This document shows positions 1-64,000 of a stretch of 64,000 nt of DNA, in pieces. Each line of letters starts with the position of its first letter. The first letter of the stretch is position 1. The notes under the pieces are model-generated. The model had not been told where the DNA came from and did not search any database. It saw only the letters and a list, made by a program, of their open reading frames with translations. Made by a program: the position numbers and the translations under genes. Origin of the DNA: Lophium mytilinum (lineage: Eukaryota; Ascomycota; Dothideomycetes; Mytilinidiales; Mytilinidiaceae); contig MU004185.1 of assembly GCA_010093605.1 (NCBI GenBank), forward strand, positions 1,926,539 to 1,990,538, in the 5' to 3' direction.

Positions 1-1
1 G

Positions 2-1678
2 CAGCGACGACAGCATAGCAGATACATTGGTCTCACCACCCCGTTTGATTCCCTCCTTATCGGTCTCTCTCATTTTGATTCGCGTAACGAAAGCACGTTT
101 GACTTGGGGACGCTGCGGAGAGTAAATGATCATGAATGTTTCATCATGCTGCCTGACGAAAATACCCAAGACTATGGGGATGACACCGAGGCCTTCAACG
201 CGATTGAGCAGATCGTGCATCCCCATGGCCCTGCCTTGATTGATATCTACTTTCGTACTGTCCATCCCAGCTTTCCGATTATCCAAAAGCACTTGTTTAT
301 CGAACGACATCGGACTGGTGATCGAACCTTCTCGCCGCCACTGATTGCTGGCATGTATATCCTGGCGCTAAATTGGTGGTCCTTTGATTCCAACCTCGCG
401 CCTTACCCAAAACCGGATGCAAGCCGTCTGGAAGCCATCGCGTCAAAAGCGCTGTCCATAGCCATGGAGCGACCAAAACTTTCCACTATTCAAGCCGGCC
501 TACTACTTCTGCAAAGACCAGAAGCAGATTCATGGAGTTTGACTACCCAGCTAGTCGCCATAGGCCAAGAACTTGGTCTCCATCTCGACTGCTCTACGTG
601 GTCAATACCGCTATGGGAGCGGGGACTCAGAAAACGAATCGCTTGGGCATTATACATGCAAGACAAGTGGAGCTCGTTGATCCACGGCCGTCCATCTCAC
701 ATCTTTAGTGCCAATTGGGCTGTCAAGCCAATCTCGGATGACGACTTCAAGGAAGAAGGCGATGGCTTCGAAACTAAACGAGAAGAGAGCGAAGATGACA
801 TGAGCGAAAACGAAAAAGGTCTCATCCTGTTCGCTCAGATGATCGCACTAACGGCCATCATGGCCGAAGTGATGGATACCTTCTATACTCAAGTCGCCAT
901 TCAAGACTTCGCCAACGCAGGCAAGAACTCTACACGGCTGATCCTCGAGCGCGCAAAACCCGTTCAGATTAAGCTGAAAGAGTGGTTCGCCAAACTCCCA
1001 GCTTCCACACGTATGGACAACTCTTCCTCCAATCGCCTCTCCACAACAGGCTATCTCCATCTCGCATACTTCGCCACCGAAATCACCCTACATCGCCGCA
1101 TAGTGCAATCGATCGACCCAACCACCTCAGATCCGTATCTCCTTTACATCTGTCGCTCGGCAGCTAAAACCCGGCTAATCTCCGCCATGGATTTCGTCAA
1201 CCGTCTCAAGCCAGAGCACCTCCAAGCCTTCTGGTATTTCGCGTCCAAGATAAACTTCACGCTCATTGGTACCTTCGGATCCCTCCTTTGGGCCACAGCG
1301 CCCGCACATGAGGAAGCCGAGTTCTATAAAACTCGGTTACGGGAGTACCGCTGGACGTTGTCGGTTAGCGCGAAGCGGGCAGAATTCCTAGATTATGCAG
1401 TTCAGATGCTGGACGCGTCGAGGACTATGCTGAATAACCTAGCGGAGAAACCGAGTCTTGCCCAAAGCCAGGTCAGCATGTCTGGCGTACCACCAGCGCC
1501 GCAGCGGCAGAACATGAGAGGAGGAGACGTAGACATGACCGGGGATGGACAAGGAGTTGGCAACTTGTCGAGGCTGAATTCGAGTGCGAGTCTCAGTTTC
1601 CAAGGGTTTGCGAACGAGCCGTTTGAGCAGTTCGCGAGCGAGAGCTTAGGCGGGGATACGCCGACGAGTTTGGGTTGA
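2..1678 (+). CDS. Fungal-specific (Zn2Cys6-type) transcription factor, C-terminal part
   Basis: The frame is open from the left edge and ends at TGA 1676-1678, giving 558 visible residues; the N-terminus, where a Zn2Cys6 cluster would sit, lies outside the window. The visible part looks like the fungal transcription-factor middle homology region (Fungal_trans): a segment RYIGLTTPF near the edge, then DIYFRTVHPSFPIIQKHLF, and further on the helix-rich KRIAWALYMQDKWSSL followed by HGRPSHI. The order resembles the Dal81/TamA family of nitrogen co-activators, but that assignment is from memory of motif order and is tentative. The last ~90 residues are Ser/Gly/Gln-rich and probably disordered. No intron is seen. 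Nuclear DNA-binding regulator is the safe call. Confidence 0.8.
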   Translation, partial: QRRQHSRYIGLTTPFDSLLIGLSHFDSRNESTFDLGTLRRVNDHECFIMLPDENTQDYGDDTEAFNAIEQIVHPHGPALIDIYFRTVHPSFPIIQKHLFIERHRTGDRTFSPPLIAGMYILALNWWSFDSNLAPYPKPDASRLEAIASKALSIAMERPKLSTIQAGLLLLQRPEADSWSLTTQLVAIGQELGLHLDCSTWSIPLWERGLRKRIAWALYMQDKWSSLIHGRPSHIFSANWAVKPISDDDFKEEGDGFETKREESEDDMSENEKGLILFAQMIALTAIMAEVMDTFYTQVAIQDFANAGKNSTRLILERAKPVQIKLKEWFAKLPASTRMDNSSSNRLSTTGYLHLAYFATEITLHRRIVQSIDPTTSDPYLLYICRSAAKTRLISAMDFVNRLKPEHLQAFWYFASKINFTLIGTFGSLLWATAPAHEEAEFYKTRLREYRWTLSVSAKRAEFLDYAVQMLDASRTMLNNLAEKPSLAQSQVSMSGVPPAPQRQNMRGGDVDMTGDGQGVGNLSRLNSSASLSFQGFANEPFEQFASESLGGDTPTSLG

Positions 1679-2721
1679 GGCTTCCGGTTTCCGGTTTAAG
1701 AATGGTGATTAGGGTTAGACTGGGGGACGTTTCGATACCCATGGTGGCTGGTTGGCGGGTTGGGTTACAACCTTGACGATATGATGAGAATCTGTATGGT
1801 GTATATGCTATACATACTACAGCTATGAAGTGTAGAAATCAATCTGTCTGTCTTTCGTTGAGAACTTCTACAGAATGTCAGGTATTTTAACAAGTGATGT
1901 AGGCAGCTGTCTTGTGAGGAATTTAGATAAACAAGATATCTCATAAAACGACTACCATACCTACACCATCTAAAGGTCTACACAGCGTGACATCATCCAT
2001 CCCATCTCCTCATTCGTCTCTTAGCTCGAATTGTGATTGGCAGTCAGACGATCTGCGGTCTCCGTTAGATTCGATAAAGGGCGCCCAGGCTAACTAGATA
2101 TCCTACGCGAACGCTGCAGCCGCGCAGGTGAGTGAACTAATTCACTCTTGTCACTTCCCGGCGGGTATCGATATCTAATGCATTCATCTTGGGTCTAGAG
2201 AGCTGTGGATCGGGCCCGCCGGCACAGTTCTCACCGTCTCGTAACACGTTTGCCGGTGGTGTCGCAGTCGATCAGGCCAGCCGCCGCAGCTCGTTCACGC
2301 AAAATGTCTGGGCGTATCGCTAGTGCCACGCTAGAGTGGATGGTGTGCAGCTTGATTCGCTTTCATTCGCTGCGTCCCCTGGCGCTGTCAGGGTGGCGCC
2401 CAATACGAAACAGCTTGGACCCTCGCTGCGTCCATCCATGTCGGTGGCACCCCTGCTTCCTGTTTGACCAGACTCACTCGGCCGTCCCCTCATGTTCCAC
2501 TCTCTTCACCCTCTGTTTCGAGGCTCGTCGCTCTCTTGAACGTCCGTAGGACCTTCTCATCGCTCTTTCATCACCCACTTTGGTCAACGCGACCACCACA
2601 GTCTTTGCAAATCTTTGATACGCGCTGGTACGCGGCATCTCCTGAACCTCACCAAGCTCGATTCGCTCGGGTTTGTCAGAAGTATACCGTTGGCTGTATA
2701 CCGTTACACCTTTCTTTGAAC
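1679..2721. other. Intergenic region, transcription factor to MFS gene
   Basis: About 1 kb holding the 3' flank of the transcription factor and the promoter and 5' leader of the transporter. Open stretches at 2205-2549 and upstream of 2722 lack a convincing start and show no family motifs, so I see no gene. Confidence 0.5.
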
Positions 2722-4395
2722 ATGTTGGGCTTCCACAGACGCACGCGGTCGTTGATTCCGGTGAAGGATTTGGGAAAGTATGACAAGGTGGAGCTGAATG
2801 AGGAGGATTACGATACCGAGGAGGAGGAGATGGAGGAGTACGACGTCACCATCGAGGCGGTGCCTGCGAAGAGGAAGCAGAGGCAATTGACGTTGATATA
2901 TGTCATCTTCTTGGCCGAGGCGTGAGTATACCAATTCCTCCAATGAACATAGTATGGACGAATGCTAATGACGATGTGGTATAGTATCATGGCCTCAAGC
3001 CTTCAACCTCAACTCAAGATGCTTATCTCCAATGAGGACTTCTGCGGCAACCTCTCCACCTCCTACCTTCGAAGCATCCTCGACTGCGCCTATGCCTTCG
3101 GTGGCACCGCTGGAATCTTCTGGGGATACCTGGCCGACCGTATTGGACGAAGGCCGGTGGCATTGATGGGACTATTCGCCATGAGCTTCTGCTGTCTCGG
3201 CATAGGCTTTGCTACGGACGTCGTCAGCTGCACGATCTTCCGCTTCGTCGCTGGATTGTCCAGCTCGACTATCGTGGTCACAACGTTGACGATGATTGGT
3301 GACATTAGTGTCGGACATGCGGAGAGGGCTAGGAACGTGGCGAGGTTGCCATTGATTGCTCTTTGCGGATCAATTGGACCTATCATGCAGGGTATGGTCT
3401 CAGGAAGCATTGAAGCTTCCGGAGCTATCTGGCAGCAATTCCCGATTCTGAGTAGCCAGATTACCTGCGGGAGTCTGGTCTTCCTCATTGCTGTCACCAG
3501 CTGCATCATGTTGAACGAGGTAAGCTAGTTCTTACATTCATGCTCGAAGCAAGACTAATCCCATCAGACCCTCCCAATGCAACCAAGCAAGCCTCTCTCT
3601 ATCGACATCGACTCCGAAAAAGCCGCCTTCCTCAACCAAGACCTCCCCTCCATCCACATCGTCGATCTCGATACCCCCCGCCCTCTCCCAATCTCCATCT
3701 CTGCTTTCCTTCGCGCGCCTTCCCTCTTGGTTCTCCTCTGCTCTTTCTCACTCCTCTCCCTCCATGCCTCGGTCTTCGACACCCTCCTCCCACATCTCGG
3801 CCACAGCAGCACTTCACACGGCGGTCTTGGGATCCCATGCTCATGGCTTGGACTTACAGTCCTACTTGTGCGTGGTATTGCCGGGCTTTGCATTCTCCGC
3901 ACCATCCCCGCGGCTGTTGAGAAGATGGGGCTGTTATCGCCCTACCGCGCACTCAGCATGCTCTTCCCAGCGGTGTACATAGTCACGCCGTTGTTGGCGG
4001 TCATTGTCGCCTTCTCGCCATCCCTCACCGCGATCGTTTCTACTGCTGCTATCCTCATCAAACACGCTCTCTCCGGTTCCGCCACTGTCCTCGTAGCACT
4101 ACTCATTCTCAACACAACGCCTGACTCCTTCTCAACTGGAACCGTCGTCGGGCTTATGCAAGTTGCCAATCTCTTCAAGGCACTCGCTGTGGCAGTCAGC
4201 GGGGCCAGCTTCTATCTCAGCAGTGACTACAGCGTCGCCACGACAAATTACGCGCTATGGGCCGTCTTGATCGCGTTCGGAGCTGTCGGCGCGGCGCTCG
4301 CTTGGTTCGTGAGGGAACGTCCGAGTGTTGAGAGAGATTTCCCGGCTGAGGTGCTCTGCTGGGAGACATGCTTTGACGCGGACGGAGAGCTATGA
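2722..4395 (+). CDS. Major facilitator superfamily transporter
   Basis: Three exons, 2722-2921, 2985-3519 and 3568-4395, give a 520-residue protein. Introns have GTGAGT/TAG and GTAAGC/CAG ends and keep phase. The ATG at 2722 precedes an acidic cytoplasmic N-tail (DTEEEEMEEYD) and the first membrane helix, LTLIYVIFLAEA. The MFS motif A between helices 2 and 3 is clear: GYLADRIGRRPVALMG. A central loop (about residues 246-290) separates two hydrophobic halves, and the C-terminal half ends with helices up to WAVLIAFGAVGAALAWFVRE. This two-halves layout is typical for MFS proton-driven carriers. The general look recalls the yeast Ycr023c / zinc-induced-facilitator-like group, but the substrate cannot be read from the sequence. 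It probably sits in the plasma or vacuolar membrane. Confidence 0.85.
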
Positions 4396-5299
4396 GACTG
4401 CTCGAACCTGAAGATGGACTCTCTGCACATACTAACTACCATGCTCACTGAGCGTTTTCCCCTCTCTGTCAGAGGGGATGAGAGAAGATGGTGGAAGAAG
4501 TAGCCAGGTGGTGGTTTTCTAAGGAATGACAGCATTTACGACTTCTAGGGGCGAGGATTGGGGTTGATGACTGCTCATGTCTTTTATCTACTTAGTTCTC
4601 CTGTTTCGTATAGTGCTATGTTATTTGCTTTGTTTACATTGACTTCCCTAGTCGTTTGCGTGCTTTGATGAGTGCTGTCTACGTACAGATTGAAGGCGTC
4701 TGATCTCGCTGACTCTCGAGATGTGCCCAACTGGGCTACCCCGCAAGATGGGAGGGCGGTGAAGGGATGCTGTTTATCACGTGCTTCAAGGCCCATGGTT
4801 ACCAAGGGTCCAGCAGTCGTTAGCATAGCGTGTTTCAGACTTAGTGAAGCTTAGTGGGCGGGGACGCAGCAACTGTCGTGTTGTTGTCTTGACGCCCTGT
4901 GTATTTTCTTGTAGTAATGCCACATGCTTCGGAGATCAGTTTGAATAGAGTGAATGCTTCCCAGGGGACTGTTCACGATGCTGTTTCGGGGCGGGGCTTC
5001 GGGCAAAACACCACCGGCAGCGTTCCCCCTGCATGACGCGCAGCAACACGTCCCTGACTTGCCGTTCACGCTCTTGACAGGACCAGCCTGCATTTCGCCT
5101 ACCTCGTTTCAAGTTTCACGACAGGGACTGTTTACTTTCTCTCCTGTGCGCCCTCCTGTCCGCACCCTCCAACAACAACATTTCTCACTCCCCCCAGAAT
5201 TCCACATCACCATAGTACACCGCCAGCTTCATCACAGCAGCTTTTGATACGATATTTGCCTTCGTTAGCGACGACAGAGACACCCAGCGCGACGCCACC
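4396..5299. other. Intergenic region, MFS to NTF2-like gene
   Basis: Holds the transporter 3' flank and a pyrimidine-rich promoter just before the NTF2-like gene (5150-5210 is C/T and CA rich). No supported gene. Confidence 0.5.
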
Positions 5300-7239
5300 A
5301 TGACGCTCAGCGCGAGATATCAGCGCTTCCTGGCCAGTCCCTCCGCCGGTGCGCTCGCCGACAGCGCTGCGATACACTACATCACCACCCTCGTCACTGT
5401 TAACGATGCCGCCGGCATAGTGAAGCACCTCAGCGCGCAGGACAAGCAGCTCAAGAAGAAGGGCGAGAAGGTGCTGAGCTCGATTGAGAGCAGCAACGGC
5501 CTCTGTGTCGACGTGGAGACGACCATCGAATTCATCTCTGGCGGCGGCGCATATCTGCCGGGTCTTGACGACAACTTCCTTTCTGACAGGCTTGTGACGT
5601 TCCCAGTGGTATGTGTGTTTGTTTTGGCGTTGGCTGTGGCGGCCGTCAAATCTATTTATTCTCCCCCGCACACTCGCTAACTTGTTCCTCTCTCTAGGTC
5701 CACATCGTGCAGTTCGACGCCCAGAGGCAGATCGAGCAGATCCGCCTCTATTGGGACCAGGGCTCGCTCCTCAAGCAGATCGATGTCATCGGCGCCCGCG
5801 CCCGCAACTGGCCCATCCGTGATGGAAAAGATCAGACGCGTCTGATCGCTTTGAGCGCCGCGGCCGCTGGCTCTCCTCCTCCTTCTGCGGCATCTTCCCG
5901 CCGCTCGACAGCTTCGAAAGGCTCGGGCTTAGTGGAGACTAGCGGTAACATTAGAGCGGGTTCCCGTGAAGGCAGGAGCAGGAGCTCCGTCAGCGCGACT
6001 GGTGATCCTCATGCGAGTTTGTCGCTGTTCCAGCCCCGCGACGTCAATGCACAGACCGAGTCCTACAACAAGCCCAATGCGCCGCGCGCGACATCTGCGA
6101 AGCCCCCTCCCCGCGAATGGTCGGAGCTATTCGCAGGCGAGGAGAATGCTGCTCCGTCTCCAGCACAATCCGCCGCCTACTCGTCACCCCGCAAGAACGG
6201 CATTCCCGCCAAAGCTGGCGCCGGCAAGAACTTCAAGCCCAGCCGTCTGTTTGAGGAAGACGAGGATGCAGCGCACACTCCCATCAAGGAGAGGGGTATC
6301 AAGACCAACAAGCAGAAGTATAACCACTTCAACATTGGCGATCCCGAGGACGACACGCCCAAGGCAGCAGTGAAGACCAGCCCCGTTGGAAAGTCCAAGC
6401 ACCAGAGCCAGTGGGATTTCGAAGACTTTGTTACGCCGGAGAAGGTCAAGGAGAAGATTCCCGCCCAGGCGGTGCGCCACTTTGGATGGAGTGACGATGA
6501 GGTCGGTTTATTTGTTATTCTCGAGGTTGCTTTGTTACTCCTATCCTTCAAAACACACCTGGCTAACCTTTCCTTCTGATCACAGGACGTAGAATCCCCC
6601 GTCAAGCGCCCCATCGTCCACAAAGCCCGTCCCATGGACCCCCACTTCCAATTCGACGACACCAACACTCCCGCCGCCGACAAGAAGAAGCACGTCTCCG
6701 GCAAGGGCACGCTACAGAACGCGGGTATGGGCCTCTACCGTGACCACGTCGTGCACCAGGCCGAAGACGATGGCTTCGAGGACGACGACATGCCCGTCTC
6801 CCGCGGTGACAACAAGCGCTCGCTCGGCGACGTGACGCACACTATCAACAACGAGATCCGCAAGAAGGACTTTGGCCCGCAGTGGGAGATGCGCGATGAC
6901 TCGCCGATCGCTGCGAAGGTCGCTCCAGCTGGCGAGAACGGAAAAGGCCTCGCGGAGAGGAAGGCGCCGATCGAGCGCCACCAGACCGAGGACCGCAAAG
7001 CGCAGATCAAGGGCCTGGAGTCGCACTGGGGTCTGTACGAGGACAGCCCGGAGCAGGCGAAGAAGGAGAACATCAAGTTCAGCAAGGAGCGCGGCATCAA
7101 GAGCACCGGCGACGGCATGGGTGGCCGCAAGGACGCCGGACGGCAGTGGGGGATTGGCAACGAGGGCGACGATTACGAAGCGGTGAGGCCGAAGGGCGGG
7201 AAGAAGGAGGAGGAGAGCAAGGGCTTCTGGGACTTTTGA
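5300..7239 (+). CDS. NTF2-like domain protein with repeated acidic motifs
   Basis: Three exons, 5300-5608, 5698-6501 and 6586-7239, encode 588 residues. The start has an excellent context (GCCACCATG). Residues 1 to about 150 look like an NTF2-like cone-fold domain: helical N-terminus (ARYQRFLASP), then IHYITTLVTVNDAAGIVKHL, and strands ending HIVQFDAQRQIEQIRLYWDQ. The remainder is low-complexity and carries spaced short repeats around an aromatic-rich core: KYNHFNIGDPEDD, VRHFGWSDDE, DPHFQFDDT, PQWEMRDDSP, SHWGLYEDSP and RQWGIGNEGDD, ending GFWDF. Such H/W-x-W/F plus acidic motifs are usually linear binding motifs. I recognise a conserved fungal architecture but no proven function; NTF2-like domains suggest a scaffolding or binding role rather than catalysis. 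Confidence 0.85.
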
Positions 7240-7825
7240 GTAAGTGAAAGGAGGCGAGGTGTAAGAGGGTGAGGGTGTATGGTCAAGGGGTAACGATGTT
7301 CACGGATGAGTCCATGGGTTCTATGATACGGACGGCTGTGGATGCCTCTCCTTTCTCTCTTTTCCTTTCTTTTGGCCAAGAGTTCTTCTTGTTCGGTAGT
7401 CGACGATGTTGACTCTCTTTTGTATACTTTCTTCCCTTCTGGCTATTTCTTCGCTCTCTGAGCGAGTGATTGGGGGAAAAGGGGTGGTTTGGGGCGAGAC
7501 GGCTGGCGCTACGCTACGCTATGACTTCGACGACTGCACTACAAGCGAGGAATACCAAATTCTGGGAAAATTGTGGGCGAGATGTCTTGGTCTCATTCTT
7601 CTTTTGGAAGGACTTGCTGTTGGAAGGGGGTGGCCACTCTGACGGCTTTCTTTCGTGTCTTGAGAACGATCCTTTTCGTGTATATCTCTTGAAGTCACTC
7701 AGATTGTCAGACTCTACCTTTCTGTCTCTTTTCTGTGAGAAGTGTGATTGCTTGCCCCCAATTTCCCGGAGACTACCGCTTCTCTAGCATCCAATGCTCA
7801 CCGCTTCGTGGTCGATGCCCTTCCT
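7240..7825. other. Intergenic region, no gene seen
   Basis: 3' flank of the NTF2-like gene followed by mixed sequence with a G-rich stretch near 7470-7500. Short open frames here lack family features. Confidence 0.4.
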
Positions 7826-7897
7826 CACGTGGCCATGAATTAGTCCACGTGCCGCTCACGTAATCCCCTGAGATTTCTCTCGCCCGGAGGTATATAA
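7826..7897 (+). promoter_or_regulatory. E-box/TATA promoter-like unit P1
   Basis: Two CACGTG palindromes (7826-7831 and 7846-7851) and a CACGTA (7857-7862) precede a TATATAA at 7891-7897. Downstream, a pyrimidine-rich stretch and then GATCAA (about 7948) match the order seen in P2, P3 and P4. The E-box to TATA spacing is looser here than the 18 nt of the other three units. Confidence 0.5.
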
Positions 7898-7959
7898 CGT
7901 CGTCCCCCCACTGCTCTTCTGCGTTCTTCAGAGGTCGGACCGGGCAGTGATCAACATGT

Positions 7960-8450
7960 CTCGGCTTGAACACGCATGGACACTTGGACCTGCCCGGTCC
8001 TGGGTTGAGGGACGGGGAGGGGATCAAAAGACAATGAAGATATGGTGCATGGTTGGGGTGGTACTGTGTGGTGGACCAAAATCATTGCCGATACGATCGA
8101 TCAATGGAGAGGGAGGAGTGGGGGATTAACACCTTGGTTACCCTATCCTGATGGTCCGGGAGGGAAGTGTGCGGTGCAGAATCTGTGGGAGGAGATGGCG
8201 ATGGGTGGACAAAACTGCTTCGATGACTGGGCTCCATGGTGGGGAGGGCGTGGGGGATCAACATCAGCTGGCAACCTTCGCGATGGCTTGGAGGGGAGGA
8301 GTGGTGGATCAAAACGAACAGATGGATCTGACCATGGCTTGGAGGAGGGTGGGGATCAAAAAACCAACATCGCAGATCTGATGGTTGGAGGTGTCGGGGG
8401 ATGGAAAAACATCGTACCCAGCTTTAGCATGGCTGAGAAGATTGGAAGAG
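7960..8450 (+). repeat. Degenerate tandem repeats with GGATCAAAA core
   Basis: About nine imperfect copies, each roughly 45-58 bp, with the pattern ATGG-Y-TTGGAGG, then a G-rich stretch, then GGATCAAAA and A/C-rich sequence. Clear copies begin near 8282 and 8333 (both ATGGCTTGGAGG); weaker copies begin near 8048, 8104, 8150, 8194, 8234 and 8382. Unit length is not a multiple of three and the frame shifts between copies, so this does not look like a protein repeat. A related but shorter series lies at 9399-9640. Confidence 0.55.
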
Positions 8451-8750
8451 GAAGAGGTGGTTGGTGCTTCTTCGCGGTGGTGCTCGCCATCCCCACGACT
8501 GCTACGTTCTCGTTATCGCTGGTTGGAGAGGGCGCTCTTCATCATGTCCGAAATTTGAGGGGCAGCACAACATGGAAATGAATAGCAGTTAAGGGAGGTA
8601 GAGAGGGATAACAAAAGAAGCAGGTGGAGATGGGGAGCATTGATGAGGTACCTATGTGTGCTCCTCTCCATAAGCTGAGTCTTGTATTGATTTTGATGTC
8701 CAACCTGCATGTCCCTGAAGAAAGAAGACTACTTACAGCGCGAGATAGGA

Positions 8751-8782
8751 TATTTATACCTCACCCGAGGGGGAGACACGTA
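8751..8782 (-). promoter_or_regulatory. E-box/TATA promoter-like unit P2
   Basis: Read on the minus strand: TACGTG (8782-8777), exactly 18 nt, then TATAAATA (8758-8751), then a TCTTCTTTCTTC stretch and, about 60 nt after the TATA, ACATCAAAATC. It faces P1 across the repeat array and is back-to-back with P3. A 65-codon minus-strand frame at 8710-8513 starts just downstream but has no recognisable family and may be fortuitous. Confidence 0.5.
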
Positions 8783-9331
8783 GGTAGCACATGATCAGCG
8801 TAGTCATAGCATTAGGAGAGGCGTCAAGCGTGACTTCATTACGTTGCTCGCGTTTACTCTGTTCTCCAAGCCTCGAGCACGGCTAGTGCTTAGGTATGCC
8901 GTCGATTCTCCTTCCTTCTTCCACTTCTTCCAACAATTCGCGTTTATCTTGAAACTACCTCCTCCTAGCCGACCCAAGGCACTCATACCGCTCCTGAAGT
9001 AGTATAGCCACGTTATTACGCTCTTTAGTATGGAGTGGGGAACCGTGGTGTCTGTCTTCCTTACACCTCTCGTCTACTCTTACCCTTGCGGGGTGATGAA
9101 GACTCCTTATAGTTCTTGCTGCTAGGAGTAGCAGGATAGTGGTTCCGATGCACGCGTAGGTAGAATGGCCGTCAAAAAGATTTTTCGCGGAGCGGGTAGT
9201 ACCAAGAGCAACTCGTTCCAACTATGCCTCGCTTGAGTGCGCTTACGTACCTTGTTATCGCCAAACACCGTCTCGTTAGCCGAACAGAGAAAGGTGGACA
9301 AAGCGGAAAGCAGTGTAACTGTGTGACTTAT

Positions 9332-9362
9332 CACGTGCACTGCCCCTCGGCTGGGTATAAAA
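9332..9362 (+). promoter_or_regulatory. E-box/TATA promoter-like unit P3
   Basis: CACGTG at 9332-9337, exactly 18 nt, then TATAAAA at 9356-9362. About 67 nt further on lies GATCAAAA, the first of several degenerate copies of the repeat core. A short ATG frame of 51 codons (9399-9554) begins 37 nt after the TATA box; I cannot tell whether it is used. Confidence 0.55.
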
Positions 9363-9398
9363 TCTCTGGCCGCTCGAGGAAGAGAAGATTTGTTCTCT

Positions 9399-9640
9399 AT
9401 GGCGAATGATGGAGAAGGGGGAGCGATCAAAAACTGCCGTCAAAGCAAATCCATGTCTGGAGGGGTGGGATTTGGATCGGTTAGCAAAATCCGCGATGGC
9501 TACCAGCAAATGCGGCTGGTTGGTGTGGTTGGAGTTTGGTCGTCCTTGGTTTAATGGCTGAGACTGGAGCATCAAAAACCACAGGAGAGCGAGCCCAATC
9601 ATGGGGGTGGGAGAGCGTGTGCCGTTGCAAATTCGGTAAT
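9399..9640 (+). repeat. Second set of ATGG...ATCAAAA degenerate repeats
   Basis: Four or five imperfect copies of the pattern seen at 7960-8450: an ATGG/ATG-G start, a G-rich middle and ATCAAAA or a decayed version. They begin near 9399, 9453, 9497, 9553 and 9599. The copies are more diverged than in the first array, with indels. They sit directly downstream of P3 in the same relative place as the first array does to P1. Confidence 0.4.
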
Positions 9641-9996
9641 GAACACCACCTTTACAAGCGGGAGACAGTCAGATGCTATCTGGATGAAATGGTTCATCTC
9701 TTTGTGCAGATACTGCTGATTAGCGAGATCGAACGACGTGAAAGAAATAGAGATGGGGATGGTGGACATCATCATTGATTTGGAGGTAGTAAGGAAGCCA
9801 GCGGGGCCAACTCTCTCCTCTCGATCGAACTTCGCCCAGTCCAGGATTGTTCATCCCACGCTCCCACATGCTCTGGGCAAAACAGTGTATTGACACGCCG
9901 CTACCGCCGCCACTGGACATCAAGCCACTCTTCCGAGGATTTTGATATCCAGTGCGGAAACCTTTGCAGAACAACTTTCTGAGCTCGAGAAAGAAG

Positions 9997-10048
9997 ATTT
10001 ATACTCTACCCCTACCGGAGACACGTGAGATATCACATGTCACACGTG
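9997..10048 (-). promoter_or_regulatory. E-box/TATA promoter-like unit P4
   Basis: Minus strand: CACGTG at 10048-10043 and again at 10027-10022, exactly 18 nt, then TATAAAT (10003-9997), a TCTTCTTTCTCG stretch, and GATATCAAAATC about 50 nt downstream. This mirrors P2 closely. It converges with P3 across 650 bp. Confidence 0.55.
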
Positions 10049-11121
10049 ACTGGGACGGCGTGACGTCTGAGGTATGAACGGAAAGATTCGACAGCGGGAT
10101 GACGCCGTATGAAGTCCTCTGAACCATCGCAGAGGGACTACGCGGGATGTACATTTCGTAACGTCGTGAACTAGGCCGATATCTGAGCTGTCGTTATCAG
10201 ACCGCTTCGTGCTAACTGAGTTCTTTCAAGGCAAGCAATGAAAGTGATATTTTGATGTGAGTTCTACTTGACCGTGGATTGGAATAGCATTTGAGCTGCC
10301 TTTTTAGATGTTTGACACTCTCTAATCGCCTCCAAGGCAGTATAAAAGTCGAACAGTCAATCAAAAGTTCACCAGGTCGCTATTCAGACAGTAGCATAGA
10401 TTCAACTATAAAGAGGCTGAGAGCCTCCAAAGCGTGTGATTGTATAGTCCTGAAGGCTACGGAGCGGGGAATGCTTTGCAACTGAAGGAGTTGGCTGTTA
10501 AAAGTTGAGCTGAAGGGGTCGCGCATACTTTACGAGGGCGGCGAGCGAAATTTGGAAGGAAAAAGGCATTGGATCTCGAGGCCAAACAGAGCGCTAGCAT
10601 CATCTCGTTCATATCATCATTTGTTGTGAAGGGGCAGAAAGCAAGAATCGATTGACGTTAGGGGTGGGGATGCTGACTAAACAGTATACTCCGCCCGGCG
10701 GCTCTAGCAACCTCATCTGGATCGCATCCTTCAAAGTCCAACCTCTGTCGTTTGCAATGACTATTTCTGCCTCTCCAAATTTATGCTAAGTATGTCTCTA
10801 CGTATATCCGAAGTTCTCAAATGTTGAACGCATTTGACATCCTTCTAGATAAGCAGATTTGGTAGAATACCTGCAACTGCCACGAACCCTCTCGCGTCGA
10901 CCATGGAGTGTACTCATCTCCTTTCCGCACGTTTGTGTACCTATGCTCAATAAAGAGTCGATACAATGACAAAGACCAGCAGGTCGGTCCTAGACTATAG
11001 TAGAGAGTATAAAGCCCATTGAGGCGGCGAAATGTCTTAGGACGTGGACGCAGATGGCCGGCAATAATTCAACGCGTCACATGGCGATTTAGGACGGTTT
11101 TCGCTCTGGCAGGAAACAAAT
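10049..11121. other. Intergenic region, no gene seen
   Basis: No supported coding region. A TATAAAA-like site near 10340 followed by ATCAAAAG could be a further decayed promoter unit but lacks a CACGTG at the right distance. Confidence 0.4.
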
Positions 11122-11401
11122 ATGCCCTAAGGCACATGCGTTCGCCGCTGGCTGCATCTTTGTTTGCTTTCAAAAGTGGCAAATTCCACTATAATGCGAT
11201 GGTGTGTTATGGTATGGATAGTCGTGCATTCGGGGCTCCTGCATAGATGAAGCTCTCGAGAATCCTCTTCAATATCACGCACAAGGCGTGAGTATCAATG
11301 AGAACTTTAAGTCCCGGGCCGAAGCCCTCGCCGCCAGGAACTCTGGCGACTACGCGTCCCACTTTCGTGGGCCCGATACCCTTTCAAGTGCCTTCCGGCA
11401 C
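11122..11401 (-). repeat. Hairpin array 3' of the minus-strand coiled-coil gene
   Basis: At least seven short inverted repeats, overlapping and following the 3' end of the minus-strand gene: 11388-11401 (GTGCC/GGCAC), 11358-11371 (CCCAC/GTGGG), 11332-11348 (CGCCAG/CTGGCG), 11316-11327 (GGGC/GCCC), 11275-11291 (TCACGC/GCGTGA), 11175-11190 (AGTGG/CCACT) and 11123-11134 (TGCC/GGCA). Read as RNA of the minus-strand gene, the loops include GGAA and GAAA (GNRA type) and a classical C(UUCG)G loop. The stems have unrelated sequences. A matching array lies beyond the other gene of the divergent pair at 14152-14635. Confidence 0.6.
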
Positions 11402-12562
11402 GAACTCGGTTTGAACGCCGGCTATAGTTATGTCGGCGACCATCTGAAGTATGGTGACTTCCAGTGTGCGGACCCTTTGGTTGACTTCTGCTACACGAGC
11501 CCTATCCTCCAGGAGTAGATTGTGGAGTCCAATGTTCGCGGTCTCGAGTCGATTGATGGTATTACCGTCGGCAATGGTAACATTTTGCAGGTCATCTGCT
11601 CTCCTCTTCTGCTCGTTGTACATCTGCTTCAATCTGTCGATTTCTGCATCCTTTTCTGCCTCCTTCTCAGTCAAAGTGGCGGTTCGCCGTCTGGATACCT
11701 GTGTCATGTGGTCTATCTGCCTCTTCAGCTGACGGTTCGTTGACATGTGGACCCTTCGCTGCTTCCTGAGCCGATTGTTCAAGAGCTCTACCGCGGTGAC
11801 GGCTCGGGTCCGGCGCTGCCGGTTAGCACTCTGTTCTCGACCTAGCTCTTTTTCAGAGCTGATCTGGAGACTCTCCAGCGCACTGGTGAGTCCAGCGCAC
11901 CTCCTTACTGCATCATCTTCTACCGACTTGACGAGAGTCTTGATGAGTAGTAACGTGTCAGCAAACTTTCGACGTTTGCGTTCCAGTGCAGTATTTGCAG
12001 CTGTCAGAGCAAGGTGGATGCGACTGATGTCAGTGCTAGCATCAACAACCTCGCTGCTATGAGTGGAGGCGCTATCGTCTGCATCCGCATTCAAGGAATT
12101 CGACAAAAACACGCCAGCGCCCGTTTCCGCGTTCACGGAATTCGGCGAAGGATCTGCCACTTGGGATTGCTCCCGGTCGGCATATGCAAGCAAGGGCCAT
12201 ACAGCCCCTACGCTTGACTTGAAGGAAGCGAGCGAAGACTTGATGTCCTCTAGACTCGTGAGCAATGGGTCGAAACCCGTAATGCTCGATTGGAGAGCTT
12301 CAAGAGCGGACTGAGGACGCCCGCTGCTTGAGTGCAAAGATGCGAAATTCTCACCGTCTACAATACCTTCGCTCTGGAGAACGCGGGTCTCTTGGGTCGC
12401 CTTAGCAAGGCGTTCCCTGAGAGCGTCCAAATTGGTATTTATGAAAGGTGGGAGAACCCCTAGCCGACGAGTGCACTCGTCCTTCAGCTCCTGTTGCCAG
12501 AGGGTAATTGCCTCTTCGACTTTCTCTTCGCTGGCCGAAAGCCGCACGAGTGGTGGCGTCAT
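11384..12562 (-). CDS. Coiled-coil protein of unknown function
   Basis: An intronless frame of 392 codons from ATG 12562 to TGA 11384-11386. The N-terminal ~200 residues are mixed helical and Ser/Ala-rich (SLHSSSGRPQSALEALQSS). From about residue 200 to the end, long charged heptad-like helices dominate, e.g. SNRQLKRQIDHMTQVSRRR and EKEAEKDAEIDRLKQMYNEQ, typical of a parallel coiled coil. No catalytic or targeting motif is seen. It is head-to-head with another coiled-coil gene (start 12850) across 287 bp, suggesting a shared promoter. The last codons (VPEGT) overlap the first hairpin of the 3' array. Lineage-specific protein; function not inferable. Confidence 0.7.
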   Translation of the reverse strand: MTPPLVRLSASEEKVEEAITLWQQELKDECTRRLGVLPPFINTNLDALRERLAKATQETRVLQSEGIVDGENFASLHSSSGRPQSALEALQSSITGFDPLLTSLEDIKSSLASFKSSVGAVWPLLAYADREQSQVADPSPNSVNAETGAGVFLSNSLNADADDSASTHSSEVVDASTDISRIHLALTAANTALERKRRKFADTLLLIKTLVKSVEDDAVRRCAGLTSALESLQISSEKELGREQSANRQRRTRAVTAVELLNNRLRKQRRVHMSTNRQLKRQIDHMTQVSRRRTATLTEKEAEKDAEIDRLKQMYNEQKRRADDLQNVTIADGNTINRLETANIGLHNLLLEDRARVAEVNQRVRTLEVTILQMVADITIAGVQTEFVPEGT

Positions 12563-12849
12563 CCTGGATGCGCAAAGACAACGACGAGGTGCGTAACTGT
12601 AAGTACTGACTCTGCTATGGTCTTTGTGGGAATGTGTGGTGGTAGAGGGAGAAGTTGGGTAGGACGTTGGGGCTCGTCTGAACGCGTCGCGCCTTTCGCT
12701 GACTAACCCGTCGTTTTGAATCTTCTTTCGACGTCACAGCGCTCCTTCAAACATTTCTCTACGCATCTCTTCATCCAATTCATACCATCACGTATTTCGC
12801 TTTGGCATCGAAAACGCGCAGATACCTATCGTCTATAGGGCACACGATA
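12563..12849. promoter_or_regulatory. Bidirectional promoter of the coiled-coil pair
   Basis: The 287-bp gap separates two outward-facing start codons. No TATA box stands out; the right half is C/T-rich (TTTCTCTACGCATCTCTTC near 12750-12770), a common feature upstream of fungal starts. Role inferred from gene orientation only. Confidence 0.4.
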
Positions 12850-14073
12850 ATGCGTAGGATGATGGGATCCTCCGACGGCAACGGGTTGCTGCCTGAACAG
12901 CAACCAACCTTTCGGTCGGGCCTCGCATCGAGCTCGAGCTTCATTGCTCCTGGCACGGCGCTTCGTTCGGACGAGCCGAGCTTCACGGACGTTATGGCGA
13001 CTTTCAATGTCGAGGTGACCCGCCATCGAAAGCAGGCCCACGACAAACTGGATGGCTTCCTGGCTGAGACCGCCGGGAAATACGTGCCACTTGAGCAGCA
13101 TGCCGCTTTGCAAAGGCGAGTTGCGCACTTGGAAACCGAGAATGCTTCCTTGGAGACCAAGGTCAAGAAGCTTCAAGACAATTCTCCCGACAAACTTTCG
13201 GTAGAGGCCAAATTTGAGAAGTTCGAGGAAATCCTCGAGGAGGTTCTCACGAAGTTTCTTGCGGAGAAGACATCGATTGATACTAGGGTCAAGAAGCTTG
13301 AGGGCCGTTTCGAAACGTCGAATACTACAATCGAAGAGCTGCAATCCGAAATCCATGGCCATGATGAGTCTGGCGATCACATCGACGGGATCAAGGAGCG
13401 ACTTCGGCAAGCTTCGCGTTGGATCAAGCGATTCGACCGTGACACGGAGGTTCTCCGGGGCGCCGACGATACTTTCGTTCACATCAGTGACTCGTTGGGT
13501 AAGATCGATGGAGTCCGGACCGACCTTGACCGACTGAAAACTTCGGTCAACGGCTTAGACACCAGATTCTCTGACCTGGAACGGCGAGAACGCAAGCGCG
13601 CAGCTCCTGGTGGCAAAAACGCCGAGGAATCTGAGGGGCCACCAACTCCAAAGCGGCCCCGGCTTGAATTTCCTGTGCGTCTGCGGACCACGGACACCGA
13701 ACTCAAGCCATTCTCTGCCCTTGAGGAGCAAGACCCTGCAACTGCCGAACGCTTGGTTGCCGCGATGGCTGCCCTCGTGACGAGAGACAAGGTCTTCCGA
13801 GGATCTCGCAGCGCCCACACCGATTGGTGCGTCCGCAGTCACGGCAGCGGGAGAGGTCCCGTCTGGGTCGACGATGAGCTGGATGATGAGGGCGACCCTA
13901 TGAGATCCTGCAGTGTGTGCGCAAAGAAGGGCTTGCCGTGCTTGATGATCCGTCCAACGGAGTCGGGCGAGGTAGAGCTCGTCTTGCTTCCATGGAAGCG
14001 ACACGCCACCGAGGGCGAGTGGACCAAGCACAGCTACTGGCTGTCTCCTGGGAAGCCTGTACTCACTGTGTAG
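12850..14073 (+). CDS. Coiled-coil protein with C-terminal Cys motif
   Basis: An intronless 407-residue frame from ATG 12850 to TAG 14071-14073. The same frame is open slightly upstream but has no other ATG. Residues ~50-260 form charged helices with coiled-coil character (RRVAHLETENASLETKVKKL and repeated KKLEGRFE / KKLQDN blocks). A basic stretch, RKRAAPGGKNAEES...PKRPRLEF, could act as a nuclear localisation signal. The C-terminus is compact and cysteine-bearing: HTDWCVRSHG, then RSCSVCAKKGLPCLMI, ending HSYWLSPGKPVLTV. The C-x2-C-x5-C spacing could bind a metal but no known finger fits. Divergent from the gene at 11384-12562 and followed by a long hairpin array. Function unknown. Confidence 0.75.
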   Translation: MRRMMGSSDGNGLLPEQQPTFRSGLASSSSFIAPGTALRSDEPSFTDVMATFNVEVTRHRKQAHDKLDGFLAETAGKYVPLEQHAALQRRVAHLETENASLETKVKKLQDNSPDKLSVEAKFEKFEEILEEVLTKFLAEKTSIDTRVKKLEGRFETSNTTIEELQSEIHGHDESGDHIDGIKERLRQASRWIKRFDRDTEVLRGADDTFVHISDSLGKIDGVRTDLDRLKTSVNGLDTRFSDLERRERKRAAPGGKNAEESEGPPTPKRPRLEFPVRLRTTDTELKPFSALEEQDPATAERLVAAMAALVTRDKVFRGSRSAHTDWCVRSHGSGRGPVWVDDELDDEGDPMRSCSVCAKKGLPCLMIRPTESGEVELVLLPWKRHATEGEWTKHSYWLSPGKPVLTV

Positions 14074-14151
14074 CCCAATCCCTTCGTCGCTCTATTCGTC
14101 TATACTGTCGAGACATGCGCCAGCACCTCCCCCTCCTTCCCATCTTCCATT

Positions 14152-14635
14152 GCACCGCAAGGTGCTTTGGCTTTGTACCGCGCCGAATGGCGCTTTAGCT
14201 TTCATGTCTGTTTACGTCCGCCTTTCGGCGGATTAGCCTTCTATTGCGCTTCGCGGCGCATTGGCCTCCTATTGTGCTTTGTGGCACATTGGCTTTCTAT
14301 TGCGCTTTGTGGCGCATTGGCCTCCTATTGTGCTTTGTGGCACATTGGCCTCTTATTGTGCTTTGTGGCACATTGGCTTTCTATTGCGCTTTGTGGCGCA
14401 TTGGCCTCCTATTGTGCTTTGTGGCACATTGGCCTCTTATTATGCTTTGTGGCACATTGGCCTTCTATTGCGCTTTGTGGCGCATTGGCCCTCTATTGCG
14501 TCGAAAGATGCTTTAGCTTTCATTTCTTTTTCGTCGGCCACAATCGTGGCCGTTCATTGCACCGCAAGGTGCTTTGGCGTTTGATTTTTCACCCCGTCGG
14601 CATACGTGCCGGCGTTTGCGCATCTTCGATGTGCA
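14152..14635 (+). repeat. Array of 17 hairpins, partly a 28-bp minisatellite
   Basis: Seventeen small inverted repeats begin 79 bp after the stop of the coiled-coil gene. In the centre (14245-14484) they form a 28-bp tandem repeat: 16 nt of hairpin (TGYGC-TTTGTG-GCRCA) plus a 12-nt pyrimidine-rich linker. In this core the third base pair is either T-A or C-G, changed on both sides together; one unit (14441) has a single mismatch. The outer stems differ in sequence: 14152 and 14559 (GCACC/GGTGC), 14180 (GCGCC/GGCGC), 14217 (TCCGCC/GGCGGA), 14498 (GCGTC/GATGC), 14535 (CGGCCAC/GTGGCCG), 14595 (8 bp) and 14617 (8 bp). Loops include GCAA, GAAA and TACG. The unit length is not a multiple of three, arguing against a protein repeat. 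Confidence 0.8.
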
Positions 14636-15611
14636 GTAAAACTTCAGCGAATTGCTTGCACTTCTACGTAGTGCTGAGGACCATTAACCTGATACAGGCG
14701 AAGCCAAGACAAGCAAAAGACTCTCAACGAGATTCTCAGCAAAGAGACTCACTCCCGCGGGATGCTGAAGCTACACGAGCGATGCATTGGCCGGGATTAT
14801 CCCTAACACTACGTCCACTAGATACGATACTCCACGGAGTCTTTCTATGATGGCAGAGCAGGTATGTAGTAAAGTATTCACCGTCTCCTTCTGTCCCCCT
14901 TCCTTTTGCTAATACTCAAGGTCGCCAAATCATCACGGACTTCGAGAAGCCGATGCGGCACTGCCAGAGGGTAAGAGCTCATCAAATCGGTGAGACATGG
15001 CGTCAATGCTGTTAACGATCCAGAGCACAGAGGAGTTGTCACGTATGATTGTGCATTTGGCCTAGTCTAGGATTGTCTTTGCCGGAGATGGCGGCGATCC
15101 TCAGCGGCGAGCTCCAAGGTTTAGTACCGGGCGGCTGATATGCTAATACGAAGCCCGTTCGAGACCAAAAGCTGATACAACCGACACTAGTAATCCAATG
15201 CGATGTATATGTATCTTTATGTTACACTTATCTTCTAACATATAGGCCTGAGGCTTTCCTATGGTACGATAAGCAAAATGTATACGGATAGAAAGTGAAT
15301 GGTGCCGAAAAGATGGCTTCATCGCAAGGCTATGTTCTAATCTACAAGTCTCTGGATCCGTTCAGTACATCCACCTTTCTTTTGATAAGTGTAGGCTAGA
15401 CGTCCCCCAAATAGCTCACTACCCTCGCAGCCGTTAGTCGCGACGTGATGTGATATATGTGAAGTAGAAAATCATTCCAACGACGGATATCGCTAGACTA
15501 GAACCTTGTTCGGAAAATGTGGGACTTTACATCTGGAGCTTCTTGCTTTGAATAGGCATAAGGACCCGCATGGGTGCTAGCAACGCAAGCCGCAGTGGAC
15601 AGTGGATAGTT
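14636..15611. other. Intergenic region, no gene seen
   Basis: About 1 kb between the hairpin array and the 3' end of the secreted-protein gene. No open frame with family features, no obvious repeat. Confidence 0.45.
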
Positions 15612-17197
15612 TCATCGTCTGCCTGGTAGCCCCGGCGTACCAGGGGGATCGACTGGAGGAGGTTGTGCAGCTACGGCATCAATTTGGTATATTCCTTCTC
15701 CGCATCCTACCTTGACCGAGTTGACCTTGGTCATCACCTGGTCGTTTGTATTGAAGCACCCAAGGAAACTGCCAAATATTTGGTCGCAGCGCTGTTGACA
15801 TTTGTTCGTGTTCGGGTTCCATGCGATGTTGAACTTGTAGTTGATTTGGTCCGGATACTGATGCTGGCCCCAAGCGTCCTCCCATGTCATTTCGAATTTG
15901 CGCGGCACCTTTATGTCGAGACCAGTGCAAAATGACGTAACAATTCTACGTCTGGTTAGATGCCGAGTTATTCTAAGAAGACTAGCCTTGTGAAGCCTGT
16001 ATATACTAGTTTGTGTACAGATCATTGACAAGGCACTGGATTGGGAGATAACCTACCCATCGAAGAGTGTGGAGTTCATTTTGGCCGTATCGTCATTGCT
16101 ACACGTCACTTGGGGATCGAAGTTTCGCGCCTTGAAAGTGAACTTTTTGTCGCTCCAACATGGGCAGTCTTTCCACAATTCGTCGGCAAAACCGACGCAT
16201 CGCTGCAAAGCTGTTTCACCTCCGCAGTTTTTGCAGTATGGCACTCGGTCTGGGAGATGGCATTTGGCGGAGCTGGATTGTGCCGCGGGTGCGGCGTGTG
16301 CCAAAGAACTCGGGATAACGTACGGTGCTGTGCCAGTAGGTGACTCGTTTAACACAAGAATGGTATAGCAAAGCCAATATAGCACTCTCATAGCGTTGTC
16401 TAGAATCTCGGCCTTAAGGACGTTGTGAGTAACCAGGAAACCCGCAAATTGGACGAGACGATGGAGCATGTCGCGCCCGTCTTGGAAAGGCGGATCTGGA
16501 ATTCCACGTTGATCGATTTCGTCCGGTAGTCCTTGTAGTCGGCCGGCATCCAGGCCGTTGATGACTGCCTCTGCTAAAGATGGAAGGCACTCTTCAAGCC
16601 ACCTAAAGGCATGTGTTAGCAGATGTACGCAAAAGGGAATGCTTCCTCGGACGGGGCTACAGCATCTGCCTGTGTACACTTGCTTGCTGCTGTTTGAAGT
16701 CCTGCTACGTTTTCAATATGGTCAAAGGAGCTTACTCTGACTTTTGAGACAGTGTCGAGAGACTTCAGACAGCAGCAGAACTAGGGCTGCACTTAAGAAC
16801 ACCGCAACCGAGGAGCTATGAGACCAGTACTTTACTTACCGTTTTCGACCTTTCGGACAGAATCCTAGAGATTGGAACAAAAAGTCAGACACCCTGTTGC
16901 CCACATCTTCCGAGAACGTGATGGTAATGTCTCCGGGATTGGGTCCGTCTGTGGGTACTCGTATGATCAATTTCCTGCTGCACTGTTAGATCATCTCTCT
17001 CGCGGTTTTCGTCACTACGTTGGGGCACCACACACCGTGGCAGCACGTTGTGCAAAGGTTTATGAGAAGTAGAGAAGAAGGAAGACTACTAACCCGTTAC
17101 TTCGCTGCAAAATCTGCCGTGGTGTTTCTGATAATGCATGGCCGGCGGCAAACTCGAGGGTTGAGCACAGAAGTGCAAGAAACAACGAGAAGCGCAT
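15612..17197 (-). CDS. Secreted cysteine-containing protein, unknown function
   Basis: Modelled with four exons on the minus strand: 17197-17101, 16948-16840, 16704-16057 and 15945-15612, total 395 residues. The ATG at 17197 starts a good signal peptide, MRFSLFLALLCSTLEFAAG. The middle exon has a helical stretch (WLEECLPSLAEAVINGLDAG) and then a cysteine cluster, CKNCGG...CVGF...CPCW. The last exon encodes SFCTGLDIKVPRKFEMTWED, followed by CQQRCDQIFGSFLGC and a short Pro/Gly tail. Intron ends fit GT-AG and preserve phase, but the first donor (GTAACG) is weak, so the first two junctions are provisional. Even without a family name, the signal peptide and paired cysteines point to an extracellular protein. 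It is divergent from the metalloprotease gene at 17984. Confidence 0.6.
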
Positions 17198-17983
17198 ATT
17201 GCGTTGACATGGACTTGGGCTTGTCGAAGGAGCCGTTCCTTGTATTACTATCAAGAATTTAGGCCTTCGGTTCTGCAGGTCAATGGGCTGGATGTACCAC
17301 CTTGGATATACATTTTCATACTGAGTGCAACCAAATGCGAAACGAATCCTGCAGCCAGTAAATCACGGCCTTTCGGATGAAACTTTTGGCGCCCGTGGCA
17401 ACGGCTTCTTGGCGGTGGCGAAGGTCGTGAGGCGCGGTTGCATATATTATATGCACGCTTGTGGCACAGAACACTCACCTTCGCACGCCTACTAGGCATG
17501 GAGGACTGTGGTCTTGAAAACGGATAGCGCTTAGGATGTCGACCGCGGATTCGATTATGTGCGTTTCAGATGGAATGCGCCGTGGTATGCTATTCTTGCA
17601 CGCGCTGGAGGCGGCTATGCATACCTTGGCAGCATGCAACTTTGGCCTTTTCTTTCGGGCACCGACCTGAGAGTAGCACTGGAGTTATGGCGGGTGGCCA
17701 TTGATTCGCTTGTTCTAATAGTAATCCAACAACGTTCTTCTGCGGCGTATGGCTTCGCAATATGCGGGATCTCCAGAAATATCTGCGCCCTGCAACACTG
17801 TATCAAGAACCGGGCGTGCAGCACCTCCTGAACGGCGTTCTTCTATCCGCGCCCGAGACAGGATGTTGAGAGGAGAGATTCTGCTAAGTGATTTCACATA
17901 AATCAAACGATAGATCCGCATGACTAGCCCAAGAAACTTGATACCCACGAAACGACTCCAAAAGCTCCAGGTACCCCGGAAAT
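17198..17983. promoter_or_regulatory. Shared upstream region of two secreted-protein genes
   Basis: 786 bp between two outward-facing genes that both begin with signal peptides. No convincing gene inside; regulatory role inferred from the divergent arrangement. Confidence 0.35.
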
Positions 17984-19868
17984 ATGAAGACCAGAATGCT
18001 AAGAGTCTGGATCTTTGTGATCCTTGCTTCCGTTTGGCTGCCCGGTGCCATCTGTGTTGGTTCCCCCGACCCTCTCACCTACTGGATCGACGCAAGCTGC
18101 GACTCAATAAATTACATCGTCAAGCCAGCTATCGAAGGGGCGCGTACCATGGCCAAGCGTGCAGCAGCCAGGCTGCCACCAGACTACAGCAACCCGTATA
18201 TGCACGAGGCTTTCGTGCGTGTTTTCCATTGGCTCAAAGTGACGAGGGCGAACGAGCAAGACCCAAACTCTCAGTTAGAGCCCACTCTAGAATATCTAAA
18301 GGTTTATCGTGAGTATATCCAGCTATAGTTCATTGGTTTCACGCTTACCTGGCACCGTCTGAGGTCCTCTGTTCTGTTCTTTCAAATTAGAAATGCGCGT
18401 TTTGACAAGCCTAATAGCTGTCGAGGATACCTCAGACGGTGTTAGACTACCTATAGGTACTGTACACTGCGCTGACGGCCTTTGGACACATAGGTGTACT
18501 AGATACGATTGGAAACTACATGACAGAGACAACAAATCGCAAGGCCTCCGAGGTTCGAATCTACTGTGACGATGATAGGGATGTTGATCAGGGCGGGCGA
18601 TGGTCTCCAATACCGGTCCAGAACGAAGACCCTGAGGACATCAAAAACAGCAACTTACCTGGAAGTATACACGATAAGGGTCTTCGGGAAGACTATCCCG
18701 AGGATGGACCGTGGCGAATGTGGGAAGATAAGACCAACTGGATAAGGAGGGAAGCAGGGACGCGAGGTTGTCAGCACAATCAACCACAGTTTTCTAATGA
18801 CAATAATAATGAGGGTATCAGCTACAGAAATAGATACATGTCCAAGGCCGATCATCCGGATTTTGACGAGGGGGAGAACGAGAACCGAGTGACTATCACG
18901 GTAAGTCAAAAGGGTTCGGTACATTTTCCTGATTTTCACGGATTTGTTTCAACCTAGCGTTGAAATCTACAGACTCAGCTAACGCGACGTAGCTATGTGA
19001 CCAACACATACGGGAGTTAGCACTAGCCAGCATTGACACATACCGTGACGAAGGCATGTTTCCACAAAACCAGCCTCATGGGCCGATGAACGAACCCGCT
19101 TGGGTGAAAAACGTCAAAATGTTGCAAGATCCGGTCTCTGTAACAGTTCTACACGAGGTATGTCAGCTAGCTACAGAACTAGGTCAGAAGTGATGGGCAC
19201 ATGAGTATGTCACTGCTGAAGCTCCAATCATGCCCGCTCAACAGCACTGCCAGGAGTGGCCCAGCCAGCAGGCAGGTGGCCAGCTCAGAGGTTGCCTGAA
19301 TCCCAATTTCAAGACCCAGACGTGTGATTAACGGGGCACCCCAAGCAGTGACAAACGAGCGTGCCCAGACCTTTTACCAACAGACTGATTTTCGGTCAGC
19401 TGATTATGCTACAGTTGACTCACATAACACGGCCCGACTTCAATCGTGAGGCTTTCATTTCGCAAATACGTTTTACTGAGCGCTAACATCTTTGAAGTGG
19501 AAGATGTAAGCTGGGTGCGGCTAATACCCGAAAATCCCGATGATTCGGATGGCGAAGGAACGAAGGACCTAGACGACCCTGCTAATTGGGCTGACCCTTA
19601 CGACTTCATACACATCTTGAGGAGATTCGGCCGGCCTGATTCCTATATCAATGCAGAGAGTGTGGCAATAATAGCTGCACTAGCACGAGCAGCGGACTTT
19701 GGATACAGGCTCGCAGATGTGAGCCAGATGAGTAACGGCGAACTCGTGTTTGACCCACATCTTGAAAAGATCGGTGGAGAGAATTATCAACGAAGAAAAC
19801 GTCGTGCAAATGACATTTCCAATACCACGGAGCGACTGGACTTGGTGGGGACGCCTTTCTCCGCTTAA
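17984..19868 (+). CDS. Secreted zincin-type metalloprotease
   Basis: Five exons, 17984-18308, 18494-18900, 18993-19157, 19415-19445 and 19498-19868, give 432 residues. The protein opens with a signal peptide, MKTRMLRVWIFVILASVWLP. It continues with YWIDASCDSINYIVKPAIEG and a conserved SEVRIYCDDD. The active-site helix is built across an intron: exon 3 ends VTVLHE and exon 4 starts LTH, making HELTH, the HExxH zinc motif. The last exon has INAESVAIIAALARAADFGY, similar to the segment that follows the zinc site in fungal aspzincin-like or Lys-specific metalloendopeptidase-like proteins. The third zinc ligand is not certain. The intron inside the motif is 257 nt, far longer than its neighbours, and carries a copy of a dispersed repeat (19216-19270). 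The tiny 31-nt exon 4 is required to keep frame. Extracellular peptidase is inferred. Confidence 0.7.
19216..19270 (+). repeat. Dispersed CACTGYCAGGAGTGG repeat, copy in an intron
   Basis: A copy of the short dispersed family also seen at 54502, 56513 and 56661. It shares the order CTGC..GCTCC.., a GC-rich middle, then CACTGCCAGGAGTGGCCC and GCCAG. It lies within the intron that splits the HExxH codons of the metalloprotease. Confidence 0.5.
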
Positions 19869-21192
19869 TCGTAACTGTCTTCATTCGAGCGTTCAACGGA
19901 GGACTTCGGTGCTTGGAGGAAAGGGTGCACCCCAGTTCGCCGCCGTCTGAGGTGCTTCAATGTAGGACTAGAAGTCCACACGAGATGTAAAATCCAAGAC
20001 GGCACAAATTTGAGCGGTCCCAAATGCTTTAGTCGCCTGCCATCCAATTGTTCTTAAGATGGCATAAAATACGATTCGCACTTCAGCACAAAGTCGAAGT
20101 CGGCGTTTAAAGAGAGAGCACAAACTCGTTCTATAATACTATACCTTCGTATGTACTTTTCATGTGGCTTTGCGTTTCAGTTTGTCGAGTTGTTGGGCCT
20201 TGTGCATTCATGTTCCACATAGAGTAATTGGTCGCGGTGTTGGGATTCGATGAAAGAGAGTTGGTGTCTCTGATTTGGCATGTCTGGCTTCCTGAATCAA
20301 CTCGTTCAACGAACCCTTTGATTCATTGAGCACTTTACTGTGGCTAAATGACTGGATTCCCAAACATCAGTATCCAGTATACACTCCCTCTATTCCTACA
20401 ATCGTTTGTAACCGCAAGTGGGGATTACATGACTGTGCCATGAGATCCGCCTTCCAGGTAGATGTATCCTCTTCTTCCTACTAGATGTATCCCTCAATTC
20501 GGATTATCGCGTATTCGGGCGCCATCTCATCTCCTATGAGACGATCGTGGGACCGATGCGCTCTGTAGAGATCGGACTCAAGGTCGCCGAGCGAGGGGTG
20601 GTGTTGTTTGACTTCGCTGAGGAGACCGTATAGCTGTACAAAGGTATGTATGTACAATAGTTCCGGGATGAGGGGTACTTCCTAAGATCGCTGGGATCCG
20701 GGCGTTCGATGTCGACCACGAAGAGGCTTAGACACGAAGGCGGAAATCGTATGCTGGACAGAGGTTTCAAGCAAAACCGACGCTGAATGGCTATGTGGGG
20801 TGAATCGTTGGAAGTGAGTGCGACCGTGACACGCGTGAGAGAGCATCAACGCGCTCAGACGCTAGTTCGATGACTAACCAGGTTTAGTTCGCCGTTCACC
20901 GCGTCCTCATCCTCTTGAACTGATTCATCTGGGACTATATCCCTCTACCAAATGTCTGCTGCATGGAAAAGATTCGTTTTTTCCTCGACCACTTTGCTGT
21001 AAGCGCGTTAAGATGTGGCGTTGGGGCACAGCAACAAGCAACCAACCTCCGAAATTTCTCACCCTGACGTCTTAACCCGCCTCTAGGTCTCCAAAAAATC
21101 CCTCTACGATCCTCTACAATCATCCTGTTCTTATTCCAAATCTTCTTGCGTGTCCTTGATAATAGCCTCCTGTTGCATACCGCTTCTCTAGA
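19869..21192. other. Intergenic region, no gene seen
   Basis: 1.3 kb between the protease and the first F-box gene. Short frames on both strands lack family features or ATG context. The 150 bp before the F-box ATG is T/C-rich, as expected of a promoter. Confidence 0.45.
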
Positions 21193-22571
21193 ATGGCGCT
21201 TGCTACGATGCCAGACGATATCTTGATCGAAATCCTATCGTGCTGTCACAGCGAGAACAGAATCCTCAAAAATCTGGCACTTGTGTCGCATCGCCTGAGT
21301 CTATTAGTGCCAACTTTTTTGTTCCGGCACATCAGTATTACTCTGCCCGACACGCCTTACCAACTGGAACGATGTCTTAGGGAGAATCCGGACCTAGCCC
21401 GCCATATTCGAAGCTTGACTGTGGTTTCCCTTGATGAGCAGCTTAGATTCTGGCGTCTCCTGCCCACCAACCTATCTCGATTTCGGAACCTCCGCACTGT
21501 CGAGCTCAACGGTGGCTGGAGGAAGCCGGGGCATCAGCACAGTGCAGCAGACTTGTCAAACCGGCAGATTTCAGAGCTTGAGAGAGAATTCCTTAGTGCG
21601 TTCAATGACGAGCTGATTGAAAACTTGCGCCATTCCAGCGTTAACAATATTCGTTTCAACCGTTTTTCATCCAACAGAGCGGTTATAAACGTAACATCGA
21701 CCATCATTGTGCGGCTCCTACAGATCGAAGGACTACGCAATCTAAGTCTCACTGGCCTCTCTGAACTGGGCGACATTGATGTTTCTATGTTGTCCACAAA
21801 CCTGGTCTCTCACACAGAAAACTTACAACTCGGAAGTGGATACTGGAGTATAGATCCGATGCACATGAAATCAATCATGGCCTACGCACCTTCACTGAAA
21901 AGTCTAACCAGCTTCCTCCCTGGATTATCAGAGCTGACGTTCCGCCTTCCACATCATTTCATCACGAATATGCTACAGCCATTCGACGGTGGAGCTCTAT
22001 CGAGCGTCTTGGCTCCGCTCAAAGTTTCTCTAGAAGTATTGGACTTGTCTGGCGTTATCCAACACTGGCCCGGCCGCCAACCCGGGCCCTTTGATCTATC
22101 AGATTTCGAGAAACTCCGAAGGATTGTTGCGCCGTCCATATGCTTCTTCCAGCTAGGCCCACCGCAGATCGATAGATACGAGCTCCATAACCAGCTTCCG
22201 GCATCCTTAGAAGAACTTTCCGTCAGTCATTTCCCCCTCGATATCTCTACATCCTCTTGGGACTGCCTAACCAAGTTTAGATCACATTCTCTTCCGAAAC
22301 CAGCATCTTTACCAATGATCTATCTGCTGATCCGTCCCATACTATCACGGTTCCACAATCCTTGGATTGGCTCATGCAGTTCGCAATGAAAGTGCTAGAT
22401 CACCTTCCAAACCTCCGCAGTGTCCAACTACGAGAGACAAGGAGATTTAAGAGAACCAGGAGACAGACTAAAGTAGAGGTGGTACCCTGGATTGCTCCAG
22501 CTAAAGTTCAGGAAGCGTTCGATGGTGCTAAGGTGAAACTCGAGGTGTTGGTACGGCAGAATATGGCGTGA
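21193..22571 (+). CDS. F-box protein, leucine-rich type (paralog 1)
   Basis: Two exons, 21193-22221 and 22281-22571, encode 439 residues. The N-terminus carries an F-box-like signature: MPDDILIEILSCC, then LKNLALVSHRLSLLVPTFLF. The rest has loose leucine-rich periodicity (LRNLSLTGLSELGDIDVSML) and a conserved block, LRRIVAPSICFFQLGPPQ-DRYEL-NQLPASLEELS, shared with both neighbours. The intron has a GTCAGT donor and TTTAG acceptor and falls directly after the SLEELS codons, exactly as in the two paralogs, which supports the model. F-box proteins normally recruit substrates to SCF ubiquitin ligases; the substrate is unknown. Convergent with paralog 3. Confidence 0.8.
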
Positions 22572-22895
22572 GATGGCAAGCGAAGTAGACACGAGATTCC
22601 TGTGATGATTTGGGATGAAGAGGTTACAATTTCTATAAAGTAATGGAAGGAATGATAAGGTGGGCGTTGAGAAAGACTCGGTTTTACTACCTTACTACTA
22701 CGGAGACGAGACATATCGACGGTCAAGCTTCACGTCTCACGTTTTGGAGCCAATCGAATGCTTTACCTGGGAAACCATTTAGTTCACTACTTCGAGTCGC
22801 TACTACTTTCATTCCCTTCATACAAGGCCTCAATTAATAATGAGCTTTCATTGACTCCGCGCCCTGAGCACATACCGTCGGTACTGTATACTAAA
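22572..22895. other. Short convergent intergenic region
   Basis: 324 bp between the stop codons of two convergent F-box paralogs. No gene seen. Confidence 0.4.
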
Positions 22896-24462
22896 CTAAA
22901 TTAAATCAATCATCCTTTGAACCGAAGCTACTCGGTCCATGAGGTGATGCTTTAGCTCGAAATCCAAGTCGTCATCTAGCATTCCATACTCCTCTATTAG
23001 AGCCTGCTCCATTTCACTGACTCTGTCGTCTACATCTCTAACCCACGCCTCTAGCTCGACCTCCACTGCCTCGAAAGCCTCAGCGATCAAAGTTGGTGCT
23101 TTCCACTGCACTATAGGCCTATCGGAGAAGACTCTCGGCTCAACATCCACAGGCTGACTTAGCTCTCGAAAGCAGACGCGGCGGAGGGAATGGAGGTGGA
23201 CGCTTTTTGCTGTGGTAATGGAGAGCAGCCAGTCGCTAGACTCAGGTCTTGGCAAGAGCGTCGAGGGAGAAGGGGGCAGGGGCCGACTGCACCAAGCGGC
23301 GGGGATGTGATGTCTTCTAAATGACGAATCATAAGGGTAAATCGTCCTTGGCAGGTGGTGACTGAAGAGGGACGTATCAAAGTGGAAACTGATCTTTCTA
23401 CAGTCGTCAACAGTATCCGGTATGAACAGCCGGATAATTCACCTCTAGCTCTTCTAATGAAGCGGGTAGCTGACTGCAGAGCTCGTACCTGTCTTCCTGT
23501 GGTCGGCCCAGCGCGAAGAAGCAGATTGATGGCAGTTTTACTTTCCGCAAATGGCTGAAGCTCGAAAGGTCGAAAGATTCGGTCCGGCCGACCCACTCTT
23601 GCCAGTCTGCCGTCAATTCAAGGCCCTCGAGGGTGTTTTGAACGGGAAGCAATTGATCTCTTATCCATTGAGCGCCGAAAGGGTGGCCCATGCGTGTACG
23701 TTCCCAGCTGTTTGTTATGGATGGTGTGTCCGGGATAGTGCACTTCAAATATTTGAGTGAAGGAGTGGTTTCTAAGACAGGCTGCAGGGATACTGGGACG
23801 TAGAAGACCCCGGATCGACATTGACACCAGGATAGCTCAAGATGCTCGATATTGGATGCTTTAGTTTGGGTTGGGAAGCTCAGGAAATTAAACGCCTTCA
23901 TACTCGCAACGCGCAAGCTTTGAAGCGGCTTGTGGGGCAACAATCGCAAAATCTGCGAAGCCGTGAAGGTACTACCCATACTGGGCTCTTCGCTTACGCC
24001 TAGGTTGACTACTCGAATGTTGGAAAGGAGTATCTCGTTGACGAAGTCAACCTCGAGCCATTTGGTTAAGCCTGAGGAATTCTTCGCCTTCGGGAGATCG
24101 GTTGGAGGAGGTTGTAGGAGCGGCGGGGCTACTTTAGATCTACGGTACATATTGAATGTATGGAGCTTCGAAAATCGAGAAAGATTCGTGGGCATACAAT
24201 TCGCCATATCAGCCCCAGCTTCTGCAAATACGACGGTGCATGTTCGCGGGTGATTAAAAAAGTCTGGGTTTTCTTTGAAACTACGTTCAAGCAGATCCAT
24301 GGCCTCGGGAGAAGAGATCTTAACACGTCGAAATATCCAGGCGGGAGTTAGTCTGCTTAGACGATGAAAGAGGCGGGTGAGGGCATGTAACGCAGCTAAG
24401 TCGTCTTCGAAATACGATAATAGCTCGATCAAAATATCGTCCGGCATAGCGGCTAGCGACAT
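22896..24462 (-). CDS. F-box protein, leucine-rich type (paralog 3)
   Basis: Two minus-strand exons, 24462-23443 and 23393-22896, encode 505 residues. The ATG at 24462 gives MSLAAMPDDILIELLSYF, aligning with the start of paralog 1; LTRLFHRLSRLTPAWIFRR completes the F-box-like region. The block LRKVKLPSICFFALGRPQ-DRYELCSQLPASLEELE matches the neighbours. The acceptor is placed at AAAG/ATC so that the second exon begins ISFHFDTSLF, parallel to ITFSSETSIF (paralog 1) and INFPIDTSIF (paralog 2). The C-terminal exon is longer than in paralog 1 and ends in an acidic helix (DLDFELKHHLMDRVASVQRM). Probable SCF substrate adaptor; target unknown. Confidence 0.75.
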
Positions 24463-24861
24463 TCTCACGAGGCTGAGTGCGACAAGGATGCACTGAAATA
24501 GAGGTGATTGAACGGGAGTGCAGGTTTCAGACCGGAATATCTCCTTCTAGAAGTTGGAGGTTGGCGGATCACCTGAAACTCATCAGGTTGCTGCCTGAAG
24601 GCTAGTTCTAGCTCTAGCGCCGTGATCTGCAGCTGATATTTCGATAGCCATGGTCGAACAAAACATTTTCAACCTCTATACATATGTCGTCGCAATGGCT
24701 TAATGTTTTCAAGAGCAGCCATGGGTTTTCAACATCTATTGTAGCTAATTGCAAGTTACTTGCGAACCTCCGAAAACTACCACGCCGCATCTTCTGTCTG
24801 AAATTCTGCCGCTTCGGAATCTTTCATTTCCCATAATTTGCAACCCTGAAGACATCATCTA
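24463..24861. other. Divergent region between two F-box paralogs
   Basis: 399 bp between paralog 3 (minus) and the paralog 2 pseudogene (plus), presumably holding both promoters. No motif stands out. Confidence 0.4.
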
Positions 24862-26380
24862 ATGTCTCGAGTACCCACCATGTCCATCACAACCCTACCC
24901 AACGATATTTTGATCGAGGTCCTTGCTTGCTTTCAGGCCGACACAACTACTCTCCGGAGTCTTGCCCTCGTCTCTCATCGTCCGAGTGCGTTGGCTCCCA
25001 CATTCCTGTTGCGACATGTCGAAACTCGCTCGCTCGAAAACGTTGAGCTACTTGAACGCAGCTTCCAAGAAAATACAGATCTCATGCGCCATCTTCGATC
25101 TTGCAGCACGAGGGCCTCGAGCAAGGAGGGAAAGCCTTTAGATCTCATACTCAAAGATCTTGCAAGATTCCCAAACTTTTAAGAGCTTGAGTTCTGTATT
25201 GACTCGTGAGTGAGGCAGCCGCATCGAATTTCGTCTGCGCTCCGCTCCGTGATCACACCTTTTACACCGCCACCAACACATTCTTCTCGAAATACAGAGC
25301 GTGTAACGGACTTCGATAATGACTTTGTGGGTATGATTTCTCGTTCTGGAATTAAGAGCGTGCACCTGAGTAGCTTCCCCCCTTGGAGAATGGGTACGAA
25401 GATTACATGCGCCGTGGTAATTCGTATTCTACTTATGGACAGACTTTGCAGCTTGCGTCTTTCCAACTTGTCGCATCTTGGCGATATTGATCCCTCGTCA
25501 ATCTTTACAGACCAGAAATCTCGCGTCAGCTGCCTTCAATTACATGGGAATAGATTCTGGAGTGTTGACGCCCACGAGACCAAGACCATCCTCAACTATA
25601 CTCCCTTTCTGAAGGAGTTTCAATGCTCACTTCCCGGGGAAGCAAGACCGAAGGCCGATAAGGGACCTGTGAAGATGTTAAGGCTCTTCCACGGTCCTGA
25701 CCTCCTAGATCTGTTGGCGCCGCTCGGAGATTCCCTCCAGTTGTTAGAGTTGAACGACAATTTTCAACTTTGGCCAGGCCGACAACGTCTACCCTTTGTC
25801 CTATCTAGCTTCAACAGATTGCGGAGAATAGTAGCACCATCTATATGTTTCTTCCAACCAGGCCCGCCGCAAATGGACAGGTATGAGCTTTTCAGCCAAC
25901 TTCCACAGTCTCTAGAGGAGCTTTCGGTGAGTATAAGCAAACATCTCCTCTACCCTGAACCCGCGCAACTACTATCAGATTCTCTAACATGAGATACGTA
26001 CCAGATCAACTTCCCCATCGACACCAGCATCTTCCCTATCGACGCCATCCCCGTAGACGCCACGATCCATCCCATGACCATCGGCACGACTGTCTCTCTA
26101 GTCAGTGGTAACATATTCCCCCCCCCAGTCCGCTACCTCTACTACGACTTTATCAATCACGGATGCTTTGGACTGGCTCTTGCAGCTCGCAGCGAACATT
26201 CGCTTACAACCCCCCCTTCTCAGAACTCTCCAGCTCAGAGAGACAGAGAGTCGAGTGCAGCATAAGAGAATACCCAAGACTGTGTTTGTACGTTGGGTTC
26301 TTCCAGAAGAGATCCGAGATGCCTACGATAGTATTGGAGTGCAGCTTGAGGTGTGGGAGAGGAGGTGGCAATTCGTATGA
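24862..26380 (+). pseudogene. F-box paralog 2, apparently broken
   Basis: Begins MSRVPTMSITTLPNDILIEV and continues LRSLALVSHRPSALAPTFLL, clearly homologous to paralog 1. After LARFPNF the same frame meets TAA (25180) and TGA (25207), then resumes without a frame change with KSVHLSSFPPWRMGTK, LRRIVAPSICFFQPGPPQ and LPQSLEELS. The conserved intron position is present (donor at 25927, acceptor before 26005). In the last exon the homologous frame moves by one base at a run of nine C (26118-26126), then ends LPEEIRDAYDSIGVQLEV. So there are two in-frame stops plus one frame change. The C-run could be a sequencing slip, but the stops are in ordinary sequence, so I call a young pseudogene. A short intron around 25200 (GTGAGT) cannot be fully excluded. 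Confidence 0.7.
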
Positions 26381-26914
26381 GGTGATTCATATGTGTACTA
26401 GCTAGGCCACCTCTCACAGCATTCAATGGTTTACATAGGCCAGCAAAGGTCACGTGCAGCTCGTTGATCTGATGAACCACCTTCAATTGGAAGAGCGCCT
26501 GACCAGAGACTGGAAAAAGCAGAATTTCCTACACCTATCTAACTAAGTATGGGCTAGTAGGATGAAGTGTATGTGAAAAAATGCCGAGATGAAAATCACG
26601 TGAACATATCCATCCAAAGTGCCTAACCTTGGAACTCCCGCACCAATTCAACCGTCTCCATCCCCATCTCTTTAACCATGCCAGCCACCAGAGCAACACG
26701 GCTATGGTCAATACAGGCATTTCTTGTTCGCGGACCCGCATGGGATGCGTTGTCTGCCCAGGTGCAGGATGCATGCCAAGCTGCGCCACAGTTGCTACCT
26801 AGGTAGGGCCGCTCAAGGCTGAAGGCACGAGGCTCGCGACTCTCATGGATCGATGTTCTCCCGCAAACTTGATTTCATCTACATTGTACATCGTCGTGGC
26901 ACTTGAACATCGAC
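26381..26914. other. Intergenic region before the NLR gene
   Basis: 534 bp. Contains at 26395-26430, on the minus strand, a copy of TGCTGT-AGAGGTGGCCTAGCTAG also found at 56832. CACGTG-like sites occur at about 26452 and 26599, without a TATA box at the P-unit spacing. Otherwise nothing. Confidence 0.4.
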
Positions 26915-29900
26915 ATGGCAGACCCTTTGTCAATCGCGGCTTCTATCTGTGGAATCGCATCTCTGGCAGAGACAGTGGTGAGCAAAGGATACAAGTATAT
27001 CAAGGCTGTCAAAGATTGTCGTGAGGATGTCAGCAGGCTCCTTCTTGAAGTCAACGTCCTCTGTGGGGTCTTGGAGCGACTAGGCAGGATGCTCGAAGAA
27101 GACGAAGATGACGAAGATGAAAATCAGATAAGTCGCAACAGTAAGCCTATTGCAGACGCGCCTCCTAGCCTGTTGTAACTGCATAACTAATATTTCCACC
27201 AGTTTCAGGCATCCCTAGTTACGTCTTAGTGTGCCAGAAGACTCTGAACGAGGTTCTACGTGTTCTTAACGGCTTCGAGAGAAAGGCAGTTATTGCCAAT
27301 CAAGGCACCGGAAGAAAGAAAAAGTCGTTTTTGACTTGTCTCTCAAAAAATGACTTGAAATGGCCTCTCTCAAAGGAGTCTACCATGGCACTCATTGAAT
27401 CTCTCGAGAGACACAAAGCGACGTGTATCTTGGCTCTTTCTGCCAACGAGCATTCGCTTTTGGAGTCCATACTCGCCTCTGCTACGGACACCAACAAGCA
27501 TTTACAGCAGATCCGGAAAGACCAGAATGCGTTCGCTGAGAGTGTGAAAACCCAAGAAAACACACGTATTTTCCAATGGCTGTCTCCCGTCAACCCGCAG
27601 CTCAAACACCGCGTTTTCCGAGAGGACTACCAAGAAGGCACTTGCCTTTGGGTATTTGATTTACCAGAATACAAGGCATGGGCGGCAGAAGACAATACTG
27701 CACTTTTTGTCTATGGCATACCAGGTGCTGGAAAAACCACGTTGGCTTCGCTGATCATCGACACTCTACTCGTTCAGAGACCTGCCGGATTCGCATTCTT
27801 CTATTGCCGCCACGACGATCAGGCTACGCATGATGGAACCAATGTTTTGGGGTCACTCATGGTGCAGCTTGCGATGCAACATCCTTCTGCTTATTCCGAT
27901 GTCCTTGAGTTCTACAAGCTACATCATCCAGACGGCAGGCTTAGCACGCAACCGAACGAAGCCCAATTAGTTTCCGGAATCATGTCAATGTCCCAATACT
28001 TTCAGGAGATCACCCTAGTCATCGATGGTTTAGATGAATGCGGAACGCCAATTTCCAGGGCGAGACTGCTCACTGCTCTCTCGAGAATACACAAATCGCG
28101 GACCACAAGTTCGGGCAACACGCAGGATACCAATATCAGACTGATGGTCTTAGGACGAGCGGAGCCTGATATCCGAGAGACTCTCGACGAATTTTCCAGT
28201 ATCTCCATTGCCGCGAAATCCTCAGATCTACAACTATTCGTCGCTGCCCATTTGAGCACGATCAAGACAAAGAGTATGGATTTGAGAGAAGACATCGTTA
28301 CCACCCTAACGCAAGAGGCGAATGGCATGTTCCAGTGGGTAAAACTCCAGGTGGACTATCTTTCGAGGCTGCCAAACGATCGAGAAAGACGAAAGGCGCT
28401 GCGATCTCTCCCGCCTGATCTCCCGGCGACATACGTAAGAATACTAGAGGACATCGACTCTCGGTATCCAGAACAGACGAGGGTCTACATTCGACGCGCC
28501 CTCAAGTGGCTCATATTGCATCAAAGTCTCAGTGATCAGAACGCCCATGTTACAGTTACTGCTGAGCATCGTTTAACGAGGTCAGCCTTGTGCCATGCGA
28601 TAAGCATCGAGCCAGACACCACTACTTTAGACAAAGATGCTATCCCGATGGAGGCAGAAGTTACCAACTGGCTGTCCAGTCTGGTCAAACATGACAAGAA
28701 GCAGCAAGATCCGCTCTTTCAACTCAGTCACTTCACAGTCAAGGAGTTCTTGCTCAGCTCGCCGGACGCTGTTCCTGACAAAGTGGCTAGCTATCTCGTC
28801 AATCAGAACATTGATCCTTCCTACCTTGCCGAAACCTGCATTGGCTACCTCTCCATGGACGATATTCCACACGCTGGTGTCCAATCGAAAGCTGCAAGAG
28901 CCGAACTAGAGAGACAGTATCCTCTCTACGGCCATGCAGCCATCCAAGCCTACGCTTATCTCTATTACTACGATATCGCACGTCCCGAGCCACCGGCCTT
29001 CAAACGGTTTTTCTCTTCTCTGCCCAGCCTGGGCTTTTCCCTTTGGAACCTTTTTTGTAGCACCAGCTTCCCGGACTGGAGCAGGTACTCTTATTCTGAC
29101 TACCAAGGAAAGACTCAAAAGTCTGAAATGGCATGGGCAATTAGCCCATTGCAGTTTGCTGCTGCAAGCCTCCTTCCGAGCACCTGTGCCAGACTTCTAA
29201 CCGAAAACGCGAATCCTAACGGAAGATTAGAAGGTATCGCAACTCCGCTTCATTTTGCTATATCCAAATGCAGGGCACCTGTTTTCACACTCCCGCCACA
29301 CGAAGCGTTCTTCTCGGAGAGGCTCGAAAGAAAGGAAACTTTGGCCCGCAGACTGGACACGATTCGTTTGTTGGTAACTCACGGCGCAGACTTGGGTTTA
29401 GCATGCAAGTTTCGAAGTTCCCACCTTATGAGAAACAAAGACGGATCGACTCACGGTGACCTTGACATGTCACCTCTATGTGTTGCTCTTGCGTGTTATC
29501 AGTCGGAGGCCTGTGATCTACTTCTTGAACTTGGCGCAAGTCTTGAACCAAGCCCTGCTGGACTCGGCAGATATTACGGAACCTTTGAAACCATCGTTCG
29601 ATCGTCCTCTAACTGGAACGACCTCAAAGTCACGCCACCTCCACACAAGACGAGACGGGACATTGTCATTACCAAAATCTCAGCCCATATCGAATCCAAC
29701 AAGAAGAAGCAATTGTCGTCCGAATTAGAATCCAGATCAGATCACGACGTAGGTCAATCTATCATTCAAGAGAAAACAAACCTTGACTCATATACATCCA
29801 ACTTGATTCAACCGGATGACATTGACGTTTGCGTTGAGGCTCAGGCCACTCCAAAACAGCTCTGCCGCATCTGCCAAAGCGACAGCATCCACCTTCGGCT

Positions 29901-30642
29901 TCCCCGACAGAGTGAGGAAAGTGAAACCGATATTCTCATGGGTGGTTTCTTTCCCAAATCCTCCCTCACCAAATCCGCCCCCCTCTCCGCAACCGCATAC
30001 ACCGAACTTGTCACCGGCCCCTTCGGCACGATCGGAAACACACTCGCATCGCACACCCTCAAATTCCCCGTCCCATGCACCACCAACCTCCCCCCCCCTG
30101 AAGAAACTCTATCACCTGTTCGGCATTCCAAGACGCTCGAAGATCGGAATACAGACCTCACCCTGGCCTTGGCTACCAGAGATATCGAATTGGTTATCCA
30201 AAGAATCAACTTTCATCGAAAAGAACCTCGCCAATCGCAGAGCCCAATATTTGTGGCCCACCTTTTCAAAAGACCAGATATTGTCGAGTATCTTCACAAG
30301 AATGGAATCAGCCTGTACGCGCGCGAGGTGTTTCAAATCTACAGCGAAGACGCAGATCTTGCTAAAAAATTGCTTGGCTCTATCGAAAACCACCCTATCT
30401 CGGTATCACGAGCTCAGTTACTGTCAGCACTCACTAGTTTTCTTGACAATGAGTCTTTTCCCAAATCTAAGGAAATGGATTATATATTGAACAGTGCAAG
30501 CACGGATCATAGCTTCCTTCTGGCCAGAATGACCTCTCTGGTAGACCGTCATAAGGAAAACCTCCGCACTTCAATCAAAGCCCCCGGAACCTTCAAAACC
30601 AAACTTGGGAGACTCAAATTCAGATCTATGCGTACATCATAA
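26915..30642 (+). CDS. NLR: Helo-like N-domain, NACHT NTPase, ankyrin-type repeats
   Basis: Two exons, 26915-27140 and 27203-30642, encode 1221 residues. The start MADPLSIAASICGIASLAE is the typical opening of fungal Helo-like N-terminal domains, which act as signalling or membrane-targeting modules. The NACHT core has a P-loop GIPGAGKTT near residue 247 and a Walker B LVIDGLDEC near residue 347, with downstream helices NGMFQWVKLQVDYL typical of STAND ATPases. The C-terminal third has ankyrin-like segments: TPLHFAISKC near 755, IRLLVTHGADLGLA, and SPLCVALACYQSEACDLLLE near 831. The architecture is that of fungal nucleotide-binding oligomerisation-type receptors involved in non-self recognition and regulated cell death. 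The ligand is unknown. The ankyrin units are degenerate. Confidence 0.9.
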
Positions 30643-31099
30643 TCGAGGGTCCAATTCAGAGCCTCTGGAACGTAAAGTTGACAAAATCACTAAGCTCAAT
30701 GGGCCAGGGGGGTCTCAGACGATTTTACGGGCCGTCAAATAAACAGTGTTAGCATTTGGAGTTAGAACTGCGCGTAGGTCATGATGAATATTTGGATTTA
30801 GGGTTTTTAGAACCGGTTCTATCACGTTCCAACGCTTGCGGGTCTTGCAGTATTTTCGACATGTTCAAAGGCGAAGTTCCAATAGATGGCAACAGTGCGA
30901 TTGCGTGAGTGCTTCCAACGCACAAAATGGTCTGGTGGCCTGCTGGATGCTGATGTTGAGGCTGAATCTATAACTGTATAAGGTAACCCGGAATCTGTAC
31001 TCTAACGCTCACAACTTCGCCCTTTTCCCCGCTCGCGGCGCTCTAGCCAAGTCAATCAATGGTCATGACGTTTCGTCAACTGCCTCCACAGATGCCAGC
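30643..31099. other. Convergent intergenic region with a repeat fragment
   Basis: 457 bp between the NLR and aldo/keto reductase 3' ends. At 30838-30877 lies a partial copy of the repeat found in tandem at 46986-47680 (shared CAGTATTTTCGACATG followed by CAAAGG). Confidence 0.5.
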
Positions 31100-32358
31100 T
31101 TACCTCGACCTGCCGTACGACGGAGCTGCCGCAGGCTTGTTATCTAGTATAGTCTCAATCTCCTCCATCAGCTCTGGCGTAAGCTTAGGTAGCAGGGCCA
31201 GCGCCTTGCAGTTATCCACGATCTGCTCGACTTTCGTAGCACCGAGGATGACCGTGGAGACATTCGGGTTCTTCGCGCACCAAGCGAGTGCCAATTGAGA
31301 CGCGTTCCCGCCGAGCTTTTCCGCGATTGTGGTCAGCTTCTTGACCTTCTCGATCTTGGCTTTGCCCTCTTCGCTCTGCAGCTGTTTGACGGAGTCGCTG
31401 AAGATGGATGAGTTTGTGGCGAAGCGGGAGTCTTCGGGGACGCCGTTGTTGTATTTGCCGGTGAGGAGGCCGGACGCGAGGGGGGACCAGATGGTTGTGC
31501 CGTATTGGAATTTCTCGTAGAGAGGAGCGTACTCGACTTCGAAGCGCTGGCGGTGGAAGGCGTTGTATTGGGGTTGTTCGGCGATGGGGGCGATCAGGTT
31601 GTATTTCTCGGCGATCTGGGTGGCTTCCATGATTTGGGTGGCGCTCCATTCTGAGGTTCCCCAGTACTGCGCAAGGTTAGATCTTGGAAAGTAGTGAAAG
31701 AAGGATGAGAGCTCACGTAGGCAAGGTTGAGGTTGCGGATGACTTGGGTGAAGGCTTCAACGATCTCCTTCATCGGGGTACTGGCCCAAGTTAGTGATGT
31801 CGGGAGGATTGCGAGTGGTGACTTACGCGACATCGATTCGGTGAGCAAGGACGATATCCACGTATGGCTGCTGTAGCCTTGCCAGCGAACTCTTCAGGCC
31901 TTCGACAACGTGCTTCTTGCTGAGCCCCCTCGTGTTTGGCTCTTTACGGCCAGTCCCAAAGAAGATCTTGAACCTCGTCAGACACATCGCATTTGGATGA
32001 AGTAGACGTTCATACCTTGGTGCTTAGCACATACTCGTCCCTCGGCCACGCCAGCTCCTTCAACGCCTGGCCCATTTCAATCTCAGACTGGCCGTTGGCA
32101 TAAGTCTCAGCCGTATCGAAGAAATTGATACCATGATCCCAGGCTGCTTGCATGCAATCCTTGACAATGCTGCCCTTCTGCGTGCCACCATAGGTCAACC
32201 AGCCTGTGGACAATGGTGGTCAGCAAACTTCCAATGCCCATATCAGGAAGAAAAATCATACCGCCAAGCGACAACACGGAGACCTTCAGCCCACTGGGCC
32301 CCAAGTTACGGAACTCCATGTCCTTGGGGCTAAATTTAGACTCGACAGGGCCAGCCAT
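31100..32358 (-). CDS. Aldo/keto reductase, potassium-channel beta-subunit type
   Basis: Five minus-strand exons, 32358-32262, 32203-32016, 31966-31827, 31780-31717 and 31666-31100, encode 351 residues; all introns are 49-61 nt with phase kept. Starting at [20 protein letters not shown], the protein has SVLSLGGWLTYGG, the catalytic Asp/Tyr segment [15 protein letters not shown], the Lys in YVLSTKIFFG, and the His in VLAHRID. The NADPH-binding part follows: [30 protein letters not shown] and [20 protein letters not shown]. This matches the AKR6-like group (Kv-beta and fungal relatives), NADPH-dependent reductases of aldehydes and ketones in the cytosol. An in-frame extension upstream of the ATG is probably leader. 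Confidence 0.92.
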
Positions 32359-33333
32359 CGTGATGGTACGAATGGGAAGTTTGATAGGATGAGTGAAGTT
32401 AATTGGACCGAGTTTTAGAGCAGCGAAGACGTGTTTGTTGAGAACGGGGCGAAGTTCTCTGTTCAGAAACATACGGGAGTCGTGGGGTTTAAAGGTTTTA
32501 TCAATGGCGTTTCGTTACCTAAGGTCCAGCGATACTACACGTCATCCCAGTCTGCCTGCATGCGCGAGCGGCGGGGTGGCCGTTTTAAGGTTACAGACGC
32601 CGGAAGTGCAATTTGAAAGCAGAAGGTTACATGATATGCCCGAACCGGTAGGACAAGCCGGAGAAAGGACTTTATGGATAATAAGACACTCTTTTGTAAA
32701 CGATATCTGTCGTAAAGTGTGATTCTAACTTCCACGAGCTTTTCTTTTAGAAGATGGATGACGAGACTGGCGGGGTTGTCGGATTTAAGCTGGGGCTAGC
32801 GAGTCTTTTGGCTCTAGCTCCCGTGGGTTCCACAGATCTCAAATGCCGAGGGTGATACCTAGCTTCTGCACTTCCTCACCATATAGGCCTAAGCTGGATG
32901 CGACTCCTAGTGACTCTGATGAAGTGCCAAGCATACTCTCTTACCCAGATAGCTATACCCATCAAAGCAACAAGGGCCAGCTAGAACAACGTTATGCAGC
33001 ATTCGTATCTGCAAATCATCAGCAGGTTTAGTAATCATGCCACAAGCCCCGATAGGCAATATTTCTAGGCTTGAAGTGCTCCAAGACCCTGCATGTAAGC
33101 ACAAAGGCGGATTTGAACCAATAAGCGCGCCTCTTGTAAATTCAGTGCAGACTGAGTCACAGGATGGCGCGCGTCGCTCGTGTTTCAGGGACGACCTGGC
33201 CACGTGCGGGGTCCAAACGGCGGCCTTGGTCAGGTGGGATGAATATAAAGAGCTGAAACAATCAGCCTCTTGAAAGTCATCCGAGTAACCTTTTCAAACA
33301 TTCACACTCCAGTCTTAACAGCCAACTTTCAAG
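32359..33333. other. Divergent intergenic region
   Basis: 975 bp between the aldo/keto reductase and the VOC gene starts. Several short frames, none with family features. No gene called. Confidence 0.4.
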
Positions 33334-33783
33334 ATGCCATTCACCCATATCGCAATCAACGCCACTGCGGAGAAGTTCGACGAAACCGTCGCCTTCTACA
33401 AGAAAGCCATTGCTCCTTTCGGATATGCCGAGACCTTGAGCTACGGTGTCGCAGTCGGCTTTGGTGTCGACGGCAAGAACGACTTTTGGGTCTTTAAGAA
33501 GGAGAACTTGAAGCTCGGCGAGGACGCTGGCTTGCATTTTGCTTTCTTGGCAAAGGGTACGTTGTCTAACTTTTGAGGAGTGCTTAGCAGCAGGCACTAA
33601 TATAAATCGAAACGTACAGACAAGAAGGCTGTCGCTGAGTTCCACGCAGCATCGCTGGCAGCTGGTGCTAAGGACAATGGCGCACCGGGCCCGAGGCCAT
33701 CATATGGGCCGAAGTACTATGGCGCCTTTGTCATTGATCCGGTAGGCAACCACCTAAGCTTTTTGGAGTCTGAAAGCGACTAA
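33334..33783 (+). CDS. VOC-fold (glyoxalase/bleomycin resistance-like) protein
   Basis: Two exons, 33334-33556 and 33620-33783, encode 128 residues. The layout is a single vicinal-oxygen-chelate domain: an opening strand FTHIAINATAEKFDETVAFY, a middle FWVFKKENLKLGEDAGLHFAFLAKD, and the closing strand YYGAFVIDPVGNHLSFLE. The His in the first strand, a His in the middle strand and the final Glu correspond to the metal-binding positions of the superfamily. Members include glyoxalase I, dioxygenases and antibiotic-binding proteins, and the substrate cannot be told from this. It is likely cytosolic, as there is no signal peptide. Confidence 0.88.
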
Positions 33784-34439
33784 CGCGTCGTGAGCTAGAT
33801 GGGCAATAACGTTGAGGCTACTTCCTATGATGCTGATCAGGAATGAATGATGGGAATTTAGGGTGTTCATGGAAGGTGTCGACGTCAGATCAGATGTTCA
33901 TTTGAGAGGAAATGGTTCCAGGAGTAATAGTTCTCTTACACTTCTCAAATCAAAAGATCAAAACACAAATACCGGAAGATGTCTGATGTTGCAGAGACCC
34001 CGTTTCTAAGACGACTTCGCCAGTGCATGCTCCTTTCTTCTGTTACTCTTCAGTGTTAAGAGTAAACTGTGCGGACGCGTTCTCATAACACCTTCGGGGT
34101 CAGTTTAAGGTTCATGCGAAGGATTTTGCGAGTAGACTGGCGTTGGACGCCTGGATACGGAACCTTGGAATCCTTTGAGGTGAGAGCTAAACCTTTTCTG
34201 GGTATATGCAGCGCTCGGCTGCGTGATTGGTTCTTTGAGTCATCCTTCACATGACCTCGTTCTCTATTCGCGACTCTACTTAAATCACCACGATAATCCC
34301 CTCTCCAACTCTCAGATATCTCAAGCTTTTCCTTTCATTTCATAATTTCCAGCCCTAATTCCGTCTCTTCGTGTCTTCCCAGCTCTTTTCCTCAATATCG
34401 TGGAAAAGCTTCCACCCTCCTCCCAATAAAGCAATCACA
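33784..34439. other. Intergenic region, no gene seen
   Basis: 656 bp from the VOC stop to the CPBP start; pyrimidine-rich in the last 150 bp. Confidence 0.4.
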
Positions 34440-35348
34440 ATGTCACCAAATCCTCCCCCACAACCCGCATCAACAACAGAATACCACCACACCCTCCGCC
34501 CCCAACCCAACCGCGCGCTCCGCTCCACCGCCGCCCTTACAGCCCTCACAGCGGGCCTAGCCACCTCCCTAGCCTGCCTATCCCCCCTCCTCCGCACCAA
34601 CCTCCTCCTCGACCCCTCCTCCCCCTCCAACCCCCCTGGCACCCCCATCCTCCGCTGGACCCCCGGCCTCCTCCTCGCCAGCAACCTCCTCACCGCCATC
34701 CACATCCCCACCACCCTCCTCATCGAGCAGCACATCTATCACCAACCCCCGAACTCCCTCTCCTCCACCTCCAACCGCTTCCGCTGGCCCTTACTCCTCA
34801 AACTCGCCAAACGAATCCTTCCCACCGCTCTCATCAGCGGCGCACTCCTCCAACTCCTCAACCCCGCAGGCTGGCCGAACCTCACGCCGCGCACGCTTAC
34901 CATGTCCCTCCTAACCGCCACCCTCGTCCCCTGCGCCGCCGCCGCCGAGGAGTATGTCTTCCGTGGGCTGTTGCAGCGGGTATCCGCGTCCTGGTTCGCG
35001 GACTCGTCCACCGCGTTTTGGGCATCCACGGCTCTCACCAGCGTGTTCTTCGCGGGGATCCACGCGACGAGTAGTTTGTGGATGAACGCGTATTGCGTGC
35101 TGGCGAGCGTGGGTGGGAGTTTGATGACGCGGTGGACAGGGGGGTTGGAGGCGAGTGTGCTGCTGCATGCGGTGAGCAATGTGGTGTTGATGGTGCCGCC
35201 GGTGTTGGCGGGGAATATGGGGTATTTGGAGGAGTTGACGGAGAAGGGGCCGTCGGTGGGGATGGTGGTGGTGGCGGGGGTGAATGTTGGGGTGGTGGTG
35301 TGGGTGGTGGGGAGGGCTGTGGAGAACGAGAAGGGGAAGGAGGTGTAA
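34440..35348 (+). CDS. CPBP-family (CAAX protease and bacteriocin-processing) membrane protein
   Basis: An intronless 302-residue frame from ATG 34440 (MSPNPPPQPASTTEYHHTLR). The frame is open upstream without another ATG. Several hydrophobic segments are visible: LTALTAGLATSLACLSPLL, GLLLASNLLTAIHIPTTLLI and the C-terminal VGMVVVAGVNVGVVVWVVG. The diagnostic CPBP motifs are present: AEEYVFRGLLQR (EExxxR) around residue 165, FFAGIHA (FxxxH) and LLHAVSNVVL (HxxxN/B-like). These residues form the active site in Rce1-type glutamate intramembrane proteases. The protein is more like the short ABI/CPBP group known mainly from bacteria than like eukaryotic Rce1, and strikingly C-rich codon use in the first half stands out from neighbours. 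Prenyl-protein processing is possible but unproven. Confidence 0.8.
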   Translation: MSPNPPPQPASTTEYHHTLRPQPNRALRSTAALTALTAGLATSLACLSPLLRTNLLLDPSSPSNPPGTPILRWTPGLLLASNLLTAIHIPTTLLIEQHIYHQPPNSLSSTSNRFRWPLLLKLAKRILPTALISGALLQLLNPAGWPNLTPRTLTMSLLTATLVPCAAAAEEYVFRGLLQRVSASWFADSSTAFWASTALTSVFFAGIHATSSLWMNAYCVLASVGGSLMTRWTGGLEASVLLHAVSNVVLMVPPVLAGNMGYLEELTEKGPSVGMVVVAGVNVGVVVWVVGRAVENEKGKEV

Positions 35349-35858
35349 GGGGAGAGGTTGGAGTGGTTTGAAGGTTGGGGAGAGGATGGGGAGGGCTGTA
35401 GGATAGGGGGTTCTCTTCGCTCTGGTGTATTCTCTACTCTTTTTTACTAGCCTTAGGCAAAATATTATTCTTCTCGACTACAATGTGGACGGTCTTGAAG
35501 TGGAGTCTTGAAGATTAGGGCGAATGGGCTCGACTACGCACATGTCATGATTTGTTGATGGGAGGAATATTATTGATAAACAGAACAGATCTCGATTTTG
35601 GAAAATTACAGGAGATGGGGGAAGGGTGTCAGTACTGAGAACCCATATGAGATAATGATACTTGATGCAAGAGTGACTCAGACATTACAAAAGCCACGAA
35701 GAAAAGAAAGCATAGATCTCTACTCTCACAGAGAACAAAGACCAAGGCGGCAAAGAATACAGAGTAGTAACAGTAATAGCGGCATCAAGCTAGTACTGCG
35801 TGATGTCGGCGGTACAGCCAGAAAGCAAAGAAAGAGAGTGTCTAGCAACCACGAATAA
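35349..35858. other. Convergent intergenic region
   Basis: 510 bp between two stop codons; no gene seen. Confidence 0.4.
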
Positions 35859-36578
35859 TCAAACGCCCATTGCCGCCTTAGCAGCCGTCCAGATCACATC
35901 ACGGTCAGGAGTATCTGTCGTACCAACACACGTCGTGATATATGCAGACCAACCCGCCGTGCTTCCTGACTGTAGCTCGGCGCGGATAGGCGCGCACGCT
36001 GGCTGGCTCGTCAAGAACCATGCCGCGCTCGCAAAGCTGTAATCATCCGTATTGACAAGCGCCAACACGGCGTCGGGACCAGCTGCGGTCGCTGCTGCCA
36101 CCTTATCGGGCACCACCGCTTGCGCATACAGCGTGTTGAAGTTAATCATCTGCATGTTCCGGGTGCCCTGGCCTGGGCGACCGGGGCTGATGTTGTGGTT
36201 GTACTTGAAGCCGACAGATTCGAAGAGCATGAGGCTGAGTAGGGCGGCTTGTTCAGCCTTGGTGGTGATGCCATATTTGCTGAAGGAGTTGTTGATGAAG
36301 GGCGCGGCTTGTTCCGCAGTGCGGCACTGGTCGGGGTGATCGGCGCCAGCACACGAGGAAGTTTCTGGCGTGATGGTCGTGATTATTGCCGCGGTAACGC
36401 CGCCAGAAGGTGCTACGTTCGGGGCATTAGCATTCGGGCTTGGAGTTGCGGTCGAGGAGGGTGTGGCACTCGATGCGGAAGGGGAGGGAGGGGCCTCACA
36501 AGCGTTGATTGGAGCCGCGATGGTGAGGGTGGACAGCGTCGCGAAGGTCGCGGCGATGAGAGCGGCTTTGAAATACAT
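35859..36578 (-). CDS. Secreted protein with a predicted lysozyme-like helical domain
   Basis: An intronless 239-residue frame. The ATG at 36578 begins a signal peptide, MYFKAALIAATFATLSTLTI, cleaved probably after an Ala-rich stretch (IAAP). A Ser/Pro/Thr-rich linker (PSPSASSATPSSTATPSP) follows, a likely O-glycosylated spacer. The mature domain, about residues 75-239, contains EQAAPFINNSFSKYGI, KAEQAALLSLMLFESVGFKY, GQGTRNMQMINFN and DDYSFASAAWFLTSQPAC. The E-S-x-G-F segment followed by G-rich loops recalls the lysozyme-like fold, but the exact family is not proven from the text. Four cysteines of the domain could pair. Probably extracellular or wall-associated. Confidence 0.75.
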   Translation of the reverse strand: MYFKAALIAATFATLSTLTIAAPINACEAPPSPSASSATPSSTATPSPNANAPNVAPSGGVTAAIITTITPETSSCAGADHPDQCRTAEQAAPFINNSFSKYGITTKAEQAALLSLMLFESVGFKYNHNISPGRPGQGTRNMQMINFNTLYAQAVVPDKVAAATAAGPDAVLALVNTDDYSFASAAWFLTSQPACAPIRAELQSGSTAGWSAYITTCVGTTDTPDRDVIWTAAKAAMGV

Positions 36579-37601
36579 GATGAGGAAACTTTTGGTTTGT
36601 TTGAGTCGTCGTTGGTTGCGAAATCTTGACAGTCGTTCGAATGTTGTTAATAGAAGAGCTCGATAACCAGATCGATGTATGTAGGTGGATGGATTGTGAA
36701 GAAAGGAATGAGAGAGAGAAGAATTTCTAGAAGATAAGGGAACACGGTGACATTTATAGCACAGCTATGAGTCTACGCGGAATGTCACTGAATAATGTAC
36801 AATGCACACAAAGAGTCTTACAGTATGACGATGAAAGCCAGTCGCGTCGCAAGGGAGTCGTGCACAATGAGGGGGAAACTCATTGTAATATACTTCGCAC
36901 CTCGTACGAGTTTGTGCACCCCCCTACCTTAGCTCCCTAAGGGGCATCGTGGAGTCTACAGCGATGATCGTGGCCAGTGCCTTGGGGCCTTTGCGTTGGA
37001 GTCTGGGCAAGCGACGGGGTTGGAAAGAAAGAAGAGGTTTGGCATTAGTCACGTGGTGCTTCAAAACGCGCGATGATTGGCTGGTTCATCAACGCGTTTC
37101 AAACGCTGTTTCGGATTGTGGCGTTAACAACCAGTGCTTGGAAAAGCTTACCTTTACTTCAGAAGCGTCTTGACCATTCTAACTATGACTGGAAGTGGTG
37201 AATGGGTGAAGTTCGTTTCCAAAGGCCGTGTGTAGAAGTCCTAACCGCCCGTGCATCATTCTGCCTACAAATCTAGTAAATTCATGTATGAAGATCCCCC
37301 TCGCTAGCTCCGAGGCCGCCTCACGGGTAATAGTGGCGCGTCGACAAAAGATCACTCATGCTTCGGACGAGCACTGGAGAAATTGTTCTTCCCAGACTGT
37401 TCGCTATTTAACAAATGATTCAAGCATATCAACATATCAACGCGCTTAGTATGGACTTATTCCCGTAGATGATCGCAGAAAACTGGTAATTGAACTGAAA
37501 GCTGGTATCACTCATCAAGCACGCCATAGGTTAAGTAGTAAAACTAGTTATATCATGCAAATAAGGTATTCATACCCATAAAGACTCATATATCATCCCA
37601 T
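36579..37601. other. Intergenic region, no gene seen
   Basis: About 1 kb: promoter of the secreted protein and 3' flank of the permease. No supported frame. Confidence 0.45.
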
Positions 37602-39444
37602 TCATAGAGCATCAGCAGCCTTCTTCGAATCCGCCAACTCCGCCGCAGTGGGACCATCTTCCGAACCGCTATCATTCTTTCCTTCCACGACGTTTCCTTC
37701 CCGGCCCAACATCATATGCTCCACGTTCACCTTCGGGCCCTTGAACCACTTGCGTGCGGACACAAACCACCAGACCATGGCGCCGAGCATAGGGGCGCCA
37801 TACACGAGGCAGGTCCAGTTCATGAGATCGGGACTGTGATGTCAAAATTAGTCATTGAAGTACGAGGTGGATGTTTGCAGAGATACTTACGTCAAATCTG
37901 CACCCTTCACGCTCGGCAAGCACAGAATCGGCACCATGAGAGCTACGAAAGCGCTCGCAACCATGCCAATCGGCATGCTGAATTTCCCTAGATGCCACGG
38001 GCCGGGCCTGAACCTGTTGCCGACGAAGAACACACGGATGAAGATGGGTGTCGTGAACGCGACGAATGCGGCAATGGCGCCGATAGAGAAGAGCGCACCG
38101 ATCGCAACATCACCAGCAAAGATGAGAAAGAGGAGCAAGATGCCGATGACGCAGTTGAACCACACCGCATTGACGGGAGTCCTCGTGACTGGGTTGACCT
38201 GCTTCCAGAGGTTGGACATTGGGAAGCAGTCATCGCGGGCGTAGGCGAAGGTGACTCGAGAAGCAGCAATCATGCAGCCTTGGCCCATGGCGAAACCGGC
38301 AATGATAGTGATGGAGAGGATGGCAAGCGTGATCTTCTGCGGCATGCATTGCATAAGATAAGCAGCGAAAGGCTGGCCGAGATCAGAGTCCAAGACAGTG
38401 TCGATGTCGACAACGGTGTAGGCGACAACGAGCTGGAGGAACCAGCCGAAGATGCCGCCGGTGGCAGAGGTAAGGACAATGGCGCGGGGTGAGGCCAAAT
38501 TGGCGTTGGAGCACTCTTCTGCCAGATGGAAAGGGCTGTCGTAGCCAGACATTGTCCAGATTACACCAATGAAGCTCATCAGCACAGAGATGCCCGCGGG
38601 AAACTCGGTGCCGGCATAGATATCGCCCCAGACCTCGCTCGATTTGGTGAACTTTGGTAGGCCGCGAGACTCACGGTCGGTACCGGCGGGAATCAGGATG
38701 ATGACGACGATCAAGGCGATGAAGTTGAAGGTTGAGCCTCCGGAGTTTATCTGTGCTAGCCATCGCGTGGGCAGAGATGACATGATACCGTGAAGGATCA
38801 TGATGAAGGTGGTGAGGAGGAAAACCTGATAATCGGTGGGGACGTAGTCGGGGTTCGTGATTGAAGCTGCAGCCAGAATCATCGAAGCAATCCCCCAATT
38901 GACTGACGGTGCAGCCGTCACCTGTCCTAGCCAATTGGACCATCCAGTAACCCAAGCCGCGAGAGGTCCCCATCCTGGCGGGGCGAGGACAGCAGCAGCG
39001 TAGTAGAGCCCACCGCTGGTGGGCATAGAGGAGCACAGCTCGGCCATGCTCATGGCGACGGCCTGGATACCGATCATAGCGACCAGCCAACCCCAAGTCA
39101 TGCCTACCAGAGGTCAGGAAAACTTATCAAGTAGACGAAAGACAAAAAAGATCCAAAGACATACCGGCGGTTCCTGCATAACCCATGCCATAGAATAGCG
39201 TACTGGCAAAGCTTGGAAGCAGTCCCAAAACAGCAAAGCTGACACAAAAGGTTGTGAATAAGCTGAACTCTCTCTTGAACTCAGACTTGTAGCCCAAGGC
39301 GGCCAGCACCTCCTCGTCGGCGTTGTATTCATGATTCGGGTCGTAGGGCACGTCTCCACCGGGGAGGACCGACGTCACGGGCTCGTCGGCCACGCTCTTC
39401 CTGCGCGCGCCCGCAGACGTGACGCTGAGATTCCGGGCGGACAT
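37602..39444 (-). CDS. APC-superfamily permease (GABA/choline type)
   Basis: Three minus-strand exons, 39444-39165, 39103-37891 and 37833-37602, encode 574 residues. The hydrophilic N-tail (MSARNLSVTSAGARRKSVAD) leads to EEVLAALGYKSEFKREFSLF, the classic entry into helix 1 of the amino acid/choline transporter family. Then come GMGYAGTAGMTWGWLVAM and SMAELCSSMPTSGGLYYAAA, with about twelve hydrophobic segments in total. MSGYDSPFHLAEECSNANLA is the conserved loop before helix 7 in Uga4/Hnm1-like carriers. The C-tail is polar (GPTAAELADSKKAADAL). Family knowledge predicts proton-coupled uptake of GABA, choline or related amines across the plasma or vacuolar membrane; the substrate is not fixed by the sequence. 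Confidence 0.92.
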
Positions 39445-40628
39445 GTTGATTTGGGAGTGTTTAGCGGAGAGGCTGTTGCAAGCTTGAAAAACATGCCGCG
39501 CTCATGGGCGTCGTTCAGATAAGTAGGCCTCGGGTTTGCAGCGCACGAGCATCGAAGTGAGATCGGCCAAGCCTGAAAGAGGCATCTGCAGCCCGACAGG
39601 CGAAGATACGGAGCGGGAGGACGGAGCCAGTGACCGGCCAGGTGGGCGGGCCGGCGCTGCTGTTCAGTGGAGGGGAAGCTGCGTTACTTGCAGGGGCATC
39701 ATCTGCCTTAGGTTCGCTGCAGTTGTGCAAAGCAACCCTTATCATGTGGCGAGTCCTCGCCCGTATCACCAACAGCAGACGCTTGCGAATTGCAATGCGG
39801 GAGAGTCGGCTGCAGGCGAGGTGGCGCACCTTGGGGGAGCACTTCGCCGGCTTTTCGGCCACACGCCGCTGTCTAGCGCTTCCGTCGTACAGAGTCGGCT
39901 GTTGAAAGCGCCTTGGAGTTCGCCAACTGACACGAGAGCTCACCGCGGAACTGATAAGGACGAAACGCGACGGGGCGTGGTTCAGCCTTAAAACTTACGC
40001 TGTGTTTGCATCGCGCACTTGGCCAGTGTGGACCCTGTATCAACCCCGATTACACGCCTGTACCTACCGCTTCGGGATAGCAGCTTAGATCCCCTACAAG
40101 GCCTGGCGGACGTGTAGAACTACATGACGGCTGATCTGGAGATTCTCGGTGCCCAAGGTCCTGGTTTTCCACGCGGTCTGGTGAGGGGTGAGGTTCAAAG
40201 TAGTTGCGGCAATCGAGATGCCCAGACGATAGCGCCGTGTGGGGTAGAATCTATGTCGTAATGGAAATTCGATTGGACATTCATGTTGACACTTCAAATG
40301 TGACTTCAAAAGTGACGTTGGAATAGATTGGTATTTTGGTATTACGCTGACGAGCAGCTGACTGGTGATTGATCGGGTATAATTCATTTCGGTAGCCTGG
40401 GATGACAGGCCCAAGATCCAAGAAGCACCGTTCCTGCAGCATACCACACCCCGGGCAGCTGATGCGTCGTCATCTAGACCTCCTGTAGAGCCGAATATAA
40501 CAGAAAGTAAAACGCCGGCCTACTCATAATTTCGTCCTAACGCCGGAGAAGTGAGACGAGAGCCCAGGTGCTGTGGCGTCGTTGTTTGTGAAACCTTCAA
40601 ACTGAAGCTCATTGTTTTCGAGAAGCTC
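39445..40628. other. Intergenic region, no gene seen
   Basis: 1.2 kb between the permease promoter and the palC 3' end. Open frames on both strands at 39515-39990 overlap each other and lack family features. Confidence 0.45.
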
Positions 40629-42107
40629 CTAGTAGTACGTTGTCCCACCCGAGTACTCTCCCTTTGTTCCAGGGAACGCTCCAACGGGAGAGCTCTTTTG
40701 TTCGTCTTCATCGTTACTGTCGTCCTCGTCCCCCTTGAATCCCGAATCGCTAGGATCAGGGGGTGCTCTCATTCGTGAAATGACGTCTTCGTCTAGGCCG
40801 GGTGTGATGTATGGCTTTGGCGTGTGATATTCCCTTCCTGATGGCATACTAGCTAGTAGGGGTTCTGACGGTGGGATCAATTGAACTCCGACCTGCAACA
40901 CATTTAGTACCCTGATATCTATCATCAAAATTAGACCTGAACTCACTGTGTCATTCATCTTGACCCACTTCCTCTCTAACATCTCCAACACCCTCCCCTC
41001 CTCGAACTTCCCCCCATCCGTACCCCAATCGCCTCCTTTTTCAACCTTCCGGTCCTCCCTCTTCTCCGCCCAATCCTTCTTCAACTTTGAGAACGCGCTA
41101 CCCTTCTTTTCTTCCTCCTTCCCAATCGACTGGAACCCCAACTCTCTCCTAGCCCCCCGCACCCACGCAATCCCTTCCCCAGTCTTCCCCGCCAACTCAG
41201 CATCAATCCCTAAGAACCTGCACGCCTTGCCCCTAGCCGTCCGTCTCAAATCGTCCACATATCTCACTAACCCCTCATCGACCTTGCCTGCGCTACTCAA
41301 CATCGCCTGCGCTTTCGCAGCATGCTCCGCAGCACTAAGACACAGCCTCGCAAACAGATGCGCCCGCACCTTTGGGATATCCACGCTCTTGAACATCCAG
41401 TCCTTACTCTGCTTATTCCGATCCTCCAGCACAACGCCCGGGTATGGATCATCCTTCAGCACAGTGATCAGCGTCGCCTCCGCAATTGTCAACTCCCCCA
41501 ACGCGCTGAGCACCGGGACTGAGATATCCACCGCTCCAGACGGCGTAGCCCATTGCTGCACCCTGCTAACCAAATATCCGCACACCGCGTTCGCGTCGAG
41601 GAAGTGTCGCATCGCTGCTGCGATAGCTGTAACACGCTGCTCGGTAGTGGGCATGGTCGCATTGTAGAGCGTATATAGCTGGCTGCGAGCCAGCAGGGCG
41701 TGAACTTCTGCGGCGCATAGTAGTACGAAGCAGAGTTCGCTTTCTAAGCTCTTTAGCTTCACGCGTGAAGCTTCGCGCCCGGGTAGTGAGGCGGAGAGGG
41801 TTGGACGCCATTCCACCTCCAGATCTCGGACGAGCACAACGTCGACTTCTTCCCCCGCGATGCTGCGCCCGCCGAGCCCGGCGTCCAGCGCGAAGAGGTA
41901 TGGGATGTAGGCATTGAGGGCGGAGAGGACGGAGAAGAGGTTCGAGGGTTGGGAGGCGGGCGGGAGGCGCTTGTGTTTCTTGAGTATGTCGCGGAGGACG
42001 CCACGGTGGGTTGTGGCGGAGAGCGGCAGGGAGGGGTGGGTCGCAGAGGTGTAGAAGTCTGGGAAGGAGAGACTGGAAGTTGTGGGGAGGGTGAAGGGGA
42101 AGGGCAT
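40629..42107 (-). CDS. palC: pH-response regulator PalC (BRO1 domain)
   Basis: Two minus-strand exons, 42107-40947 and 40892-40629, encode 474 residues. The start MPFPFTLPTTSSLSFPDFY and the following STTHRGVLRDILKKHKRLPP-type region are characteristic of PalC/Rim23. Here the sequence reads ATTHRGVLRDILKKHKRLPP, then NAYIPYLFALDAGL. The bulk is a BRO1 domain, an ESCRT-III-binding helical boomerang; the C-terminal tail is acidic and Pro/Ser-rich (PPDPSDSGFKGDEDDSNDED). PalC acts at the plasma membrane in the ambient-pH (Pal/Rim) pathway, linking the sensor complex to Vps32 and activation of PacC. The one intron falls after MNDT with GTGAGT/CAG ends. It is divergent, across 128 bp, from the Naa38-like gene. 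Confidence 0.93.
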   Translation of the reverse strand: MPFPFTLPTTSSLSFPDFYTSATHPSLPLSATTHRGVLRDILKKHKRLPPASQPSNLFSVLSALNAYIPYLFALDAGLGGRSIAGEEVDVVLVRDLEVEWRPTLSASLPGREASRVKLKSLESELCFVLLCAAEVHALLARSQLYTLYNATMPTTEQRVTAIAAAMRHFLDANAVCGYLVSRVQQWATPSGAVDISVPVLSALGELTIAEATLITVLKDDPYPGVVLEDRNKQSKDWMFKSVDIPKVRAHLFARLCLSAAEHAAKAQAMLSSAGKVDEGLVRYVDDLRRTARGKACRFLGIDAELAGKTGEGIAWVRGARRELGFQSIGKEEEKKGSAFSKLKKDWAEKREDRKVEKGGDWGTDGGKFEEGRVLEMLERKWVKMNDTVSSGLILMIDIRVLNVLQVGVQLIPPSEPLLASMPSGREYHTPKPYITPGLDEDVISRMRAPPDPSDSGFKGDEDDSNDEDEQKSSPVGAFPGTKGEYSGGTTYY

Positions 42108-42235
42108 GTTTGGTGGTGGGTGGAAGATGGCACTATGCAACGCAGGGGGGTGGGAAAGGCCCGAGTAGTGGGTTGAGGTTTAGGTACGATGTGGTGGGGT
42201 TGGGTGAAAGCTACCATACACCAATAAAGGCCACC
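42108..42235. promoter_or_regulatory. Bidirectional promoter palC / Naa38-like
   Basis: Only 128 bp separate the two outward-facing start codons, so both promoters must overlap. The sequence is G/T rich on the plus strand. Role inferred from geometry. Confidence 0.5.
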
Positions 42236-42605
42236 ATGAACAATCAGGAGGCCACGGCCTACCTCGAGCAGTTGATTGGCAAGAGTCTGAGATTATATAC
42301 AACCGACAGCCGAATCTTTGTGGGTCAGATGAAGTGTACAGACAGGGTTCGAATAAAGCATCAAAAGTTTCGCGAGCTATACACTGATCCGTGAATAGGA
42401 CCGCAACATCATCCTCGCCCTCACATACGAATACCGGCAACCCTCAGAAGCTACTATCAGAAAGACTATCGAATCCTCCGGCGATGCCTCCGCCCAAGTC
42501 CCGTTGATGAGCAGATATGTCGGCCTTGTCGTGGTGCCAGGCCAGTACATCACGCGAATCGAATACGAAGAGAGCCAGTTCAGTCAAGGCACGGTTGTCC
42601 CTTGA
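42236..42605 (+). CDS. Sm-like protein, NatC auxiliary subunit Naa38/LSMD1 type
   Basis: Two exons, 42236-42346 and 42399-42605, encode 105 residues. The start (GCCACCATG) is in a strong context. Sm1-motif features are clear: AYLEQLIGKSLRLYTTDSRI, FVGQMKCTDRDRNIIL; the Sm2 part is YVGLVVVPGQYITRIEYEE. An insertion between the motifs (SEATIRKTIESSGDASAQVP) is usual for fungal LSMD1-like proteins. In this family the small Sm-fold subunit binds Naa30/Naa35 to form the NatC N-terminal acetyltransferase at ribosomes. The donor (GTTCGA) is unusual, but only this junction gives the conserved TDRDRNII. Confidence 0.85.
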
Positions 42606-42895
42606 TTCCGTGTGAGACAAGGTTCTTGGCGGTGTACGATTGTAACGGCGTGTGTGGTATAGTTTTCATTGCGTCAACCTTTGTGCCTAAGTAGCCTCGA
42701 CGCTCACGCTACGACATCGAGCTATGATACAGCCAAAGAGAAAGCACACGCTTTCCCGGTATTTACAAGAACCTCTGCCGGAAATTCAGAGCTCCCAATG
42801 GTCCCTTCTATCGTGTGATGTCGTTGATCTCCACATCCTAAGCTCCGGGATCCGCTTGCCATCCCAACCCTATTTGTTGTAGTCCTGGCCACCAA

Positions 42896-43335
42896 CTATG
42901 ACTTGGGAATGATATTGCCTTGCTCGAATAGGTATCCGCGGACCTTGGACTCCTTGAGAAGCTCGAAGTAGCGTTCTATAGAGTATGGTTAGCACCAATG
43001 CTTGGTATTGACCATGCGTTCCCTCCAAACAAAGCATACTCCAATCCCAATTGCACAACACCTGACAAGCACCGCGCTTGATTCTGAGAGAAGATATGTC
43101 CAAACTCACCCCTCAAATGCCCACACTTCTCCAGATGATTCACGCCCTCCCGGTAATAGCACTTCCCCATCTCCTCCCGCACCAACCGCGCCATCATGCT
43201 CTTGACCCACTGCTCCCTCAAAATCGAGTCCTGCGCCGCTTTCAGCGCCTTGTTGTCATCGTAGTCGACACCGTCGAAGGTCGGCGGGACGGTAGGCTTC
43301 TTAGCCAGGAAGGCCGCCGATTCGGGCGTCGGCAT
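42896..43335 (-). CDS. Mitochondrial complex I 12-kDa subunit (NDUFB10/PDSW-like)
   Basis: Two minus-strand exons, 43335-43110 and 42975-42896, encode 101 residues. The protein starts MPTPESAAFLAKKPTVPPTF and runs DYDDNKALKAAQDSILREQW, then EEMGKCYYREGVNHLEKCGH, ending YLFEQGNIIPKS. The size and the two conserved Cys with the LRERYFELL helix match the fungal 12-kDa complex I subunit, an accessory protein on the intermembrane-space side of the inner membrane. The gene is nuclear, as expected. The same frame continues upstream of the ATG but the family start fits 43335. Convergent with the Naa38-like gene (290 bp apart). Confidence 0.88.
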
Positions 43336-43581
43336 TGCGGCGAATGAGGAAGTCGGTGGAGGTTGCGGAGGAGAAAGCTCGGGCCGGGATTGGGTGGTAG
43401 GTCGGACCTCTGATCTCGTTCGTTCGGACGGCAAGCGTCAATTGAGCTGTCGGGCGGATTGCTGGAGCTGTTCGCGGCGACGAGCAGTGGACGATGAGGT
43501 TGAACGCAATGGCCGAAACGCCAAGTCTTTGACACGTGACAGTCTTCTTGACCACCTCGACTTCCGCTTGCAACCATCAAC

Positions 43582-44208
43582 TCAACTACTCCCAATGCCC
43601 CCTCGAAACCCAACCCTCAGAACATCCTTACTGTCTCCTTTTGCTGGAGCCGGAGCCGGACTCGCGGCGACATCCCGCAACGCAGCCAACCACTTTCCCG
43701 GCCCTTTCCCATCCCTCCCCTCAGCGCTCCAGTCCCCTCCCCACCCTCCGACCCAGCTCCCCAATACCTCCCCCACGCTCGCGCCGTTCCAGTCTGTCAG
43801 TTCCACTCGTGATTGTGAATGGTACTTGACTTTCCAGCGCCAGTCCTCGAAGCGCACGACGCGGCCTGACTCGACTTCCGCGAGGAGGGCGTCGCGGCGG
43901 CGAGTGCAGACGGCGCAAAGGCGGTGGAGGCGGACGGATTGGAGGGGATGGGATTGTGGACCTGGGCAGCTGGTGACGACGGCTCGGGTGGTCTCTTTGC
44001 CTTTGCCTTTGTCCAAGAGCTCGTCTTGAAAGATGGGCGCTGCTGGGGATCGGGAGGGCCGGGCTACTGGCAGAGGCTTGGTGATCTCAGAGCTCGAATT
44101 CGTAGGTCGCCGTGGGGCATTGCGGACGGCGTCGCATGGGAGGATAGGGTAGGTTGCGTAGCAAGAATGGCCGCAGGTGGAAAAGATGTAGAGGCGGTGG
44201 TAGCACAT
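43582..44208 (-). CDS. Uncharacterised protein with N-terminal Cys/His motif
   Basis: A 208-residue intronless frame. ATG 44208 gives MCYHRLYIFSTCGHSCYATY, a conserved-looking opening with C-Y-H...C-G-H...C that occurs at the start of many short fungal proteins of unknown role and could bind zinc. A C-A-V-C pair (RLHRLCAVCTRRRDALLAEV) lies in the middle, and an aromatic stretch (RVVRFEDWRWKVKYHSQSRV) after it. The C-terminus is Gly/Trp- then Ala/Pro-rich. No signal peptide or membrane helix. The frame is open further upstream but the conserved opening fixes the start. Function unknown. Confidence 0.65.
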   Translation of the reverse strand: MCYHRLYIFSTCGHSCYATYPILPCDAVRNAPRRPTNSSSEITKPLPVARPSRSPAAPIFQDELLDKGKGKETTRAVVTSCPGPQSHPLQSVRLHRLCAVCTRRRDALLAEVESGRVVRFEDWRWKVKYHSQSRVELTDWNGASVGEVLGSWVGGWGGDWSAEGRDGKGPGKWLAALRDVAASPAPAPAKGDSKDVLRVGFRGGIGSS

Positions 44209-44946
44209 AGTTGCTGGTAAGGTGAAACAAGATAGTACGGATGGGTGATTCAGATGGTTAGGGTTGGCGATCGCAAGTTGGGTTATCAGTAAGTTAGTGG
44301 CCACATATTTTCTTTGTTCTTTGTGCGGATGCGGAGGAATTTGCCAGTATGCTTTGCGGGATTGTTTGCGGCAGGTCCAGGTTTCGAGCTGTTCTTTCAT
44401 CAGATTCAGCAGATCCAACTATCAACAAGAAATCAAAGTAAGACGTTCTATGGTCAAGCAGACGCGAAACAAGTTTCCTTGGGAGGCAATCACGAAACTC
44501 AACATCGATGACTCGGAAACTAGACTTTAAAATCGCAAACAAGCATATATATCTTCAGCACTATGCCCCTTGCTATAGGTGATGCCCCATCAAATCGAGA
44601 GCTTATACGGGATCGTTCCAGGTTTACGTGATGTTTCTGCCACCCGACGTGGTCGGTAAGTAATAAGTAAACAGCTTAGGTTTGGTCTGGTATAGTTGCC
44701 TTTCTTTGCGCTTTTATATCACGGTTCCAAGTTCTCGATTCGCGGTGCGCGAATGAGATTGCTCCTCTTCGATCCTTGGCAGTATTTTACCAATGATTCG
44801 CTTCCGGAGGCTCTGCCATCCGCGCCGGGGTGCATTTGTCACCTATCATAGCTTTACGCTTACGCGAACACGAATCGGAGAACAGTGAATATAACAGTCG
44901 CGTTGGCCTCATGCGGTCGGTAGCAAACTCGCAATCATTCACGGCA
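44209..44946. other. Divergent intergenic region
   Basis: 738 bp between the Cys/His protein and the SDR-like gene starts. No gene or clear motif seen. Confidence 0.4.
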
Positions 44947-45747
44947 ATGGCAAAACAAAACTTACTCGTCCTCGGCGCCACTGGTGAGAGATCTTAAAAT
45001 CAAGCTTCTCGCAATCATCTAATATAAGTTAGGCGGTACCGGCTTAGCTTTCATCAAAGAAGCTCTCATTCACGCTTCCAAGCCAAACCTCACGCTCTTA
45101 GTCCGCACTCCCTCTAGATTGCCGCAAGAGTATCTCGATGACTCCCACATCACTGTTGTTAAAGGCGAACTAAACGACCGGATCGTCGTTGACAATGCCT
45201 TACAAGGCGTCACTGCAGTTATTTCGTTTCTAGGGCCATACATGACGCTGAAAGCTACACTGCTTCGCGATACTAGCACCCCGATTGCAGACTCTCTACC
45301 CAGTTTGTTCCACTCAAGGAAATTAGAATTGACAGTATACTCATGTACAGCCTAGCACTTTTCGCAGCCATGCGCTCAGCAAACATCACCCGCATCCTCG
45401 CCCTTTCCACACCCACCGGGCTCCCCCAGCCTGTCTTGGAGACGAAGCCCTGGTCGTGGTGGGCAGCTGGCTGGTTCATCTACCTCGTGGTTCCTCAGGG
45501 CAATGCGGAGATGACGAAGATCGGGAGTCTGGTGTCTGGTCAGCACGATCTCGAATGGACTGTTTTCCGGGTTCCGTCTCTAACGAATGGGAGCGCCGAG
45601 AAAGTGGTTGAGGCGGGTTATTTGGGGGCGAAGGAGTTTGCTGTCACGGCTGAGCTGACGAGGGGGAGTTTGGCGAGGTGGGTGCTTGCAGAGGTGGAAG
45701 GAAGAGAATGGGTGGGACGGGCGCCAGCAGTTGCGAATAATTTGTAG
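44947..45747 (+). CDS. NmrA/SDR-like NAD(P)-binding protein
   Basis: Three exons, 44947-44983, 45033-45302 and 45368-45747, encode about 228 residues. The Rossmann start is split by the first intron: MAKQNLLVLGAT plus GGTGLAFIKEAL, giving the GATGGTG dinucleotide-binding motif. It continues LTLLVRTPSRLPQ, VVKGELNDRIVVDNALQGV, VISFLGPY and ITRILALSTPTGLPQ, all in the order expected for atypical SDR/NmrA-like proteins. A catalytic Tyr-x3-Lys is not visible, so it may bind cofactor as a sensor rather than reduce a substrate. The second intron (GTTTGT donor) is the least certain junction. Confidence 0.75.
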
Positions 45748-45810
45748 AATCCGGTGCCCTGACCGTTACTTATAGGTGAATAGTGTAAGACGCCCCCACG
45801 CCTTTCCACT

Positions 45811-46808
45811 TCATTCCTTTAGTACACAGTCTCGATTGATAATGAACTTTCCGTCATCATTGAACTCGCTTTCAAGATAGCACGCGAGAGACTCTGCGTC
45901 GGGCAATAGGACAAGATCTCCACCACATTTCACTTTCCTCAGAGGAGCTAACAGCGCCGCGTCTCTCTCCCAATTCGGGACCACCAACCGCATGAAGGAC
46001 GTCATCTTCACATGGAATGTGCTCAGATGCTCCATTTCTTGCAAGGCACTCCACATCTGCTCCCAACCTTTCGTGCCGTACTCTGGCGGGTCGATTGGCC
46101 CCATGCACGTGTAGTCAACAATATGAAGCGCGAGAGTGCGGATCGACCGAAACCGGTGCGGGAGGACAAGTCTAGAAAACCGTGCGAAGGTGACGAAGTC
46201 GTCGAAGTAGAAAGTGTTGTTGGTATAGAGCAGATCAATGGCTTCAAGGTATCTGGCTCGAAGGTCAGCAAAGTTTTGATAGAGTAGAGATAGGCTCTGA
46301 CTGAAAAGACGAAAAGAGTATACATGGCGCGACATGATAATAGTAGCGATAACGAAGTCGAGTTTGCTTTCGGATAATATAAACAACCTTCCAGGTTAGG
46401 CGGCAACTTGCACTCAAGGCACAACCAAGACGTGTGTCCAAGCCGCGGCGCCTTTTCCGAAAGATTTCTTCCCCGCCACCATCGGTGCCTCATTCGAGCG
46501 GTCTTTTGGTTTGACTCGTGGATGTGCAACGAGGGGCTGCTGCAGAGTACCTCTCGATATATACGAAGGCGTAATTCAGCAGGGAGTTTCGCAAGTAGCG
46601 GACAGGCTGATTGTTCCAGAGCCCCGGTCCTTGATTTGGAAAGCCCCCATACGTTCTTAAAGGTCTTGCTCTGTGGTGGCATTTCAAAGTCCTGTGTCAA
46701 GGCTCGCTTCCGATTCATGATGAGTTCAGAGCGATAGTCGTACAACTTTTGCTCCCGAATGCGTTGCTTCCTAAGCCGCTCTCGCATCCTTCCCGTGCCA
46801 CACTTCAT
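45811..46808 (-). CDS. F-box-like protein of the DUF7730 type
   Basis: Two minus-strand exons, 46808-46324 and 46252-45811, encode 308 residues. A basic N-terminus (RMRERLRKQRIREQKLYDYR) precedes LLAKLPAELRLRIYREVL, an F-box-like helix pair that opens many short Pezizomycotina proteins. The intron is placed so that the joined sequence reads SLLLSCRAIYLEAIDLLYTN, the conserved second segment of this group (usual consensus LLxTCRxIYxEAixLLY). The segment FDDFVTFARFSRLVLPHRFR and a C-terminal alpha/beta region follow. These proteins are numerous and uncharacterised; a protein-interaction role is the usual guess. Confidence 0.75.
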
Positions 46809-46985
46809 AATTTCAAGGAATGCAAGAATGGAAATGGTAGTTGGTTCAAGTAGAAGAGATGGAGAGTGGAGATAGAAGGGAAGACCATGCGCTGTATATT
46901 GCACGATGTGGCGCAGTCAAGACTTTGACAACCCTTGCTGCCTAACCTCTCCCTCCGCGGAGCACGAGATTTAATATATACCACT

Positions 46986-47680
46986 GATTTAAAGCCTCCG
47001 GAACATGACATGCACGGTTTTGTTAAGTTGAAAGGCGTAGGAGCGTCTCACAGTATTTTCGACATGTGCAAAGGTATATTTTAAGTACTCCGATTTCGAA
47101 CCTTTGTATTTTTCGCTCAGGGCACTGATTTGAAGTCTCCGGAACTTGACATTCATGGTTTCATCAAATTGAAAGGCGTAGGAGCGTCTCACAGTATTTT
47201 CGACGTGTGCAAAGGTATAGTATAAATACTCAGATTTAGGACCTATTATCATTCGCTCAAGGCGCTAATTTGAAGCCTCCGGAACTTGACATTCATGGTT
47301 TCATCAAGTTGAAAGGCGTGGGGGCGTCTTACGCTATTCATCTATAAGTAAGGGTCAACGCACTGATCTGAAGCCTCCGGAACTTGACATTCACGGTTTT
47401 ATTAAGTTGAAAGGCGCAGGAGCGTCTTACAGTATTATCGACGTGTGCAAAGACAACGCTTATGTACTCAGATTCAGAGCCTATGCATCAAACGCCCCAG
47501 ACTATCTTCCGACCGTTCAAGACACCGATCTGAAGCCTCCAGAACTTGACATTCACGGTTTCATCAAGTTGAAAGGCGTGGGGGCGTCTTACAGTATTAT
47601 CGACGTGTGCAAAGGCAAGGTTCAAGTAGTCAGATTCAGAACCTATGTACTATTCGCCCCCGGGTATCTCCGACCGTAAC
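46986..47680 (+). repeat. Five tandem ~140-bp repeats of a dispersed family
   Basis: Copies begin at about 46986, 47127, 47267, 47365 and 47527, each opening with AAGCCTCCGGAACTTGACAT (or near) and containing CAGTATTTTCGAC then TGCAAAG. Copy 3 is shortened; copies 4 and 5 are more like each other than like copies 1 and 2. On the minus strand copies 1 and 2 encode FAHVENTVRRSYAFQ, on the plus strand copies 4 and 5 encode ELDIHGFIKLKG; both frames being open means coding status is ambiguous. Related single copies lie at 30838-30877 and, inverted, at 54661-54775. Confidence 0.7.
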
Positions 47681-47812
47681 CCCCTTCCCTGGTTACTGTT
47701 ACTACCAGAAGGACCCCTATACCTAGCCATTTCGTACGCATCAACGCCCAAAACACTCCAAAAAGGGCCCACAATCGCCTAAACAACCACCAATAGACCC
47801 GAAAGTCGCCCC

Positions 47813-48523
47813 CTAGACCTCCCTAATACTATCAAGACGGGAGCCAACGTACGTCTCCATGTATCCTGAATCCCGAGGCTTCGAACCAAGCTTGCATCCG
47901 TACGATTCCTCGACCTTCTCAGGGGTGCCTCGACCAGGGATTGGAGTGCCCAAACCCGCCACAGACTTCGCGCGATTTCGAGCCATTTCGCGAGCAGTCT
48001 TGAACGACATCTCCATCGGCAGGCTCTCCCCCGAGCATGCCGTCGAGGCCCAGCTTCCCTCCTGGGGGTCCTCAGCCTCCGCAACCGGTGGAGCAGGCGG
48101 CGGGGCAGGGCGGCGCGATTTGAACCTCTCGTTCCATTGCTCAAGATACTGCTGCGCGCGGACCTTGGTTTCGAAAGCCGGTCGCCAAGTGCTCGTAAGT
48201 CGGCTCACTTTCTCGTCGATTTTGGAGGCGTCAACGGTCTGTCGGGAGTGCTCTGGCTTCTTGACAATGAGTACAAGAGGGCGGGCGGGTTTGTCCGAAT
48301 TGAGACGTCTGGTATGGCCGGGGCGGGGGAAAGGGTACCAGGGGTGGTCACCGCGCGTGAGGTCCATCGGCTGGTAATTCTCCAGCTTCTGGCGAAAGAG
48401 GGCCTCGCAGCGGGCAATGTGGGCTGCGTGGAGGGCCTCAGCGGTGGGGTCGGGGGGGTGGGGGATAGACCTGCGACTTGTAAGTACCTGGTGTTTGACG
48501 TGAGCTGCCGGAACGACTTACAT
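47813..48523 (-). CDS. Conserved-looking hypothetical protein, start codon split by intron
   Basis: The coding exon runs 48470-47813 and encodes, after its first G, SIPHPPDPTAEALHAAHIAR, CEALFRQKLENYQPMDL and HPWYPFPRPGHTRRLN. The C-terminal half has a basic/Pro-rich region (FKSRRPAPPPAPPVAEAED) and the helix MSFKTAREMARNRAKSV. There is no ATG at the front of this conserved-looking stretch. A GTAAGT donor at 48521 and a CAG acceptor before 48470 remove a 51-nt intron and join AT (48523-48522) to G (48470), creating the ATG. The product is then 219 residues. The alternative is initiation at the internal MDLTRG (48367), which would drop 35 residues. No family name is recognised; no signal peptide. 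Confidence 0.6.
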
Positions 48524-50609
48524 GGTGACCGAAAGAGAACGCCTGCGTCGAACTGTCGAAACGCCGAATACCGGATACAATCCAATCGATAGGAAGAGTG
48601 AGAGTGGCGGTCCAAGAGCAGCAGCACTATATGCGACTATCTCAGGCCTTGAAAGAAGCGTAGATGAGGAGAGATTCGTGAGACGGCGAATGCGCGCAGA
48701 GGATGTAGAAGAGAAGGCAACCAGCGCAGCGAGCGAAGAGAGTATACTGTGGGAATAGTAGAGGTCGTTCCGAGAGCAGAAGCACTGCGTGCGACTGATC
48801 TAGGCCATGAGGAAGTGTAGACGCAAAGAAATTCGTGAGAGGGCGATTGCGAGCGGAGGATGTAGAAGAGAAGGTCATCAGCGCAGCGAACGAAGTGAAA
48901 ATACTGTGGGAGAAAAAGCCGGTGGCAGGTCGAGTTCGAAAAAATCCAAAGCGCGGCGGCAACCCTGGTCCGTGCGATGAGGGCCACGAGCTCACCTCCC
49001 CGCGATGCCGGAGTCCCTGAAGCACCACCAATTCACCAAAAAACCCTCGACAAGACAGCATATATGCTACTGTCATGTGCTGGTGCAAGCTACTCCTTTT
49101 GCCATGTCAATTGGAGCTCTAGGAGGCGTGGAGCAGTACATCGTCGGCCACGCAGGATGATGGTGGTGAAATGGGAGAGCGCTTTGGGTCTAGCGCGGAT
49201 TTGGCGAGCCATAGCGCCGGGAGCGCCCGCCGTTGACAGCCTGGTAGCGACGCAGCCTTACAGCCTCGTCTCAGGAGCTAGGGATGTGGTAGGCATCTTT
49301 CGCCTGTTCCTGGTCATCGCGATTATGGAATAGGGGAGCTGGCGCCCGGGTGACGCGACAATACAGCGCGTGGGCTGCAGCTGGGAATCCAGAATGGCCA
49401 GCGCTTCTGCCACCACAACCAGCGGCGCGACGGCGATGTATTCCTAGGTGCCGCGAATCAGACAATTGTGTTCGACGGCCCGGTACGACGATGCTGGCAT
49501 ACTTTAGGGTCTTAGATGAGCTGTCCTGTATCTGAATGCTCCCCCTTTCCTATCTCTTAGAAGCATTATCTGCCACATGTGCGACCACAGGTAAGGAATC
49601 TTACTTGCGCACATTCCCACTGAGCACTCTTATCTTCCGTTCGAGATCACATGGGCTTGAGGAACGTGCGGTGCCCCTCTAGGATAAGAGCACTCCGTAA
49701 TCGGTGGGCTTGGAGGGGCTGCGACGTCACTGGCTCCCTACGACAGCAGGACCGATGTCCCAAAGACAAAGATGATGTTCTCAGGTGTACCAGTTCTTGA
49801 ACATGGTTAGGGCCAGGCGGGGATTCCCTCTCAGCAGGGTGGTAACTCCAGCGCTGAAGGGGCTTCAGTTCCCAAAACCATGGTCCCTTCATAAACCCGG
49901 CATCCCAGGAAAGATTCTTTACCGGCCGCCATGGCAGCCGCGACTCTATTAGACTCGATATACTGGATCGCAAGTGATGATGGACATCCACTTGTTGCTC
50001 CCTAGTGCTGTCTCTGGTGGGCGTTGATCCTTGGAACTCCGTGGTGAGAGAGAACCTACCCAAGAAAGAATGGCAAATGGACGAGCCTTCGAAGCCCCGC
50101 ATCTATAGAGAAGAACAGTGCTCCGCCTCCTTCGTCAATAGCTATTCTTCCTATTGTTCAATGAGTCGAACGGGACCGTTGCCGTTGCTATCCAGATCAC
50201 GTGAACACGAGCTGCGGCTCTTGCCCTCTTGTTTACGCTTTGCGGCGGCAAGCCCGCACAATTCTCGCACCTGTCCGGTACAAACTCGGCGGGGCTTTGC
50301 AGACGTTCACTTTCAAAGGCTGGTCGCTCAACCTCTTTTCTTCTCCTCTCCACCATCGTCAATTGCCACCTCGCCCGTGCCGCGTGAATCTGAGGCGCGA
50401 GGAAGCAACTAACGGAGTATACCAGGGCCTTCGAAGTCGAATTCACCGCCCTCCAACCTCAGTTGAAACCTAGCTCTCCTCGAATCTAACCTCATCCGAC
50501 TCTTTCGATTCGACTTCGTCTCGCCCTAGTCCGGCCGTCAGCGACCTTGTCACAACAAGACTTCATGTTACCTCGGCTCATCTAGAGTGATCATAGTCCA
50601 ACCTTACCG
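48524..50609. other. Intergenic region between divergent genes, with a tandem duplication
   Basis: 2.1 kb. It starts with a duplicated ~150-bp block (48608-48912). Long overlapping frames at 49647-50470 have no start context or family motif. The 100 bp before 50610 is T/C-rich, a typical leader. No gene called. Confidence 0.45.
48608..48912 (+). repeat. Direct duplication of a ~150-bp block
   Basis: Copy A (about 48608-48762) and copy B (about 48768-48912) share GAGCAG-AGCACT, GATTCGTGAGA or ATTCGTGAGA, AGAGGATGTAGAAGAGAAGG (in B: GGAGGATGTAGAAG...), CAGCGCAGCGA and ATACTGTGGGA. They are roughly 80 percent alike with few indels, so the duplication is old but not ancient. Confidence 0.65.
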
Positions 50610-53600
50610 ATGCCTTCTCTCAAGGATATCAACTGCTCCGTCGAGCTCGCCGGCACGTACGAGAAGCTCCACGAATATGGAGTGTCATACAGCGACGGCG
50701 TTGTCGAAGCCTTCATTCCGGTCCCGACGATTCCGAAGCCCTTCACTGTACACCTCACCACCTCGGGATATGTTGCACCTGGTCTCGCCATGTTCGTGTA
50801 CATAGACGGCGTCTACCAGTGCAACCGTAATCGACAAGGTCTCATCATTCCGGACGGTACTCGACCAATCGACCGTACACTTGTCGACTTTCGTGTTCGG
50901 CAGAAAGAGGAGACGCGATCTTCTGGCAAATTCGTAGGCCGCGAGTGGAGCTTCGAAAAGCTCAATGTTGGTAAGAGGTTACGGTTCGCAGGTCTACCAA
51001 GTTCTGGTCTAACGCCACCAGTCTCTGCCGACGAGGCTCCCGATATCCCCCCCGATGTTCTCTACGCTGTCGGTACCATCGAGGTTATCGTACTACGATG
51101 CACTGGAGATGTCTTCGCGGATAGCCCCGACCAGCTCCCACGCCTGTCGAAGCCTGCGCCAGTGGACCCAGCTCCGAAGGGCAAGAAGGCTGTGACGACT
51201 ACGAAGAAAGTACCACCGGCGAAGTCCGACACTTCAAGTAGCATTGGCGGTTTGTTCGGTCTCTTCGATGGCGCCTGCGATACGCCGCCACGCTCATATC
51301 AATTCCTTGATGGAAGCGGAGATGACTGGGGACCATCTTACGACAGCCGTCGGGGAAGCCGAAGTGGGAAGTCTAGTTCTCACAGCCCACACAGTCCCCT
51401 CGATATTCCCGATACCTACAGCCCAGAGTGGCGGCACGAATCTAACGACGAGCTGAGCGATAAGATCAGTACGTTAGTCTCTAACCTGAGATCGCGGCAT
51501 CATTCTCCGGAAGATGCACGGCGCCGCCGCCCAAGCACGCAAGACCAGCACGATGAAGCGAGTTGGGTTGATGAGCGCCCTCATCCGAAGTACTTTCGTC
51601 ACTCGCGCCAGACACACGGTATGCGAAAACATGTTCATTTTGGCGCGGATCTGTGTAATTTGATTTCGAGTTCATTAGTTGACAGCCTGCTAACGATGAC
51701 ATGCAGCTTACGAACCATCAGATGAAGTCTCTGGGAGCCGGGAGAGCCAACGACGCCTTCGTGCTCGACCTGCTAAAGTGCCAGGCGATTACCCATCCTC
51801 CGAGAGCGACTCAGCTTCAGTAGTCATCGCTGCATCCCGTCGTAAATCGGCCGCCACCTCCCACAGCTCAAAGTCTCGGGACTCAAGGGGCCGTGGAACA
51901 GCCTCCTCCAACGATCGCCGCTCGAGTGGACACTGGGGTAGTACGAAGAACGGAGGCGGATCGCAAGAGGATCCTTGGGAGATTGATGACGACCAACTCT
52001 CGCCGAAAGGTCGCCATGCTAGTGGAGGATGGGGTAGTACTAGGAATAGCAAGGACCAGTCGAAGGATGATCCCTGGGACACCGACAAGAACGACGACTC
52101 GGCCAAAGACCGTCCGGCGAGTGGAAGATGGGGCAACACCAAGAAAAGTAAAGGTGGATCGAAAAATGATCCATGGGAAGCCGACGACGACCAGGACTCG
52201 TGGGCGTCTGACAGTACCATCAAAGCATCAGCGCAGAAGTCTAGGCGCTCTCGTCGCAAGTCTCGAGATGATCCAGACATGAAGCAGATCATGGAAGAGT
52301 TGAAAGCGCTCAGGAAGCTGACGGAGAAAGATCCGAAATTTAAGGAAGTATCTTGGAGCCCCTCGACATCCAGCCGTACCAGCCGCCGAACGAGCCGGAC
52401 TACCACCAAAAAGACCAATGACGACGGTGATGGCTGGGGTGCAGACAAGAGTGAAGATGAGGACAAGAAGGCTAAGGCACAGGATCTGCACTCAACCATT
52501 CAGCAGCTCATGAAGCAACTCGAAGGGCTCGGCCAGGGCACCGGGAAGAATGCGAAGGGTAAGACAGACGGTTGGGGCACCGAAGAAGCTAATGAATCCT
52601 GGGGCGAAGCTCGAAAGTCCAAAGACGATGATAATAAATCGGACACGAGCTGGGGCAAAGAGAAGACTTCGGGCTGGGGAGATGATACAGCGAAGGTAAA
52701 AGATGAGAGCTCTGCTGACCAAGGATGGGGATCCGGGAAGACTGCCGACGCTGATGACTCTTGGGGAGACAGCAGCAAGAAAGACAAGAAGAAGAAAGAA
52801 GAAGTTGACCCCTGGGGCAGCGGGGGCGACAACGGCGGCGGTTCCGGGTGGGGAGCTGGAACTGACGCCACCCAGAAGGAGACCGGAGGAGACACTGATG
52901 GTTGGGGTATCCAAGAAACTCAGCCTGAAGAAGATAAGAATGACGATGGATGGGCTACTGGCGGCGATGATCAAGCGAAAACCGACAACGATGATGGCTG
53001 GGGTTCAAATGACAACCAGGACAATGCCAATACTGGTTGGGGTTCCACCGAAAATCAAGAGTCGAAAGAGGACGACGCAAACAAAGATGGCGATGGTTGG
53101 GGAGCGGGCGGAAACGATCAAGGTGCTACTACGGGCTGGGGAAATGAAGATGAAAAGACAGGCTCGGCTAACGGAGACAAACCCGAGAGCAACAGTGGAG
53201 GATGGAACAATGATGCCGGTAATACTAGCTGGGGCAACGATGCCGGTAATACTGGCTGGGGCAACGATGCCGGTAATACTGGCTGGGGCAATGAAGACAA
53301 TAACGAGAAGGCCGCGTCCCAGGCTGGCGATGCATGGGGCACAGGAGACAACGACAAGAAATCATCGTCGCGAAGGAGTGACTCCAAGTCTACTCACAAA
53401 TCATCCCACCACTCATCGAGCCGTAAACCCTCCTCATACCTCGCACCTCCATCGACGTCCCCTCGGCCGTACTGGTCCACCTGGAACGCCAAGAAGCCCA
53501 CCCCTCGTGATGACTTCACCGACACCTACTCCGACTTATCGGCTAGACCGCCCAAGGCAAAGAAAGTGTACCTAGAGCCGGAGGAACCTCTCCCCAAGAT

Positions 53601-54135
53601 ACCCTCTTCGCACGCAAAGAAGGAGGCTCTAGACCACCAAGTCCGCGCCGGCAAGGGCTCGGAGTACCACCATCGCATTGGCAGACCAGAGTACATGGAC
53701 CCACTCGAGAAGCCCTACGCAGTCTTCCGCTTCAAGTACCGCTCTCGAGACGCGTTGAAGAAGATCCTGGGGAAGGACGTCTTGGATGACGACTTGGATG
53801 AGATGCTGGTAGAGACGACCAATGAGGGAGATCTTCGAGACAAGTTGCTCAACATGAGCAAGGAGGAGATGGTTGAGGCGATGCTAAGAATGCGGTCTTC
53901 TAGTGGTATGACCAAGCAGAGCGGGCGCTCAGAGAAGAAGTCCGAGAGCCACAAGACGCGTTCGCACCATTCTGGGTCACAAAAGGCCGCTTCGGTGGCC
54001 GATTGGGGCAAGAATGATGACAATAAAGACGCCGGGAATGGTGGTGGTTGGGGAGATGACACGCCGGCCGCGACGGGTGGAGGGGGAGGGGGAGACTGGA
54101 ACAGTGGCGCTCCTGCGCCAACTGGTGGCTGGTAA
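50610..54135 (+). CDS. WG/GW-rich protein with N-terminal DUF7918-like domain
   Basis: Two exons, 50610-51618 and 51707-54135, encode 1145 residues. Residues 1 to ~190 form a beta-rich domain, MPSLKDINCSVELAGTYEKL ... VAPGLAMFVYIDGVYQCNRN, resembling the fungal DUF7918 family. The second exon is almost entirely polar and Asp/Ser/Lys/Gly-rich, with about 25 WG or GW pairs: GWGSTRNSK, GRWGNTKK, ESWGEARK, GWGDDTAK, TGWGNEDEK and three near-identical copies of NDAGNTGWG at ~53208-53290. A folded C-terminal piece (PYAVFRFKYRSRDALKKILG, EEMVEAMLRMRSS) precedes a last GGGWGDD ... TGGW tail. WG/GW repeats in acidic disordered chains are the Argonaute-hook signature of proteins such as Tas3 and GW182. 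Such a role here is inference. The intron has GTATGC/CAG ends with a CTAAC branch site. Confidence 0.82.
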
Positions 54136-54282
54136 ACGGTATTCGGGACGAGGCGGGCTTCTTTTCTTCTACTTGTATTAATGTTGGATCTTTTCTCTGG
54201 CCTCTGCGTATCAGGAGGAGCCTCGGCTTCCCTTCAATTCTCCTCTCTTTCAACCTTCTCGTAGAGTAAGATAGGTTGACTA

Positions 54283-54432
54283 AATGCACCAAATGCACCA
54301 AATGTAACAAGTGTACCAAATGTAACAAGTGTACCAAATGTAACAAATGTAACAAATGCACCAACTGTAACAAATGCACTAAATGTAAAAAATGCACCAA
54401 ATGTAAAAAATGCACCAAATGCACCAAATGCA
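54283..54432 (+). repeat. 9-bp microsatellite (AAATGYAMC)n
   Basis: About 17 copies of a 9-bp unit, variants AAATGCACC, AAATGTAAC, AAGTGTACC and AAATGTAAA, 150 bp after the stop of the WG-rich gene. On the minus strand it translates to repeating V-H-L, which explains an otherwise long open frame there. Confidence 0.85.
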
Positions 54433-54501
54433 CCACTCGACGTCCGATACCCTGAATTCGCCCAATACCGTATTATATGTCCAAACACACGGATATAGGA
54501 C

Positions 54502-54558
54502 TGACCAGGCTTCGGTCTTGCTCGCTTGATACCACTGTCAGGAGTGGCCCAGGTAGTA
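54502..54558 (+). repeat. Dispersed CACTGTCAGGAGTGG repeat, copy
   Basis: Order CTGACCAGGCTTCGGTCTTG, a short GC-rich part, then ACCACTGTCAGGAGTGGCCC and GGTAG. The core CCACT-GTCAGG-AGTGG is itself a perfect 5-bp hairpin. Related copies are at 19216, 56513 and 56661. Confidence 0.55.
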
Positions 54559-54660
54559 CCTACTCGGCTAGTCAAGAAGCAGCTTGATTTGAACTGTATT
54601 AACTTAACATCATCTGGATGTACCCGGCGAAAAGAAGTGGAATTAAGGACGTAAATTGAA

Positions 54661-54775
54661 GGGCAGTGACATTGCGTTTGCCTATCACGAAAATATTGTG
54701 AGACGCTCCTGGGGTCTTGAAGACAGGGACGGGGTGAATGTCAAGTTCCAGGAGGTCCAAATCGCATGCCCGGAG
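54661..54775 (-). repeat. Inverted single copy of the VRRS repeat family
   Basis: The reverse complement matches the tandem repeats at 46986-47680 (GGAACTTGACATTCA, GGAGCGTCTCACAATATTTT). On the plus strand it reads FAYHENIVRRSWGLEDRDGV, comparable with FAHVENTVRRSYAFQ in the minus frame of copies 1-2. The level of match is about 70 percent by eye. Confidence 0.55.
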
Positions 54776-55247
54776 AGTGCCTTACGCTACACTATCGAAG
54801 CACTTCGAAACCATTTCGTGAAAGACAAACGAACTAAAGCAGTAGCGTCATATTCGACCAGTCAGAAAGATATGATCCCAGATTGCTCACCTTTTGCTGC
54901 GCCACTGCACATGCTTGGCGAGGCCGGGAGGGCTATCCGGGATGTCCATAGCGGCCAAGACTCTTGCGACCTGATAACAATACTACGCCCCATGCTGCAG
55001 CAACTCGGGACGAAAGACAGGAGTGGCCCTCAAAATGGTCCCAAGAGGCACGATCCGCAGTACAATGCGGCACAGTGTGAGATATGGGGGCGGAGGGCGG
55101 AGCAATGCCTTCAGTCTTAAGATCCCCAAACTCACCACTTTGTCACTACCTAGCATGAGCACACCTTCAGAATTACCTCTTTGACACGTTCATTCTCGCT
55201 ATCTTGAACGTGCTGCTGTGGCGTGCACCTCTTCGCCTGCATCCAAG

Positions 55248-55895
55248 ATGATATCCTTACCACTCTGTGGCCTCCTGGTACTCTTCCTTACCGTATCCGT
55301 GAGCAGTGCGCGCCCGCCACTTCAAATACCCATCCGCGAAACATGGCATCCACACGCCGGCGCCACCGAGAGGCGCCCGTCAAACCTCCCTTGCGTCCAA
55401 ATCCATTGCTCTGCGTTGCAAGGACCACCCGGAGCTCGAGAGTTCAGAAGCACGATGGACATCCAAGTCTACATAGACGGCCACTACGCGTTCCTCCTGC
55501 ACGGCGAGAAAAACGCACACCAAGCAACGAGATGGAACTGGCACGGGCTCCTCGACAATAGTGGCGCAACGTGGGACTTCCAGATGAACGGCTTCTGCGG
55601 AAATGCCGAGTATCGCAGGATCAACGTTCCTCCAGGCAGCAATTTGGATCAATTGAGAAGGACAGAGAGGCTTTATAGCCTCACTACTGTCCGGAGCCAC
55701 CAGGAGGTCGATTGGGATTGTCTTGACCGCGGGAATGATGTGCTGAAGTGCTCGCTTTGGGAGACGGTCCACGAGAATAAGAAGGATTCGAGTTGCGCAG
55801 CGCGTGCCACCCCGAGACTTTGTTTCTATCGACCGGAGTGTGATAGCCACCAGCGTGGATCTGAGAAGTTTGTGTCAGATACAACCGGTCCTTGA
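55248..55895 (+). CDS. Small secreted cysteine-rich protein
   Basis: An intronless frame of 215 residues. ATG 55248 begins a signal peptide, MISLPLCGLLVLFLTVSVSS; the open frame upstream has no better ATG. The mature part has eight cysteines, in LPCVQIHC, GFCGN, DCLDRG, LKCSLW, SSCAAR, RLCFYRPEC, enough for four disulfides. A beta-like core MDIQVYIDGHYAFLLHGEKN precedes ATRWNWHGLLDNSG. No family recognised. Size, secretion and cysteine content fit an apoplastic or effector-like protein, but so would many wall proteins. It sits in a repeat-bearing intergenic neighbourhood. Confidence 0.7.
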   Translation: MISLPLCGLLVLFLTVSVSSARPPLQIPIRETWHPHAGATERRPSNLPCVQIHCSALQGPPGAREFRSTMDIQVYIDGHYAFLLHGEKNAHQATRWNWHGLLDNSGATWDFQMNGFCGNAEYRRINVPPGSNLDQLRRTERLYSLTTVRSHQEVDWDCLDRGNDVLKCSLWETVHENKKDSSCAARATPRLCFYRPECDSHQRGSEKFVSDTTGP

Positions 55896-57287
55896 GAGAG
55901 AGACTGTACATGTACCTGAGCAGAGTCGTGGGCACCGTGAATGAGGGAGCTATTCGGAAGCATTCAGATGATACTATATGCTGGCGTAGAACGTCGGAAA
56001 TGTTGCGGATAAGATCGCTGACGTCCACAGACGTGTCTCTTCACTCCTCTTATTCTCGTAGTGTATACCCATAATTAGATTCCTGATGGTAGTATCAATT
56101 GATAAATGCGCGAACTCTGCCTGTCCAGTTTAGTTCGCGAAAGACAGGGGAAGTAAGTCCAGGCTTAAATGGTGCTGGCAACACGACGGCATCGGCAGGT
56201 CCGGCGTCATCTCTAAGTCCAGCCCTACACTTCGCGAACGTTGCCATGACCACATTGCCTCGCAAAGGAAGGTAGATGTGTGAAAGAGGCGTTGATGAGT
56301 CTTGAGGAGGTATTTAAATATTGCTGATGGATGCGAAGAGAACGGATGGAATCGCTGAAGCCGAAATGAGAAGGAGTCGCGCGCTAAGAATGCTGATTAA
56401 GCAACGCCTATCTACCCTACTTGCGACGTCTCATTCTTTCCATCCAAAATACACCCCACTGTGAATTTGATAGGCGTGACTGTAGTAGGCCTACGACTGA
56501 TCTGATATTCCTCTGCACGGCTTCCGCCCTTGCTTGCCGAACACCACTGTTAGGAGCGGCCCCGCTAGAGGTGTTTAGACGATCCAAATGATGGTGTAAT
56601 TTCTAAGGTACGAACTTTTGAATTGGTATTCGATGCTCTTAATTTCAAGTCACGGATATGCCGCTGCACAGCTTCCGCCCTTGCTTGCCGAACACCACTG
56701 TCAGGAGCGATCCCGCTAGAGGTGGTAATCTTCATATTCTTCGAGCGTTCTGCCTAGTCGATTCAAGACGACATAGAAGATGAATGCTTCAAGAAAAAAG
56801 ATTGCACGTGAGTTTCAGGCATGTGTACACCTATTCAATGCTGTCAGAGGTGGCCTAGCTAGTTTAGATATGGTGCGTGCCATCTTTTGACTCTTTGGAA
56901 AATGAATTGAGGCACCCATGACGGTCGCGAGCATACGTAAAGGCTTAGAATGACTTTTGGGATATCTCCGTTGTATTATACGCAATGCCGCTATGCTACT
57001 CCCCAACACCAAAGGCATCGATATCGCCTGATGACCGAAACCCAAATCACCAATCGTACATCAACAGCCTGAACTCCAGTTCGTTCACGCAGGGAGTCAC
57101 ACCAGCTCCAGATCCCGGTCCCAAGCATATCCGCCGCTTGTACCATGAATCACAGTCACTTGCCCTCCTGTTGAAGCCGACTTTCGCTGCCCAAAGCAAC
57201 ACATCAGGCCAGACCGGCTGATCTTGCCCTGCGAATCCTATCCTCAACTTTGTTAAATGGGTTCCGCCAACTCTCAAGGAAGATACT
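55896..57287. other. Intergenic region with repeat copies
   Basis: 1.4 kb. Two direct copies of the dispersed repeat (56513 and 56661) and a third decayed site near 56832. No gene called. Confidence 0.5.
56513..56721 (+). repeat. Two direct copies of the dispersed repeat
   Basis: 56513-56571 and 56661-56721 are almost the same 58 bp: CTGCAC-GCTTCCGCCCTTGC, then TTGCCGAACACCACTGT, AGGAGCG and CGCTAGAGGTG. They are 148 bp apart. A shorter relative, TGCTGTCAGAGGTGGCC then TAGCTAG, is at about 56832-56858 and, inverted, at 26395-26430. Confidence 0.7.
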
Positions 57288-59044
57288 TCAATCCTCGACA
57301 CTTACGCCAGCCTTGTCTCCCGCCTTCGCACTCTGATCTTGAGTCTTCGACTCTTTTCCCTGTGCACTCTTCTCGTTAGCTTTTGTGCTGACAGCAGACT
57401 TTTCTCCGGCAGGAGCTTTTGAGGCAGTTGGAGCTTCATCTTCCTCATCGCTCTCCTCCTCAGATGAGTCTGACGAGTCGGATTCCTCCTCGTCCTCGTC
57501 CTCCTCTTCCTCACTACTCTCCTCTTTCGCTTTGACGACTGGCTTTTCACCAGCCTTCGCGCTCAGCTCCGGCTTCTTTGCGGCAGGAATTTTTGATGCG
57601 GTTGGAGCTTCTTCTTCGCTCTCATCCTCCTCCGACTCGTCAGACTCGTCGGACTCATCCTCTTCACTACTCTCCTCTTTTTTCACGGATGCCACTACCT
57701 TTTCTTCATGCTCCGGCTTAGGCCCCCTGTACAATGGGCTCAATGTGCTCATCACATCCGGTCCAGGGTCACCCGCCTCCTCGTCAGTCTCATCCTCACT
57801 GCTTTCCTCTTCGTCGCTTTCCTCCTCCTCGCTCTCCTCGTCTTCGTCTTCATCATCATCCTCTTTAGTTGCTTGGCTGTTCTCATTCGCCTTGATATCT
57901 TCCGGGCTAGCCTCAGTGTTCGAATGGTGCACAGCTACGGGTGCTTCAGAGACTCCACCAGTAGCAATGTCCCTAGGCGGCGCATCGGATTTGTACTTGT
58001 TGTCCCCAGGCTTAGCTAGGCGTGGTATAGCCTTCATAGTATCACCTGCCTTCTCTCCCTTCTTCCCAGTAAACTTGGCGGTATCCTTCTTTTGAGCAGA
58101 TTTGGGGGTATCGTTCTTCTTAGTAGTTGAAGCAGCAGCCTTCTTCTCAGTGGGCTTGGCGGTACCCTTCTTCTCAGCAGACTTGGAGGTATCAGTCTTC
58201 TTAGTTGTCGAAGCAGTAGCCTTCCTCTCAGTAGACTTGGCGGTATCCTTTTTCTCAGCAGATTTGGCGATATCGTTCTTCTTAGTAGTCGAGGCAGTAG
58301 CCTTCTTCTCAGCAGCCTTAACGCCCTCTTTCTTGGTCGCCTCGACGGTAGGGGTCGCGGGCAGCGGCACCGATTTCGGGCTCAAGATACCACGAGCTGC
58401 AGCAGCCTTCGACGGTGTTGTGGGAGTGTTCACCTTCTCCGTCAGCAACGGATTGGTAGTGGCGATGTTGACAGGTATAGGTTTCTTCGCGGCGCCCTTC
58501 GCGGCGGCTTCAGCGCTGAGGACGCGCATGGCGAGGGCAGTGGCGGGATCCTTGTTCTCCTGCTTGGCGGGAGCTTGAGCAGTGGTTTTGGGGGCAGATG
58601 CTGCGCCGGGGACAGGTTTCGGGGTCATGGGAGCCGCAGCGACGACCTTGATGTTGTCGTGCAGTTCGCCGTACTCGTTCCATTCTTCGATCTCCTCGAG
58701 GTCCTAGGACGGACTGTCAGAATAGCTCGTACTAATGATTTGGGACAAAACGTGCTATCCTAGCTCTCTGTAGCCAACGCCTTGATATCATATGAAGAAG
58801 CTGCACTTACAGCAATAACGTAACCCCCCTGCACCAGCATGGGGAGCTTTTTCCCCATCGCCCTCCTCTGAAACAGTTTCCGTGCCAAATCATCTGTCGC
58901 GGTGTCCTTGTACGTGAACGGAATCTTATTCGCCTTCAAGATCGTCTCAATGCGGGATGTTGCAGTAACGATATGTGAGGACCCCGCAGTGAGCGAGGTA
59001 AAGAGGTAGAGGGTGGGGTCATTGTCGAACACCGCTAGCTCCAT
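57288..59044 (-). CDS. Glutaredoxin/SH3BGR-fold N-domain with acidic-lysine repeat tail
   Basis: Two minus-strand exons, 59044-58811 and 58703-57288, encode 549 residues. Residues 1-~95 look like a thioredoxin fold of the SH3BGR/glutaredoxin-like group: LYLFTSLTAGSSHIVTATSR, ETILKANKIPFTYKDTATDD, KKLPMLVQGGYVIA, DLEEIEEWNEYGELHD. The redox CxxC is absent, as in SH3BGR proteins. The tail is low-complexity: repeats of the type KKDTAKSTERKATASTTKK (five or so), then acidic blocks EDDDEDEDEESEEEESDEEE and a duplicated segment EEAPTASKIPAAKK / DEAPTASKAPAGEK. Near the end a GTAAGT occurs (GAGVSVED), so another 3' exon is possible. Role unknown. Confidence 0.75.
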
Positions 59045-59543
59045 GATGGATCGCTCTAGAGGGTAGTAGAGCCGGGAAAATTAGAGGAAAGAGACGGCGA
59101 AGAGGACACAGAATTCAGGTAAGTTCTGAAAAAAAGTAGTGAGAGGACGGGGGGAAGATGGAGAGCGAGGAGGTGTGTTGGCGCGTCGTTGTCGAGGTGC
59201 AACTAAGCTGCCCCACTAAGACCCCTGCGGGTCTGCCTAACCGAATAAGGACGCCAAGAGATATTTCCAGGGTCCACTTCACTCCCAGATAGTCGCAAGT
59301 CACGTCGCCTAGGGTGGATTGATGAGGTCTCGAAGTGGTTAGATGAATACACCTGCAGCATGCGACACCTTATCGAGGCACTCAAACAGTGGTAAATAGA
59401 GGCTTTTGTATACAGCCAGCATCAAAGCGTGAATTCGTGGAATATTTTCATCAAAAGCGACCGGCTATAGGTATCGAAAACGATCAAAGCAATCGAGCGA
59501 CCAAGTATTGGTCGCAACTGTTTTCCTTCCTAGAGCATTGACA
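59045..59543. other. Intergenic region, no gene seen
   Basis: 499 bp between the start of the SH3BGR-like gene and the 3' end of the bZIP gene, both on minus. Confidence 0.4.
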
Positions 59544-61110
59544 TTACTGCATGATCATGCCCACATTGCTCTTGGCAGCCGAAACGGCCATCAGCGCGTC
59601 ATGAACTTCGAACTCCTCGAGAACAGCGCCGAACCTAAGAATTCAAACGTCAGAGAGCAGGTTCAACGTAGGGGAAGGAAGCTCAACATACCCATAACAC
59701 CTGACCTTTGCCAACAAGTCTCCCTTGATAGCCTCAAACTCCTCCCTCGTGATGTCATAAAAGCGCTCATGCTTCATGATCATCGCCCACGCCATGATGG
59801 GCGTAATCTCGCCATCTAGTGGCAGTCGGTTGCTCAGATCCAATAGCTTCAGCAGGTCTGGCATCGTTATGTCAGGCATTCGGTGCGGATATGGGTCGTT
59901 GGGAGTGGCCACAATATGCGACTCGGGCGGGCAGGTGGCCATGAGCGCGTGGCCGGATACGTCGGCGTCGGAGTCGGAGGCCCGCACCAGCAGCATCTGC
60001 ATGTGGTCCATGCAAGGTCGCTCGAGACTGTGGGGACACAGAGAGGTGTCAGAATGATTCTTCGGGGATAGTGGGTGGCTGACGGATGGTATGGTCTTCT
60101 CTTTGTTCATGCCTCGTGAGAGGTATAAACAAAAAGATGTAATGAAGGAGAGTCGTTGATGGAGGTGGCAAGGTGTGATGGAGGGAGGTAATAGGCTACT
60201 GCTGGGGTGGAGGAGAAAGATAGGGCGTTCGATCGTACGTCAACACGAAGTCAATTCCGACTTGGTCATAATCCATGCCGTTGTTTGGCTGCTGTCTGGG
60301 ATGCGGCGGGGGCGACATCTGCCCAACCCCTTGAACTTGCGGCGTTGCGCTTGGAGGTGATGTGTAGCCGGTAGAGTTTGAACCGGGTCCGTAGCTGCCG
60401 GAAATGCTGCCGGTTGAGCTACCACCGTAGTTGGAACTACCAACTCTGCCGAAGCCAGCGGTACCTGGGCTAGACAAGTCGAATGATATACCGTGTGCGA
60501 TGAGGATCTCTTTCAGCCTTCGGTTCTCTTCCGCTATAGCGTCTCGTTCTCTAGCAGTGGTGCCGAAGGTATCTTTTAGGCGAAGTACTTCTTGCTCGAG
60601 AGCTTTGATGTACATTTCTTTACGTTCTCGATGAGTCCTGGTCAAATCATTAATAAGATGCTATGCAGAGTATGGATGATGCCTACCTCTGAGCTTGCCG
60701 ATTTAGTTCCTGCCTCCGAGTCAGAGCGGGTTTACTATCAGGCTTGGGACCCCTTCGCTTCGGTGTTTGTCCATCTAAAACACGGTCAGAGTCAGCACTA
60801 TAGAGGCTTAGCGACACGAACCTCTAGTAGTCTTCTTGTCGCTGGTCAAGCTTTTGAAGAAACCGAAGTTCGCTAATGGACTCTGTGACTTGGCTGATTC
60901 ACTGCCTGCAGGAAACCAATGCCCCATACTCTCCTTTACCGACACGAGCCCAGATGAACTACCCCGTCTATGACTGCCCACGAAAAGATCCTCGGAAGGA
61001 AATTGTCGAGGAACATGAAACGGGGTATGTCCAACCGGTACGTCGGAAGGAGAGTAGTTGGGCGGAGACGTCAGCACATCTGACCAGGGTGGATATCTTT
61101 GATGAGCCAT
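59544..61110 (-). CDS. bZIP transcription factor
   Basis: Five minus-strand exons, 61110-60822, 60774-60687, 60637-60239, 60027-59701 and 59634-59544, encode 397 residues. ATG 61110 gives MAHQRYPPWSDVLTSPPNYS. The basic region spans the second intron: LTRRQELNRQAQR plus THRERKEMYIKALEQEVLRL. It has the N-x7-R arrangement of bZIP domains (NRQAQRTHR), with a leucine zipper to about residue 175 (LEQEVLRLK, ERDAIAEENRRLKEILI). A Gly/Ser/Pro-rich linker follows and a conserved C-terminal helix block: MPDLLKLLDLSNRLPLDGEI, PIMAWAMIMKHERF and FGAVLEEFEVHDAL. The domain order fits a fungal AP-1-like regulator; the target genes are unknown. All five junctions hold phase. Confidence 0.88.
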
Positions 61111-63268
61111 GGCAATGGAAAGAGATAGTAATGAGACACTTAAAAGAATAGATGTTGTCGCTTGACTAGAAATGAAGGCCCGGAGTACATTATATGCATT
61201 TCTGTGATGAAAGAGATAGCCATCCTCCATACGAGTGTTGTTGGGATCAACTGTCGCAGCACACGGCCGGCGTATTGAAAAGCCGATAGAAATATGATTT
61301 TACCCACGCCGGAGGTCTATTCTGAGTTGTCTTGATTCCGGGGAAGACTCAAGACGACTCCGTGCAGCCGGGACACCTCTCAAAAGAGATAACGCTTGCA
61401 GTTCACCCGTAAAGGGTATACAGATCGAGACAATCTAGCTCATAACAGGCTGTCGATGCGGTGGCCGAGCAGAACGGGCGCGAAGATCGCATGGGATGAA
61501 GCCCGAGGATGGAACATGGACAACGTCGCGCAAACGAAAAGCATCAAAGCGACGGGCCAAAGCATGAAGAAAGAGAACGTACCGGAGCCATTGCGCATCG
61601 AATGCAGGTCGCCCAGGTCGGTGCTACCTTTGTGGTCGGGTGATATAGTTGCCATGCTATAATTCGCGCATTGATCGACAGAAGTCGCTGTCAAGGCGAT
61701 GGCCTATCTGAACAGATGTAAGCTTTATGTAGCTTTGAATGTATGGCGCAGATGAAACAGTGTTCACGGGGTGGCGCAGAGTACTGGGTGTAGTGCAGCG
61801 GATCCAGATATCTCAACGGTGAGGGAGTGTGAGGGATAACAGTAAATAGCGCGGACGAATAGAAATATGCGAGATCCCGCACGGTATGACGAGCAAATGG
61901 GGTAGTTGGGGAGATGGACTGGAAAGTAGCATACGTAGTGTGGTGGGATGGTGCAAGTGTAGAATGGAGAAGTTGAAGCAACAACAACACTCACACGATA
62001 GATGCTGCAAAGACAATGCTTTGAGTGACGCGTTACAGTCGGTAGTCAGGACGTGTGAGAATTTGCACAGCCCCAAGAGGTTTGGCTATTTGGAATCCTG
62101 GAACATGGGATGGTAGGGCTGGATGGAGTTTGGGTGTCACGGCGGCACAAAATCCGGCGGAGCGCGGGGTTCGGTGCCAAATCCGGCGGCTTGTAGCCTT
62201 CCAGCTGGCCGCTACAGCCGTTGCGCGGTGCCAAGCGGGGCGTGGGGAGGTCTCTCTAGAGGGTAGTCGGCGGCGGATGATGACAGCGTGGTGAGGAAGC
62301 TGGCTGAATTGAGGTCGGCCGATGAAACGCAGGGAGCAGCGAGATTCTTGGCGAGGTGCTACGTGCGCTTCCAACTGCACTCAGGCGTTAGGCTTGTGGC
62401 TTGCAAGGCCTTTTTGATGCACGTCTTCGTCACTTCGAAGGGCTGAGTGCTGCGGTGCTGTGCGTGGCATCCGGCTACATCGGCAGCGGAGAGCAGTACT
62501 GCTGAGAGTGGCGACTGGGCATGTAAGATAGGTGCGGAGAGCTGAGGGCATCGCCATTATTCTGTCAAAGCGCACACAGCAATAAATTATGCAGGCCGCT
62601 GTGTCAGCAGAGCCTAGATCCCGATTCGCATTCGTCCTTCCACCCGCCTTCAGCCTCCCATTCCAACAGCTTTCACCCGAATCGACCCCGGCACGTGCCT
62701 GAACGACCTAGGGAAGATCCTTGGGCCCTGAAATGGCTCCCGAGCCATATGGCTCTATCAAGCCGCCCGCCGGCTACACCAGGCGTGTAGTCGACTGAGA
62801 GAATATCTAGTCAGTAAGTGCATTTTCAGCCTCAGGAACGCTCAACATCATTATGAAAACGATGTCTGAAGTCTTTAAGTTGCTGGCCATGCCGTTTTCT
62901 TGAGTTTTCACACAGATGAGCATGAACAAGCAGAAAGTACAGATTTCCAAGTAAATAACTCTGTTCTGTAGCCCTGACCGGTAGTCGTTGCACCACACCA
63001 CCCCGTCCTGCAAGGGGTGTCCTTTCCCGTGCCATCAAACATCAACCGTACCAGAACCACTTGAAGCAGAACCCCAGAACTGACAAGCGGCCTGACAGGC
63101 CTCTCTCCCGAGATACAGCCCTGCCGCCGGGTACCTAGGAACCTCCAAATGCACTAACGACTAGTGTGGACCCTCCAACCAATAGAACCACCCTAGCGTC
63201 GTTGATTATACATTTCCTCACCAGCTTCATCCCATCTCACCTCGTTGCGCTTCCATCTCACATCGCAC
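61111..63268. other. Divergent intergenic region, no gene seen
   Basis: 2.2 kb between the bZIP and acyltransferase starts. Many overlapping short frames on both strands (61400-62380), none with an ATG context or domain. One perfect hairpin ATGGCT-CCCG-AGCCAT lies near 62733-62748. The 200 bp upstream of 63269 is C/T-rich, promoter-like. Confidence 0.45.
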
Positions 63269-63758
63269 ATGCCGTTCTCCCCGCTTGCCCAGCTCCGCGG
63301 GTTGGTCCTTCTCCTCCCATGGACCGCGTATCTCCTTGGCGCCGACGTCGCGCTCTCGCTGCTTCTGCCTCTCAAACTACTCTTCCCCACCCTCGTGTTT
63401 AACGCGTCCTCTCTTATCGCAAACAGCGTGTGGGCGTGGGTCCAAAGAATCTTCGTCACCTGGAATCATGCCAGCATTATCGTTTCTTCGAACCAAAGGC
63501 TACCGAAAGGGGAGTCGGCGATTGTGGTCGCGAATCACGTGTCCTGGACCGATTTCTACCTGATCCAGGAGGTCGCGCAACGGTCGGGGATGCTGGGGCG
63601 GTGTCGGTGGTTTGCGAAGAACAGTCTACGGTGGGTGCCGTTTCTGGGTTGGGGCTTGTGGGCAATGGGGATGCCGCTTGTATCCAGGAACTGGACAAGG
63701 GATGAGCGGGAGTTGGAGAAGGTATTTAGAGGAGTGGTACAGAAGAAGTGGCCTGTTT
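63269..63758 (+). CDS. PlsC-type acyltransferase, first exon, 3' end unresolved
   Basis: Exon 1 runs from ATG 63269 to a GTGAGT donor at 63759 and encodes 163 residues plus one base. An N-terminal membrane segment, LRGLVLLLPWTAYLLGADVA, and a second, LSLLLPLKLLFPTLVFN, precede the catalytic HxxxxD box, NHVSWTDFYL. KNSLRWVPFLGWGLWAMGMP and SRNWTRDERELEK follow, as in eukaryotic lysophosphatidic-acid acyltransferase-like proteins, which acylate lysophospholipids in the ER. The second exon should carry the glycerol-binding EGTR-like motif. Downstream of a candidate acceptor near 63843 I see only a partial match (a region reading YPDRITK), so the rest of the gene is either past the right edge or altered; I do not model it. 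Confidence 0.75.
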
Positions 63759-64000
63759 GTGAGTATCTTCATCGATTTTGTTATGTTTCTCATCTTTCTA
63801 GTTTCGTTCAGTGTTCTTTACCATATTTTATAAACTCATACAGTGACAAGCCATAAGTCTGGGCACACCGGTTCGCCACTGCTTGGGTACCCTGACAGGA
63901 TCACGAAGATTCAAGGGCGATGTCGAGTTCTCAGCAGTGTATTCTAAACTGCCTCTAACTGATTGGCTGCTCAGTAGACACGCTAGCTCTTACAGCGGTG
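63759..64000. other. Intron and unresolved continuation of the acyltransferase
   Basis: Begins with the GTGAGT donor; a TACAG acceptor candidate lies at 63838-63842. After it no frame gives a convincing match to the expected domain before the window ends. Confidence 0.4.

Follow-up and report, generated by a model that had tools for sequence, protein, structure and literature searches.

A stem-loop array beside a predicted HDV-type ribozyme in Lophium mytilinum, a possible message end without a poly(A) tail

An array of 17 stem-loops in the genome of the dothideomycete fungus Lophium mytilinum lies between the stop codon of a reading frame and a predicted HDV-type ribozyme on the same strand, and may form the 3' end of a ribozyme-cut message without a poly(A) tail, a reading to which we assign a probability of roughly 0.47. 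The likely source of the array's role is this adjoining ribozyme, which is absent from the initial annotation of the region. The DNA analysed, here called the window, is a 64-kb stretch (C5:1926539-1990538) of the 43.18-Mb, 24-contig genome, and coordinates without a prefix are positions within it. Eight copies of the ribozyme-like element were found in the genome (a lower bound): the window copy, C18, C13, D1-D3 (contig C17), E (C19) and F (a second copy on C18). The features of the window, in the order in which they would be transcribed, are:

12850-14073, + strand: upstream reading frame, 407 aa when counted from its first ATG, with the stop codon at 14071-14073
14152-14635, + strand: array of 17 stem-loops, between the upstream stop codon and the ribozyme fold, ending six bases before 14642
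about 14232-14500, + strand: tandem core of 28-bp units, part of the array
14616-14636, + strand: terminal hairpin of the array, 9 pairs including an outer T-G, from a fold of the 60 nt before the predicted cut
14641/14642, + strand: predicted self-cleavage site, 5' of C14642, from likeness to fungal-variant HDV ribozymes, which are cut at the base of P1
14642-14716, + strand: predicted fungal-variant HDV-type ribozyme fold, from copy alignment, covariation and an HDV-type descriptor
14642-14648, + strand: P1 5' strand CUUCAGC, pairing with 14673-14679 (GCUGAGG), with C-G at the predicted cut
14652-14658, + strand: P2 5' strand UUGCUUG, pairing with 14710-14716 (CAAGCAA), 7 pairs
14659, + strand: extra C at the P2/P3 junction, a fungal-variant mark, C in all eight copies
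14660-14672, + strand: P3 (ACU/AGU) with loop L3 UCUACGU, from copy alignment, covariation and the descriptor
14688-14698, + strand: P4 hairpin CCTG/CAGG (GCC-TTCG-GGC in the C17 copies), from copy alignment and covariation
14704, + strand: J4/2 cytosine, at the site of the catalytic C of HDV-like ribozymes, C in all eight copies

The product of the upstream reading frame is coiled-coil-like by eye, with cysteines close to its C-terminus; its Pfam matches are all below cut-off. Among about 5.8 billion proteins, with scoring of the 7994 candidates that had the most words in common, only the protein itself (a 359-aa record) was matched, and the gene has a single match across the genome. The reading frames at 11384-12562 and 12802-14073 form a divergent, coiled-coil-like pair with about 240 bases between them, both below the Pfam cut-off.

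All 17 stems that the initial annotation had placed in the array are present in the sequence, the first of them beginning 79 bases past the stop codon as described. Its pairing claim also holds, 16 of the 17 stems being perfect or wobble-paired and the one at 14441 (TATGC/GCACA) carrying one A-C mismatch, and the loops GCAA, GAAA and TACG are as reported. Its caveat on duplication was borne out: the core consists of 28-bp units within 84-bp duplications, so that the change between T-A and C-G in the core does not stand for independent events. When stems were defined by a length of at least 5, at least 3 G-C, at most 1 G-T and a loop of 3-8, 16 were counted in 14074-14641, compared with 4.3 ± 1.6 (maximum 8) in 500 dinucleotide shuffles. 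The flanks of the array without the tandem core contain 8 stems versus 2.0 ± 1.2, a number equalled by none of 1000 shuffles. Folding of 14074-14716 gave z -7.6 (+ strand) and z -5.6 (- strand), with none of 20 shuffles as good in either orientation. No second occurrence of the core word or of the whole array was found in the genome. A protein-coding reading of the array was rejected: its three + frames are all open, which necessarily follows from a stop-free 28-bp repeat, and it is of low complexity.

Exceptions to perfect pairing, counted as G-T versus A-C, favour the sense strand by 12:1 in the window, a ratio inflated by the tandem copies, and by 7:3 in C18, and are even (5:5) in C13. Sense folding beats antisense folding in nine of nine comparisons (three nested lengths at three loci, not independent of one another). 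Of the alternatives in the initial annotation, a structured 3' UTR or a separate small RNA, the former, in the sense of the upstream gene, is supported by this bias and by the HDV-type fold that follows the array on the same strand.

The element at 14642-14716 is predicted to fold as a nested double pseudoknot with the helix order P1-P2-P3-P1'-P4-P2', in which 7 of 7 pairs are present in both P1 and P2. A descriptor of the HDV-type fold matched once in both strands of the 64 kb, at this element, and gave no match when one strand of the window was letter-shuffled 20 times. It matched six of the eight copies (the window and five of the other seven), with no further match in 66.8 kb around the other copies. 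No Rfam family reaches its gathering score in the window; lax Rfam scans of the array, the element, the first C17 copy and the C19, C18 and C13 copies returned weak matches far below gathering scores, with no HDV model among them. Hammerhead and tRNA-like readings of the element were discarded (Rfam and ARAGORN were run on the window), the core letters or the helix order being unfit by eye, and so was a kissing dimer via the P3-loop palindrome UACGUA/UGCGCA, since the C17 copies have a non-palindromic loop.

Judged by sequence and modelled pairing, the element is filed as a new member of the known fungal-variant class of HDV ribozymes and is predicted to be self-cleaving. As described in PMC5640933, this class comprises 230 ribozymes in 26 species (about nine per species), marked by C-G at the cut, by a loop E that replaces some of P4 and, at P2/P3, by one additional nucleotide that is mostly C; two of these variants were shown there to cut, at the base of P1. 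The window element has in common with them the predicted nested double pseudoknot, the C-G at the cut and the extra C at P2/P3, and has a short P4 adjoining a stretch that may resemble loop E. The cytosine of J4/2, present at 14704, is essential in HDV-like ribozymes (PMC10879173). Across the eight copies the cleavage-site pair is C-G in six, including the window, and U-G in two (C13 and F). The letters before P4 are AGTA in five copies (C13, D1-D3 and E), ATTA in the window and C18 and ACTA in F; those after P4 are GAA in the window, C18, C13 and F, and AAA or CAA in the others. If the stretch at P4 is loop-E-like, it is so most plainly in C13, with changes in the window copy.

The C18 copy was found by a genome DNA search with 14074-14700, the match being limited to the 3' end of the query, and the C13 copy by a DNA search with that 3' end alone. 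A 23-base pattern added the three C17 copies (D1-D3), the C19 copy (E) and the weak second C18 copy (F), the last of which was kept despite 3 mismatches because a second DNA search matched 49 of its bases at 88%. One further match, G (C5:1536962, 3 mismatches), was attributed to chance and stands outside the eight, as the rest of the element is absent and the reversed-pattern control itself gave 3 + 1 matches. A tighter pattern with one mismatch allowed returned 10 matches, namely the eight copies and two sites without the element's letters. A looser one returned 19 versus 33 in the reversed control, with a paired P3, by eye, only in five known copies (C13, D1-D3 and E). As expected of a fungal element, the ribozyme pattern gave no exact match in viral contigs or in bacterial and archaeal genomes.

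P2 is paired in all eight copies (100% of cells) while its letters vary almost freely, with two-sided changes at five of its seven pairs, and reads UUGCUUG/CAAGCAA, GAGUUUG/CAAACUU, GAGUUCG/CGAACUC, GAGUCCG/CGGACUC or GAGCUUG/CAGGCUC. P1, a pseudoknot formed with bases 5' of P2, is full in six of the eight (CUUCAGC/GCUGAGG, CCCCAGC/GCUGGGG and CCUCAGC/GCUGGGG); in a fixed register C13 has 3 of 7 pairs, improved by eye with one bulge, and F has 2 of 7. Over the eight copies 83.9% of cells are paired in P1, 95.8% in P3 and 83.9% in P4, which together with P2 amounts to 91.0% of 167 cells versus 83.0% in shuffles (0 of 500 as high), and sliding the register by 1-3 columns lowers pairing to 32-42%. 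Two-sided changes occur in 16 cells versus 6.1 in shuffles (reached by 0 of 500), a cell count that overstates independent events because D1-D3 are near-identical, and at 7 pairs versus 4.5 (reached by 17 of 500). The covariation score, 0.317 versus 0.170, lies above all 500 shuffles, and the number of further pair types, 14 versus 14.2, shows no excess over shuffles.

Four of the eight copies (the window, C18, C13 and E) are located 3' of a reading frame. At the C18 locus, charged reading frames, the last ending at L011:4026, are followed by a 594-nt segment with diverged repeats and then by the ribozyme. At the C13 locus, a charged frame that contains a single in-frame stop and ends near 4119 in the reverse of L017 is followed by a segment of tandem units and then by a ribozyme-like element. 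The 5' UTR and N-terminus are common to these two loci (207 bases, 78%), and the window gene has no match to them. The order of reading frame, hairpin-rich segment and ribozyme-like element thus recurs at three loci with segments unrelated in sequence, a link that extends over three loci of one genome and includes C13 with its poor P1. In E the ribozyme begins about 70 nt past the stop codon, with no hairpins. Contig C17 carries its three near-identical ribozymes within 10.4 kb, not clearly 3' of a sense gene; D1-D3 have about 30 bases in common before P1 and about 100 after the ribozyme, with unrelated sequence further upstream, and D1 and D2 lie upstream of same-strand reading frames. The C17 and C19 copies without hairpins indicate that the ribozyme needs no array, and the array is best regarded as an addition at some genes and not a part of the ribozyme.

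The C17 region itself (L032 and L033, C17:490500-510300) holds a cluster of coiled-coil-like genes with a C-terminal cysteine motif of the CDGxxPCxxC type along with the three ribozymes. One protein of this cluster matched only itself among about 5.8 billion proteins. The roughly 30 conserved bases before each C17 ribozyme start with AGGTAAGT, a possible 5' splice site.

A reading that we consider very improbable follows the model of R2 retrotransposons: the ribozyme would mark where a downstream RNA begins, and the array would fall in the discarded part. HDV-like ribozymes do occur at the 5' ends of non-LTR elements, R2 among them (PMC3774820), and the common downstream bases of D1-D3 and the downstream frames of D1 and D2 are what such a reading would lead one to expect. 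However, the sequence shared by the window and C18 stops at the ribozyme's own end, with nothing in common beyond it, the longest of the open frames that come next in the window (15612-16031 and 16053-16679) are on the strand opposite to the array and ribozyme, and what C18 and C13 share in 5' UTR and N-terminus is upstream. The R2 and CPEB3 HDV-like ribozymes belong to the same fold class, but the former forms a retrotransposon 5' end (PMC3774820) and the latter lies in an intron, unlike the 3' flank of the window.

Folding next to the presumed cut separates the copies. For the 150 nt ending at or near it, z was -6.0 in the window, -5.2 in C18 and -7.1 in C13, and by the same measure -2.5 in D1, +1.7 in D2, +2.0 in D3, -0.5 in E and -2.0 in F. 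Among 852 background windows of 150 nt from both strands of the 64 kb the lowest value was -4.8, so that none reached -5; placement matters, as grid windows falling on the array itself gave only -3.0 to -3.8 on the sense strand. In 150-nt steps across all eight presumed cuts, the window, C18 and C13 copies have strong folding immediately ahead of the cut but not past it, bar a value of -3.1 at +300 in C13; in the window and C18 the values between 0 and +450 stay close to 0. A strongly folded segment is hence found in two of the other seven copies (C18 and C13) and in none of D2, D3 and E; F is weak before the cut (-1.9 and -2.0), and D1 is equivocal (-3.8 just before the cut and -3.1 at -600 in the 150-nt steps, versus -2.5 in the 150-nt-to-cut measure). 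A tail of 5 nt separates the terminal hairpin from the cut in the window (TAAAA) and in C18 (TTAAA, after a hairpin of 11 pairs), the last three bases of both tails being part of the shared element. In C13 the hairpin ends within about 2 nt of the cut; owing to the poor fixed-register P1, this locus, one of the three that support the link, may not cut, and its cut site is uncertain.

The same measurements bear on an account that we judge unlikely, namely that a real ribozyme is present only as a selfish or chance passenger, and that the array is an unrelated minisatellite in the 3' flank whose adjacency is meaningless. It would explain why a strongly folded segment accompanies only three of the eight copies, and the repeats themselves suit it: the window array is a tandem 28-bp/84-bp repeat, C13 has tandem units of 33, 47 and 80 bp, and tandem palindromes fold well even when functionless. 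The poor P1 of the C13 ribozyme points the same way. It accounts less readily for three unrelated sequences that are strongly folded in the 150 nt before the presumed cut, for the excess of stems in the non-tandem flanks of the window array (8 versus 2.0), or for terminal hairpins of 9 pairs in the window and 11 in C18, each outside the tandem core and ending 5 nt short of the cut. Weighing against the message-end reading, two diverged 173-column copies inside the C18 segment preserve their predicted pairs only at chance level (P 0.14 both ways).

Quite improbable, in our estimate, is that the array serves as a platform to which the protein of the upstream gene, or a different protein, binds, or as a small-RNA precursor, and that the ribozyme merely trims it. 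Many similar short stem-loops in series would suit multivalent binding, and the sense bias of the fold speaks for this account as well; yet DNA searches found no common unit among the hairpin segments of the window, C18 and C13, which argues against one binding protein, and the array stems, at 5-9 pairs, are short as Dicer substrates.

In the reading that we prefer, the ribozyme-cut message ending in hairpins, a single transcript would run from the gene through 14716 and be cut by the ribozyme 5' of C14642, so that the hairpin-bearing part would end in a 2',3'-cyclic phosphate. 3' exonucleases would be slowed by the terminal hairpin, at most 6 bases from the cut, and by the array behind it, and the hairpin end might replace the poly(A) tail in stability, export or translation. 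Against this model stand the five copies without clear structure (D1-D3, E and F), one of which, E, lies 3' of a hairpin-less gene. We put forward, tentatively and at less than even odds, the broader possibility that filamentous fungi have a natural class of poly(A)-less messages, cut by HDV-type ribozymes and armoured by fast-evolving hairpin arrays, as a protein-free counterpart of the histone stem-loop. Histone mRNA has a poly(A)-less 3' end, a hairpin followed by some 5 nt of tail, and there protein machinery forms the end at a single conserved hairpin. The end proposed here would likewise be a poly(A)-less hairpin end with a tail of about 5 nt, but made by a ribozyme and with many unrelated hairpins.

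Tailless mRNA with engineered hairpins at its end is protected and more highly expressed, with triple hairpins better than single ones (PMC9951143). That system resembles the present proposal in that end hairpins replace the poly(A) tail and several work better than one, and differs in being man-made and used in human cells. The hammerhead of mammalian Clec2 genes is also a self-cleaving RNA in a 3' UTR, but of another ribozyme class, and no hairpin array is seen in that account (PMC6155905). For fungal HDV ribozymes, PMC5640933 describes gene associations as widely variable and, in its part on the HDV variants, states no job for them; here, as a difference, three copies end a hairpin-rich 3' flank, and the words tandem and repeat are absent from the main text of that paper. 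Among the titles and abstracts listed, which do not extend to subscription journals and preprints, none reports an array of hairpins preceding an HDV-type ribozyme or located in a fungal 3' end. If the proposal is true, some fungal HDV-type ribozymes would gain a job, that of ending messages in an armoured hairpin; there would be a second natural route to a stable mRNA end without poly(A), and a natural part for the design of tailless mRNA.

Other structured or repeated stretches of the window were observed at a distance from the array. The most strongly folded grid window in the 64 kb is 9901-10050, with z-scores of -4.8 and -4.3 on the two strands and separate hairpins. On the + strand, 16651-16800 contains a long hairpin (CTGCTGTTTGAAGT.../ACTTCAGACAGCAG, z -4.5), and 18301-18450 a near-perfect inverted repeat of at least 13 pairs (CACCGTCTGAGGT...ACCTCAGACGGTG) that encloses a loop of some 70 nt (z -4.3). 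Units of 98, 141 and 157 bp are duplicated in tandem at 46982-47459 and 48611-48911.
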